Assembly: GCA_009841725.1 (NCBI GenBank)
Contig: VYGS01000024.1
Span: 1-51,226 of the forward strand
Length of the DNA: 51,226 nt
Direction: 5' to 3'
Origin: Gammaproteobacteria bacterium
GTDB taxonomy: Bacteria; Pseudomonadota; Gammaproteobacteria; Arenicellales; Poriferihabitantaceae
Shown: positions 1 to 51,226 of the stretch, in pieces
How positions within the stretch are numbered: the first letter of the stretch is position 1
Layout: each line of letters begins with the position of its first letter
Translations under genes and position numbers: made by a program
Notes under the pieces: model-generated
Databases searched by the model: none
Told to the model about the DNA's origin: nothing
The model's input: the letters and a program-made list of their open reading frames with translations, nothing else

Positions 1-2
1 AT

Positions 3-272
3 CTTGAAAGGTCGGTGCTTGTCGCTGCCGAAGGCCATCGAAAGCTTGACGTGTTTTACCGGATGTGGACGCTGAAAGAGGCGTTGATCAAGGCTCTGGG
101 GACAGGTTTTTCCTGTAATCCGGCCACGTTCGAGGTGCCCCGTGAAATGCTGGACGGTGCCCGCTCGGGAAGGCTTCGTCTGCACTTCGCGCCGTCGGGG
201 ACATGGAATCTGGTGGATATCGGCGAGGCGGAGTTCGCTGCGGCGGTGGCCTATCGGGCGGAGGCGGATTGA
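3..272 (+). CDS. 4'-phosphopantetheinyl transferase, C-terminal fragment (5' end outside window)
   Basis: Open frame from the window edge; WTLKEALIKALGTG matches the conserved W-x-x-KE-A-x-x-K motif of Sfp-type PPTases. Confidence 0.75.
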   Translation, partial: LERSVLVAAEGHRKLDVFYRMWTLKEALIKALGTGFSCNPATFEVPREMLDGARSGRLRLHFAPSGTWNLVDIGEAEFAAAVAYRAEAD

Positions 273-348
273 TCCGGATACAGGATCGGACCGTGATCGT
301 CGAACGCGGCCATGAAGTCCGGTTGTACATGTACGAATCCTGTGTGGT

Positions 349-1302
349 TCATGTGTTGCGGGCACAAAGCTGTGCCGCGCCAAAGACCCCTGCACTGTCC
401 CCGAGTTCCGGCTTGAGAATCAGGGTCGACAGATCGGATGTAAAGGCATGTCTCGACGCTTCTTCGAATCCCCGCGTGTAGAGTTGGTCAATGTTTCCCA
501 CACCTCCGCCGATCACGATCACATCGGGATCCAGCGTATTGATGACTTGGGAAATCGCCAATCCGAAAAACCGGACCAGCCGATCAATCGTCGCTTGTGC
601 GAACGAATCTCCCTGTCCGCTTCTCTCGGATATCTGCCTGAGCGGCAGGCGCTCCCCCGACAGGGAATGATAGTGGCGCTCGAGAGCGGGGCCGGAGATC
701 ACTGTCTCCACGCACCCGACACGGCCGCAAAAACACTTTCCACCCGAGTTGTCCAGAAAGTTGTGGCCCCATTCTCCCCCAATGCCGTGTTTCCCTGAAA
801 CCAGCCGGTTTCCGATCACGATACCCCCGCCGACACCGGTTCCCATGATCACACCGAAGACAGAGTCGGCCCAGGGAGCCTTGGCCGGAATTGCCCCCAT
901 TCTCGTTTCGGCCAGAGTGAAGCAGTTCGCATCGTTTTCGACACAGACCGGAACATCCAGCATCTGTTCGAGATCCCTGTCAAGCGGCTCTCCGTTGAGA
1001 TGTCGGGAATTGCTACCCCGAAGTTTCCCTGTATCGGGGTCCAGCGTTCCCGGGGTTCCGAACCCGATCATCTCCGGAGTGAAGCCCGATTCGCGCTTGA
1101 GGAATCCGACCAGTTTGCCGATTCGGGAGAGGACATGCCGATAGCCGCCGTCCCCCTGCGTGTCGATCCGGTGCCGGCAGATCACTTCACCGGATCCGGA
1201 ATCGATGATGATGCCTTCGATCTTGGTGCCGCCCAGATCGATTCCCCACAGGATGCCTCGGGCCGCGGCGGCCGCTTCGCTCTCGGCCATCTGCCGGGTC
1301 AT
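349..1302 (-). CDS. ROK family sugar kinase/regulator-like protein
   Basis: GIDLGGTKIEG phosphate-binding motif, CFCGRVGCVET zinc-binding ROK motif, GTGVGGGIV. Confidence 0.9.
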   Translation of the reverse strand: MTRQMAESEAAAAARGILWGIDLGGTKIEGIIIDSGSGEVICRHRIDTQGDGGYRHVLSRIGKLVGFLKRESGFTPEMIGFGTPGTLDPDTGKLRGSNSRHLNGEPLDRDLEQMLDVPVCVENDANCFTLAETRMGAIPAKAPWADSVFGVIMGTGVGGGIVIGNRLVSGKHGIGGEWGHNFLDNSGGKCFCGRVGCVETVISGPALERHYHSLSGERLPLRQISERSGQGDSFAQATIDRLVRFFGLAISQVINTLDPDVIVIGGGVGNIDQLYTRGFEEASRHAFTSDLSTLILKPELGDSAGVFGAAQLCARNT

Positions 1303-1431
1303 GCCGAATTCGCCCGGGTGAAGTGAAACGCGTTAGCTCCCATGATGGATATTGTATCCGGATTCCGCGTATTGACCATTTTCCGGACGGAAACTAGAAT
1401 CTGATTTCCGGCGGTTTTGAAATCCGATTGA

Positions 1432-1890
1432 ATGCAGCGCGAGAGTGAACAATACGGTGTCCAGGATGCATCATACCGGGCGGCCGGAGGGGTCGAGGGC
1501 ATCCGGAAACTGGTCGACTGCTTCTTCCGCCACATGGATACGCTGCCCGAGGCCAGGCGGATTCGCGAGATGCATCCCGAGGATCTGGCGGAGTCCCGGG
1601 ACAAGCTGATGCGATTCTTGTGCGGGTGGCTGGGCGGACCGAAGCTCTACCAGGAGAAATACGGCCCGATCAGCATTCCCCGTGTGCACAGGCATCTTGA
1701 CATCGCCGAATCTGAAAGGGACGCGTGGCTGAAATGCATGCAAGGGGCCCTCGACGAGCAATCCTACCGCCCGGCCTTCAAGCATTACCTGATTCGGCAA
1801 TTGGCCATTCCCGCCGAGCGTGTCCGTGCAGTATGCACCGAGCGGATTCGGGACGATGCGCAAGGCGGTCCGGGTGACACGGCACGATGA
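1432..1890 (+). CDS. Group II truncated hemoglobin
   Basis: MHPEDLAESRDKLMRFLCGWLGGPKLYQEKYG...ERDAWLKCM is characteristic of trHbII, including the TrpG8 context. Confidence 0.88.
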   Translation: MQRESEQYGVQDASYRAAGGVEGIRKLVDCFFRHMDTLPEARRIREMHPEDLAESRDKLMRFLCGWLGGPKLYQEKYGPISIPRVHRHLDIAESERDAWLKCMQGALDEQSYRPAFKHYLIRQLAIPAERVRAVCTERIRDDAQGGPGDTAR

Positions 1891-1968
1891 TGGCAGCCTG
1901 AAGTCGCACGCACGGTTTCCGGAGCAGGGAAGTGTCTCGGACTTGCGCCGCTATACGGCCGGGCGAAG

Positions 1969-2658
1969 CTACGAAGAGACCGACTCCCGGTTCTGCGAGT
2001 CCTTTTTCGGCAGGAGCATCGTGCAGGTTCCCAGGGCGCAGAGTGCTCCGGCCAGCTGAGCCGCGATGAAGGCGGGCGCATGCGTGGGAAAAATGCCGGA
2101 GAACGTGTCGGTGAAACTTCTCGCGATGGTCACGGCGGGATTCGCGAACGAGGTCGAGGCGGTGAACCAGTAGGCGGCGGTGATGTAGAGGCCGACGGCC
2201 ATGGCCACTGCGCCCTTGCGAACCTGGAGAACCATGAGGATCGTGAGCACCAGGCCGAATGCGGCCACCCATTCTGAAAACCACTGGGCACTGCCGGTGC
2301 GATGGTTGGTGGAAGCCTGGATGACCTCCATTTCGAACATGATGTGGGCCGCGGCCGCGCCGGCCAGGCCGCCGGCGACCTGCAGCGCAACATAGGCGGC
2401 GGAATCGAGGGCGGACAGCTCCTTGCGCAGGAAGAAAACCAGCGTGACCGCCGGATTGAAGTGGGCGCCCGAGACCGGTCCGAACATCGTGATCAGGACC
2501 ACCAGTATGGCGCCGGTCGGAATCGTGTTACCGAGCAGGGCGAGGGCGGTATTGCCCTGCGACAGGTTCTCGGCCATGATTCCGGAACCGACGACCGTTG
2601 CGAGCAGAAAGGCCGTACCGATGAATTCGGCCGAGTATCGCTGTGCGGTCGAGTACAT
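1969..2658 (-). CDS. aqpS: MIP/aquaporin family channel, AqpS-like
   Basis: Two NPA boxes (SGAHFNPAVT and SFANPAVTIARS); the usual Arg after the second NPA is replaced by Val; next to an ArsI-like gene. Confidence 0.85.
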   Translation of the reverse strand: MYSTAQRYSAEFIGTAFLLATVVGSGIMAENLSQGNTALALLGNTIPTGAILVVLITMFGPVSGAHFNPAVTLVFFLRKELSALDSAAYVALQVAGGLAGAAAAHIMFEMEVIQASTNHRTGSAQWFSEWVAAFGLVLTILMVLQVRKGAVAMAVGLYITAAYWFTASTSFANPAVTIARSFTDTFSGIFPTHAPAFIAAQLAGALCALGTCTMLLPKKDSQNRESVSS

Positions 2659-2682
2659 GAGCCGGGGACAGCCCGCCGGAAT

Positions 2683-3087
2683 CTATTCCGCCGGCAACAG
2701 ATGCGCGCTGTCCTGTCCGTATTCTTCGCTGTCGTGGCTGTGTGTCAGGAAGGCCTCCCAGCGCTCGCCGGCAGTGCCTCTCACCCAGGCCTTGTCGGAT
2801 TTCGCATAGCAGCACGTGGTGCTTTCGAGATCCAGTTGCGGTTGATCCGACTTCCTGATTCGATGCACCAGATCGTCCAGCTGTTCCGGATTGTCCGCCT
2901 GGATGCCGACATGGTCGAGTCCGGTCTCTCCCCTTCCGGACTCGATCACGAAATTCACCGGGGGATCCTCGACGTCCCACTTGGCGTAATCATCGCGCAC
3001 GATATCCGGCTTCTTGGAAAAGAGCGTTGAATAGAATCGGATCGAGTTGTCCAGGTCTTCGACCTTGAGGGAAATATGCAGTTTCAT
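2683..3087 (-). CDS. arsI: VOC/glyoxalase-superfamily metalloprotein, ArsI (C-As lyase)/CadI family
   Basis: MKLHISLKVEDLDNSIRFYSTLF N-terminus and vicinal-Cys motif STTCCYAKSDKAWV...GERWEAFLTH. Confidence 0.83.
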   Translation of the reverse strand: MKLHISLKVEDLDNSIRFYSTLFSKKPDIVRDDYAKWDVEDPPVNFVIESGRGETGLDHVGIQADNPEQLDDLVHRIRKSDQPQLDLESTTCCYAKSDKAWVRGTAGERWEAFLTHSHDSEEYGQDSAHLLPAE

Positions 3088-3235
3088 GAAATTTCTCCGG
3101 ATGGATTCAGGGCGTTGGACTCGGAAAACCGAATTGTACATCGACAACCAAATGATGGCGGCAGCGGGTCTCCCGGGCCAATCATGCTTCCATCATTGAT
3201 GGGGTTGTCTCGACCTTTTTCAATCCGGGGGCCGT

Positions 3236-5320
3236 TCATGTCTCGTTGCCGGGGTGTTTCGCTTCGGGTCGCCCGATATCGCTGAACGGCGGAAGATACG
3301 CATGCCGCCACACCTTTTCGGCGATATTGGTCCGGTTCCAGTGGACGGACAGGGTGCATTGGATTTCCAGTCCGCCGTGGTCGGCTCTGGAGAACAGGGA
3401 GCTCCCGATCCGGGCGGTTCCGTCTTTCCGGAAGATCTCGATAACATGATCCATTGTGCAGGTGAGTTCCGACCAGTCTCTCGTGTCGGTTCGGTAGTGT
3501 GCCGAGGTCGACAGCGAGATCGCGATACCCGCTTCCGGAAACCGGAATGTGATGCGCGGCTGATTCCAGGACGAGTCAATCCGGTGATCGGCGGGTTCCG
3601 GCTGTTCTCTTTGCAACTGACCCTCGGATTCACTTTTCCAGGACCGCCGGGCCGGAAGACTCCGGGCTTCGGGCAAGGGCACGGACAATCCGGCCTTGTG
3701 AACGAGAGAGGGCAGAATGAGCCGGGCCTGCCGCGTCAGGATCCTGACCGATGCGGGTCGGGATGGTGGCCAGGCCAGGGGCCAGTACGATGTTCCGAGG
3801 GCCAGCCGAATTCGGTTGCCCCGGACAAACCGGTAGGCGGTGGACGGCAGTCGAACACGGTATCGGGCGGGTTTTCCGTCACTGAAAGGCGAGAGGTCGT
3901 CGAGCGTATCGTCGAGGGCGAGGTTGCGGATCTGGCGGACCACGAGGCTGGACTGGTCGTCGGGCGTCACCTCGCACAGGCGGCACACGAGCTGCGCTTC
4001 CACCAGATCGCGTACGATGTCGAAGGACAGCTCGGCATGGCCGATCAAATCGAGGTCCTCTTCAAGCGGAGCGGAATCGAAACAAAGCGAACGGCCGTCG
4101 TCCGCCGACTGCTCGAGGGGCAGTCCGCCCAGCCGGCCGAAGTAACCGGTGTCTCCGGCGCACTCGCCGTGACGCAGGTCGTTTGGAATTTCGAGTGATC
4201 CGGATTCGGTCGGAGGGTGGTTTGTCAGACTGTCCGTACACAGGAACAGCGTGCGGGTTCCGGCTTCTTCGTGGCCTGCCGTTTCGATCCATTCTCCGTT
4301 TCGCATGGCGAGCCGATCGCCGGGCGGATCAAATTCCCGTTTCCAGATCCTCAGTCGGGGCCAGTTCGGGGGATTTCCGACCCCGTTTCCGAGCCAGCGG
4401 TTCCACCATTCGAGTGCCAGATCCTGAAATCCGATCGCGGGCCCGGGTTCGCCCTGATCCGGATAGTGATGCCCCCAGGGCCCGACGATGCCCCAGCAGA
4501 TATCCGGCCGGGCCCGTACCAGTCCCATCACGGAATTCGAATAGCGGTCCGACCAGCCGCCGATCGAGAGAATGGGACACGAGAGGCGCTCGGTTCTGAA
4601 CATCGCCGAGCCGTGCCGCCAGTATTTGCCCCGGGTGCGATGCCGAATCCAGGCATCGAGAGGGAATGCAAGGTCTTGCAGGCGCTCCTTCCAGAGATCC
4701 AGCCACCCGTCCCCCACGGTCGAGGCATCCGGCGGTGCGGCGAGAATGGCGGGCAAGGTCGTCCCCCATTCGAGGCTGTCGGTAAGCAGGGCGCCGCCCA
4801 TCCAGTGGATGTCGTCGTCAAACCGGTTTGCCGTCGCACAATTGGCGATCACCGCTTTCAGGGGGCCTGGCGCATCCACGGCCGCCTGCAGGCACGCCGT
4901 TCCGCCCCAGGACGTGCCGAACATGCCGACATGGCCGTTGCACCAGTCCTGCGCGGCAATCCACTCGATGACATATCTGGCATCGGCCAGTTCATCATCC
5001 GAATACATGTCCGGCATGTGGCCTTCGCTGTCACCGGAACCGCGCATGTCGACCCGCAGGCAGACATAGCCGTGGGTCGCAAAGTAGGGGTGGTTGCGTT
5101 CATCCCTTGCGCGCACCATGTCGCGCTTGCGGTACGGAATGTATTCGAGAATTGCCGGGAAGGATCCCCGGTCCGCCGGCCACCAGATGCGCGCGGCGAG
5201 CCGGGTTCCGTCGGGCATTGGAATCCAGCAATGCTCGGTTTCCCGGATGGCCCCGGCCTCCGGGCGTTTTTGTCCGTTTTCTGTCACGTGAAACTGCCTT
5301 TTGACGGTCAAATGATACAA
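3236..5320 (-). CDS. CocE/NonD family hydrolase (X-Pro dipeptidyl-peptidase/cocaine esterase superfamily)
   Basis: IPMPDGTRLAARIWWPADRGSFPAILEYIPYRKRD, GTSWGG nucleophile elbow, DMRGSGDSEG, C-terminal jelly-roll (RYRVRLPSTAYRFVRGNRIRLALGTSYWP). Confidence 0.92.
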   Translation of the reverse strand: MYHLTVKRQFHVTENGQKRPEAGAIRETEHCWIPMPDGTRLAARIWWPADRGSFPAILEYIPYRKRDMVRARDERNHPYFATHGYVCLRVDMRGSGDSEGHMPDMYSDDELADARYVIEWIAAQDWCNGHVGMFGTSWGGTACLQAAVDAPGPLKAVIANCATANRFDDDIHWMGGALLTDSLEWGTTLPAILAAPPDASTVGDGWLDLWKERLQDLAFPLDAWIRHRTRGKYWRHGSAMFRTERLSCPILSIGGWSDRYSNSVMGLVRARPDICWGIVGPWGHHYPDQGEPGPAIGFQDLALEWWNRWLGNGVGNPPNWPRLRIWKREFDPPGDRLAMRNGEWIETAGHEEAGTRTLFLCTDSLTNHPPTESGSLEIPNDLRHGECAGDTGYFGRLGGLPLEQSADDGRSLCFDSAPLEEDLDLIGHAELSFDIVRDLVEAQLVCRLCEVTPDDQSSLVVRQIRNLALDDTLDDLSPFSDGKPARYRVRLPSTAYRFVRGNRIRLALGTSYWPLAWPPSRPASVRILTRQARLILPSLVHKAGLSVPLPEARSLPARRSWKSESEGQLQREQPEPADHRIDSSWNQPRITFRFPEAGIAISLSTSAHYRTDTRDWSELTCTMDHVIEIFRKDGTARIGSSLFSRADHGGLEIQCTLSVHWNRTNIAEKVWRHAYLPPFSDIGRPEAKHPGNET

Positions 5321-5331
5321 GTGGACTGGAA

Positions 5332-5355
5332 TTTTTCAATATTATTCTTGAAAAA
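5332..5355. promoter_or_regulatory. Inverted repeat TTTTTCAA-TATTATTC-TTGAAAAA in the divergent promoter, candidate XRE-cupin operator
   Basis: Perfect 8-bp arms, between the divergent cocE-like gene (starts 5320) and the regulator (starts 5412). Confidence 0.55.
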
Positions 5356-5411
5356 CGGTAATTCCGGGCGATAATTATGCCTCGTCTGCATTTACGACAA
5401 TTCAGCACGGA

Positions 5412-6116
5412 ATGGTTGAGGAAGCTAAAGCCACTGATCGAAATGTCGTCGCCCTGACGGAGAGTCTGATCATGATCGGGTCGGAGATTCAACAGGTTCG
5501 CAAGGCACGACAGATGACACTCAAGACACTGTCCGAGGCAACAGGTATCTCGATCAGTCACCTGAGTGCGATAGAAAGGGGGGCCGCAAATCCTTCCCTG
5601 GCCACGGTGCGTCGCGTGGCCGATGCACTGGATATCTCGGCGGACTGGTTTTTTGCCCGACGGCCGGGCAAGGGTCCCATGGAACGCGCTTTCGTTGTCC
5701 GCCGTCGCAACCGGCGTGAACTGAACACCCTCTACGGCGAGGAGAGCGAGGCGCTCGGGCTTTCGGACGAACTGCTGTCGAGTTCAATCGGCGGAAGCCT
5801 GTTTCTGGGCATTGCCACCTACGAGCCCCATTCCTCCCGTCCGGCCCATCCCATGTACCGGCACGAGGGCGAGCAGCACGGCCTGATCTTCAAGGGAGAA
5901 CTGGAGCTGCAGATCGCCGATGAGAAGATCACGCTCTATGAGGGCGACAGCTACAGTTTCCCGACCGATATCATCCATAACGCACGAAACAACACCAACC
6001 AGCCCTGTCAGCTCATCTGGGCCATTTCCCCGATCGTGATCCCCAAGGAGGTGGTTGTCTCCGAAGGGTCGAAGCATCGGGAAAAGGACGTCCAAGAGGG
6101 CCGGAAAGCAGGGTAA
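5412..6116 (+). CDS. XRE family transcriptional regulator with C-terminal cupin domain
   Basis: HTH IQQVRKARQMTLKTLSEATGISISHLSAIERGAANPSLATVRRVADAL; cupin HEGEQHGLIFKGELELQIADEKITLYEGDSYSFPTDIIHNARN; a shorter start near 5472 is possible. Confidence 0.92.
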   Translation: MVEEAKATDRNVVALTESLIMIGSEIQQVRKARQMTLKTLSEATGISISHLSAIERGAANPSLATVRRVADALDISADWFFARRPGKGPMERAFVVRRRNRRELNTLYGEESEALGLSDELLSSSIGGSLFLGIATYEPHSSRPAHPMYRHEGEQHGLIFKGELELQIADEKITLYEGDSYSFPTDIIHNARNNTNQPCQLIWAISPIVIPKEVVVSEGSKHREKDVQEGRKAG

Positions 6117-6163
6117 TCCCATCTCACATATCCATAACACACTGTAACTTGAGGAGTGAAACT

Positions 6164-7714
6164 ATGAAACAACACACCATGACACGACGTTCCTTCCTGG
6201 CCGCCGCCGGGGCATTCGGAGCGGCCACGATGGCCGTACCGAGATTTGCGCTGTCCCAGGACGGTTCGGTCCTGACGGTTCGGTCCTATTCGGATCTTCA
6301 GGTGCTGGATCCCGCCTTCCGCCTGTCGCTGCCGGAAGACGACATCATCCGCTCGATATTCGCGCCGATGGTCATTCCGCAGGCGGGCGATACCTGGGGA
6401 TGGAAAGCGATCGCCGTTGACAGCATCGACCAGCTCGACGACGTGACGATCGCGTTCACGCTCAAGGACAATATCGGCTTCACCGACGGTTACGGTCAGA
6501 TGACCGCCGAAGACGTGAAGTTTTCGATTGAGCGGATTGCCGACCCGGCCATGGAAAGTCCCTATGCCGGCGACTGGTCTGCACTGAAGGAGGTCGAGGT
6601 CAAGGACAAGCTGTCCGGCCTGATTCACTTGAAGAACAAGTTCGTTCCCCTGTGGAGCACGACCTTGCCGACGCCGGCGTCATGCATCCTGTCGAAACGC
6701 GCCATGGAGGAGTTGGGCGACAAGATTACGACCCAGCCCGTGGCGCAGTCGGGGCAGTACATCCTGGCCGACTGGCAGCCCAAACAGAAAACCGTGCTTC
6801 GACGGAATCCCGACTGGGCGCATGAGCCCGGAGGCTTCGACGAAATCCACATCCTTCCCATCGAGGATCCTGCGACGGCCGAGCGCGGCTTCGAGGCGGG
6901 TGATCTCGACTATACCTGGACATCGGTTTCGTCCCTGCCGAGACTCAAGGCCGATCCGCCCGCAGGTTCGGTGGTGCTGGAAAAGCCTTCGCTGGCTTAC
7001 GTCTGGCTGGGGATCAACCAGGATGTGGCGCCTTTCGACAACCCGAACATCCGTCGCGCCGTCCAGCATGCGGTTGATCGGCAGGGAGTGGTGGACGCCG
7101 CCTATTTCGGCGCAGCGTCGGTCGGAAACGGCATCATTGCGCCGGGCTTGCCGGGCAGTCGCAGCAGCGTGACATATGACTACGATCCGGACAAGGCCCG
7201 TGCACTCCTTGAACAGGAGGGCGCAACGAACCTTTCCGTGACGCTGGATATCCTGAACCAGTCCGAACGTCTGACTGCAGCGCAGGTCATCCAGGCCAAC
7301 CTTGCGGATGTGGGGATTTCCTGCGAGATCAAGCAGAACGACAGTGGAACGTTCTGGACTCTTGGATCGAAGGATGGAGATTACTGGAACAAGCTCCAGC
7401 TTATCCTCAGTCGTTACTCGATGCAGCCCGATCCAAGCTGGGCCACGGTGTGGTTCACGCCCGAGCAGGTCGGCGTATGGAACTGGGAGCGCTTCAACAA
7501 TGCCGAGTACAAGGCGTTGCACGAGCAGGGCCTGGTGGAAAGCGACAATGCCAAGCGCGACGAGATCTACAAGAAGATGCAGGGACTCATGGACGAAAGC
7601 GGCTGCTACGTGTTTCTGACTCACGAGGTGGTCGGCGCGATTCACCGCGACACCATCGTACCGGGTCTGAAGCCGAACGGAGAATCTCTTTTTTCTGAAT
7701 TCAAGGCTGCCTGA
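6164..7714 (+). CDS. ABC transporter substrate-binding protein, family 5 (peptide type), Tat signal
   Basis: TRRSFLAAAGAFGAATMAVPRFALS Tat signal; SBP_bac_5 layout (GYGQMTAEDVKFSIERI, NPNIRRAVQHAVDRQGVV); GAGGAG ribosome-binding site upstream. Confidence 0.93.
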   Translation: MKQHTMTRRSFLAAAGAFGAATMAVPRFALSQDGSVLTVRSYSDLQVLDPAFRLSLPEDDIIRSIFAPMVIPQAGDTWGWKAIAVDSIDQLDDVTIAFTLKDNIGFTDGYGQMTAEDVKFSIERIADPAMESPYAGDWSALKEVEVKDKLSGLIHLKNKFVPLWSTTLPTPASCILSKRAMEELGDKITTQPVAQSGQYILADWQPKQKTVLRRNPDWAHEPGGFDEIHILPIEDPATAERGFEAGDLDYTWTSVSSLPRLKADPPAGSVVLEKPSLAYVWLGINQDVAPFDNPNIRRAVQHAVDRQGVVDAAYFGAASVGNGIIAPGLPGSRSSVTYDYDPDKARALLEQEGATNLSVTLDILNQSERLTAAQVIQANLADVGISCEIKQNDSGTFWTLGSKDGDYWNKLQLILSRYSMQPDPSWATVWFTPEQVGVWNWERFNNAEYKALHEQGLVESDNAKRDEIYKKMQGLMDESGCYVFLTHEVVGAIHRDTIVPGLKPNGESLFSEFKAA

Positions 7715-7721
7715 CCGGTTC

Positions 7722-7745
7722 CGGGCGGCCCATCCAGGCCGCCCG
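7722..7745 (+). repeat. Strong hairpin CGGGCGGCC-CATCCA-GGCCGCCCG between binding-protein and permease genes
   Basis: Perfect 9-bp arms, 6-nt loop, begins 8 bp after the binding-protein stop codon. Confidence 0.88.
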
Positions 7746-7756
7746 ATACCTGGCTG

Positions 7757-8701
7757 ATGCTGAGCTATTCCCTCAAACGGCTGGGTCTGGCCGTTGCCAT
7801 CGTGTCGGTGGCCATGTTGCTGCTGTTCGCGATGATCTATCTGATCCCCGGCGACCCGGCCGCGGTGGCTCTGGGGCCTCGCGCGACGGAAGCCATGCGC
7901 GAGGCCCTGCGCATCAAGATGGGCCTCGATCAACCGGTCTGGATCCAGTTCTGGAACTTCTTCATCAATGCCTGGCAGGGCGATCTTGGCAACGAGGTGC
8001 TGTCGAACCGTCCCGTGGCCAAGGTGGTCATGGAGCAGTTGCCTTCGACGCTCGCGCTGATTGTCGGTGGCATGGCGTGGTCGATCGCGCTCGGCATTCC
8101 GCTTGGATGCTGGACTGCGGTTAAGCGCGGAGGCATGGCCGATCGGATTGTCGGCGTGTTCAGCGTTGCAGTCATCGCCGTACCGTCCTTTGTGGTCGCG
8201 ATCTATGCGCTGCTGATCTTCTCGGTGTCCCTGCGCTGGCTTCCCGCCATCGGCGCGGGAGAGCCCGGCGACATCGGCGACCAGCTGGTTCACCTGATCT
8301 TGCCTTCTCTGGCGGTCGGACTCGGGTGGGTGGGCTATATCGCGCGCATGGTCCGCGCCTCGATGCTCGAGGTTCTGGAAGCGCCGCATATCCGGACCGC
8401 CCGCGCCTTCGGTTTGCCGGATCGGCAGATCACATACCGGTATGCGCTGACGATCGCCATCCTGCCCACGGTCACCCTGCTGGGTGTCGGCATCGGGCAG
8501 ATGCTCTCGTCCGCGGTGTTTGCGGAAATCGTGTTCGCCCGACCCGGAGTCGGCAAGCTCGTCTACGACGCCATCCTGACCCGGAATTATCCGCTGGTCA
8601 CCGGTGCCGTGCTGGTGACCACGGTGCTGTTCATCCTGATCAACCTGATCGCCGACCTCGTTGTCGGATATCTTGATCCCCGTGTCCGAAGCCGCCTCTA
8701 G
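7757..8701 (+). CDS. ABC transporter permease, DppB type
   Basis: MLSYSLKRLGLAVAIVSVAMLLLFAMIYLIPGDPA and C-terminal EAA-like loop RTARAFGLPDRQITYRYAL. Confidence 0.93.
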   Translation: MLSYSLKRLGLAVAIVSVAMLLLFAMIYLIPGDPAAVALGPRATEAMREALRIKMGLDQPVWIQFWNFFINAWQGDLGNEVLSNRPVAKVVMEQLPSTLALIVGGMAWSIALGIPLGCWTAVKRGGMADRIVGVFSVAVIAVPSFVVAIYALLIFSVSLRWLPAIGAGEPGDIGDQLVHLILPSLAVGLGWVGYIARMVRASMLEVLEAPHIRTARAFGLPDRQITYRYALTIAILPTVTLLGVGIGQMLSSAVFAEIVFARPGVGKLVYDAILTRNYPLVTGAVLVTTVLFILINLIADLVVGYLDPRVRSRL

Positions 8702-9539
8702 ATTGTTCGGATCCCTGCGTCGGATTCTTTCCGAGCCGCTGGGCATGTTCGGTGTCGTGCTGGTTCTTCTCATGATCGGTGGTGCTGTCTTTGCCGACCT
8801 CCTTGTCGCGGCCGAACCCAACCGGATTTCGCCGCGGGACCGCTTTCAGGGTCCGTCTCTGGCTCATCTCATGGGAACCGACCAGCTGGGTCGGGATCTG
8901 TTTTCCCGCGTTCTGCATGGCGGGCGCATCGCATTGTCGGTTGCGTTGATCTCGATCGCCGCGTCGCTGGTGATCGGGGTCGTGCTCGGTCTCATTGCCG
9001 GGTACGGACCGCGTTGGCTGGATAATCTGATGATCCTCCTGTTCGACGCGATCAAGAGCTTTCCCACGGTCATGCTGGCGCTTGCCCTGGTTACGCTGTT
9101 CGGCCCGTCCCTGACCGCGGTCATGGTCGTTGTCGTGCTGGTGAACGTGCCCGGCTACGCACGCATCATCCGCACCCAGACCCTGGCACTCAAGTCCGCC
9201 CAGTTCGTCACCGCGGCGCAAAGCATGGGTGCGGGTACGGCGCGCGTACTTCGCGCCCATGTCCTGCCGAACGTCATCGGCCCGCTGCTGATCCTGGCTT
9301 CGATGGATATTCCCGTGGTGATCGCGATCGAAGCCGGCATGAGTTTTCTCGGCCTCGGCGTTCGTCCGCCGACACCGTCCTGGGGCGCGATCCTGAACGA
9401 CGGTTTCACGGCAATCCGCGACACGCCCTGGATCGCCATTGCAGGCGGATTACCGATCATCCTGACCACGCTGGGCTTCACCTTCCTCGGCGAAACCTTG
9501 CGCGACGTGTTCGACCCCCGGCTGAAGGCTCGCGGATGA
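8661..9539 (+). CDS. ABC transporter permease, DppC type (actual start may be a GTG near 8682)
   Basis: HLMGTDQLGRDLFSRVLHGGRIALSVALIS and AAQSMGAGTARVLRAHVLPN. Confidence 0.92.
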   Translation: MSDILIPVSEAASRLFGSLRRILSEPLGMFGVVLVLLMIGGAVFADLLVAAEPNRISPRDRFQGPSLAHLMGTDQLGRDLFSRVLHGGRIALSVALISIAASLVIGVVLGLIAGYGPRWLDNLMILLFDAIKSFPTVMLALALVTLFGPSLTAVMVVVVLVNVPGYARIIRTQTLALKSAQFVTAAQSMGAGTARVLRAHVLPNVIGPLLILASMDIPVVIAIEAGMSFLGLGVRPPTPSWGAILNDGFTAIRDTPWIAIAGGLPIILTTLGFTFLGETLRDVFDPRLKARG

Positions 9540-10492
9540 ATGTTCTCGGGATACGGAATCTCAATGTCACCTTTGGAACGGAGGGCGGCCCGTTGCGTGC
9601 GCTCAGAAACGTGTCGTTTGATGTGCCGCGTCACCGTATCGTCGGGGTTGTCGGCGAGTCGGGCTGCGGCAAATCCACCCTGATCAATGCCATTTTGGGA
9701 CTGCTTGCAGACAACGGCCAGGTGGAGAGCGGCCAGATCCTGTTCGAGGAGCGGGATCTGACCCAAATGGATTCTCTCGAGATGCAGGCGATGCGCGGCT
9801 CGCGGATTTCCACCGTGTTCCAGGATCCGATGGGGGCCCTCAATCCGGTCATTTCCGTGGGCAAGCAGATGTTGCACATCCAGTATCGTTCCGATCTCGG
9901 CCGAACGGAAAAGAACGCAAGATCCGTGGAAATGCTTCGCCGGGTGCGCATTCCCGATCCAAAATCCGCGCTGAGCCGATATCCCCACGAATTCTCCGGA
10001 GGCATGAAACAGCGCATCGCGATTGCCATGGCGATGATGATGGAACCCGTACTGCTGATTGCCGACGAACCGACCACGGCTCTGGATGCCACGTTGGAGG
10101 TGGCGACCATCGAACTGCTCCAGGAGTTGCAGGCCCAGATCGGGTGCTCCGTTCTGTTTATATCCCACCATCTCGGCGTGATTGCCGAGCTCTGCGATGA
10201 CGTGGTGGTGATGTATGCGGGGGAGGTGGTCGAGCGGGGCACGACCCGCCAGATCTTTCACGATCCCCTGCATCCCTACACGGAGCGCCTGCTGCGCTGC
10301 GACCCCGCAGGGCAGTCCACGCGGACACGGCATTTGCCGACCATTCCCGGGGAGATTCCCGATCTCCGTGATCCCCCGAAAGGCTGCATTTTTGCCGACC
10401 GATGCGATCGGCGCGAAACGATCTGCGAAACGGCACCGCCCGAGGTCGAGATGGGCGGCCATCGGGCTTGCTGTCACAGGGTGAAGCCATGA
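9536..10492 (+). CDS. ABC transporter ATP-binding protein, DppD type
   Basis: Walker A GESGCGKST, signature FSGGMKQRIAIAMA, Walker B LLIADEPTTALD, Cys-rich C-terminus CIFADRCDRRETIC. Confidence 0.95.
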   Translation: MNVLGIRNLNVTFGTEGGPLRALRNVSFDVPRHRIVGVVGESGCGKSTLINAILGLLADNGQVESGQILFEERDLTQMDSLEMQAMRGSRISTVFQDPMGALNPVISVGKQMLHIQYRSDLGRTEKNARSVEMLRRVRIPDPKSALSRYPHEFSGGMKQRIAIAMAMMMEPVLLIADEPTTALDATLEVATIELLQELQAQIGCSVLFISHHLGVIAELCDDVVVMYAGEVVERGTTRQIFHDPLHPYTERLLRCDPAGQSTRTRHLPTIPGEIPDLRDPPKGCIFADRCDRRETICETAPPEVEMGGHRACCHRVKP

Positions 10493-11469
10493 TCCTGACG
10501 GTGCGCGATCTCGAGGTCACATTTCGTGTCGGGCCCTGGTTCAACCGCCAGCCGATCCTTGCCGTGGCGGGAGTGAGCTTTGACGTGGACGCAGGCGAAA
10601 CCTTCGCTCTCGTCGGAGAAAGCGGTTCGGGGAAGACGACGCTCGCCCATGCAATCAACGGACTGCAGGATATCTCCAGAGGCGAGATGGCGTTCATGAG
10701 CCAGCGTATTGAGACTTCGAGTCCGGGCGAGATGAAGCCCCTTCGCCGGCACATGGCGATGATGTTCCAGGATCCGGTCGGATCTCTGTCTCCGCGCATG
10801 AAGGTCGGGGATTTGGTGGTCGAGCCGTTCCGCATCCACGGGATCCAGGCAAACCTCCAGGAGGAAGCCCGGCGTCTTCTTTCCCTGGTTGGGCTGTCCG
10901 GCGATTTCTCCGATCGTTATCCCCATCAGCTTTCGGGCGGCCAGGCGCGTCGCGTCGGTGTGGCCCGCGCGATCGCGCTGAATCCCAAGCTGATCATTGC
11001 CGATGAGCCGACCGCCGGGCTTGATGTATCGGTGCAGGGCGAAGTCCTGAATCTGCTCAACGACCTGCGCGAGCGCCTCGGCCTCGCCATGATTATCATC
11101 ACCCACAACCTGCATGTGGTGCATCACGTCGCGGACCGTATGGCGGTCATGTATCTTGGACGCATCGTGGAGGCTGGCGAGACCGAGGAAATGTTCCGGG
11201 CACCCGCCCATCCCTATACGGCCACACTCCTTAGCGCCAACCCGGAACCCGATCCGGACAAGGCCCGGAACCGGATATCGCTGCCGGCGGAAGTGCCCTC
11301 GCTGCTTGCCCGGCCTCCGGGCTGCGAGTTCCACACGCGCTGTCCGTGGGCGCAGGCCCGGTGTGCCCGGGAGACGCCCTACACCGAAAATGGCCGAAAG
11401 CGCCATGTCGCCTGCCATACCCCGCTCGCCCCCGGTGCCAGGCCGCCAGCGACAAGGAGCATCCAATGA
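10489..11469 (+). CDS. ABC transporter ATP-binding protein, DppF type
   Basis: Walker A GESGSGKTT, LSGGQARRVGVARA, ADEPTAGLD; ATGA overlap with the preceding gene defines the start. Confidence 0.95.
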   Translation: MILTVRDLEVTFRVGPWFNRQPILAVAGVSFDVDAGETFALVGESGSGKTTLAHAINGLQDISRGEMAFMSQRIETSSPGEMKPLRRHMAMMFQDPVGSLSPRMKVGDLVVEPFRIHGIQANLQEEARRLLSLVGLSGDFSDRYPHQLSGGQARRVGVARAIALNPKLIIADEPTAGLDVSVQGEVLNLLNDLRERLGLAMIIITHNLHVVHHVADRMAVMYLGRIVEAGETEEMFRAPAHPYTATLLSANPEPDPDKARNRISLPAEVPSLLARPPGCEFHTRCPWAQARCARETPYTENGRKRHVACHTPLAPGARPPATRSIQ

Positions 11470-11532
11470 TTCCCCGGATCAACGAGGCCTTTTGCCGGCG
11501 ATCGGCGCTACCACGGAGATCTCCCTATTCTC

Positions 11533-13545
11533 TTGGAATTGCACATGACTTCTGACATCCCGATTCGCACCGACTTTCCGCGCAAGGTCCGGGAAATCGA
11601 AAATACCTGGATTCCGATGCCTGACGGGACGCGCCTTGCTGCCCGAATCTGGCTGCCCGAGGATGCCGTAGACGATCCGGTCCCGGCCATTCTCGAGTAT
11701 CTGCCCTATCGCAAGCGCGACGGGACCGTGGAGCGGGATCATCTGACTCACCCCTATTTTGCGGGTTTCGGCTACGCCGGGGTTCGCGTCGACATGCGGG
11801 GCACCGGCGACAGCGAGGGCGTCTGCCGCGGCGAGTACCTGCTGCAGGAGCAGGAGGACTGCCTGGCTGTCATCGAATGGCTGGCCGTCCAGCCATGGTG
11901 TTCCGGCAAGGTGGGCATGATCGGCATCTCCTGGGGCGGATTCAACGGGCTCCAGGTGGCCGCACGACGTCCCGAGGCGCTGGGCGCGGTGATATCGCTC
12001 TGTTCCACCGACGACCGCTATGCCGACGATATTCATTTCATGGGCGGGGCGGTGCTTGCCGAGAAGCTGGCTTGGGGAGCTACGGCGTTTGCCATTGCCC
12101 ATACGCCTCCGGACCCGGCGATCGTTGGCGACCGTTGGCGCGAAATGTGGCTGGAGCGACTGGAGGGCAACGGCCTTTGGCTTGTTGACTGGTTCAGGCA
12201 CCAGCACCGCAATGAATTCTACGCGCACGGTTCGATCTGCGAGAATTACGCCGATGTGGACGTTCCGGTCTATCTGGTCGGCGGCTGGGCGGACGGATAC
12301 ACCAACGTCGTCTTGCGCATGCTGGAACACCTGAGTTGCCCAAGGAAGGGGCTGATCGGCCCCTGGGGGCACAAGTACCCGCATTTCGCCGTGCCGGGAC
12401 CGCGCATCGGTTTTCTCCAGGAATGTCTGCGCTGGTGGGATCAGCACCTCAAGGGCATCGACACCGGCATCATGGATGAACCGCCGCTTCGCGCCTGGAT
12501 TCAGCACCCGGTGCCCCCTTCTCCTTTTTTTGAGACTCGCCCCGGTCACTGGACTACCGCTCCCGGATGGACCGGTGCGGCCGCTGCAACGAAAACGCTG
12601 TTTCCAGCCGACGGCATGCTTGCCGAGGAACCGGGCGAACCGGTCATCCTGTCAACCCCCCAGAACGCGGGATACACTGCGGGCAACTGGTGCGGTTACT
12701 CGGTTGTCCCGGACGGTCCGGTTGACCAGAACGAGGAGGCCGCAATGGTCTGCTTCGACACCGCGCCGCTGAATCATGATCTGGATCTTCTCGGTTTTCC
12801 GGTGCTGACTGCCAGGATCGCAAGCAATGTTCCCCAGGCCAACCTGATCGCGGTGCTTTCGGATGTGCAGGAGGACGGCAAGGCCACCCGGATCAGCTAC
12901 GGGATACTGAATCTGACCCATCGCAACAGTCACGCGGAACCGGAGCCCATGCCCGGAGAACCGGTCCCCGTTCGATTCAGGCTCAATGCCTGCGGACAGC
13001 GGATTGCGAAAGGGCATCGTCTGCGGCTGGCGCTGTCCACCGCCTACTGGCCTGTCGTCTGGCCTTCCCAATCCAGGGCCAGTTTGACCCTGGCGGGCAC
13101 GCGAGTCGATCTTCCGGTCTGGCAGGGCGACGTCGCTCCGGATGATTTCCAGAATCCCGAAGGCGCCACACCCCTTGCGTCCGAAGTCCTGTCGGACGGT
13201 GCCTACGAGCGCTGTCGATCGATCGATATGGTGACCGGCGTCGAGACCTGCGAAGTCCTTAACGACAGCGGGCTTGAGCGTCATGTGCACACCGGGATCG
13301 AAACCCGGTCGATCAGCCGTGAACGCTTTTCAATCCATCCCGACAATCCGAATTCTGCGGTGGGTGTCTGCTCCTGGGTCAAGCACTACGCACGAGGCGA
13401 CTGGAGCGCGAATCTGGATGTCTCGGTTACGGTCCGGGCACTGGAAACCGACTGGCAGATTGATGCGAGACTCAGGGCCGTCGACGGGGAAGGCGTCGTG
13501 GCCGAGAAGTCATGGTCCGAGACGGTCTCGAGGAATCTGGTGTGA
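11533..13545 (+). CDS. CocE/NonD family hydrolase, second paralog
   Basis: IENTWIPMPDGTRLAARIWLPEDAVDDPVPAILEYLPYRKRDG, GISWGGFNGLQ elbow; clearly related to the 3236..5320 product. Confidence 0.92.
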   Translation: MELHMTSDIPIRTDFPRKVREIENTWIPMPDGTRLAARIWLPEDAVDDPVPAILEYLPYRKRDGTVERDHLTHPYFAGFGYAGVRVDMRGTGDSEGVCRGEYLLQEQEDCLAVIEWLAVQPWCSGKVGMIGISWGGFNGLQVAARRPEALGAVISLCSTDDRYADDIHFMGGAVLAEKLAWGATAFAIAHTPPDPAIVGDRWREMWLERLEGNGLWLVDWFRHQHRNEFYAHGSICENYADVDVPVYLVGGWADGYTNVVLRMLEHLSCPRKGLIGPWGHKYPHFAVPGPRIGFLQECLRWWDQHLKGIDTGIMDEPPLRAWIQHPVPPSPFFETRPGHWTTAPGWTGAAAATKTLFPADGMLAEEPGEPVILSTPQNAGYTAGNWCGYSVVPDGPVDQNEEAAMVCFDTAPLNHDLDLLGFPVLTARIASNVPQANLIAVLSDVQEDGKATRISYGILNLTHRNSHAEPEPMPGEPVPVRFRLNACGQRIAKGHRLRLALSTAYWPVVWPSQSRASLTLAGTRVDLPVWQGDVAPDDFQNPEGATPLASEVLSDGAYERCRSIDMVTGVETCEVLNDSGLERHVHTGIETRSISRERFSIHPDNPNSAVGVCSWVKHYARGDWSANLDVSVTVRALETDWQIDARLRAVDGEGVVAEKSWSETVSRNLV

Positions 13546-14405
13546 GCGCTTTTCCGAAGTTCGAAGAGCGCGCCCGAATCCACTCGCTGAGCGCAGAGGG
13601 GGTAACCATGCGTGTTGTGGTCGAGGGCGAAGGGCCCGAAGTGGTCTTTGTCCCCGGGGGCGATCAGACTGCAGAAGCCTATTCCCAGCAATTCGCCAGG
13701 CTGTCCGATACGTTCCGCTGTATCTCCTACGATCCCCGGGGGGCGGGAGCGACGACTTCTCCGCCGGCGCCGTGGGCCATGGGAGATTATGCCCGGGATT
13801 GCGCCGCGGTGATCGATGCCTTTTGTGACGGTGAAGCGGTGGTTTCAGGGCTCTCGCTCGGGGGGCTCGTTACCCAGCAGGTCGCCATCGACTTTCCGGA
13901 CAAGGTCAGGCTTGCCATTCCCATGGGTACGGCCGCTTACATCGATGGCTTCACCCGGGACTGGATGCAGGCGGAGATCGACCTGCGCAAGGCGGGCATC
14001 ATCCTGCCCGAGAGTTTTCTTGCGCCGCATTACGCGCCTTACGCCTTTCCGGCCAAGGCCCTGCACGATCCGCGGTTCTGGGAAGAGATCAAGCTACGCT
14101 ACACGGCCCGGTTTGCCGGGCGGAATCCTTCGGATCTGATCGCCCAGTGGGAGGCCTGTCTGGAGTTTGACTGCCGCGAAGAACTCAAGAACTGTCCGGT
14201 GCCGTTTCACGTGATCGGCTTTTCCGAGGACGTTCAGACCGCCCCCTCCATGTGCAAGGTTGTTGCCGACCTGGTCCCGAACGGGGTTTTTCACGAGATT
14301 CCGGGGCTTGGCCATGTCTCGATGGTGAGCCACCGGCCGGATACGGTTGCGTCGAAGTTGCGAGAGATCATCATGGAGCATTCTGTCCAATTCGAGAGTC
14401 ACTAG
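13542..14405 (+). CDS. Alpha/beta hydrolase
   Basis: VSGLSLGGLVTQQVA nucleophile elbow, C-terminal GLGHVSMVSH; GTGA overlap with the upstream hydrolase gene. Confidence 0.87.
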   Translation: MSAFPKFEERARIHSLSAEGVTMRVVVEGEGPEVVFVPGGDQTAEAYSQQFARLSDTFRCISYDPRGAGATTSPPAPWAMGDYARDCAAVIDAFCDGEAVVSGLSLGGLVTQQVAIDFPDKVRLAIPMGTAAYIDGFTRDWMQAEIDLRKAGIILPESFLAPHYAPYAFPAKALHDPRFWEEIKLRYTARFAGRNPSDLIAQWEACLEFDCREELKNCPVPFHVIGFSEDVQTAPSMCKVVADLVPNGVFHEIPGLGHVSMVSHRPDTVASKLREIIMEHSVQFESH

Positions 14406-14419
14406 CCGTTTCGGCGATT

Positions 14420-14434
14420 CTTCCCCAAGGGAAG
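14420..14434. terminator. Short hairpin between convergent genes (CTTCCC-CAA-GGGAAG)
   Basis: Perfect 6-bp stem in the gap between convergent genes; no clear T tract. Confidence 0.3.
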
Positions 14435-14483
14435 GTCTCCCCGTGCCAGGAGCACCCTCTCCCGGTCGGAAGCCGGCTCGGTC

Positions 14484-15449
14484 CTATCGCTCTTTCACAT
14501 ACGGTGTGCCACCGGCTCGTGGCGGAACGGCCCTGCCCATGAAGCCGGCAAGAAGAATGACGGTGAGGATGTAGGGAAGAACCTGCATCAGCTGAACGGG
14601 AATCGCAATGCCTGCGATCTCGAGATTCTGGAATCGGATCGAGGCCGCCTCAAGGAATCCGAACAGCAGGCAGGTATAGAGGGCCGGAACCGGCTGCCAT
14701 TTCGCGAAGATCAAGGCGGCCAGGGCAATGAATCCCTTGCCGGCGGTCATGTCCCGGATGAATCCGCCCGCCAGTCCGGTCGAGAGATAGGCGCCTCCCA
14801 TGCCGCACAGCAGGCCGCATATCAGCATCGCCCGGTACCGCAGGAACGCGACCGAAATGCCGCCCACATCGACCGCCTCGGGGTTTTCCCCGACCGCGCG
14901 CAGCCTGAGTCCGAAACGGGTCCTGTAGAGCAGCCACCAGGTCGTCGGAACAGCCACAAGGGCGCAATACACCAGTATCGAATGGCCCGAGAGTGTCTCG
15001 ATGTAAAACGGACCGATCACGGGTATTGACGACACGGCGTCGGCGAATGGCAGCTCGATCTGTGAAAACCGGCTGTCCCTGTCGAGCAGCGGGGTTTGTC
15101 CGCCGAGTCGGAACCAGTTCTGTCCGATCAGTGCCGTTGCGCCGGAAGCCAGGAAGTTGATGGCGATGCCGGAGACCAGTTGATTTCCCCGAAAGGTGAT
15201 GGACGCCACGCCGTGCAGCAATGCGAGACTTGACGATGCGGCAATTCCGGCAGCCATCCCGATCCAGACCGATCCGGTCCCGGCGGCGGTCCCGGCAGCG
15301 AAAAAGGCGGAAATCAGCATCTTGCCTTCAAGTCCGATGTCGAAAATCCCCGACCGTTCGGCATACAGTCCGGCCAGGCATGCGAACACCAGGGGTGTTG
15401 CAAGGCGCAACGTGGAATCCAGGAGCTGCAGAAGGGTGGTGTAATCCAT
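14484..15449 (-). CDS. ABC transporter permease, BMP/nucleoside type (NupQ-like)
   Basis: PLVFACLAGLYAERSGIFDIGLEGKMLISAF, typical of this permease family. Confidence 0.9.
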   Translation of the reverse strand: MDYTTLLQLLDSTLRLATPLVFACLAGLYAERSGIFDIGLEGKMLISAFFAAGTAAGTGSVWIGMAAGIAASSSLALLHGVASITFRGNQLVSGIAINFLASGATALIGQNWFRLGGQTPLLDRDSRFSQIELPFADAVSSIPVIGPFYIETLSGHSILVYCALVAVPTTWWLLYRTRFGLRLRAVGENPEAVDVGGISVAFLRYRAMLICGLLCGMGGAYLSTGLAGGFIRDMTAGKGFIALAALIFAKWQPVPALYTCLLFGFLEAASIRFQNLEIAGIAIPVQLMQVLPYILTVILLAGFMGRAVPPRAGGTPYVKER

Positions 15450-16543
15450 CAGCGTGTCCGGGCAATGAAGGCCAGCAGGCGTTCAGCGGGGAATCGGACC
15501 ATGTTGTCGAGCGCCCCGACGAACAGGATCACCAGAGCCTGAATGAAGATCACCATGTCCCGGTCGATCGCCGGCATATGGAATTCGAGTTCGGCTCCCC
15601 CCTGGTAGAGGATGCCGAACAGCACGGAGGCAAGCAGGATGCCGACGGGATGGGAACGCCCCATGAGGGCGACGGCAATTCCGACGAATCCGGCACCCTG
15701 CACGGCGTTGTTCAGCAGCCGTTCGGCCTCGCCCATCACGGTGTTGATGGCCATCAGTCCGGCGAGTCCGCCCGAGATCAGCAGTGTCGTCATGACAATC
15801 CTGAAAGGCGAAATGCCCGCATAGATTGCTGCGGACTCGTTGAATCCGAAGGTCCGGATCTCGTAGCCAAGCCGGGTTCGCCAGATCAGCACCCAGACCA
15901 GCATGCATCCGGCAAGAGCAAGAAGCAGTGAGATGTTGAGCGGAGGCGATTTGGGAAAACCGATTCCCATCCACCCCAGGATTTCATGCGCGGTGGGAAG
16001 GTGCGCGCCCGGAGGAAAGGACGCAGTCTCCAGTGCGATCTGGCCTGGAGCCCTGAGCACGTTGACGAGAAGGTAGACGAGCAACGCCGAGGCAATGATG
16101 TTGAACATGATCGTCGTGATCACGATGTGGCTGCCGTGCCTGGCCTGGAGATAGGCCGGAACGGCTGCCCATGCCGCGCCGAACAGGGCGGCGCCGCAGA
16201 CCGCTGCGGGCAAGGCCAGAGACCAGTGCGGCCACTCCAGCGACAGACAGACCAGCGCCGCTCCCAGTCCGCCCACAGTGGCCTGGCCTTCCGCACCGAT
16301 GTTGAAGAGCCCCGCATGAATCGCAACCGCAACAGCGAGCCCCGTGAAAATGAAGTTTGTCGCATAATAGAGGGTGTAACCCCACCCGTAGGCGGTTCCG
16401 ACCGCCCCCTTCAGCATGATGCCCAGGGCGTGGAACGGATTCTCCCCGATCCAGAGCACCATCAGTCCGGCCACCATGAGGGACAGCGCCAGGCTGAAGA
16501 GCGGAACCAGGGCCGTGTCGGCCCATCTTGGCAGGGAGGTCAT
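15449..16543 (-). CDS. ABC transporter permease, BMP/nucleoside type (NupP-like)
   Basis: IHAGLFNIGAEGQATVGGLGAALV; operon position. Confidence 0.9.
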   Translation of the reverse strand: MTSLPRWADTALVPLFSLALSLMVAGLMVLWIGENPFHALGIMLKGAVGTAYGWGYTLYYATNFIFTGLAVAVAIHAGLFNIGAEGQATVGGLGAALVCLSLEWPHWSLALPAAVCGAALFGAAWAAVPAYLQARHGSHIVITTIMFNIIASALLVYLLVNVLRAPGQIALETASFPPGAHLPTAHEILGWMGIGFPKSPPLNISLLLALAGCMLVWVLIWRTRLGYEIRTFGFNESAAIYAGISPFRIVMTTLLISGGLAGLMAINTVMGEAERLLNNAVQGAGFVGIAVALMGRSHPVGILLASVLFGILYQGGAELEFHMPAIDRDMVIFIQALVILFVGALDNMVRFPAERLLAFIARTR

Positions 16544-18111
16544 TGCAAAGACTCCGTAACGACGCCGGCCATCATGAGACCGAGTTCGGTTGCGTCGGTT
16601 TCGGCCGTTATGCGCTCGCCGACAATGCGGCCGTCGAACATGACCGCGACCCGATCGGTCAGGGCAAGGATTTCATCCAGATCCATGCTGACCAGAAGGA
16701 TGGCGGCGCCCGCATCGCGCAAGGCGACGATTTGTCGGTGAATGAATTCAATCGCTCCGATATCCACGCCCCGCGTCGGCTGGCCCACCACCAGAACACT
16801 GGGGGCGTTGCCAAATTCCCTTGCAACCACCAGTTTTTGCTGGTTGCCGCCCGACAGTCTCCCGGCGAGGATGGAAGGATTCGTCGGACGGACGTCGAAG
16901 CGGCGCATCCTGTCCGCCGTCAAGTCCTGAAGAGCGCTGATGTCCATCAACAACCTGCTTCGGGGCCGGCGGAACCGGTGCTGGTATCCGAGCGCCATGT
17001 TCTCCCAGGCCCGGAAGTCGAGGACCAGGCCGAGTTGCTGGCGATCCTCCGGAACATGGGCGAGACCCGCCTCGTGCATCGATCTCGCGCTGGCCGCCCG
17101 CCGGGAGCAGTCAATCTCCCGACCGGCTATCCGGATCGTGCCCGTAGCGGGCCTGATCCCTCCAAGCGCCTCGAGCAGCTCGGCCTGGCCGTTGTCGGTG
17201 ACTCCCGCGATGCCGGCGATTTCTCCTCGGTGCACACACAGGCTGACGCGCCTGACTGCCTCGTTGCCGCGACGGCCGACAACCGACAGATCCTGGATAT
17301 CCAGAACCCTTTCGCCGGGCTCGGCACTGTCCCGGGCAACCCGGAACAGGGCCTTTCTTCCTACCATGAATTCGGCGAGTTTCCCGGCATCGGTTTCGCA
17401 GGTTCGACAGGTCGTCACCATTTCTCCCCGGCGCATGACGCTGACCGTGTCGGTGACAGCCATCACCTCGTGGAGCTTGTGGGTGATCATGACAATGGTC
17501 CGACCCTCGTTCTTCAAGCCTCTTAGAATGGCGAACAGGCGTTCCGCTTCGGACGGCGCGAGTACTCCGGTCGGCTCGTCGAGAATCAGGATATCGGCCC
17601 TTCGAAACAGGGCCTTGAGGATTTCAACCCGTTGCTGAAGGCCGACGGAGAGCTTCTCGACGATGGCGTCAGGATCTATTTCCAGCTGATGGTCCCGGGC
17701 CAGGTCAAGCAGAAGGCTTCGCGCGCGGGTCAGCGAGCGTTCGAGGATGAAGTCGTCCTCGGCCCCCAGAACGATGTTTTCGAGAACCGACAAATTGTGT
17801 ACCAGCTTGAAATGCTGGTGCACCATTCCGATTCCGGCGCGAATCGCCGATCGCGTGTCAGGGATCGGGGTTGGGATTCCATGAATCCGGACCTCTCCCT
17901 CGTCGGCCCGGTAAAAGCCGTAGAGAATGGACATGAGAGTCGACTTTCCGGCACCGTTTTCGCCGACGATTCCGTGAATGGTCCCCCGTTCAATGGTCAG
18001 GGAGACGTTGCGGTTTGCCCGGATGGAACCGAACGATTTGGTGATGTTCCGGAGTTCGATTGCCGGCGCGGCCGGCTTCCGTGAAGCCGTATCGATCGCC
18101 TCTGCGGCCAT
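16540..18111 (-). CDS. ABC transporter ATP-binding protein with two nucleotide-binding domains (NupO-like)
   Basis: GENGAGKST, LSVGLQQRVEILKAL, LDEPTGVLAPSE; second domain LSGGNQQKLVVAREF and GQPTRGVDIGAIEFIH. Confidence 0.94.
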   Translation of the reverse strand: MAAEAIDTASRKPAAPAIELRNITKSFGSIRANRNVSLTIERGTIHGIVGENGAGKSTLMSILYGFYRADEGEVRIHGIPTPIPDTRSAIRAGIGMVHQHFKLVHNLSVLENIVLGAEDDFILERSLTRARSLLLDLARDHQLEIDPDAIVEKLSVGLQQRVEILKALFRRADILILDEPTGVLAPSEAERLFAILRGLKNEGRTIVMITHKLHEVMAVTDTVSVMRRGEMVTTCRTCETDAGKLAEFMVGRKALFRVARDSAEPGERVLDIQDLSVVGRRGNEAVRRVSLCVHRGEIAGIAGVTDNGQAELLEALGGIRPATGTIRIAGREIDCSRRAASARSMHEAGLAHVPEDRQQLGLVLDFRAWENMALGYQHRFRRPRSRLLMDISALQDLTADRMRRFDVRPTNPSILAGRLSGGNQQKLVVAREFGNAPSVLVVGQPTRGVDIGAIEFIHRQIVALRDAGAAILLVSMDLDEILALTDRVAVMFDGRIVGERITAETDATELGLMMAGVVTESLQ

Positions 18112-18126
18112 GCTTGCTGATCCGGT

Positions 18127-19116
18127 CTACTGGACAGGGCAGCTGTCGCTCTGGATGTAGTCGTGGACCGCGATCTCCCCGGAAATGATTTGCTTGCGGG
18201 CTGTCTCGGCGGCGGCTCGGGCTCCGGCGCCGATCAGGGCGGCATTGTGCTCGTCCAGCGCATATCCGATGCCGTCTTCGGCGAGCCCCAGAGGAAATAT
18301 CCCGGTCTCAAGCTGTGCCCCGTCGGCAAATGCCGTCTCCACCGCCAGGTCGACCCGCTTGATCATGGAGGTCAGGACCGATCCGGGATAGAGATGGTTC
18401 TGGTTCAGGTCCACCCCGATGCCCAGTATGCCGGAGTCGGCGGCGGTCTTCAGCACACCGATCCCGGTTGCGCCTGCCGCATGATACACGACATCCGCTC
18501 CGGCCCCGATCTGGGCCAGGGCCAGTTCGGCGCCCTTGACGGGATCGCTCCATGCGGAGGGGTCGGTCCCGGTCATGTTCTGGATGACGGTGATGTTTTC
18601 GCGGGCCGCCTTGGCACCCTGGACATACCCGCAGGCAAAGCGCCGGATAAGCGGCACATCCATGCCCCCGACGAATCCGATCACGCCGGACTCGGTGGTC
18701 ATGCCGGCAATCAGTCCGACGAGATACGATCCTTCATGCTCCTTGAACACGACGGAGCGGACATTGTCCATCTCCACGACCATGTCGATGATCACGAAGC
18801 GGGTGTCCGGATAGTCCGGCGCGACGGTGGCGAGAGCGGTCCCGAAGGAAAATCCGACCATGACCACCGGACTGTCTCCGGCTTCGGCTGCCCGGCGAAT
18901 CGCCTGCTCGCGCTGGGCTTCGGACTGAAGCTGGACTTCGCGGAAGCTTCCTCCTGTTTCGGTCCGCCATCTCTCGGCACCGTTGAAGGCGCTCTCGTTG
19001 AACGACTTGTCATACTTCTGCCCGAGATCGTAAATCAGGGCAGGATCCGGGAAAACCGGTCCGGCACAGGCCATCCAGCCGATCATGGAGGCCAGGCGGA
19101 TGATTGTCTTATTCAT
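18127..19116 (-). CDS. BMP family ABC transporter substrate-binding protein
   Basis: LIYDLGQKYDKSFNESAFNGAERW, GVIGFVGGMDVPLIRRFACGYVQGAK, LYPGSVLTSMIKRVDLAVE. Confidence 0.92.
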   Translation of the reverse strand: MNKTIIRLASMIGWMACAGPVFPDPALIYDLGQKYDKSFNESAFNGAERWRTETGGSFREVQLQSEAQREQAIRRAAEAGDSPVVMVGFSFGTALATVAPDYPDTRFVIIDMVVEMDNVRSVVFKEHEGSYLVGLIAGMTTESGVIGFVGGMDVPLIRRFACGYVQGAKAARENITVIQNMTGTDPSAWSDPVKGAELALAQIGAGADVVYHAAGATGIGVLKTAADSGILGIGVDLNQNHLYPGSVLTSMIKRVDLAVETAFADGAQLETGIFPLGLAEDGIGYALDEHNAALIGAGARAAAETARKQIISGEIAVHDYIQSDSCPVQ

Positions 19117-19131
19117 GATTGCTTTTCCTGG

Positions 19132-20289
19132 TCATGGAATATGCGGGGAATCGAGAAATCCTGGCAAATCCTCCACCCGGGCACATCCGAGTTGGGACAT
19201 CGTCATTCGAAGTTCCCGCGAGAGTATATCAATGACATGATCGGCACCCGTCTTTCCCATGGCCGCAACGGCATACATGAAAGCGCGTCCCGCCAGCACG
19301 AAATCGGCGCCGAGAGCGATATATCGGGCGATGTCCAGGCCGGTCGTTACGCCGCCGTCGACCATGATCGGCATCCCGGGGCCGACCGCTTCCCGGATGA
19401 TTCCGAGCCGTTCGGAGGGACTGTGGGCAGCGTCAAGCTGCCGTCCCCCGTGGTTGGAAATCACCAGCGCGTCAACACCGATCGCCTTGCAATCGATGGC
19501 ATCCTCGCTTCCCAGAATCCCCTTGACGACGAGGCGGTGGGGCCAGAGATCCCGGACCGTGCGCAGCCTGTCTCCGGTAACATGCCCCTCGATCAGTTCC
19601 TGGATATACAGCCCGAGCTGATCCAGATTCGCATTTTTCGGGATCACTTCCGCGTAGTTCCGGAACCGGGGTATGCCGTGACGGACGGTTTCCATCGCCC
19701 ACTTCGGGCGCTTGAGGATTTGCCAGAGTGTGCCGGGATTGAAACGGGGCGGTACGGACAGGCCGTTCCGGATGTCGTGGTCCCTGCGGGTTGCGGTGGG
19801 AATGTCCACGGTGATCACCAGGGTCGTGTATCCGCAGGCCTCCGCACGCCTGAACATCTTTCGGTTCAGGTCATCGTCGGTGCAGAGGTAGTGCTGATAC
19901 CACGCATTTTCGCCCGCGATGTCCTGGATGTCCTCGATCAGCGCGGTGGCAAACCCGCTCAGGCAGAACGGAATATTGGAGGCCCTTGACGCCTCGGCCA
20001 GATGTTGCGCCACGTTGGGCCATATGATCCCGCCAAGCCCGATCGGGGCCACGCCGAAGGGCTGGCTGAATGACTGCCCCAGGATCGAGGCGGAACAGTC
20101 GGGGATATAGTTTTTCTCGACCAGATAGCGGGGAACCAGCTTGACCCGGTCCAGGGAATTCCTGTTGTTCCGGATCGCGAGATTGCTGCCGATTCCGTTG
20201 TCGAGATAATCGAAGGCGAATTTCGGGACGCGCTTGCTGGCGGCCCGTCGCATGTCCGCCACGCAAGGGAACCGGCGTTCAATGCTCAT
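19132..20289 (-). CDS. FMN-dependent alpha-hydroxy-acid oxidizing protein (lactate/mandelate dehydrogenase family)
   Basis: PFGVAPIGLGGIIWP, VISNHGGRQLDAAHS active site, MVDGGVTTGLDIARYIALGADFVLAGRAFMYA. Confidence 0.93.
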   Translation of the reverse strand: MSIERRFPCVADMRRAASKRVPKFAFDYLDNGIGSNLAIRNNRNSLDRVKLVPRYLVEKNYIPDCSASILGQSFSQPFGVAPIGLGGIIWPNVAQHLAEASRASNIPFCLSGFATALIEDIQDIAGENAWYQHYLCTDDDLNRKMFRRAEACGYTTLVITVDIPTATRRDHDIRNGLSVPPRFNPGTLWQILKRPKWAMETVRHGIPRFRNYAEVIPKNANLDQLGLYIQELIEGHVTGDRLRTVRDLWPHRLVVKGILGSEDAIDCKAIGVDALVISNHGGRQLDAAHSPSERLGIIREAVGPGMPIMVDGGVTTGLDIARYIALGADFVLAGRAFMYAVAAMGKTGADHVIDILSRELRMTMSQLGCARVEDLPGFLDSPHIP

Positions 20290-20307
20290 ACCGCCTCCGT
20301 GATCGGC

Positions 20308-21963
20308 CTAGAGGCATGAGGGCAGGTTTTTCGGAATCCGGCTTTCCTCCCGGGTGACGACTTCCAGCAGGGCCGGTACGCCCTCCCGGTTCCTCTTTAG
20401 CGCCCGCTTTATGGCCGGTGCGATGTCCCGGGGTCGTTCCACCCGCTCGCCGTATCCTCCGAGTGCCTGCGCAAGTTCCCTGTAGTCGCCCCCGAGTACC
20501 TCGATCCCGTATTTTTCCGATGCATTCGGATGATACTTCGAATATCCGCCCATCAGCCCGTTTTTCAGAATGATGGTGGTCGTACCGATCCGGTTGCGCA
20601 CCCCGGTTTCGAAATCCATCCCGACCATGCCGATTGCCGCATCGCCCATGACGTTTATGGCGTCCCACTCGGGACGCGCCAGCTTCGCTCCCTGGACCAG
20701 GCCAAGGCCCATGCCCAGCTGGGTTGTCTTTCCCCAGCCGATGTATCCGTGGGGGATCGTGGTTTCGAAGAACGCGGTCATCTGGTCCCGGGGCGATCCG
20801 GCGTCGTGGGTGACGACGGTCCTGTCCCGATCGACGGTTTTCATCAGATCGCCAATGACCCGGTAGGGGTTGATCGGCACCTCGTCCGATTCAAGGAGGG
20901 GGCGCCACGCCTGGCTGAACCGCTGCTTCATTTCGAAGATGTCCCGGACGACATGCTGGCGCCTTCCGTCACGGGCGCCGGCCCTGGCGGACAGGATATC
21001 GATCAGCACCGACATGGACGCCCGCGCATCGCCGATGATCCCGAGATCGGCAGGATAGTCCTTGCCGATGTCGTTTTCGCAATTGGTCAACTGAACGATG
21101 CGCTTTCCCCGGGTCGGAAAGGGAGTGATGTACTCGGACCGGGTGAAACTGGTGCCCAGGCCGACCAGGACATCCGCCTTGTCCAGGTAGGCATTGACAA
21201 CATCCGGCCGGGATCCGCCGCCACATCCCAGCGACAGTTCGTGATCCTCGGGAAAGCAGCCCTTTCCGTTCAGGGTGGAGATGACCGGGATTTTCATCAT
21301 GTCGGCCAGATTCCTCAGCGCCTCGCAAGCCCGGGAATAGAGGATTCCCTGGCCCGCGACGATAACCGGGTTTTCCGCATCGAGAAGAATGTCCGCAAGA
21401 TGCTCAAGCGACGCGGTATCGGCGACGGGCGCACTGCGGGACACGGTGCGGTAGGCGGAAAGATGCTCCGCGCCCGCTTCCGAGACGAAGAGGTCGGCCG
21501 GCACCTCCAGAGTGACCGGGCCCGGACGCCCGTTGCGCAGCACGGACATCGCGTTTTGCATCATGAGCGGGATCCGTCCGATGTCCGGAACCGTCGCGCA
21601 CCATTTGGTGATGGTTCGCTGGCTGTCCGAGGCGCGGTAGTTGGGCGAGACGTGGGCATCGTGCGCGGGATATCCGCCCGGAATGTGGAGAACCGGGACG
21701 TTGTCGGCGTAGCACTGCGCGACGGCCCCGGCCGCGTTTTCAGACCCGGGCCCGTACTGGACGGTCGTGCAGCACAGCCTCTGTCCGGCGCTGATCCGGG
21801 TGTAGCCGTCGGCAATATGGAGCGCCTGACGCTCCTGCCTCACGATGATCGGCCGGATTCCTTCCTTTGCGCAGCTGTCAATCAGGTCGGAGTGGGGAAA
21901 GGCCGGCAGGATCTCAAGCCCCTCCATCTTCAGTATTTTTGCAATCAGATCGGCGCCGTTCAC
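20308..21963 (-). CDS. Thiamine pyrophosphate-requiring enzyme (acetolactate synthase/benzoylformate decarboxylase-like)
   Basis: Catalytic Glu context VRQERQALHIADGYTR; ThDP-binding GDAAIGMVGMDFETGVRNRIGTTTIILKNG. Confidence 0.9.
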   Translation of the reverse strand: MNGADLIAKILKMEGLEILPAFPHSDLIDSCAKEGIRPIIVRQERQALHIADGYTRISAGQRLCCTTVQYGPGSENAAGAVAQCYADNVPVLHIPGGYPAHDAHVSPNYRASDSQRTITKWCATVPDIGRIPLMMQNAMSVLRNGRPGPVTLEVPADLFVSEAGAEHLSAYRTVSRSAPVADTASLEHLADILLDAENPVIVAGQGILYSRACEALRNLADMMKIPVISTLNGKGCFPEDHELSLGCGGGSRPDVVNAYLDKADVLVGLGTSFTRSEYITPFPTRGKRIVQLTNCENDIGKDYPADLGIIGDARASMSVLIDILSARAGARDGRRQHVVRDIFEMKQRFSQAWRPLLESDEVPINPYRVIGDLMKTVDRDRTVVTHDAGSPRDQMTAFFETTIPHGYIGWGKTTQLGMGLGLVQGAKLARPEWDAINVMGDAAIGMVGMDFETGVRNRIGTTTIILKNGLMGGYSKYHPNASEKYGIEVLGGDYRELAQALGGYGERVERPRDIAPAIKRALKRNREGVPALLEVVTREESRIPKNLPSCL

Positions 21964-22349
21964 AATTCAATATCCGGACAATGGTCATTCGGGCCGTCGC
22001 GGGAATCGGTTCTGTCGCGTCCGATTCACCGTGCAGGCATCGGGAACCATCGATTTTAGCCGAATCCGCACGGAACGGGGATGATCCGCCGCCCGGCCCT
22101 TTTCCTGCCGCCGGGCCATGGTCCCGAATCACGGACCGTCGAGGTTGCCCGGGTCCCGGAATTTTCATAAAAGCCTGCCTGTCGCCCCTGATCCGGCAGT
22201 GAAAGTCGACACCTGGGAAATGCCCGTATGAATGCCAGTATTCAAGAATACACGAAAATCAAATAGATGAATGATCTGTTCGGACATCCGGGCGGACAAG
22301 CAGAGGGGAGTTGACTGCGCAGACGAGATAGGGATTGAAAAATTTCACA

Positions 22350-22399
22350 TTCTGTAATATTTATATCATATAATTGTAACATTACTGTAATAAACAGAA
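22350..22399. promoter_or_regulatory. AT-rich leader with three TGTAAYAW repeats at 22- and 11-bp spacing inside a TTCTGT/ACAGAA inverted repeat
   Basis: TGTAATAT at 22353, TGTAACAT at 22375, TGTAATAA at 22386; sharply AT-rich against a GC-rich background. Confidence 0.35.
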
Positions 22400-22499
22400 A
22401 CTTCAACCTCGTGGACCTGCAGAAGATGAACTCCGAACGTCACATTACCTGTCGATGCTTGCGCAGGAGAAAAGACAACGGAGTCAATGAGGTGAGACC

Positions 22500-23195
22500 G
22501 TGAATACAAAAAGAAATCTGGAAATCACTCATGATTCGACATGGACCGCCGACAAGTCGCTCATGATGACGATCAGCGAGGAGGTCCTGCTCCTGATCCT
22601 CGATTATGACCATGGATGCGCCAACTATGAACTGTCGCCCAGGGTCGTATGCGGCATGATTGCCGGCGCAATCCTGCTGGATCTGTGTGAGCAGGGCCGA
22701 ATCGAGGTCGACAGCGAGAACCTGACTCTTGTCGATCCCGGATCGTCAGGAGACCCTGTTCTCGATCGGGCACTGTCCTGGATCGGGAAAAACGGGATTC
22801 GGCATCGAGTCGGCGACTGGGTCGACAGCTTTGCCGAAGAGGCCGAGGCCGTGCAGCAGGAACTCCTGGACCGGCTCGTGGACAGGGGCATTCTGGTCCA
22901 CAGCGTGAACGACCGGTACTTCGTGATGGGCAGTCGGCACTTTCTGGCGCAGAATGGGATTCCGTTCCGGGATGTTCGTCGGCGCATTGCCGGAATCCTG
23001 CTCAATCATGAAATGCCCACGGCCCGGGACACGATGATCATTCACCTGGCCGCGGAGTGCGGGTTGTGGAATGATCTGATCGACGAGTCCGTGATGAGCG
23101 TACTGGGGCCGAGGATCGAAAACGTCGCCAGGCTGGATCTGATCGGCCGGTCCGTCGCTGGCCTCGTCAACCCGGGCCTGCACGCCGGGGTATAG
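22500..23195 (+). CDS. GPP34 (GOLPH3/Vps74) family protein
   Basis: SEEVLLLILDYDHGC...VVCGMIAGAILLDLCEQGRIEVDSENLTLVDPGSSGDPVLDRALSWI...LVDRGILVHSVNDRYFVMGSRHF...ARDTMIIHLAAECGLWNDLI follows the GPP34 domain architecture. Confidence 0.82.
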   Translation: MNTKRNLEITHDSTWTADKSLMMTISEEVLLLILDYDHGCANYELSPRVVCGMIAGAILLDLCEQGRIEVDSENLTLVDPGSSGDPVLDRALSWIGKNGIRHRVGDWVDSFAEEAEAVQQELLDRLVDRGILVHSVNDRYFVMGSRHFLAQNGIPFRDVRRRIAGILLNHEMPTARDTMIIHLAAECGLWNDLIDESVMSVLGPRIENVARLDLIGRSVAGLVNPGLHAGV

Positions 23196-23315
23196 ATCCG
23201 GCCGTCATTCCCTGTCCGGGACCGCGTCGGCAGTTTCCGATCGAGGCCGGGAAGCCCCGGACGGTCCGGTATAATCGTGATGTCCGGGCGGATGCCCGGA
23301 TCACGGACAGTTTCC

Positions 23316-23981
23316 ATGACATCCCGACTGGATCATATCGTCATTGCAGCGAAAACCCTCGAGGAGGGCAGCCTGTACATTCGCAATGCGCTCGGAGTGG
23401 ACATCCCGCCGGGCGGTCGGCATCTGTTCATGGGAACGCACAACCTAGTCATGGCGATCGGGGAAGCGGTTTATCTTGAGGTGATCGCGATCGATCCGAC
23501 CCTCGATGCGCCCCGGCACCCCCGATGGTTCGGGCTGGACGATCCGTATGTCAGGAACTGGCTTCAAACGTCGCCCCGGCTTCTGACATGGGCCATCAAC
23601 ACGCCGGATCTCGAGGCGCTGGTTGTCAATTCGGTCGTGCCGCCCGGCGAGATTGTGGAAGCGGCCCGGGACGATCTGAGATGGAAGGTGGCATTCCGGG
23701 AGGACGGCAGCATGCCGGCCGGGGGGCTTTTGCCGCTTTGCATCGAATGGCAGACGGATTTTCATCCGGCAAGCCGGATGACGGGCTCCGGCTGGCGGCT
23801 CGAGTCGCTGCGCCTGTTTCACAACAGGCCGCAATGGCTTGGCGAAGCCCTGGAAGCGATCGAGGCGATCGATGAAGTCGAGATTCATGAGCTTGACGAC
23901 CGCCAGGCCCCGTATCTCGAGGCGATCCTTGATGGTCCGCAAGGCCCTGTTGCGATCACCGGCAACGACCTGTCATACTGA
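23316..23981 (+). CDS. VOC family protein (glyoxalase-like, Glyoxalase_3 type)
   Basis: RLDHIVIAAKTLEEGSLYIRNALGVDIPPGGRHLFMGTHNLVMAIGEAVYLEVIAIDP. Confidence 0.88.
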   Translation: MTSRLDHIVIAAKTLEEGSLYIRNALGVDIPPGGRHLFMGTHNLVMAIGEAVYLEVIAIDPTLDAPRHPRWFGLDDPYVRNWLQTSPRLLTWAINTPDLEALVVNSVVPPGEIVEAARDDLRWKVAFREDGSMPAGGLLPLCIEWQTDFHPASRMTGSGWRLESLRLFHNRPQWLGEALEAIEAIDEVEIHELDDRQAPYLEAILDGPQGPVAITGNDLSY

Positions 23982-23989
23982 GCGATACC

Positions 23990-24664
23990 ATGGCCAAAAA
24001 TCCTGTCAAGAACACCGAACAGATGTACCGGTATATCCTGGATCATTCTCTCAGGGAGTCCGAATCCTTGCGCATGCTGCGGGAGACGACGTCGTCGATG
24101 GAACAGGCGATGATGCAGATTTCACCGGATCAGGGCCAGTTCATGGCATTGCTGGTCAAGCTGATCGCTGCACGGACGATTGTCGAGATTGGCACCTTTA
24201 CGGGCTACAGCACCCTGGCCATGGCCGAGGCGCTGCCGTCCGACGGCAGGCTGATTGCCTGCGACATCTCCCGCGAATGGACGTCGGTCGGCCGTCCCTT
24301 TTGGGAGCATGCCGGGGTGGACGGAAAGATCGATCTTCGGATTGCGCCGGCGCTCGAGACCCTGGACGGGCTGCTTGATTCGGGTTTTGCGGAACGGATC
24401 GATCTTGTGTTCATCGATGCCGACAAGGCCAATGGCCTCGACTACTACGAAAGGGCGCTTGCACTGTTGCGACCGGGCGGCCTCGTGCTGGTTGACAACG
24501 CGTTCTGGGGCGGAGCTGTTGCCGATCCGAACAACACGGAGGAAGACACCCGGGCCATACGGAATCTGATCCGTTTCGCCCACGGCGATGCGCGTGTGGA
24601 TGTGTCGATGATTTCTGTCGGCGACGGGTTGCTGCTGGCCAGGAAGGCGGGTCCGGCAGACTGA
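23990..24664 (+). CDS. SAM-dependent O-methyltransferase (catechol/caffeoyl-CoA OMT-like, Methyltransf_3)
   Basis: VEIGTFTGYSTLAMAEALP, LVFIDADKANGLDYYERALALLRPGGLVLVDNAFWGG. Confidence 0.93.
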   Translation: MAKNPVKNTEQMYRYILDHSLRESESLRMLRETTSSMEQAMMQISPDQGQFMALLVKLIAARTIVEIGTFTGYSTLAMAEALPSDGRLIACDISREWTSVGRPFWEHAGVDGKIDLRIAPALETLDGLLDSGFAERIDLVFIDADKANGLDYYERALALLRPGGLVLVDNAFWGGAVADPNNTEEDTRAIRNLIRFAHGDARVDVSMISVGDGLLLARKAGPAD

Positions 24665-24745
24665 TCCGGGCGAGAGACCCTGTCGTGCGAGGGTGGTGCG
24701 ACCTGCGTCCGCAATCCTCCTGTCAGCATCGAATGAATCCGGTCG

Positions 24746-25528
24746 CTATAGCCGTTTCGGTAGCGGCATCCGGTACAGGGAGCCGAGGCCGTCAGGCCGG
24801 TGCTCCAGCCCGGCCAGTCTCAGGGCATGCCAGGCCATCGCGTGGTTTGAAGTGGTGACAGGAAGCCGGATATCGGTTTCCAGCCGTTCGCAAAATTCCA
24901 CCAGCCTGACGGAGGTGCAGGATACGAACACCGCATCCACATCGGCCTTGTCCAGGATTCGGTGGACGGCGTCCATGACCGACTGCGCAGAGATTCGGGA
25001 AACCACGGAATCCAGCCCCTCATTGAACGAGCCGAATACCGGCACCTCGTAACCCCGGTTGCGGATGTATTCAGCGACGATGGCGTTGACCTCCTTTACA
25101 TAGGGAGTGAGCAGTCCGATCCGCGTTGCCCCGAATGCCGTGAAGGCAGCGAAGGCGGCGGTGATCGGTGTTGTACACCGGGCCCGGGGCTTGGAGCTTC
25201 GGATCAATTCGAAAACCCGATCTTCGGTGATCGCCGTGCTGGCGGACGTGCATCCGTAGGCGACGACGTCGATGTCACTGCCCGGGGTCAGCAGCGCGGA
25301 GCATTCGGCGATCCGGTGCTCCATGTCACGAAGGCTGTCCGGAGTGACCCGGTCGACATTGGAGATGCGGCTGTGATGCAGGCGGATCGGCGGAAATTTC
25401 TGGGAGATCAGCCGGAATTCGTCTTCGATCGTGTGGTCGGAGGCGAGGACGATCAGTCCGATGCTGGGTCGGTGATCGAATTCCGGATCGGTTTCAAACG
25501 GAATGTTGTCGATATGAAGGGTATCCAT
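24746..25528 (-). CDS. Asp/Glu racemase / maleate isomerase / arylmalonate decarboxylase family protein
   Basis: Both family cysteines in context: VVAYGCTSAS and FVSCTSVRLVEFCERLE; ORF extends to 25591 but MDTLHIDN at 25528 is the likelier start. Confidence 0.85.
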   Translation of the reverse strand: MDTLHIDNIPFETDPEFDHRPSIGLIVLASDHTIEDEFRLISQKFPPIRLHHSRISNVDRVTPDSLRDMEHRIAECSALLTPGSDIDVVAYGCTSASTAITEDRVFELIRSSKPRARCTTPITAAFAAFTAFGATRIGLLTPYVKEVNAIVAEYIRNRGYEVPVFGSFNEGLDSVVSRISAQSVMDAVHRILDKADVDAVFVSCTSVRLVEFCERLETDIRLPVTTSNHAMAWHALRLAGLEHRPDGLGSLYRMPLPKRL

Positions 25529-25748
25529 GGTCTGGGCTCGGGCTTCCCGTGATCGCCTTGGTTGATGCGGCTTATTGTATCCAATTGACACGACCGGTTG
25601 ACAAATCCGTCAGGTGTCCGCAAACCGGCGCGAAGCGAGCAGACAGTACGACCGGTCGAAATAACGGTTCCCGATTTCTGTTTCGACGGGGTCGCACGGA
25701 GGGGAGGGTAGCGAGCGTGGCCGGGCACGCATCAGACGGATTCCGAGT

Positions 25749-25764
25749 CGGTCGAACCCGACCG
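25749..25764. terminator. Hairpin CGGTCG-AACC-CGACCG just 3' of the liu operon
   Basis: Perfect 6-bp stem 16 bp beyond the last stop codon on the minus strand; no T tract. Confidence 0.25.
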
Positions 25765-25780
25765 GAAACGGGGATGCGGG

Positions 25781-26350
25781 TCAAGAGTCCCCGGGATTGC
25801 TCTCGTGGAATTCGGGCCACATGATCTTGACGACGGCACTGTCTCTTGCCAAGGACCTGCATTGGTCCAGGATGGCCGGTGCGCCTCGCTTTGGTTGGCT
25901 CTTTTCTCTTTCCTCGATCGCCCAGTGCATGGTCTGATAGGCGGTGGTTGACAGGGGGCCGAGCAATTCCATGACGTGGGTGCAGCTTTCAGTCCGGGCG
26001 ATCCGATCCCGGGCCTCGCGCATCCATCCGCCTCCGATCTTGAGCCCGACGAGCCGGCTCATGGCCTTGCTTGCGCTTCTGCAAAGCGAGAACGGTGTGG
26101 ACGGCATGGCGACATCCACATCCTGTATCACCATGTCCAGATCGAGAGTCAGGCGGACCGTCATCTCGTGGATGGCGTCGCCTGGCCGGATCTCGCCCCG
26201 TTCATGATTCGAGATACCGTAGGTCTTGTGATCGACAAGCGTGGCCTCGATATCCCACAATCCGTCGTCCCGCTCGTATCCCAGGCACTGGATAGACCGT
26301 GTATGCAAATGTTTCCGGTCGGCTGGAGGCAGTCGATTCATTCGCTTCAT
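25781..26350 (-). CDS. DUF2889 domain-containing protein
   Basis: HTRSIQCLGYERDDGLWDIEATLVDHKTYG...PGDAIHEMTVRLTLDLDMVIQDVDVAMPSTPFSLC; 4-bp ATGA-type overlap with the upstream thioesterase gene. Confidence 0.82.
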   Translation of the reverse strand: MKRMNRLPPADRKHLHTRSIQCLGYERDDGLWDIEATLVDHKTYGISNHERGEIRPGDAIHEMTVRLTLDLDMVIQDVDVAMPSTPFSLCRSASKAMSRLVGLKIGGGWMREARDRIARTESCTHVMELLGPLSTTAYQTMHWAIEEREKSQPKRGAPAILDQCRSLARDSAVVKIMWPEFHESNPGDS

Positions 26351-26760
26351 TTCGGATACAGGATGATCTGGGTGCAGCGGAATTCGGCGATCTTTCTGCC
26401 ACCGGCCTTCTCGAACACGGTTGCATCCCAGACCTGGGTGGTTTTGCCCTGATGGAGGCGCTTCGCCCGGCAACTCAGGATTCCGTCGCCGGCAGCACGG
26501 ATAAAATTGCACTTGAGCTCGATCGTGGTAAACCCTTCCGCCCCGTCCGGAAGATTCGCATAGGTGCCGTATCCGGCGGCGGTATCCGCCAAGGCCACGA
26601 CACTCCCTCCGTGGACGGAGCCCAGAAGATTGAGGTGATCGGGTCTTATCGGCATCTCGAGAACGGCATGATCCCTGCCGATCTCGACCGGCTGGATGTC
26701 GAGTGATCCCGGCAGATTGGCCCGGTCGACGGCCCTGAAAAAGTCGGGTGTCCGTTCCAT
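26347..26760 (-). CDS. PaaI-type hotdog thioesterase
   Basis: DHLNLLGSVHGGSVVALADTAAGYGTYANL hotdog motif. Confidence 0.9.
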   Translation of the reverse strand: MERTPDFFRAVDRANLPGSLDIQPVEIGRDHAVLEMPIRPDHLNLLGSVHGGSVVALADTAAGYGTYANLPDGAEGFTTIELKCNFIRAAGDGILSCRAKRLHQGKTTQVWDATVFEKAGGRKIAEFRCTQIILYPK

Positions 26761-26763
26761 GGC

Positions 26764-27435
26764 TCAGACTCCGATGACTTCGACAATGCGTTCCAGGGAA
26801 TCGAGCACGGCCGTCGGCCGGAATTCCCAGGGATCGAGGACGAGCCGGTCGTCGCGCCGGATCCAGATCGTATTCATTCCCATCGCCGCGGCGCCGATCA
26901 CGTCGAAACCGTTGCTCGATACCAGCCAGGCATTGCCCGGGCCGCAGCCGGTGCTGTCCATGAAATGCCGGTAGGTCTGCGGCGAAGGCTTGAAGGTCCC
27001 GACGGTGTCGACACTCACGGTGTCCCCGAAGTAGTCCCGGATGCCGGCGTTCACCAGCACCCGGTCGACGGCGTGCAGCTGTCCGTTGGAGAACGCGTGC
27101 ATGGCCTGGCCCGTGGCCTTGACCGCTTCCAGCCCGGCAACGGCATCGGGGAAGGCCGGCAACGTGCCGTAGGCGGTGATGAGTTCCTCCTTCTGTGTCT
27201 CCGTCAGGGAATGGCCAAGCGATCTCGCGGTGTGTTCCAGGGCGTCCCGGGTGCAGATGCCGAAATTCCTGTAGCGGCCCATCAGTCCGCGCCGGAAAGT
27301 GTACTCCAGCTGTTTTTCCCGCCAGGCCATGGAGAAGCGGGGCGCGGATTCCCCGATCATGGTCTCGAGCAGCGTGATCACGCCGTGCGTATCGATCAGT
27401 GTCCCGTATACATCGAATCCCAGAACCTGTTTCAT
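26764..27435 (-). CDS. HAD superfamily hydrolase, 2-haloacid dehalogenase type II-like
   Basis: FDVYGTLIDTHG, HAFSNGQLHAVD, FKPSPQTYRHF, SSNGFDVIGAAAMGM. Confidence 0.9.
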   Translation of the reverse strand: MKQVLGFDVYGTLIDTHGVITLLETMIGESAPRFSMAWREKQLEYTFRRGLMGRYRNFGICTRDALEHTARSLGHSLTETQKEELITAYGTLPAFPDAVAGLEAVKATGQAMHAFSNGQLHAVDRVLVNAGIRDYFGDTVSVDTVGTFKPSPQTYRHFMDSTGCGPGNAWLVSSNGFDVIGAAAMGMNTIWIRRDDRLVLDPWEFRPTAVLDSLERIVEVIGV

Positions 27436-27436
27436 G

Positions 27437-28345
27437 TCAATTTCCCGAAGATTTGGATTGTCTGGCAAGGCTTACCCGGGACATCACCGGACGGTCGAGC
27501 AGGGCGCAGACGGTTCGGCCTGCGGTGATCAGAAGGTCCAGGTCGATGCCGTGGCGGATGCCCATTCCGTCAAGCATGTAGACCACGTCCTCGGTGGCCA
27601 CGTTGCCGCTTGCTCCGCGCGCATACGGACAGCCGCCCAGACCGGCGACGGACGAGTCTATCACTGAAACTCCGATCTGCAGCGCGATCAGGATGTTCGA
27701 CAGCGCCTGCCCGTAGGTATCATGAAAATGCACGGCGAGATTGTCAAGGGGAATCGCGGATGCCACGGTCTCGATCAGCGCCAGGGTCGCATTCGGGGTT
27801 CCGGTGCCGATCGTGTCGCCGAGGGATATTTCATAACATCCCATGTCCGAAAGGCGCTTCGCGACCTCCAGCACGCTGCCGGGCGGCACGGCACCCTCGT
27901 ACGGACAGCCGAGCACGCAGGAGATGTACCCTCTTGTCCTGATGCCACGGGACGAGGCCTTCTCCGCCACGGCCGAGAAGCGCTCGAGGCTCTGCTCGAT
28001 GCTGCAATTGATGTTTCGCAGGCTGAACGTTTCCGAGGCCGCCGCGAACACCGCGATTTCCCGGGCACCGGCATCCAGGGCGTTCTCGAGGCCGCGCATG
28101 TTGGGAACGAGGACGGGATAGCCGATTCCGGCATTATGGTCCAGCCGGGCCAGAACGCGGTCCGTTTCCGCCATCTGGGGAACGCGGTCCGCTCGGACGA
28201 AGCTGCCTGCCTCGATGTGCCTGAGGCCGCATTGTGCGAGATCGCGGATGAGGGCAACGCGGTCCGGAACCCCGAGAGCGGTCGGTTCATTCTGCAACCC
28301 GTCCCGGGGGCCGACCTCGACAATTCTGACCGACTCGGGGATCAT
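27437..28345 (-). CDS. liuE: Hydroxymethylglutaryl-CoA lyase
   Basis: VRIVEVGPRDGLQNE, HFHDTYGQALSNI, GLGGCPYARGASGNVATEDVVYML. Confidence 0.95.
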   Translation of the reverse strand: MIPESVRIVEVGPRDGLQNEPTALGVPDRVALIRDLAQCGLRHIEAGSFVRADRVPQMAETDRVLARLDHNAGIGYPVLVPNMRGLENALDAGAREIAVFAAASETFSLRNINCSIEQSLERFSAVAEKASSRGIRTRGYISCVLGCPYEGAVPPGSVLEVAKRLSDMGCYEISLGDTIGTGTPNATLALIETVASAIPLDNLAVHFHDTYGQALSNILIALQIGVSVIDSSVAGLGGCPYARGASGNVATEDVVYMLDGMGIRHGIDLDLLITAGRTVCALLDRPVMSRVSLARQSKSSGN

Positions 28346-30333
28346 GCTGCCTCGATCAGTACCAGTGGCGTGTTCTCCGTGACGGAGTCGCCGGGGTTGC
28401 AGTGGACCGCTTTCACGGTTCCGGCCGCCGGGGCCAGAATCTCGTGCTCCATTTTCATGGCCTCGACGCACAGGAGTCGGTCTCCCTGCCTGACGGTCCG
28501 GCCCGGCTGAACCTGCACCTCGATCACGGTGCCGGGCATCGGGGAAAACACGGTGCCGCCCGCTCCCGGTCCGTCCCGCTCCGGCCGAGAACTGTCGATC
28601 AGACCGATCCGGTGGTGCCGGCCTTCCATATGGATGAAGACGGCGGTGCTCGTGTTCGCGGCCGATATCCGGGCCCGGTGGCCCGGCCCCGCCACTTCCA
28701 TGCATCCGTTGTCGGCAATCCGCGCGGTCAGGATCACGCCGTCCTCGAACTCGAATCTTCCCTCGTCGAACGTGAAATCGAGATCGTGTCGTTCATTGTC
28801 CATCGCGCATTCGAAGCGATATCGTCGGGGTGGCTGGGTGAACAGGCGGCCGGGAGCCAGCCAGGGCGTGTACCGGTCCGCCTCCCGTGCCTGACGCTCG
28901 CGCTGCGTTTTCAGATCGCCCAGAAACATCCAGGCGCAGGCGCAATGGACGGCAAGAGGATATTGCGGGGCTTGTGCCAGGATATCGTCCAGATGCCGGG
29001 TCAGGTATTGCGTGTCGTAGCGGCCCTTGACAAGATCGGGCAATTCGAGAGTCGACTGCAGGAACCCGGTGTTCGTGGGCACGCCCAGGATCCGGTAGCG
29101 TCGAAGGGCATCGGCCAGCTTCCGGCGGGCGCCGTCGCGGTCCTTGTCCCAGGCGATCAGCTTCGAGATCATCGGGTCGTAGTGCGGGGTGATCCGGCTG
29201 CCCCGGTCGATTCCGGTGTCGACCCGGATCCGTCCGCCCGGGTCGGCATCGGCAGGATGGTCGATCAGCAGGATGTCACCGGTTGCAGGCAGAAAACCCC
29301 TGCCGGGATTTTCAGCGTATATTCGCGCTTCGATGGCATGGCCGTTCAGCCGGATGTCCTCCTGGGAACACGGAAGCGGTTCCCCGCAGGCGACCCGCAA
29401 CTGCCACTCGACCAGATCCAGTCCGGTTACCATTTCCGTGACCGGGTGCTCGACCTGCAGTCGCGTGTTCATTTCGAGGAAGTAGAAACGGTCCGAATCG
29501 ACCAGAAACTCGATCGTGCCCGCACCGACGTAGTCGATGGCCCGGGTACAGTCGACCGCGGCCCGAGTCATCGAGTTGCGGAGCCTTTCGGACATTCCCG
29601 GAGCCGGGGATTCCTCGATGACCTTCTGATAGCGTCTTTGCATGGAGCAGTCGCGCTCGAACAGGTGGACGGCATTGCCGTGGCTGTCGGAGAAAATCTG
29701 GATCTCGATGTGGCGCGCTGTCGGCATGTACTTTTCAATCAGCACCCGGTCGTCTCCGAACGCGGAGAGGCTTTCCCGTTTTACCGATTCAAGGGACGGA
29801 AGGAAGTCGCCGGACGATGCGACAACCCGCATGCCCTTTCCGCCGCCGCCTGCGGTCGCCTTGATCAGGACCGGGTAGCCTGCCGCTTCGGCATGACGAA
29901 GCAGGGCTTCCGGGTCCTGATCTTCCCCGTCGTATCCGGGAAGCACCGGGACGCCGGCGTCCTGCGCCGCGGAGCGCGCACTGTCCTTCGAGCCCATGAT
30001 GCGTATCGCCTCGGGCCCGGGACCGATGAACACCAGCCCGGCAGCCCGGCAGCGGTCGGCGAATTCAGCGTTCTCGGACAGGAAGCCGTACCCCGGATGG
30101 ATCGCTTCGGCGCCGGATTCGCTGGCCGCCGAAATGATCTTGTCGATGTCCAGATAGCTTTCGGTCGGCGTTGCGCCCCCGAGAGGGATGGCCGAGTCGC
30201 AGGTCCGGGTAAAGAGCGCATTGTGGTCGGGATCCGAATAGACCGACACGGTCAAGACGCCGAGGCGTCGGGCGGTACGGGCGATTCGGCAGGCGATCTC
30301 GCCCCGGTTGGCGATGAGGATTTTTTCGAACAC
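28342..30333 (-). CDS. liuD: Methylcrotonyl-CoA carboxylase, biotin-containing alpha subunit (GTG start)
   Basis: FEKILIANRGEIACRI biotin carboxylase; C-terminal VEAMKMEHEI biotinylation motif. Confidence 0.95.
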   Translation of the reverse strand: MFEKILIANRGEIACRIARTARRLGVLTVSVYSDPDHNALFTRTCDSAIPLGGATPTESYLDIDKIISAASESGAEAIHPGYGFLSENAEFADRCRAAGLVFIGPGPEAIRIMGSKDSARSAAQDAGVPVLPGYDGEDQDPEALLRHAEAAGYPVLIKATAGGGGKGMRVVASSGDFLPSLESVKRESLSAFGDDRVLIEKYMPTARHIEIQIFSDSHGNAVHLFERDCSMQRRYQKVIEESPAPGMSERLRNSMTRAAVDCTRAIDYVGAGTIEFLVDSDRFYFLEMNTRLQVEHPVTEMVTGLDLVEWQLRVACGEPLPCSQEDIRLNGHAIEARIYAENPGRGFLPATGDILLIDHPADADPGGRIRVDTGIDRGSRITPHYDPMISKLIAWDKDRDGARRKLADALRRYRILGVPTNTGFLQSTLELPDLVKGRYDTQYLTRHLDDILAQAPQYPLAVHCACAWMFLGDLKTQRERQAREADRYTPWLAPGRLFTQPPRRYRFECAMDNERHDLDFTFDEGRFEFEDGVILTARIADNGCMEVAGPGHRARISAANTSTAVFIHMEGRHHRIGLIDSSRPERDGPGAGGTVFSPMPGTVIEVQVQPGRTVRQGDRLLCVEAMKMEHEILAPAAGTVKAVHCNPGDSVTENTPLVLIEAA

Positions 30334-30341
30334 GGCGGCCG

Positions 30342-31949
30342 CTACATTCTGAATATCCCGAAGCGGGTTTCGGGTATCGGCGCATTCAGGGCGGCGGAGA
30401 TGCCGAGCGCCAGGACCCGGCGGGTGTCGCGGGGATCGATGATGCCGTCGTCCCACAGCCTGGCGCTGGCGTAATAGGGATGGCCCTGGGTTTCGTACTG
30501 CTCCCGTATCGGTTGCCTGAATGCATCCTGTTCGGATTCGGACCAGGTTTCACCCCGGGCCTGCTTGGCATCAAGCCGAATCTGTGTCAGCACGTTCGAG
30601 GCCTGCTCGCCGCCCATCACCGAAATCCGGGCATTCGGCCACATCCACAGAAACCGCGCCCCGAAGGCCCGTCCGCACATGGCGTAGTTGCCGGCGCCGA
30701 AACTGCCGCCGATCACCACGGTGAATTTGGGAACCCGGGCGCAGGAGACGGCGGCGACCATCTTCGCGCCGTCCTTGGCGATACCGCCCGACTCGTACTT
30801 CCTGCCAACCATGAATCCGGTGATATTCTGCAGGAAGATCAGGGGGATCTTTCTCTGGCAGCACAATTCGATGAAGTGAGTGCCTTTCAGGGCCGATTCG
30901 GAAAACAGGATGCCGTTGTTGGCGACGATTCCGACCGGATACCCGTGCAGGCGGGCAAAGCCGCACACCAGGGTGGTTCCGTATCCGGCCTTGAACTCGT
31001 CGAAATCGCTGGCGTCGACGATGCGGGCGATCACCTCCCGGATGTCGAACGGCTTGCGGGAATCCTCGGGCACGATGCCCAGCAGTTCGCCTGACGGGTA
31101 GGCCGGCTCCCGGGGAGGCTCGAACGACAGGTCCGGCGACTTGCTTCGGCGCATGTTGGCGATGACTCGGCGGGCAAGCTCCAGCGCGTGCCGGTCGTTT
31201 TCGGCGACATGATCGACCACGCCGGAGACGGTTGCATGGACCTGCGCTCCGCCCAGCTCTTCGGCGGTCACCTCCTCACCGGTGGCCGCCTTGACGAGGG
31301 GAGGGCCGCCCAGGAAGATCGTGCCCTGATTGCGGACGATGATACTTTCGTCGCACATGGCGGGAATGTAGGCGCCTCCGGCCGTGCAGCTACCCATCGT
31401 GACCGCGACCTGGGGGATGCCTGCCGCGGACAGGTTCGCCTGGTTGTAGAAAATCCTGCCGAAATGATCCCGGTCCGGGAACACCTCGTCCTGCAGGGGA
31501 AGGAAGGCGCCGCCCGAGTCCACCAGATAGACGCAGGGCAGGCGGTTTTCCAGCGCGATGTCCTGCGCCCTGAGATGCTTCTTGACGGTGATGGGGTAAT
31601 AGGTGCCCCCCTTGACCGTGGCATCGTTGGCGACAATCATGCATTCGAGGCCGCAGATGCGGCCGATACCGGTGACGATGCCGCCTGCAGCCACTTCGCC
31701 GCCGTACATGTCCCAGCCGGCGAACGGGGACAGTTCCAGGAATTCGGTATCCGGATCAATGAGCGCGCTGATCCGATCCCGGACCAGCAGCTTGCCGCGC
31801 TCGGTGTGCTTTCGCCGCGCTGATTCACTGCCGCCGTGCATGATGCCGCTCAGGCAGTCGTGAAAATCGCCCACCCTGGCCTGCATGGCCCGGACGTTGG
31901 CAAGAAATTCCCCGGAGGCGGCCTGGAGGTTGCTGCGAATGACGGCCAT
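30342..31949 (-). CDS. liuB: Methylcrotonyl-CoA carboxylase carboxyltransferase (beta) subunit
   Basis: [56 protein letters not shown]. Confidence 0.96.
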
Positions 31950-31965
31950 GGATTCCCGATCCCGC

Positions 31966-33153
31966 TCAGCAGCGTTCCACGGCCATCGCGGTGGCCTCGC
32001 CGCCCCCGATACACAGCGAGACAACGCCTTTCTTGAACGAGTGGTCTTCCAGCGCCGAGATCAGGGTGGTGAGAATGCGGGCCCCGGAAGCGCCGATCGG
32101 ATGACCGAGTGCGCAGGCGCCGCCGCGAATGTTCATCCTGTCCGCTTCGATGCCGAGCTCCTCCATGGCCGCCATGGTCACGACCGCGAAGGCTTCGTTG
32201 ACCTCGAACAGGTCGACATCCCCGATCGACCAGCCCGCCCGTTCCAGAACACTCCGGATTGCCCCCACGGGGGCGGTCGTGAACCAGGATGGATCCTGTG
32301 CATGGGTTGCGTGGGAGACGATGCGGGCCAGGGGGTCGAGCCCCTTGGCGACGGCCGTCGACTCGAGCATCAGCAACAGGGCGGAAGCTCCGTCGGAAAT
32401 CGAGCTCGAATTGGCGGGGGTGACCGTGCCGTTCTGGCGGAAAGCGGGCTTGAGGTGCGGGATCCGGTCGATGTTGGCGGCAAATGGCTGCTCGTCCTTG
32501 TCCACGACGGTTTCTCCCTTGCGCGTGCGCACGGTCACGGGCGCGATCTCGCCGTCGAACAGACCGTTGTCGCTGGCGGACCGGGCCCGTTCAAGGGACC
32601 GGATCGCAAACTCGTCCTGCTTCTCGCGCGTGAAGCCGTACCGGTCGGCGCAGAGTTCGGCAAAGCAGCCCATCAGCTGGCCTTTCTGGTAGGCGTCCTC
32701 GAGGCCGTCGTGAAACATGTGGTCAAGCACCTGTCCATGGCCCATTCGCAGGCCGGAGCGGGCCCTGGGCAGCAGATAGGGAGCGTTGGTCATGCTTTCC
32801 ATGCCGCCCGCGATCATGATCCGGTTGGTTCCGGCGATCAGCAGGTCGTGTGCCAGCATGACGGCCTTCATTCCCGAACCGCACATCTTGTTGATCGTGG
32901 TGCAGTTCGCCGACAGCGCCAGCCCGCCTCCGAGTGCTGCCTGCCGTGCGGGAGCCTGTCCCTGTCCGGCCATCAGCACGTTGCCCATGATGACTTCCTC
33001 GATCCGCTTGCTTGCAAGGCCGGACCGTCTGAGTGCGGCACGGATGGCAACGGCGCCGAGCTCACTGGCGCCGAGTTCGCCGAAGCAGCCCTGGAATCCG
33101 CCCATCGGAGTGCGGGCGCACGAGACGATGACGACCGGATCTTGACTCGACAT
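31966..33153 (-). CDS. Acetyl-CoA C-acetyltransferase (thiolase)
   Basis: [14 protein letters not shown] catalytic Cys, [33 protein letters not shown]. Confidence 0.95.
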
Positions 33154-34313
33154 CACCGGCCTTCCTCGAAGAGTTCGCGACCGATCAGCATCCGGCGGAT
33201 TTCGGAGGTTCCGGCGCCGATCTCGTACAGCTTTGCGTCCCGCAGCAGCCGGCCCGTGGGGTATTCGTTGATGTATCCGTTTCCGCCGAGGGCCTGGATC
33301 GCCTCGAGGGCCATCCAGGTGGCCTTTTCGGCACAGTACAGGATCGATCCCGCCGCATCCTTGCGGGTGGTTTCGCCATGATCGCACGCCCTGGCGACCG
33401 CGTAGCCGTAGGCGCGGCAGGCGTTCATGGTGGAATACATATCCGCCAGCTTGCCCTGCATCATCTGGAAGGTTCCGATCGGCTGCCCGAACTGCTTGCG
33501 CTCGTGGACGTAGGGCACGACAATGTCCATGCAGCGCCGCATGATTCCAAGGGGCCCGCCGGACAGCACCGCCCGCTCGTAATCCAGCCCGCTCATCAGG
33601 ACCCCGACGCCTTCGTTCTCCCGGCCCAGCAGGTTCTCGGTCGGAACCTCGACGTTCTCGAATATCAACTCGCCCGTGTTGGAGCCGCGCATTCCGAGCT
33701 TGTCGAGCTTGATTCCGGAACGAAAGCCGAAATCCCGCTCCACGACAAAGGCCGATATGCCCCGGGAGCCGGCGTTGCGGTCGGTTTTCGCATACACGAC
33801 GACAATGTCGGCATCGGGGCCGTTGGTGATCCACATCTTGGTGCCGTTCAGCACGTAGACGTTTCCCTTGCGCTCCGCGTGCATCCTCAGGCTGACGATG
33901 TCCGAACCGGAGCCGGGTTCCGACATGGCCAGTGCCCCGACCTGCTCCCCGCTGATCAGGCCGGGCAGGTACTTTTCGATCTGCGCGTCGGTGCCGTTGC
34001 GCCGGATCTGGTTGACGCACAGATTCGAATGGGCGCCGTAGCTCAATCCGACAGACGCCGAGGCACGGCTGATTTCCTCCATGGCCACGACATGGGCCAG
34101 GTATCCCATTCCGGATCCTCCGAAGTTCTCGGGAACGGTGATGCCGAGCAGTCCCATGTCCCCGAATTTTTGCCAGAGATGGGAGGGGAATTCGTTGCTT
34201 CGGTCGATTTCGTCGGCGATCGGCAGGATCTCCTGTTCCGCGAAAGACCAGACGGACTGTCTGAGCAGATCGATGTCCTCGCCGAGATGATAGTTGAGCG
34301 AACTGTAATTCAT
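33153..34313 (-). CDS. liuA: Isovaleryl-CoA dehydrogenase
   Basis: [69 protein letters not shown]. Confidence 0.95.
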
Positions 34314-34356
34314 GATCGGGTGAACGTGCCGGCGGCCGGCCCGGATTTGCAATGTC

Positions 34357-34378
34357 CTTACGTTAACGTAAACGTAAG
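34357..34378. promoter_or_regulatory. Putative LiuR-type MerR operator CTTACGTTAACGTAAACGTAAG
   Basis: 22 bp, symmetric at 20 of 22 positions; 44 bp upstream of liuA; shares ACGTAAACGTAA with the site at 50469. Confidence 0.7.
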
Positions 34379-34506
34379 ATAATTTCAATACGTCGGAATG
34401 TCGATTTGGCCTCATGCAACGATCCGCTGTCTGGACGACATCGGTCCTTGCAAAAGCCGGCGGGGATAACCGCGAATCCCCGCAATCCGGGAGTCGGGTG
34501 CCGTTC

Positions 34507-34517
34507 GGGGGGGGGGG
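34507..34517 (+). repeat. Poly-G homopolymer tract, G11
   Basis: Direct reading: gttcggggggggggg then tgcc. Confidence 0.9.
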
Positions 34518-34673
34518 TGCCAAAACAGCCTCTGCCCAATCCTGTATACTAGCCCGTTTCGGGCTTGCGGCCATTATTGTCCGTCGCCGGGGATGGCGGA
34601 TCGGCCCGCTGGCCCGCAGGACGACTCCTTGGGGCCCGGTTCGGGCAATCGTTGTATTGGCAGGGTATGTATC

Positions 34674-35075
34674 ATGAATCTGGATGAGGCCAGGAGGTTT
34701 CTTGAAAGGGAATTTCCCCAAGCCACGTGTGTGGTCGAGGCCATTGGCCCCGGGACGGCGACGGTGGCCCAGCCGATCGGTTACCAGCACTTGCGCCCCG
34801 GAGACACCGTCTCCGGGCCCACGATGATGATGCTCGCGGATTGTGCCGCCTTTTTCGCGATACTCGGAAAATACGGCAAGGTGGCTCTGGCGGTGACCAC
34901 CGGTTTCAACATCAACTTCCTGAGAAAACCCGCAGCGGACCGGAGCGTGGTGGCGGACTGCAACCTCCTGAAAGCCGGAAAACGTCTTGTCGTGTGTGAA
35001 ATCCACCTGTACTCGGACGGGCTTCAGGAGCCCGTGGCCCATGCGACGGCCACCTATTCGATTCCCCCTTCCTGA
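34674..35075 (+). CDS. PaaI-type hotdog thioesterase
   Basis: [48 protein letters not shown]. Confidence 0.88.
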
Positions 35076-35127
35076 TCGATCCGCATACCCTTTCGGCAGA
35101 CCTTTTACTTCTCCCCGCAACATGAGT

Positions 35128-35193
35128 TTGACATTGAAGTGCAATTCTGTAGCATATGTGGACTGTCCGCTTTCGGGACGATTCCGATATAAT
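35128..35193 (+). promoter_or_regulatory. Candidate sigma70 promoters upstream of the AMP-dependent ligase
   Basis: TTGACA (35128)-16 bp-TAGCAT (35150), and a perfect TATAAT at 35188. Confidence 0.45.
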
Positions 35194-35200
35194 CGACCCT

Positions 35201-35226
35201 TCCGGGAGAGGCTGGAGCTTCCCGGA
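35201..35226 (+). repeat. Inverted repeat TCCGGGA-N12-TCCCGGA in the leader of the acyl-CoA ligase gene
   Basis: Perfect 7-bp arms, 45 bp upstream of the start codon. Confidence 0.6.
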
Positions 35227-35271
35227 CGTATTCGGACAGAATAGAGGCAGAACAACTGGTATCTTGAGGGT

Positions 35272-37206
35272 ATGACCGATACGTTTCCACGCCGACTGAT
35301 TGAAAACGCGGAGAAATTCTCCGAGCGGCCCGCCATTCGCGAGAAGGATCTGGGCATCTGGCAAACCTGGACATGGCGGCAGATGCGCGACGAGATCTTC
35401 GATTTCGCCAACGGCCTTTCGACCCTGGGCTTCTCAAGAGGGGACAAGCTCGCGATCGTGGGCACGAACCGCCCGCGCCTGTACTGGGGCATCTGCGCGG
35501 CACAATGCCTCGGCGGCATTCCCGTCCCGGTCTATGCCGATTCCGTGGCCGAGGAGATGCGTTACGTGCTGGAGCATGCCGAGGCCAGTATCGTGCTCGC
35601 CGAGGACCAGGAGCAGGTTGACAAGGTGCTGGAGGTCATGTCGGGGGTCGACCGGTTGAAGTGCGTGATCTACGACGACTCGCGTGGCCTCAAGGACTAC
35701 GATCATTCGTTCCTGCACGATTTTTCCGAGGTTCAGGAGTCGGGACGCAGGCTGGCTCAGGAGAAGCCGGATTTCCTGTCCCGGGAAATCGAACTCGGCA
35801 CGGGAAGCGATACGGCGATCATCCTTTACACCTCGGGCACGACGGGACACCCGAAGGGAGTCGTGCTGACTCACGACAATGTGCTGATCACTTCCCTGAA
35901 CAGCGCCAGGATGGACAATCTGACCGAGAAGGAGGAGATGCTGTCCTACCTGCCCCTGGCCTGGGTCGGAGATCACATATTCTCATACGGCCAGGCCTAC
36001 GTGACGGGAATGTGCTCGAATTGCCCCGAAAGCGAGGCGACGGTGCATTCGGACATCCGCGAGATCGGGCCGACCTATTACTTCGCGCCGCCCCGGGTTT
36101 TCGAGCAGTTGCTGACATCCGTGATGATCCGCATGGAGGATGCCGGACGCCTCAAGCAGCGCATGTTCCACGCCTTCATGGCCGTGGCGAGCCGGTGCGG
36201 CACTGACATACTGGACGGCAACCCCGTGTCGCTGTCCGATCGCATCCTGTACACGATCGGGAACTGGCTGATCTACGCGCCTCTCAAGAACACCATGGGG
36301 TTCAGCCGCATCCGTGTGGCCTACACCGCCGGAGAGGCCATCGGTCCGGAGATTTTCGACTTTTTCCGGTCGCTCGGAGTCAACATAAAGCAGTTGTACG
36401 GGCAGACGGAGGCCGCCGTCTTCATCACCGCGCAGCCCGATGGCGAAGTCTATGCCGACACGGTCGGCAAGCCTTCCCCCGATGTCGAGGTGAAGATCAC
36501 CGATGACGGTGAAGTGGTCTACCGGAGTCCGGGGGTGTTCCAGTGCTACTACAAGAACGAGAAGGCCACGCACGAGACCAAGAACGAGGAAGGATGGGTG
36601 ATGACCGGAGATGCCGGTTACTTCGACGACAAGGGCCACCTGAAGATCATCGATCGGGCGAAAGATGTCGGCAAGCTGAAAAGCGGGGCGCTGTTTGCGC
36701 CCAAGTACATCGAGAACAAGCTGAAGTTCTTCCCCCAGATCAAGGAAGTCGTGGCACTTGGGCGGGACATGGACCATGCGGCCGCCATTGTGAATATCGA
36801 TCTGGATGCGGTGGGCAACTGGGCCGAGCGCAACAACATTCCCTACTCCAGCTACCAGGAACTGGCCGGGCATCCCCGGATTTACGAAATGATCAAGTCC
36901 AACATCGAGCAGGTCAACCGCGATCTCAGCGAGGATTCGGTCCTGTCGGGATGCCAGATTCGCCGGTTCCTGATCCTGCACAAGGAGCTCGATGCGGACG
37001 ACGGGGAACTCACGCGCACGAGAAAGGTGCGTCGCCGGATCATCGCCGAGAAATACGGTGTGCTCATCAACGCCCTTTATTCCGATGCGCAAAATTGCCA
37101 TGTCAGCACCGAGGTGACCTTCGAGGACGGCCGCAAGGGCACGATTGAAGGAGATCTCAGGATCGAGGACGCCCAGGTGTTCGAGTCGCTCAGGAAGGCG
37201 GGGTGA
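35272..37206 (+). CDS. AMP-dependent long-chain acyl-CoA synthetase/ligase
   Basis: [58 protein letters not shown]. Confidence 0.94.
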
Positions 37207-37213
37207 CGGAGGG

Positions 37214-38017
37214 ATGTCGGATCCGATGAACGATGCCGTGAAAAGCGACAATATCCTCCTCGAGGTCAGGAATATCTCCTTGTCGTTCGGTGGCGTCACG
37301 GCGCTCGAGGACATCAGTTTCGACATACGCAGGGGGGAAGTTCGCGCCATCATCGGTCCCAACGGCGCCGGAAAGAGTTCGATGCTGAACGTCATCAATG
37401 GGTTCTATCATCCGCAGCAGGGCGAGATCTGGTTTGACGGCAAGATCCGCCATCACATGCGACCCCATGAAGTGGCGAAGCTCGGGATCGCCCGGACCTT
37501 CCAGAATATCGCCCTGTTCAAGGGCATGACGACCCTTGACAACCTCATGACCGGCCGGATCATCAAGATGCGCGCGAACATACTCTGGCAGGAAGTGTGG
37601 AAAGGGCCGGCTGAAAGGGAGGAGGTTGAACATCGGCAGAGAGTCGAGGAAATCATCGATTTTTTGAAAATCCAGTCCATTCGCAAGACCCCCGTTGGAA
37701 AGCTGCCTTACGGCATGCAGAAACGGGTGGAACTCGGCCGGGCCCTGGCCGCCGAGTCCAAGCTGCTGCTGCTTGACGAGCCCATGGCCGGCATGAACCT
37801 CGAGGAGAAAGAGGACATGTGCCGCTTCGTGCTGGACGTGAACGAGCAGTTCGGAACAACCATCGCGCTGATCGAGCACGACATGGGGGTCGTCATGGAC
37901 ATCTCGGATCGGGTGGTGGTGCTGGACTACGGAAAGAAGCTGGCCGACGGCTCTCCCGATGAAGTGCGGAACAACAAGGCGGTCATCGACGCCTATCTGG
38001 GGGTCAGCCATGATTGA
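37214..38017 (+). CDS. livG: Branched-chain amino acid-type ABC transporter ATP-binding protein
   Basis: GPNGAGKSSMLNVINGFY, LPYGMQKRVELGRALA, LLLDEPMAGMNLEE. Confidence 0.93.
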   Translation: MSDPMNDAVKSDNILLEVRNISLSFGGVTALEDISFDIRRGEVRAIIGPNGAGKSSMLNVINGFYHPQQGEIWFDGKIRHHMRPHEVAKLGIARTFQNIALFKGMTTLDNLMTGRIIKMRANILWQEVWKGPAEREEVEHRQRVEEIIDFLKIQSIRKTPVGKLPYGMQKRVELGRALAAESKLLLLDEPMAGMNLEEKEDMCRFVLDVNEQFGTTIALIEHDMGVVMDISDRVVVLDYGKKLADGSPDEVRNNKAVIDAYLGVSHD

Positions 38018-38074
38018 GCGGACGGTTCGAAGACGGCATGAGCGGGACGGCGGACCCCGCACGGGGAGAGGCGA

Positions 38075-39076
38075 ATGAGTCCGGATATTCTCAACACCAT
38101 CGAGGTGATCCTGAACGGCCTGATGACCGGGGTCATGTATTCCTTGGTCGCGCTGGGCTTCGTGCTGATTTTCAAGGCATCCGGGATATTCAACTATGCA
38201 CAGGGGGTCATGGCTCTTTTCGCCGCCCTGACGCTGGTCGGCTTCCAGACCGGTCAGATACCCTTCGCACACCTGATCAACGATATGTTCGGTACGCACT
38301 ACCACAACTGGGGTGTCGGGTTTAACAACTTTATCGCCATCGTGCTGACTATCCTGGTCATGATCCTGTTCGCCTGGCTGGTCGAGAGGCTGGTTCTCAA
38401 GCACCTGGTCAACCAGGAGCCGATCATCCTGTTCATGGCGACCATCGGCCTTGCCTTCTTCATGGAGGGCCTGGGCGATCTCATGTGGGGCGCCAACATC
38501 AAGACGCTGGACGTGGGCATTCCATCGGGCGGTTCGTTCTGGTGGGAGGATGTGACCCGCACCTGGGCGTCCGCAGGCTCCGAGTATTACGGGATGTACA
38601 TTGATGTGCTCGATGTCTGGGCGGCGGCGATTGCCGTGCTGCTTGTGGTCATCCTGACCCTGTTTTCGCAGTACACCAAGACCGGCCGCGCCTTGCGGGC
38701 GGTTGCCGACGACCATCAGGCGGCCCTGACCGTGGGCATCTCCTTGCGGACGATCTGGGTGATCGTGTGGTCCATCGCCGGCATGGTGGCACTGGTGGCC
38801 GGCATCATGTGGGGATCCAAGTCCGGAGTCCAGTTCTCGCTGTCCCTGATTGCGCTGAAAGCCTTGCCGGTCTTGATTCTGGGCGGCTTTACATCGATAC
38901 CGGGTGCCATTGTCGGCGGGCTGATCATCGGGGTGGGCGAGAAACTGTTCGAGTTCTGGATCGGGCCTCTCGTCGGAGGCGCCACCGAGAACTGGTTCGC
39001 CTACGTGCTGGCCCTGTTTTTCCTGATGTTCAGGCCTCAGGGGCTGTTCGGCGAACGCATCATTGAAAGGGTGTAA
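38075..39076 (+). CDS. livH: Branched-chain amino acid-type ABC transporter permease
   Basis: LNGLMTGVMYSLVALGFVLIFKASGIFNYAQG, VVAGLIIGVGE-like C-terminal region (IVGGLIIGVGEKLFE). Confidence 0.93.
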   Translation: MSPDILNTIEVILNGLMTGVMYSLVALGFVLIFKASGIFNYAQGVMALFAALTLVGFQTGQIPFAHLINDMFGTHYHNWGVGFNNFIAIVLTILVMILFAWLVERLVLKHLVNQEPIILFMATIGLAFFMEGLGDLMWGANIKTLDVGIPSGGSFWWEDVTRTWASAGSEYYGMYIDVLDVWAAAIAVLLVVILTLFSQYTKTGRALRAVADDHQAALTVGISLRTIWVIVWSIAGMVALVAGIMWGSKSGVQFSLSLIALKALPVLILGGFTSIPGAIVGGLIIGVGEKLFEFWIGPLVGGATENWFAYVLALFFLMFRPQGLFGERIIERV

Positions 39077-39081
39077 GGCAA

Positions 39082-40158
39082 GTGTTCTACAGAGAGTCCG
39101 GAGATTTCAAGACCTCCTACGTCCAGGACCAGCAGATCTTTCCGATTGCGCTGGATCGCGTGTTTGTCGGAATCGTCATTGCGTTCGCGTTCCTGGTTGT
39201 CCCGTTCCTGATCGACGATTACTGGGAGAAGTCGGTGCTGCTTCCGGTACTGATCTGGTCCCTGGCCGCGATCGGGCTTAATATCCTGACCGGATATTGC
39301 GGGCAGGTCAGCCTGGGTACCGGCGGCTTCATGGCGGTCGGCGCCTACGCCTCGTACAAGATAACCACGGCCTTTCCGGAGCTCAACATGTTCATCGTGG
39401 TCCTGCTTTCGGGCGGCGTCACGTCATTGGTCGGTATCGTGTTCGGCCTGCCCAGCCTCCGGATCAAGGGATTCTATCTTGCGGTCGCGACGCTTGCCTC
39501 GCAGTTCTTTCTGGTCTGGCTGTTCAACAAGGTGCCGTGGTTCTACAACTATTCCGCCTCGGGGCAGATCAGCGCACCGGAGAGACTGGTTTTCGGCGTC
39601 GCGATCTCGGGGCCGAATGCACCGCCCTGGGCAACCTACCTGTTTTGCCTGACTTTTGTGGTCGTGTTCGCCCTGATCGCGAAGAACCTGACCCGGGGGC
39701 GGTACGGCCGCTCGTGGATGGCGATTCGCGACATGGACATCGCCGCCGAGATCATCGGCGTGGCGCCCCTGAAGACCAAGCTGTCCGCATTTTCCGTCAG
39801 CTCGTTCTATATCGGAATCGCGGGAGCGTTGTTCTTTCTGGTATATTTGGGAGCGGTGGAACCGACAGAAGCCTTTGGAATCGACAAGTCGTTCCTGGTG
39901 CTGTTCATGATCATTATCGGGGGACTGGGCTCGATTCTCGGTTCGTTCATCGGGGCTGCATTCATGTTCCTGATGCCCGTGCTGATCAAGAATGTCTTCG
40001 TCGGCGGTTTCGGCTGGTCAACGGACATCGTCGCGCATCTGATCTTCATGATTGTCGGCGGCTTGATCATGTTTTTTCTTATCGTCGAGCCTCACGGGCT
40101 TGCACAGCTTTGGCGGGTCACCAAGGAAAAGCTTCGCTTGTGGCCCTTCCCGCATTAG
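39082..40158 (+). CDS. livM: Branched-chain amino acid-type ABC transporter permease
   Basis: AAIGLNILTGYCGQVSLGTGGFMAVGAYASY, GRYGRSWMAIRDMDIAAEIIGVAPLKTKLSAF. Confidence 0.93.
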   Translation: MFYRESGDFKTSYVQDQQIFPIALDRVFVGIVIAFAFLVVPFLIDDYWEKSVLLPVLIWSLAAIGLNILTGYCGQVSLGTGGFMAVGAYASYKITTAFPELNMFIVVLLSGGVTSLVGIVFGLPSLRIKGFYLAVATLASQFFLVWLFNKVPWFYNYSASGQISAPERLVFGVAISGPNAPPWATYLFCLTFVVVFALIAKNLTRGRYGRSWMAIRDMDIAAEIIGVAPLKTKLSAFSVSSFYIGIAGALFFLVYLGAVEPTEAFGIDKSFLVLFMIIIGGLGSILGSFIGAAFMFLMPVLIKNVFVGGFGWSTDIVAHLIFMIVGGLIMFFLIVEPHGLAQLWRVTKEKLRLWPFPH

Positions 40159-40205
40159 TCATGCAGGGAGTAATTCAATTTTTACAACAACCAATCGGAG
40201 GAATC

Positions 40206-41492
40206 ATGAAACGCATGAAACTTCTTGCCGCGATGGCGCTGTCGGTGACGATGGCCGGAACGGCGTCTGCAGATCTGGTGATCCCCTCGCTGGAATATCG
40301 TACGGGGCCTTATGCCCCGAACGGGATTCATTTCGCGGATGGATACACCGACTATTTCACGTTGCTCAATGAGCGGGATGGCGGCATCGGCGGCGTACCC
40401 GTCCGGGTCATCCCTTGCGAAACCGCCTACAACACCGAAAAGGGCGTCGAGTGCTATGAGTCCACGAAGGGCGAAGGCGCACTCGTGTACCAGCCCCTTT
40501 CGACCGGAATCACCTACCAGCTGATTCCGAAAGCGACGGCGGACGGTATACCGGTTCATTCCATGGGATACGGCCGCACGTCCGCGGCAAACGGCAAGGT
40601 GTTCAGCCATATCTTCAACTACCCCGGTACCTACTGGGATGCTGCGTCGATCATCGTCAAGCACATTCTCGAGCAGGAAGGCGGTGACCTGAGCGGCAAG
40701 TCCATTACGCTGGTCTATCACAACTCGGCCTATGGCAAGGAGCCGATCCGCACCCTGGAAGAGTTGTCCAAGAAGCACGGGTACAACCTGACACTGATCG
40801 CCGTGGACCATCCGGGCCAGGAGCAGAAATCGCAGTGGCTTCAGATTCGTCGCGAGCGTCCGGACTACGTGCTGATGTGGGGATGGGGCGTCATGAACCA
40901 GGTCGCGATACAGGAAGCGGCCAACATCCGTTATCCGATGGACCATTTCATCGGCGTATGGTGGTCTTCCTCGGAGAACGACGTGATCCCGGTCGGAGAG
41001 GGTGCGCACGGCTACAAGGCGATTGCCATGCACGGCGTGGGCGATGATTACCCGATTTACGACGACATGAGAAAATATGTCCTGGATGCCGGAAAGGCCG
41101 CCGGTGACGGCTCGAATCTGGGCAAGGTTCTCTACAACCGTGGAATGTACGCCGCCATGCTTGCCGCCGAGGCGGTGCGCACGGCGCAGGAGATGACGGG
41201 TGTTGCCGACATCAATTCCGCACAGATGCGTGACGGAATGGAGGCGCTCAAGATTGATGCGGCACGCCTTGCGGAACTGGGTTTGCCGGACTTCGGTCCG
41301 CCCATCGAGGTCAGCTGTGGCAATCACGGGGGGCCGGGTCTTGGCGCCATCCAGCAGTGGGACGCCAGCGCCCAGTCCTGGTCGCTGATCACCGGCTTCA
41401 TCGGTGCCGACCGTGATGTGGTGGATCCCCTGATCGCTGAGGATTCCTCGGCGTTCGCGGCGGAAAACAATATCACGCCGCGCGACTGCTAG
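40206..41492 (+). CDS. ABC transporter substrate-binding protein, Liv type, Sec signal peptide
   Basis: MKRMKLLAAMALSVTMAGTASA signal; GKSITLVYHNSAYGKEPIRTLEELSKKHGYNL. The ORF-track start (39297) overlaps livM and is spurious. Confidence 0.92.
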   Translation: MKRMKLLAAMALSVTMAGTASADLVIPSLEYRTGPYAPNGIHFADGYTDYFTLLNERDGGIGGVPVRVIPCETAYNTEKGVECYESTKGEGALVYQPLSTGITYQLIPKATADGIPVHSMGYGRTSAANGKVFSHIFNYPGTYWDAASIIVKHILEQEGGDLSGKSITLVYHNSAYGKEPIRTLEELSKKHGYNLTLIAVDHPGQEQKSQWLQIRRERPDYVLMWGWGVMNQVAIQEAANIRYPMDHFIGVWWSSSENDVIPVGEGAHGYKAIAMHGVGDDYPIYDDMRKYVLDAGKAAGDGSNLGKVLYNRGMYAAMLAAEAVRTAQEMTGVADINSAQMRDGMEALKIDAARLAELGLPDFGPPIEVSCGNHGGPGLGAIQQWDASAQSWSLITGFIGADRDVVDPLIAEDSSAFAAENNITPRDC

Positions 41493-41507
41493 GGCGGATT
41501 TTGCGGA

Positions 41508-41539
41508 CATGCCCGGGGCGAAGACTCGCCCCGGACATG
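41508..41539 (+). repeat. Strong hairpin CATGCCCGGGGCG-AAGACT-CGCCCCGGACATG between the binding-protein gene and livF
   Basis: 13-bp arms, 12 complementary, 6-nt loop. Confidence 0.85.
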
Positions 41540-41562
41540 AACCCTGACAGGTCGATCTGGTC

Positions 41563-42378
41563 ATGTCCGAAGACAACAACATTGTCCTGACCGTCAACAA
41601 TATCGAGGTGATCTACGATCACGTCATTCTGGTTCTCAAGGGGGTGTCCCTGGAAGTGCCGGAAGGCGGCATTGTCGCGCTGCTCGGCGCCAACGGCGCG
41701 GGCAAGACCACCACGATCAAGTCCATATCCAACATCCTCGGGACGGAGCGCGGGGAAGTGACCAAGGGCTCGATCGAATTCATGGGCGAGAAGATCGAGA
41801 ATCTCACTCCGACCGAACTGGTCAAGCGGGGCGTGGTGCAGGTGATGGAAGGCCGGCACTGCTTCGAGCACCTGACGGTCGAGGAAAACCTGCTGACCGG
41901 CGCATACATTCGCAAGGATGGCAAGAAGCAGATCAGGGATGACCTGGAAATGGTGTATTCCTATTTTCCGAGACTCAAGGAACGGGCGAGAAGCCAGGCC
42001 GGATACACCTCGGGAGGCGAGCAGCAGATGACCGCGGTAGGCCGGGCCCTGATGGCAAGACCGAAAGTCATCCTTCTCGATGAGCCGTCCATGGGGCTTG
42101 CCCCGCAGCTGGTCGAGGAGATTTTCGAGATCATCCGGGATCTCAATCAGAAGGAAAAGGTCACGTTTCTTCTGGCCGAACAGAACACGACGGTGGCCTT
42201 GCGCTATGCGACGTACGGCTACATCCTGGAAAACGGGCGGGTCGTCATGGACGGCGAGGCCCGGTCGCTGGCGGAAAACGAGGACGTCAAGGAGTTCTAC
42301 CTCGGGATCAGCGGCGGAGACAAGAAGAGCTTCAGGGACGTCAAGCACTACCGGCGGCGAAAACGCTGGCTGGCCTGA
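41563..42378 (+). CDS. livF: Branched-chain amino acid-type ABC transporter ATP-binding protein
   Basis: GANGAGKTTTIKSISNIL, YTSGGEQQMTAVGRALMARPKVILLDEPSMGLAP. Confidence 0.94.
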   Translation: MSEDNNIVLTVNNIEVIYDHVILVLKGVSLEVPEGGIVALLGANGAGKTTTIKSISNILGTERGEVTKGSIEFMGEKIENLTPTELVKRGVVQVMEGRHCFEHLTVEENLLTGAYIRKDGKKQIRDDLEMVYSYFPRLKERARSQAGYTSGGEQQMTAVGRALMARPKVILLDEPSMGLAPQLVEEIFEIIRDLNQKEKVTFLLAEQNTTVALRYATYGYILENGRVVMDGEARSLAENEDVKEFYLGISGGDKKSFRDVKHYRRRKRWLA

Positions 42379-42489
42379 CGGTGCCCGAAGCCGGATGCCT
42401 CGACGTCCGGCGTGGCGCCCGACGGTTACGGTTGCCCGACATCCAAGAGAAGGTGTTTTGCAGTTCGATGACATCCATCATGCAGTCCA

Positions 42490-43725
42490 ATGACCGAATA
42501 CTACGACGAGCTGGAAACACGAAGCGACGAGGAGCGCGAGCGATCTCTCGTTGAGGCCATTCGGGCCCAGCTGCTGCATGCCCGGGACAACACCGGAGTA
42601 TTCTCCGATTCTTTGGCCGGATACGACTGCGAAGGGTTTTCCGATCTCGGGAAGTTGGCGAATTTTCCGGTTCTTCGCAAGTCCTCCCTGATCGAGATGC
42701 AGAAAAATGCCCCGCCGCTTGGAGGGGTGAGCCCGCTGGAGCGCGGGAATATCCGGTATGTCCATGCTTCTCCCGGGCCGATCTACGAGGCCTGTTCGGC
42801 GCGGGCCGATTTCTGGCGCCTTGCCCGCGCCCTGTTCGCCGCCGGCTTTCGCCGGGGCGATCTGGTGCACAACAGTTTTTCCTATCATCTGACGCCCGCG
42901 GGCGCGATGCTCGACAGCGGCTGCCATGCACTGGGCTGTGCGGTCATTCCCGGCGGCATCGGGCAGACCGAGCTCCAGCTTCAGGCGATCAACGACCTGA
43001 AGCCCGGTGGATATGTCGGAACCCCGTCGTTCCTGAAGATCGTCATGGAGAAAGCCGCCGAGACCGGAATGAGCGTCGACTCCCTGAAAAGGGGCCTGGT
43101 TTCCGGCGAGGCGTTGCCTGCGCCGTTGAGAGCGCAATTCTCGGAGCATGGCATCGCGGTGTTGCAGGTCTATGCGACCGCCGATCTGGGATCGATTGCC
43201 TACGAAACCGTTCCGGATGCGGGACTGGTCATCGACGAAGGGATTCATCTCGAGATCGTCAGGCCGGGGAGCGGCGATCCGGTGCCTTCGGGCGAGGTGG
43301 GAGAGGTTGTCGTGACGTCGCTGAATCCGGACTACCCACTGATCCGGCTGGCCACCGGAGACATGTCCGCATTCATGGAAGATCGCAGCGAGTGCGGGCG
43401 GACGAACCGGCGCATCAAGGGGTGGATGGGCCGCGCCGACCAGACGGCAAAGGTGCGCGGAATGTTCATTCATCCCGAGCAGATCGGCCAGGTTGTCAGG
43501 CGCCATCCCGAGATCATCAAGGCGCGCCTGGTGATCGACTGGATCGATCAGCGGGACCGGATGACACTGCGGTGCGAGGTTTCGGGCCGGCCGAAAGGAC
43601 TCGAAGGGGCGATTGCCGAAAGCATCAGGGAATGCTGCCGGGTGCGCGGCGAGGCGGAGCTGGTCGAGCCGGGCGCGATCCCGAATGACGGCATCGTGAT
43701 CGAGGATATCCGCGAGTACGAATAG
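42490..43725 (+). CDS. Phenylacetate-CoA ligase-like AMP-binding enzyme
   Basis: LRKSSLIEMQKNAPPLGGV, YATADLGSIAYET, LIRLATGDMSAFM, IKGWMGRADQTAKVRGMFIHPEQIGQVV (PaaK-like C-terminus). Confidence 0.88.
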   Translation: MTEYYDELETRSDEERERSLVEAIRAQLLHARDNTGVFSDSLAGYDCEGFSDLGKLANFPVLRKSSLIEMQKNAPPLGGVSPLERGNIRYVHASPGPIYEACSARADFWRLARALFAAGFRRGDLVHNSFSYHLTPAGAMLDSGCHALGCAVIPGGIGQTELQLQAINDLKPGGYVGTPSFLKIVMEKAAETGMSVDSLKRGLVSGEALPAPLRAQFSEHGIAVLQVYATADLGSIAYETVPDAGLVIDEGIHLEIVRPGSGDPVPSGEVGEVVVTSLNPDYPLIRLATGDMSAFMEDRSECGRTNRRIKGWMGRADQTAKVRGMFIHPEQIGQVVRRHPEIIKARLVIDWIDQRDRMTLRCEVSGRPKGLEGAIAESIRECCRVRGEAELVEPGAIPNDGIVIEDIREYE

Positions 43726-43736
43726 GGACCGGGATA

Positions 43737-44531
43737 ATGCAATACCGGGACATCCGCCTCGACATTGACGGGCGCAATGTGGCCTGGCTGACGCTGGACC
43801 GCGAGGAAAAGCACAACGCGATGGGAAGCCGCATGATGCGGGAAATCCTCAAGGCCTGCGAGGACATCTCGAAGAACGGCGCAATTCGGGCCGTGGTTCT
43901 GACCGGATCCGGGGAGCGGAGCTTCTCGGCCGGTGCCGATCTTGGATGGATGCGCGAGAATTTCGAGCGAAGCCGGGACGAGCGCATTGCCGAGAGCGGC
44001 GTGCTCGCGGAGATGCTCGAAGCCTTCAATGCCCTGGACAAGGTCACCATTGCCAGGGTGAACGGCCAGGCCTATGCCGGCGGCGTCGGCCTGATCTGCG
44101 TGTGCGATATCGCGATCAGCGTACGGACCGCGCGATTCTCCCTGACTGAAACCCGACTGGGACTGACTCCGGCCAATATCTCCCCCTACGTGCTGGCCCG
44201 ACTCGGGATCAGCAATTCACGCAGAATATTGCTGAATGCGCATTTTTTTGAAGCGGACGAGGCGGTCCAGTTCGGCCTCGTCCACAAGAGCGTCGAGCCC
44301 GGAGACCTTGATGCGGCCGTGGAATCGGAAATACGAAGCTGTCTGGATTGCGCCCCGGGCGCGATCGCGACGACCAAGGAACTGATCCGGCGGGTCAGCA
44401 CGCAGACCCATGCGCAGAACCGGGAGTATACGGCCCGGATGCTGGCCGATGCCTGGGAGACCGAAGAGGCCCAGACCGGGATCGGCGGTTTTTTCGAGAA
44501 GAAGCCCCCGCCCTGGAAGCCGAACGGATAA
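43737..44531 (+). CDS. liuC: Enoyl-CoA hydratase/isomerase, probable methylglutaconyl-CoA hydratase
   Basis: SFSAGADLGWMRE, GQAYAGGVGLICVCDIAIS, ETRLGLTPANISPYVLARLG, resembling AUH/LiuC. Confidence 0.88.
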   Translation: MQYRDIRLDIDGRNVAWLTLDREEKHNAMGSRMMREILKACEDISKNGAIRAVVLTGSGERSFSAGADLGWMRENFERSRDERIAESGVLAEMLEAFNALDKVTIARVNGQAYAGGVGLICVCDIAISVRTARFSLTETRLGLTPANISPYVLARLGISNSRRILLNAHFFEADEAVQFGLVHKSVEPGDLDAAVESEIRSCLDCAPGAIATTKELIRRVSTQTHAQNREYTARMLADAWETEEAQTGIGGFFEKKPPPWKPNG

Positions 44532-44628
44532 CGGCCTTTGAAAAGCGTCGTTCCGGTCCGGCTCTTCGCCGCGTTGCGGTGCCCGGCGCGCTGTTCCGCG
44601 GCTTGGTATCAACAGGGAGGGTAACCGG

Positions 44629-46077
44629 ATGGCCGTTTCATTGATGATTCAGGGTACCGGCTCGCATGTCGGCAAGTCCATGCTGGTGGCCGGACTCTGC
44701 CGCGTTGCCCGCCGGCACGGTCTGAACGTAGCTCCATTCAAGCCGCAGAACATGTCGAACAATGCGGCCGTGACCTCAGACGGAGGGGAAATCGGCCGGG
44801 CCCAGGCACTCCAGGCGCGCGCGGCCGGGCTGGATGCGCACAGCGACATGAATCCGGTCCTGCTCAAGCCGGAAACCGACCGGATGGCGCAGGTCATCGT
44901 CCAGGGGCGGCGCATGGCCTCGACGGAAGGCATCGATTACGCCACGCTCAAATCCTCCCTGATGAAATCGGTCATGGAAAGTTATCGGCGTCTGTGCAGC
45001 CGCCACGACCTGATTCTGGTCGAAGGGGCGGGCAGCCCTGCAGAAGTCAACCTTCGCGAAAACGACATTGCCAACATGGGATTCGCGATCGCGGCGCAAG
45101 TGCCCGTGATTCTGGCGGGAGATATCGACCGCGGCGGTGTCATCGCCCAGATCGTCGGAACCCGCGAGTTGCTGGACCCGTGCGATGCCGCCATGGTCTC
45201 GGGATTTCTGATCAACAAGTTCCGGGGCGACATCCGGCTCTTTGAGGACGGCTACGAATTGATTGCCCGGCGGACCGGCTGGCGGGGATTCGGTGTATTG
45301 CCGTGGTTTCACGGGGCCTGGAAGCTACCCGCCGAGGACGCCCCGGATCTCTCCCGGCCGGTGTCGGAAGGGATGCTCCATGTGGTATGCCTCCAGTTGT
45401 CCCGGGTCGCCAACATTGACGATCTCGATCCGCTGGCCCAGGAGCCTTCGGTCCGGTTGACGATCCTTCATCCGGGCCGCGCCATTCCCGGTGACGCCGA
45501 TCTCGTGATCATTCCCGGAAGCAAGTCGACACGAGGCGACCTGCGCTTCCTGCGGGAGCAGGGATGGGATGTGGATCTGCTTTCCCACTACCGGCGGGGC
45601 GGCCGGATTCTGGGCATATGCGGCGGCTACCAGATGCTGGGCCGGTCCGTGTCCGATCCGCACGGAGTGGAGGGAGAACCCGGCGAGACGCCGGGTCTGA
45701 GCTTCCTCGATGTCGAGACGGTCTTGACCGAAACCAAGCGCCTCACGAGAGTGAAGGCGGTTCACGCCAGAACCGGACGGCGCTTTGACGGATACGAGAT
45801 CCATATGGGCATCACGTCCGGAACGGACTGTTCACGGCCCTATGCGCATGTCGAAGGCAGGGCCGAAGGCGCCATCAACGGGGACGGGCGCATTGTCGGG
45901 CTGTATCTGCACGGAATGTTCCGGGATGACGCCTTCCGATCCGGATTTCTCGAGGAGTGCAATGCGGGATTCTCGGGTCTTGGCTACGACGCATCGGTCG
46001 AGACGGTGCTGGATGATCTGGCAGACCATCTCGAGCGGCATCTTGATGTCGAGGGCCTGCTGGATTCAGCGCGTTAG
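44629..46077 (+). CDS. cobQ: Cobyric acid synthase
   Basis: [54 protein letters not shown] class I amidotransferase. Confidence 0.96.
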
Positions 46078-46241
46078 GCTGCCGGTGCAACGGTCCGGTT
46101 GATACCGTCGCATCGCAACCGATCACGGCCCGAAAGAACGGGTCTTCCTTCCGGGTCGAAAAACGATTGTGATCGCCTCGACGGTTCCAATGTGCCGATA
46201 CTCGGCGAGCAAAGGGGGCAGTCGGGTTTGGGACAATCCTG

Positions 46242-47234
46242 TCAGCATCCCGGTTGCCGGAGTGCCTCGTCGACGCGGAGCCAGTGTTCCGTTTCGCAGG
46301 GAATCCCGAGACGCAGCCACTTGGGACGATTCGGAAAAACGCGGGGCCAGACCCGATGAGAAATCAGCCGCTTCCTTGCCTCGTCCATGTTGTCGATTTC
46401 ATATGTGCGAAACAGCGGCGTGCCGCCCACCAATCGCCAGCCGGCGCGAAGGGCCAGCCGGTCGAGACGGGACGCGTCGCGTTCCAGTCGGCGAATCGTC
46501 TGGATGCGCCAGGCGTCGTCCGAGAGGGTCGTGGTGGCCACGGCAATCGCTGGCCCGGATACCGGCCAGGGACCGGCCAGCCTGCGCAGGGCATCGACTG
46601 TGCCGCTTCCCGACATGACGAAACCCAACCGGATTCCGGCAAGACCGTAGAACTTGCCGAAGGACCGCTGCACCAGGAGCGATGCGGTTTCCGTTCCGAT
46701 GCGGGATGCCACCGACAGGCCCGGGGCGACATCGCAGAAACTCTCGTCCACGACCAGCAGGCCGACGCGATAGGACAATTCCACAAGCGCGTCCGGTTCA
46801 TGGCGCTGTCCGTCCGGATTGTTGGGGTTCACGACCACGGCCGTATCGGCTCCCGCCAGCCCCTCAAGCGTGGAGACGTGCTCCACCCGCCAGTCGGCTG
46901 CCTCGAAGGCTGCGGCATGCTCGTTGTATGTGGGGCCCAGGATACGCGCCTGACCGGCCGGCTTGAGACGGGGGATGAGTTGGATGGCGGACTGGACACC
47001 GGACATGGCGAGCGTGCAGCCCCCGGTTCCATAAGCTCGGCCTGCCGCCGTTTCGAGCTTGTCGATGCTGTTTCGGGTTGGCAGGGCGGACCAGGCATGG
47101 TCGGGTATGGCGGGAAGCGGATAGGGCCGGGGGTTGATCCCGGTCGACAGGTCGATCCAGGTTTTCCGTGAGCCGCCGTGCAGTCGGATGGCCTCATCCA
47201 GATTACCGCCGTGATCAGGCATGGGCCGCATCAT
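46242..47234 (-). CDS. cobC: Threonine-phosphate decarboxylase-like PLP enzyme, cobalamin pathway
   Basis: HGGNLDEAIRLHGGSRKTWIDLSTGINPRPYPLP, NPNNPDGQRHEPD, RSFGKFYGLAGIRLGF; 4-bp overlap with cobD. Confidence 0.92.
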   Translation of the reverse strand: MMRPMPDHGGNLDEAIRLHGGSRKTWIDLSTGINPRPYPLPAIPDHAWSALPTRNSIDKLETAAGRAYGTGGCTLAMSGVQSAIQLIPRLKPAGQARILGPTYNEHAAAFEAADWRVEHVSTLEGLAGADTAVVVNPNNPDGQRHEPDALVELSYRVGLLVVDESFCDVAPGLSVASRIGTETASLLVQRSFGKFYGLAGIRLGFVMSGSGTVDALRRLAGPWPVSGPAIAVATTTLSDDAWRIQTIRRLERDASRLDRLALRAGWRLVGGTPLFRTYEIDNMDEARKRLISHRVWPRVFPNRPKWLRLGIPCETEHWLRVDEALRQPGC

Positions 47235-48166
47235 GAATTGAAGACAAGAACGAGCAGGGCCAGCATGCCCGCCATCCCTGCCAGGGCCCGGACATACAGT
47301 GCAAGTGCTTGTCGGATTTCTTTCGCTCCGGGGTCGGGCGAATTCTCATTCAGCCACGGTTCCCTGTCAAGACGGCTGCCGTAGACCCGGGGTCCGCAAA
47401 GCCGGATTCCGAGCGATCCCGCCATGGCTGCCTCAGGCCAGCCGGCATTGGGAGAGCGATGGTGCCGCGAGTCCTTCATCATGCGGCGCAAGGCCGGTCC
47501 GGGCCGGGATGAGACGGCTGCGAACAGAAGCCCCGTCAACCTTGCCGGAATATAGTTGACGATATCGTCCAGCCGGGCTGATGCCCAGCCGAACGCCGCA
47601 TGACGCTCGTTGCGGTGACCGATCATTGAATCGAGGGTGTTGATCGCCTTGTAGGCAACGATACCCGGCAGTCCCAGAATTGTTCCCCAGAAAATCGGTG
47701 CGACGACACCGTCCGAAGTGTTCTCGGCCAGGCTCTCGAGCGCGGCGCGGGCAACGCCGGCCCCGTCCAGGCTCGACGTATCGCGCCCAACGATCCGGGA
47801 GACGGCCTCTTTCGCCTCGTCCAGGCGGCCTTGGGAGAGAGGGTCAATCACGGCGTCGACATGCTCGTGCAGGGATCGTGCTGCGAGCAGGGGCCAGCTC
47901 AGGCAGGCTCCGAGTAGCAGGCCCGCAAGGTTCCCGGGCAGGGCGCTCTGGATCAGGAAGGCGGGGGTGACGGCAATCAGCAGAACGGTCAGCAAGGACA
48001 GGATTCCGGCTGTCCGGCGAGCCGGACCGGCATGCAGCCCGACATTCAGACGGCTGTCGAGCAGCGAGATCAGGCGGCCGAGCCAGGATACCGGATGGCC
48101 GATCCGCGCGTAGAGCCTGTTGGGCCAGCCCACCATGGCATCGATGGCCAGAGCCGCCAGCATCAT
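47231..48166 (-). CDS. cobD: Adenosylcobinamide-phosphate synthase
   Basis: AIDAMVGWPNRLYARIGHPVSWLGRLI, GRDTSSLDGAGVARAALESLAENTSDGVVAPIFW; the 48445 start overlaps the neighbouring gene and is unlikely. Confidence 0.94.
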   Translation of the reverse strand: MMLAALAIDAMVGWPNRLYARIGHPVSWLGRLISLLDSRLNVGLHAGPARRTAGILSLLTVLLIAVTPAFLIQSALPGNLAGLLLGACLSWPLLAARSLHEHVDAVIDPLSQGRLDEAKEAVSRIVGRDTSSLDGAGVARAALESLAENTSDGVVAPIFWGTILGLPGIVAYKAINTLDSMIGHRNERHAAFGWASARLDDIVNYIPARLTGLLFAAVSSRPGPALRRMMKDSRHHRSPNAGWPEAAMAGSLGIRLCGPRVYGSRLDREPWLNENSPDPGAKEIRQALALYVRALAGMAGMLALLVLVFNS

Positions 48167-48225
48167 GGAGCAATACACGGGCCGATCGATTCCAGCCGGG
48201 GGACGTAGCGGCAGACTCGGTTCGA

Positions 48226-50025
48226 CTATGCCGGGGTGTCGAAGATGTCGGGATCCATGCCTGAGACCGTGTCCGCTCCGTTGTGGATGATGTTGTCGTA
48301 GAGTCGCATCTTCGGCATGTCGTGATCGAAAAAGAATGTCGCGGTGATCACCTTGTTCCGGTAGAAGCTGTCCGTGCCGTTCTCCAGGGAAAGGCTGATC
48401 TCGGCGGCCTTGGCCAGGTGCCATCCGCAACAGACCGTGCCCCAAAGCTTGAGGTAGGCGTCGCAGACGGCCGCGGGCTTGCCCGCGCCTTCCGTGTTCA
48501 GGTCCAGGATCTTTCCGACGGCGGATTCGAGAATGTCCAGCGCTTCATTCATGACGCCCTTCATCCCTGCCAGACGGGGATTTCCGATCGAGTCGATGTC
48601 TTCGCGCATGTGCCGGATGACCGTATGTGCGGTCTTGCCGCCGTCCCGGATGGTCTTGCGGCCGACCAGATCAAGCGCCTGAATGCCGTTGGTGCCCTCG
48701 TAGATCGGCGTGATCCGCTGATCCCGATAGTATTGTGCCGCGCCGGTCTCCTCGATGAATCCCATGCCACCGTGGACCTGCAGCGCCAGCGAGACATTTT
48801 CAAGCCCGAAGTCGGTCATGCTGGCCTTGACGATCGGCGTCAGGATTTCGGCCATAGCCCGGTTGAATTCGCGGATTTCCGGATCAGGATGCCCGAGGCT
48901 CTTGTCGATGGAGGCCCCGAGCAACAGTCCGATCGAGCGCAGCCCCTCGATCCGGCTCTTCTGCACCATCAGCATGCGCTTCACGTCCGGATGGTTGATG
49001 ATCGACACCGGGCCGGCGGCATCGTCCGGCGCGGCGCCCTGCAATCGCTCCCGGGCGTATGCGACGGCGTGCTGGTAGGCCCGCTCCGACACGGCGTTTC
49101 CCTCGACGCCGACCGCAAGCCGGGCGATGTTCATCATCGTGAACATGTAGTGCATGCCCTTGTTCGCCTCGCCAACCAGGTAGCCGACCGCGCCTTTCGG
49201 GTTCCGGTATTTCCCCGTGCCGTATCCGAGCACGGCGGTCGGGCTGGCGTGGATGCCGAGCTTGTGCTCCAGTGAAATGGTCTCGACATCGTTGCGGACT
49301 GTCCAGTTGCCCTCGGCATCGGGCAGGAATTTCGGAACGATGAACAGCGAAATGCCCTTGATGCCTTCCGGGGCATCGGGCATGCGCGCCAGGACCAGAT
49401 GTATGATGTTCTCGGTCAGGTCGTGGTCGCCGTAGGTGATGAAGATCTTCTGCCCCTGGACCAGATAGTGATCGCCGTTCGGGGTGGCGGTGGTCTTGAC
49501 CAGAGCCAGATCCGAGCCGGCATGGGCTTCGGTCAGGTTCATGGTTCCCGTCCAGTTTCCATGCACCAGGTTCGGCAGGAACGTGTCTTTCTGTTCTTCG
49601 GAGCCGTGCAGTTCGATCGCCTCGACGGCAGCCTGCGTGAGCAGCGGGCACAGGGCGAACGACATGTTGGCCGAATGCCAGATTTCCAGAACGGCGGTCG
49701 CGATGAGCCACGGCAGTCCCTGGCCGCCCCGTTCAGGCTTGAAAGGCAATCCGTTCCAGCCTCCCTCGACGAACGTCCGGTAGGCGTCCTTCCAGCCGTC
49801 CGCTGTCAGGACCCGGTCATTCTCGAGACGGACCCCCTGAAGATCGCCGATCCGGTTCAACGGGTCGAGAACCTCCTCGCCTATTCTGCCGGCTTCCTCG
49901 ATAATCGCCTGGGCGAGCTCGAGGTTCGCTTCCTCGTATCCCGGCAGGGCGGATACGCCTTCAATGTCCGCCAGGTGTTCAATTGCGAACAGTAAGTCCC
50001 GTGCGGGGGCCTTGTAGTTGCTCAT
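48226..50025 (-). CDS. Acyl-CoA dehydrogenase with extended C-terminus, DmdC-like
   Basis: PFKPERGGQGLPWLIATAVLEIWHSANMSFALCPLLTQAAVEAIELHG, GTMNLTEAHAGSDLALVKTTATPNGDHYLVQGQKIFITYGDHDLTENIIHLVLAR. Confidence 0.92.
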   Translation of the reverse strand: MSNYKAPARDLLFAIEHLADIEGVSALPGYEEANLELAQAIIEEAGRIGEEVLDPLNRIGDLQGVRLENDRVLTADGWKDAYRTFVEGGWNGLPFKPERGGQGLPWLIATAVLEIWHSANMSFALCPLLTQAAVEAIELHGSEEQKDTFLPNLVHGNWTGTMNLTEAHAGSDLALVKTTATPNGDHYLVQGQKIFITYGDHDLTENIIHLVLARMPDAPEGIKGISLFIVPKFLPDAEGNWTVRNDVETISLEHKLGIHASPTAVLGYGTGKYRNPKGAVGYLVGEANKGMHYMFTMMNIARLAVGVEGNAVSERAYQHAVAYARERLQGAAPDDAAGPVSIINHPDVKRMLMVQKSRIEGLRSIGLLLGASIDKSLGHPDPEIREFNRAMAEILTPIVKASMTDFGLENVSLALQVHGGMGFIEETGAAQYYRDQRITPIYEGTNGIQALDLVGRKTIRDGGKTAHTVIRHMREDIDSIGNPRLAGMKGVMNEALDILESAVGKILDLNTEGAGKPAAVCDAYLKLWGTVCCGWHLAKAAEISLSLENGTDSFYRNKVITATFFFDHDMPKMRLYDNIIHNGADTVSGMDPDIFDTPA

Positions 50026-50037
50026 CGCTGTATCCGG

Positions 50038-50439
50038 TCAAGATGGATGGGTGAATTTCTCAAGGGTGTTCAGCTGGATTTCCAGCTTCCTGGCGACCTC
50101 GTCCATGTCGGCCAGCGTATTGACGATATCGGTTTGTTTCTGCCTGAGTTCCTTGCGGTGCGTCTTGATGGTATCGAGCACGTATCGCAACTGCGCGATC
50201 TCGTTCGGCTGGTTGTCGTAAAGCTCCATGGTGGTCCTGATTTCCGCAAGCGAGAACCCGAGCCGCTTGCCGCGCAGGATCAGCTTGAGCCGGACCTTGT
50301 CCCTGTCGTCGTAGATGCGACGGTTTTTCTTCCTTTTCGGCGAGAGCAGTCCTTCCGACTCGTAGAACCGGATGGTTCTCGATGTCAAATCGTAATGCTT
50401 GGCCAAATCCGATATAGTATACGTTGATGTGCTGGACAT
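50038..50439 (-). CDS. liuR: MerR family transcriptional regulator, LiuR-like
   Basis: YTISDLAKHYDLTSRTIRFYESEGLLSPKRKKNRRIYDDRDKVRLKLILRGKRLGFSLAEI. Confidence 0.85.
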   Translation of the reverse strand: MSSTSTYTISDLAKHYDLTSRTIRFYESEGLLSPKRKKNRRIYDDRDKVRLKLILRGKRLGFSLAEIRTTMELYDNQPNEIAQLRYVLDTIKTHRKELRQKQTDIVNTLADMDEVARKLEIQLNTLEKFTHPS

Positions 50440-50468
50440 GGTGGGTCGCTCGGCGCTATGGTTCTGGA

Positions 50469-50490
50469 TTGACGCTTACGTAAACGTAAT
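50469..50490. promoter_or_regulatory. Putative LiuR-type MerR operator TTGACGCTTACGTAAACGTAAT
   Basis: Palindromic core TTACGTAA extendable to ACGCTTACGTAAACGT (14 of 16 symmetric), between divergent merR and icmF; shares ACGTAAACGTAA with 34357..34378. Confidence 0.7.
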
Positions 50491-50535
50491 GTATCATCAA
50501 TAATCCCGAAAATTCAACTCCATCCGGGGGCAGAA

Positions 50536-51226
50536 ATGGGAAAGCCCGAGCGCTCAGAAATCCAGTCGCCGATGGCCATTCAGCCATACGTGCGGTTTGT
50601 CACCGCAGCCAGCCTGTTTGACGGCCACGATGCGGCGATCAACATCATGCGCCGGATTCTCCAGTCCCAGGGCGTGGAAGTCATCCACCTCGGTCATAAC
50701 CGCTCGGTGGAACAGGTTGTCAACGCGGCCCTGCAGGAGGATGTCCACGGCATAGCGATCAGTTCGTATCAGGGCGGACACGTCGAGTATCTCAAGTACA
50801 TGTTCGACATGCTCCGCGAGCGGGGAGGCGAAAGGATTCGGATTTTCGCAGGCGGTGGAGGGGTCATCGTTCCCGAGGAAAAGAGGCTGCTCGAGGAATA
50901 CGGGGTCACACGCATCTACACTCCCGAGGACGGCCAGCACCTCGGCCTGTCCGGGATGATCGAGAACACGATCGAGCTGAGCCGCTTCGATCTGTGCGCC
51001 GATGCGCCGAAAACCCTGAAGCCGGTGGAAAAAGGCGACTTCCGTGCCTTGGCCCGTGCGCTGACTGCCATCGAGAACGGAGCGGCATCCCCCGGTTTCA
51101 TCCGGGAAATCGCCCGTTCTCATTCCGGGATGAAGCAGCCCGCGCCGGTGCTCGGGATCACCGGCACGGGCGGTGCGGGAAAATCCTCCCTGACTGACGA
51201 ACTCGTGCTGCGGTTCAGGCTGGGAT
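50536..51226 (+). CDS. icmF: IcmF, fused isobutyryl-CoA mutase, N-terminal B12-binding and start of G-protein domain (3' end outside window)
   Basis: Own translation: MGKPERSEIQSPMAIQPYVRFVTAASLFDGHDAAINIMRRILQSQGVEVIHLGHNRSVEQVV...VLGITGTGGAGKSSLTDELVLRFRLG; no stop before the window end, so absent from the ORF track. Confidence 0.93.
   Translation, partial: MGKPERSEIQSPMAIQPYVRFVTAASLFDGHDAAINIMRRILQSQGVEVIHLGHNRSVEQVVNAALQEDVHGIAISSYQGGHVEYLKYMFDMLRERGGERIRIFAGGGGVIVPEEKRLLEEYGVTRIYTPEDGQHLGLSGMIENTIELSRFDLCADAPKTLKPVEKGDFRALARALTAIENGAASPGFIREIARSHSGMKQPAPVLGITGTGGAGKSSLTDELVLRFRLG

Follow-up and report, generated by a model that had tools for sequence, protein, structure and literature searches.

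The window, i.e., the whole stretch of 51,226 nucleotides analyzed here, harbors a liu operon with the gene order ivd/liuA, thiolase, liuB, liuD, and liuE, and a liuR-like merR gene divergent from icmF (Table 1). The ivd/liuA product is ~66–77% identical to the products of operator-bordering genes in many named Proteobacteria. Between liuB and liuD, the liu operon (27437–34313) lacks the liuC-like enoyl-CoA hydratase gene that is present in several relatives; a candidate substitute for liuC is an ECH_1 gene at 43737–44531, adjoining an AMP-ligase gene. At the other locus, icmF runs past the window end (51226), where there is a run of N, and is resumed in a different frame of the same contig. 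Because of this frame change, the length of the N gap is not exact; a suspected break in icmF was set aside as an artefact of this run. The acyl-CoA dehydrogenase gene following merR is probably on the merR transcript. Within 47231–50025, merR is followed by this gene and then by a cobD-like cobalamin gene, near the B12-dependent icmF, and this order is common to the congeners.

Table 1. Genes, predicted operators, and promoters of the liu and merR/icmF loci (positions in the window)
Feature	Position	Strand	Remarks
ivd/liuA, isovaleryl-CoA dehydrogenase-like	33153..34313	-	386 aa; first liu gene; assigned by sequence identity
Acetyl-CoA C-acetyltransferase-like, liu operon	31966..33153	-	start codon not fixed
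liuB-like carboxyltransferase subunit	30342..31949	-	
liuD-like biotin carboxylase/biotin carrier subunit	28342..30357	-	start codon not fixed
liuE, hydroxymethylglutaryl-CoA lyase	27437..28369	-	NF004283, 418.7 bits, cut-off 246; start codon not fixed
Acyl-CoA dehydrogenase after merR	48226..50025	-	same order in congeners L082, L085, L087, L089
liuR-like merR gene	50038..50439	-	133 aa; PF13411, PF09278
icmF, fused isobutyryl-CoA mutase, 5′ part	50536..51226	+	NF045497, 306.8 bits over the part present
Predicted LiuR operator, liu operon	34357..34378	.	22-bp inverted repeat, one mismatched pair; dyad centre 34367/34368; ACGT boxes at 34360, 34366, 34372
Predicted LiuR operator, divergent merR/icmF promoter	50469..50490	.	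dyad centre 50479/50480
icmF promoter TTGACG-N17-TATCAT	50469..50497	+	10/12 consensus match
Possible liu promoter TCGACA-N17-TATCTT	34376..34404	-	consensus match only

The merR product matches PF13411 (E = 2.7e-20) and PF09278 (E = 7.5e-15). It has zero cysteines, and hence no metal or Fe-S site of a known kind, and in an NCBIfam equivalog search it reached no cut-off, its scores being far below. In a tree (short alignment, midpoint root), the protein sits with its own genus inside the group of icmF- and ivd-adjacent MerR proteins, with the other LiuR-like rows (89 in all) and apart from the paralogues (97/98). Furthermore, in four relatives (L061, L065, L066, and L080), the MerR orthologue is encoded immediately before ivd. 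The LiuR-like identity assigned in the initial annotation is borne out by this grouping with ivd-adjacent LiuR and by the synteny in relatives. As is characteristic of LiuR, a palindromic site is found ahead of its own gene and ahead of the liu/ivd operon.

The site at liu, CTTACGTTAACGTAAACGTAAG, is an exact match at the position upstream of liuA where it had been annotated, with 43 bp between it and the ATG of ivd/liuA (34313–34311, minus strand). The 12-mer ACGTAAACGTAA is located at 34366–34377 in this site and, as had also been claimed, recurs in the gap between merR and icmF, at 50478–50489. With up to one mismatch, the 12-mer has four matches in the window, all inside the two elements, while 0.01 is expected by chance per window. 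Apart from the shortness of the word, nothing favors a chance recurrence; this expectation and all of the comparative results below stand against it, and conservation in the congeners refutes it, so that its probability is negligible. The element had been described as a palindrome of ACGTnnACGT character. It is indeed palindromic, but, rather than an isolated motif of this kind, three ACGT boxes at 6-bp spacing are found across relatives, forming one dyad of 20–22 bp centred on the middle box, TTACGTTTAC/GTAAACGTAA. The first box of the merR/icmF operator is degenerate (ACGC), and this is the same in the four congeners examined.

The two sites are also unique in the genome. The liu and icmF sites agree with the 20-bp consensus TTACGTTTACGTAAACGTAA at 19/20 and 18/20 positions, respectively; the best unrelated position reaches 13/20, and the maxima of Markov-1 random sequences are 12–14. 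In the genome scanned (2.61 Mb, about 94% complete), exact TTACGTNAACGTAA is found in the two elements only. These two are the only good sites of the genome. Other places with two mismatches (C83, C134, and C145) are no commoner than with the reversed control, and were rejected as operators, each being inside an open reading frame.

The operator at icmF spans the −35 element and most of the 17-bp spacer, with its first box running through TTGACG. The icmF promoter is unchanged in four congeners; in relatives, all icmF sites listed have TTGACG at the same position, and most of those in the family have a TAnnnT-like −10 element at an equal distance. At liu, the −10/−35 assignment is ambiguous: in TCGACA-N17-TATCTT, the −10 element extends to the operator edge, while the alternative TTGAAA-N17-TAACGT has its −35 element at the same place in four out of five species (TTGCAA in the fifth), and the predicted operator overlaps either possible core promoter. 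Since the 17-bp spacing at icmF is normal, repression rather than activation of the MerR type is indicated, and the overlap of the operator with a normally spaced core promoter makes repression the likely mode. A classical MerR-type activator, which remains promoter-bound and untwists the spacer DNA once its ligand binds, would also place its operator between or over the −35 and −10 elements, as MerR, CueR, and SoxR do, and the protein has the domains of the MerR fold. However, both marks of metal- or redox-responsive MerR activators are absent: the protein is cysteine-free, and the spacer at icmF measures 17 bp instead of 19–20 bp, so that no promoter distortion would be needed; 17 bp is also the spacing at several relatives’ icmF promoters. 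In addition, one study (PMC3223726) gives the role of LiuR in Shewanella as that of a repressor. Activation by LiuR is therefore improbable.

Both promoters could be compared in four congeners, in which the liu and icmF operators are each kept while the flanks have diverged; the liu operator there has the form TTACGTTTACGTTAACGTAAGG (GGG in one). Congener G004 has a three-box site on contig C116 and a variant form before merR, and in congener G006 the contig end falls within merR. Of the genomes of 60 relatives, 41 have the strict three-box pattern and 3 its reversed control. When LiuR-like MerR was called at a search threshold of E ≤ 1e-20, the three-box site was found in 40 of the 44 relatives with the protein vs. 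1 of the 16 without it (Fisher p = 1e-9, which overstates independence because the relatives share kinship); the exact site was absent from 4 of the 44. In relatives, the sites adjoin merR and fall at promoters of icmF, ivd-liu, or thiolase genes. The three boxes, kept with their 6-bp phase in these 41 relatives, might be two overlapping operators receiving two dimers under cooperative control, and several sites can be read as two 14-bp palindromes that overlap. On the other hand, the single dyad on the middle box would be of the size for one MerR dimer, judging from known MerR operators, and one box has been lost from the icmF site in this genus. Occupation by two dimers is thus unlikely, and a single dimer per site is preferred.

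The four relatives with merR before ivd belong to another family of the order (f2) and have a compact icmF/merR-ivd-acat-liuB locus. Similarly, in two Cocleimonas MAGs (L134 and L176), merR lies between two sites, of which one precedes ivd and the other icmF. Compared with these, the arrangement in the window looks like such a compact locus split by 16 kb, with a predicted operator at each part.

A search of genome contigs with the MerR protein as a single query gave no confirmed relative, and for this reason the operator was used as a probe: GTDB genomes were scanned with the exact 21-mer TTGACGYTTACGTAAACGTAA and no protein information, which gave at least 118 stretches. Those among the matches listed are mostly of Beta-, Alpha-, and Gammaproteobacteria, plus Kribbella. 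Among the matches listed, 82 of the 121 sites are within 250 bp upstream of a merR, ivd, icmF, or liuB start; positions drawn at random from these loci pass this test in 7.6% of cases. A distance of up to 750 bp from liuR/merR, ivd/liu, or icmF is found for 105/121 sites among the matches listed and for 38% of random positions; because the loci are short and so many random positions pass, this looser test is weak alone and the 250-bp upstream test gives a better control. Especially, 24 out of the 31 icmF sites among the matches listed are in loci without merR, which means that closeness to merR does not account for the icmF link. For example, Cupriavidus plantarum has an icmF site in a merR-free locus and, elsewhere on the same contig, a merR-ivd pair with its own site (L149 and L157).

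The distance of 16 kb between the liu operon and merR would fit sites that belong to another regulator, the proximity of merR being coincidental. This is highly unlikely in view of the co-occurrence of the site and LiuR among the 60 relatives, of the genome’s only other MerR-domain match, which is in a 325-aa frame of a different kind of protein, and of the site-merR adjacency, which holds in Alpha-, Beta-, and Gammaproteobacteria as well as in Kribbella, even if adjacency is partly expected for any autoregulated MerR gene.

There are additional sites beyond the core genes. Some (L130, L165, L148, and L195) precede genes for an SDR dehydrogenase, an indolepyruvate ferredoxin oxidoreductase-family protein, or an ETF beta subunit-like protein, which are possible further LiuR targets. 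In Kribbella (Actinomycetota; L128, L138, L192, and L206), the exact operator lies between an ivd-like acyl-CoA dehydrogenase gene and a LiuR-like merR, which suggests transfer of the regulator and operator between phyla.

Taken together, the 22-mer is very probably the operator of a LiuR-type MerR repressor controlling the liu and divergent merR/icmF promoters. Several results support the original proposal that the distal MerR protein controls liu, icmF, and itself: the sites are unique in the genome, they stand out as footprints among congeners, they occur together with the regulator, the genes are syntenic in relatives, and the blind scan finds the operator at these genes; these comparative data make the regulatory link well supported, as firm as computation can make it. 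From sequence, we infer binding, repression, an effector, and autoregulation of MerR as follows. A dimer of the merR product (50038–50439) would bind the 20–22-bp inverted repeat, consensus TTgACGTTTAC/GTAAACGTaAA, at the liu and merR/icmF promoters. Bound LiuR would shut these promoters off, since in both the operator lies over the −35 or −10 element plus spacer and the spacing is the normal 17 bp. LiuR would be released by some signal from branched-chain catabolism, for which pathway logic suggests, as a plausible guess, an acyl-CoA intermediate; the release would switch on liu, icmF, and merR-acd together.

If this is true, one repressor, acting through a three-box, 22-bp operator in the promoter, would switch both leucine breakdown and the interconversion of valine and butyrate carbon skeletons. 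icmF, encoding the B12-dependent isobutyryl-CoA mutase, may well belong to the core LiuR targets of Gamma- and Betaproteobacteria, a role not remarked on before. To our knowledge, the physiological role of icmF has been little studied outside model enzymology, and a broadly conserved LiuR-icmF link would be the useful part of the finding. Moreover, the window offers a testable regulon of branched-chain catabolism for an uncultured lineage related to sponge symbionts, and the operator consensus appears specific enough for a plain pattern search to find regulon members in large genome sets.

According to two studies (PMC5343134, PMC3223726), LiuR is a MerR-family repressor of Ile/Leu/Val catabolism in Proteobacteria, reconstructed in over 100 genomes, and a third places an ILV box ahead of the LiuR gene and ivd genes of Rhodospirillum rubrum (PMC7238569). 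The system in the window shares with this regulon a small MerR, a palindrome before liuR and ivd/liu, the liu gene set, and synteny in relatives, and is well supported as an ordinary LiuR regulon, a known bacterial circuit, in a sponge-symbiont-like bacterium. It differs in that merR does not head liu but lies 16 kb away from it, in a divergent pair with icmF, in that the genome has two sites only, and in having icmF as a predicted target, a link not mentioned in the available text of the three studies (PMC3223726, PMC5343134, PMC7238569). The LiuR-icmF link was not found in a literature search either, whose scope excluded RegPrecise and Kazakov et al. (2009). With the MerR, CueR, and SoxR activators, the system has in common PF13411, PF09278, and an operator within the promoter spacer; the missing cysteines, the 17-bp spacer, and the absence of any NCBIfam equivalog match above cut-off set it apart from them. 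The icmF loci of Betaproteobacteria (Cupriavidus, Polaromonas, and Limnohabitans) have the same operator ahead of icmF, but there icmF is usually away from merR, whereas here the two genes form a divergent pair.
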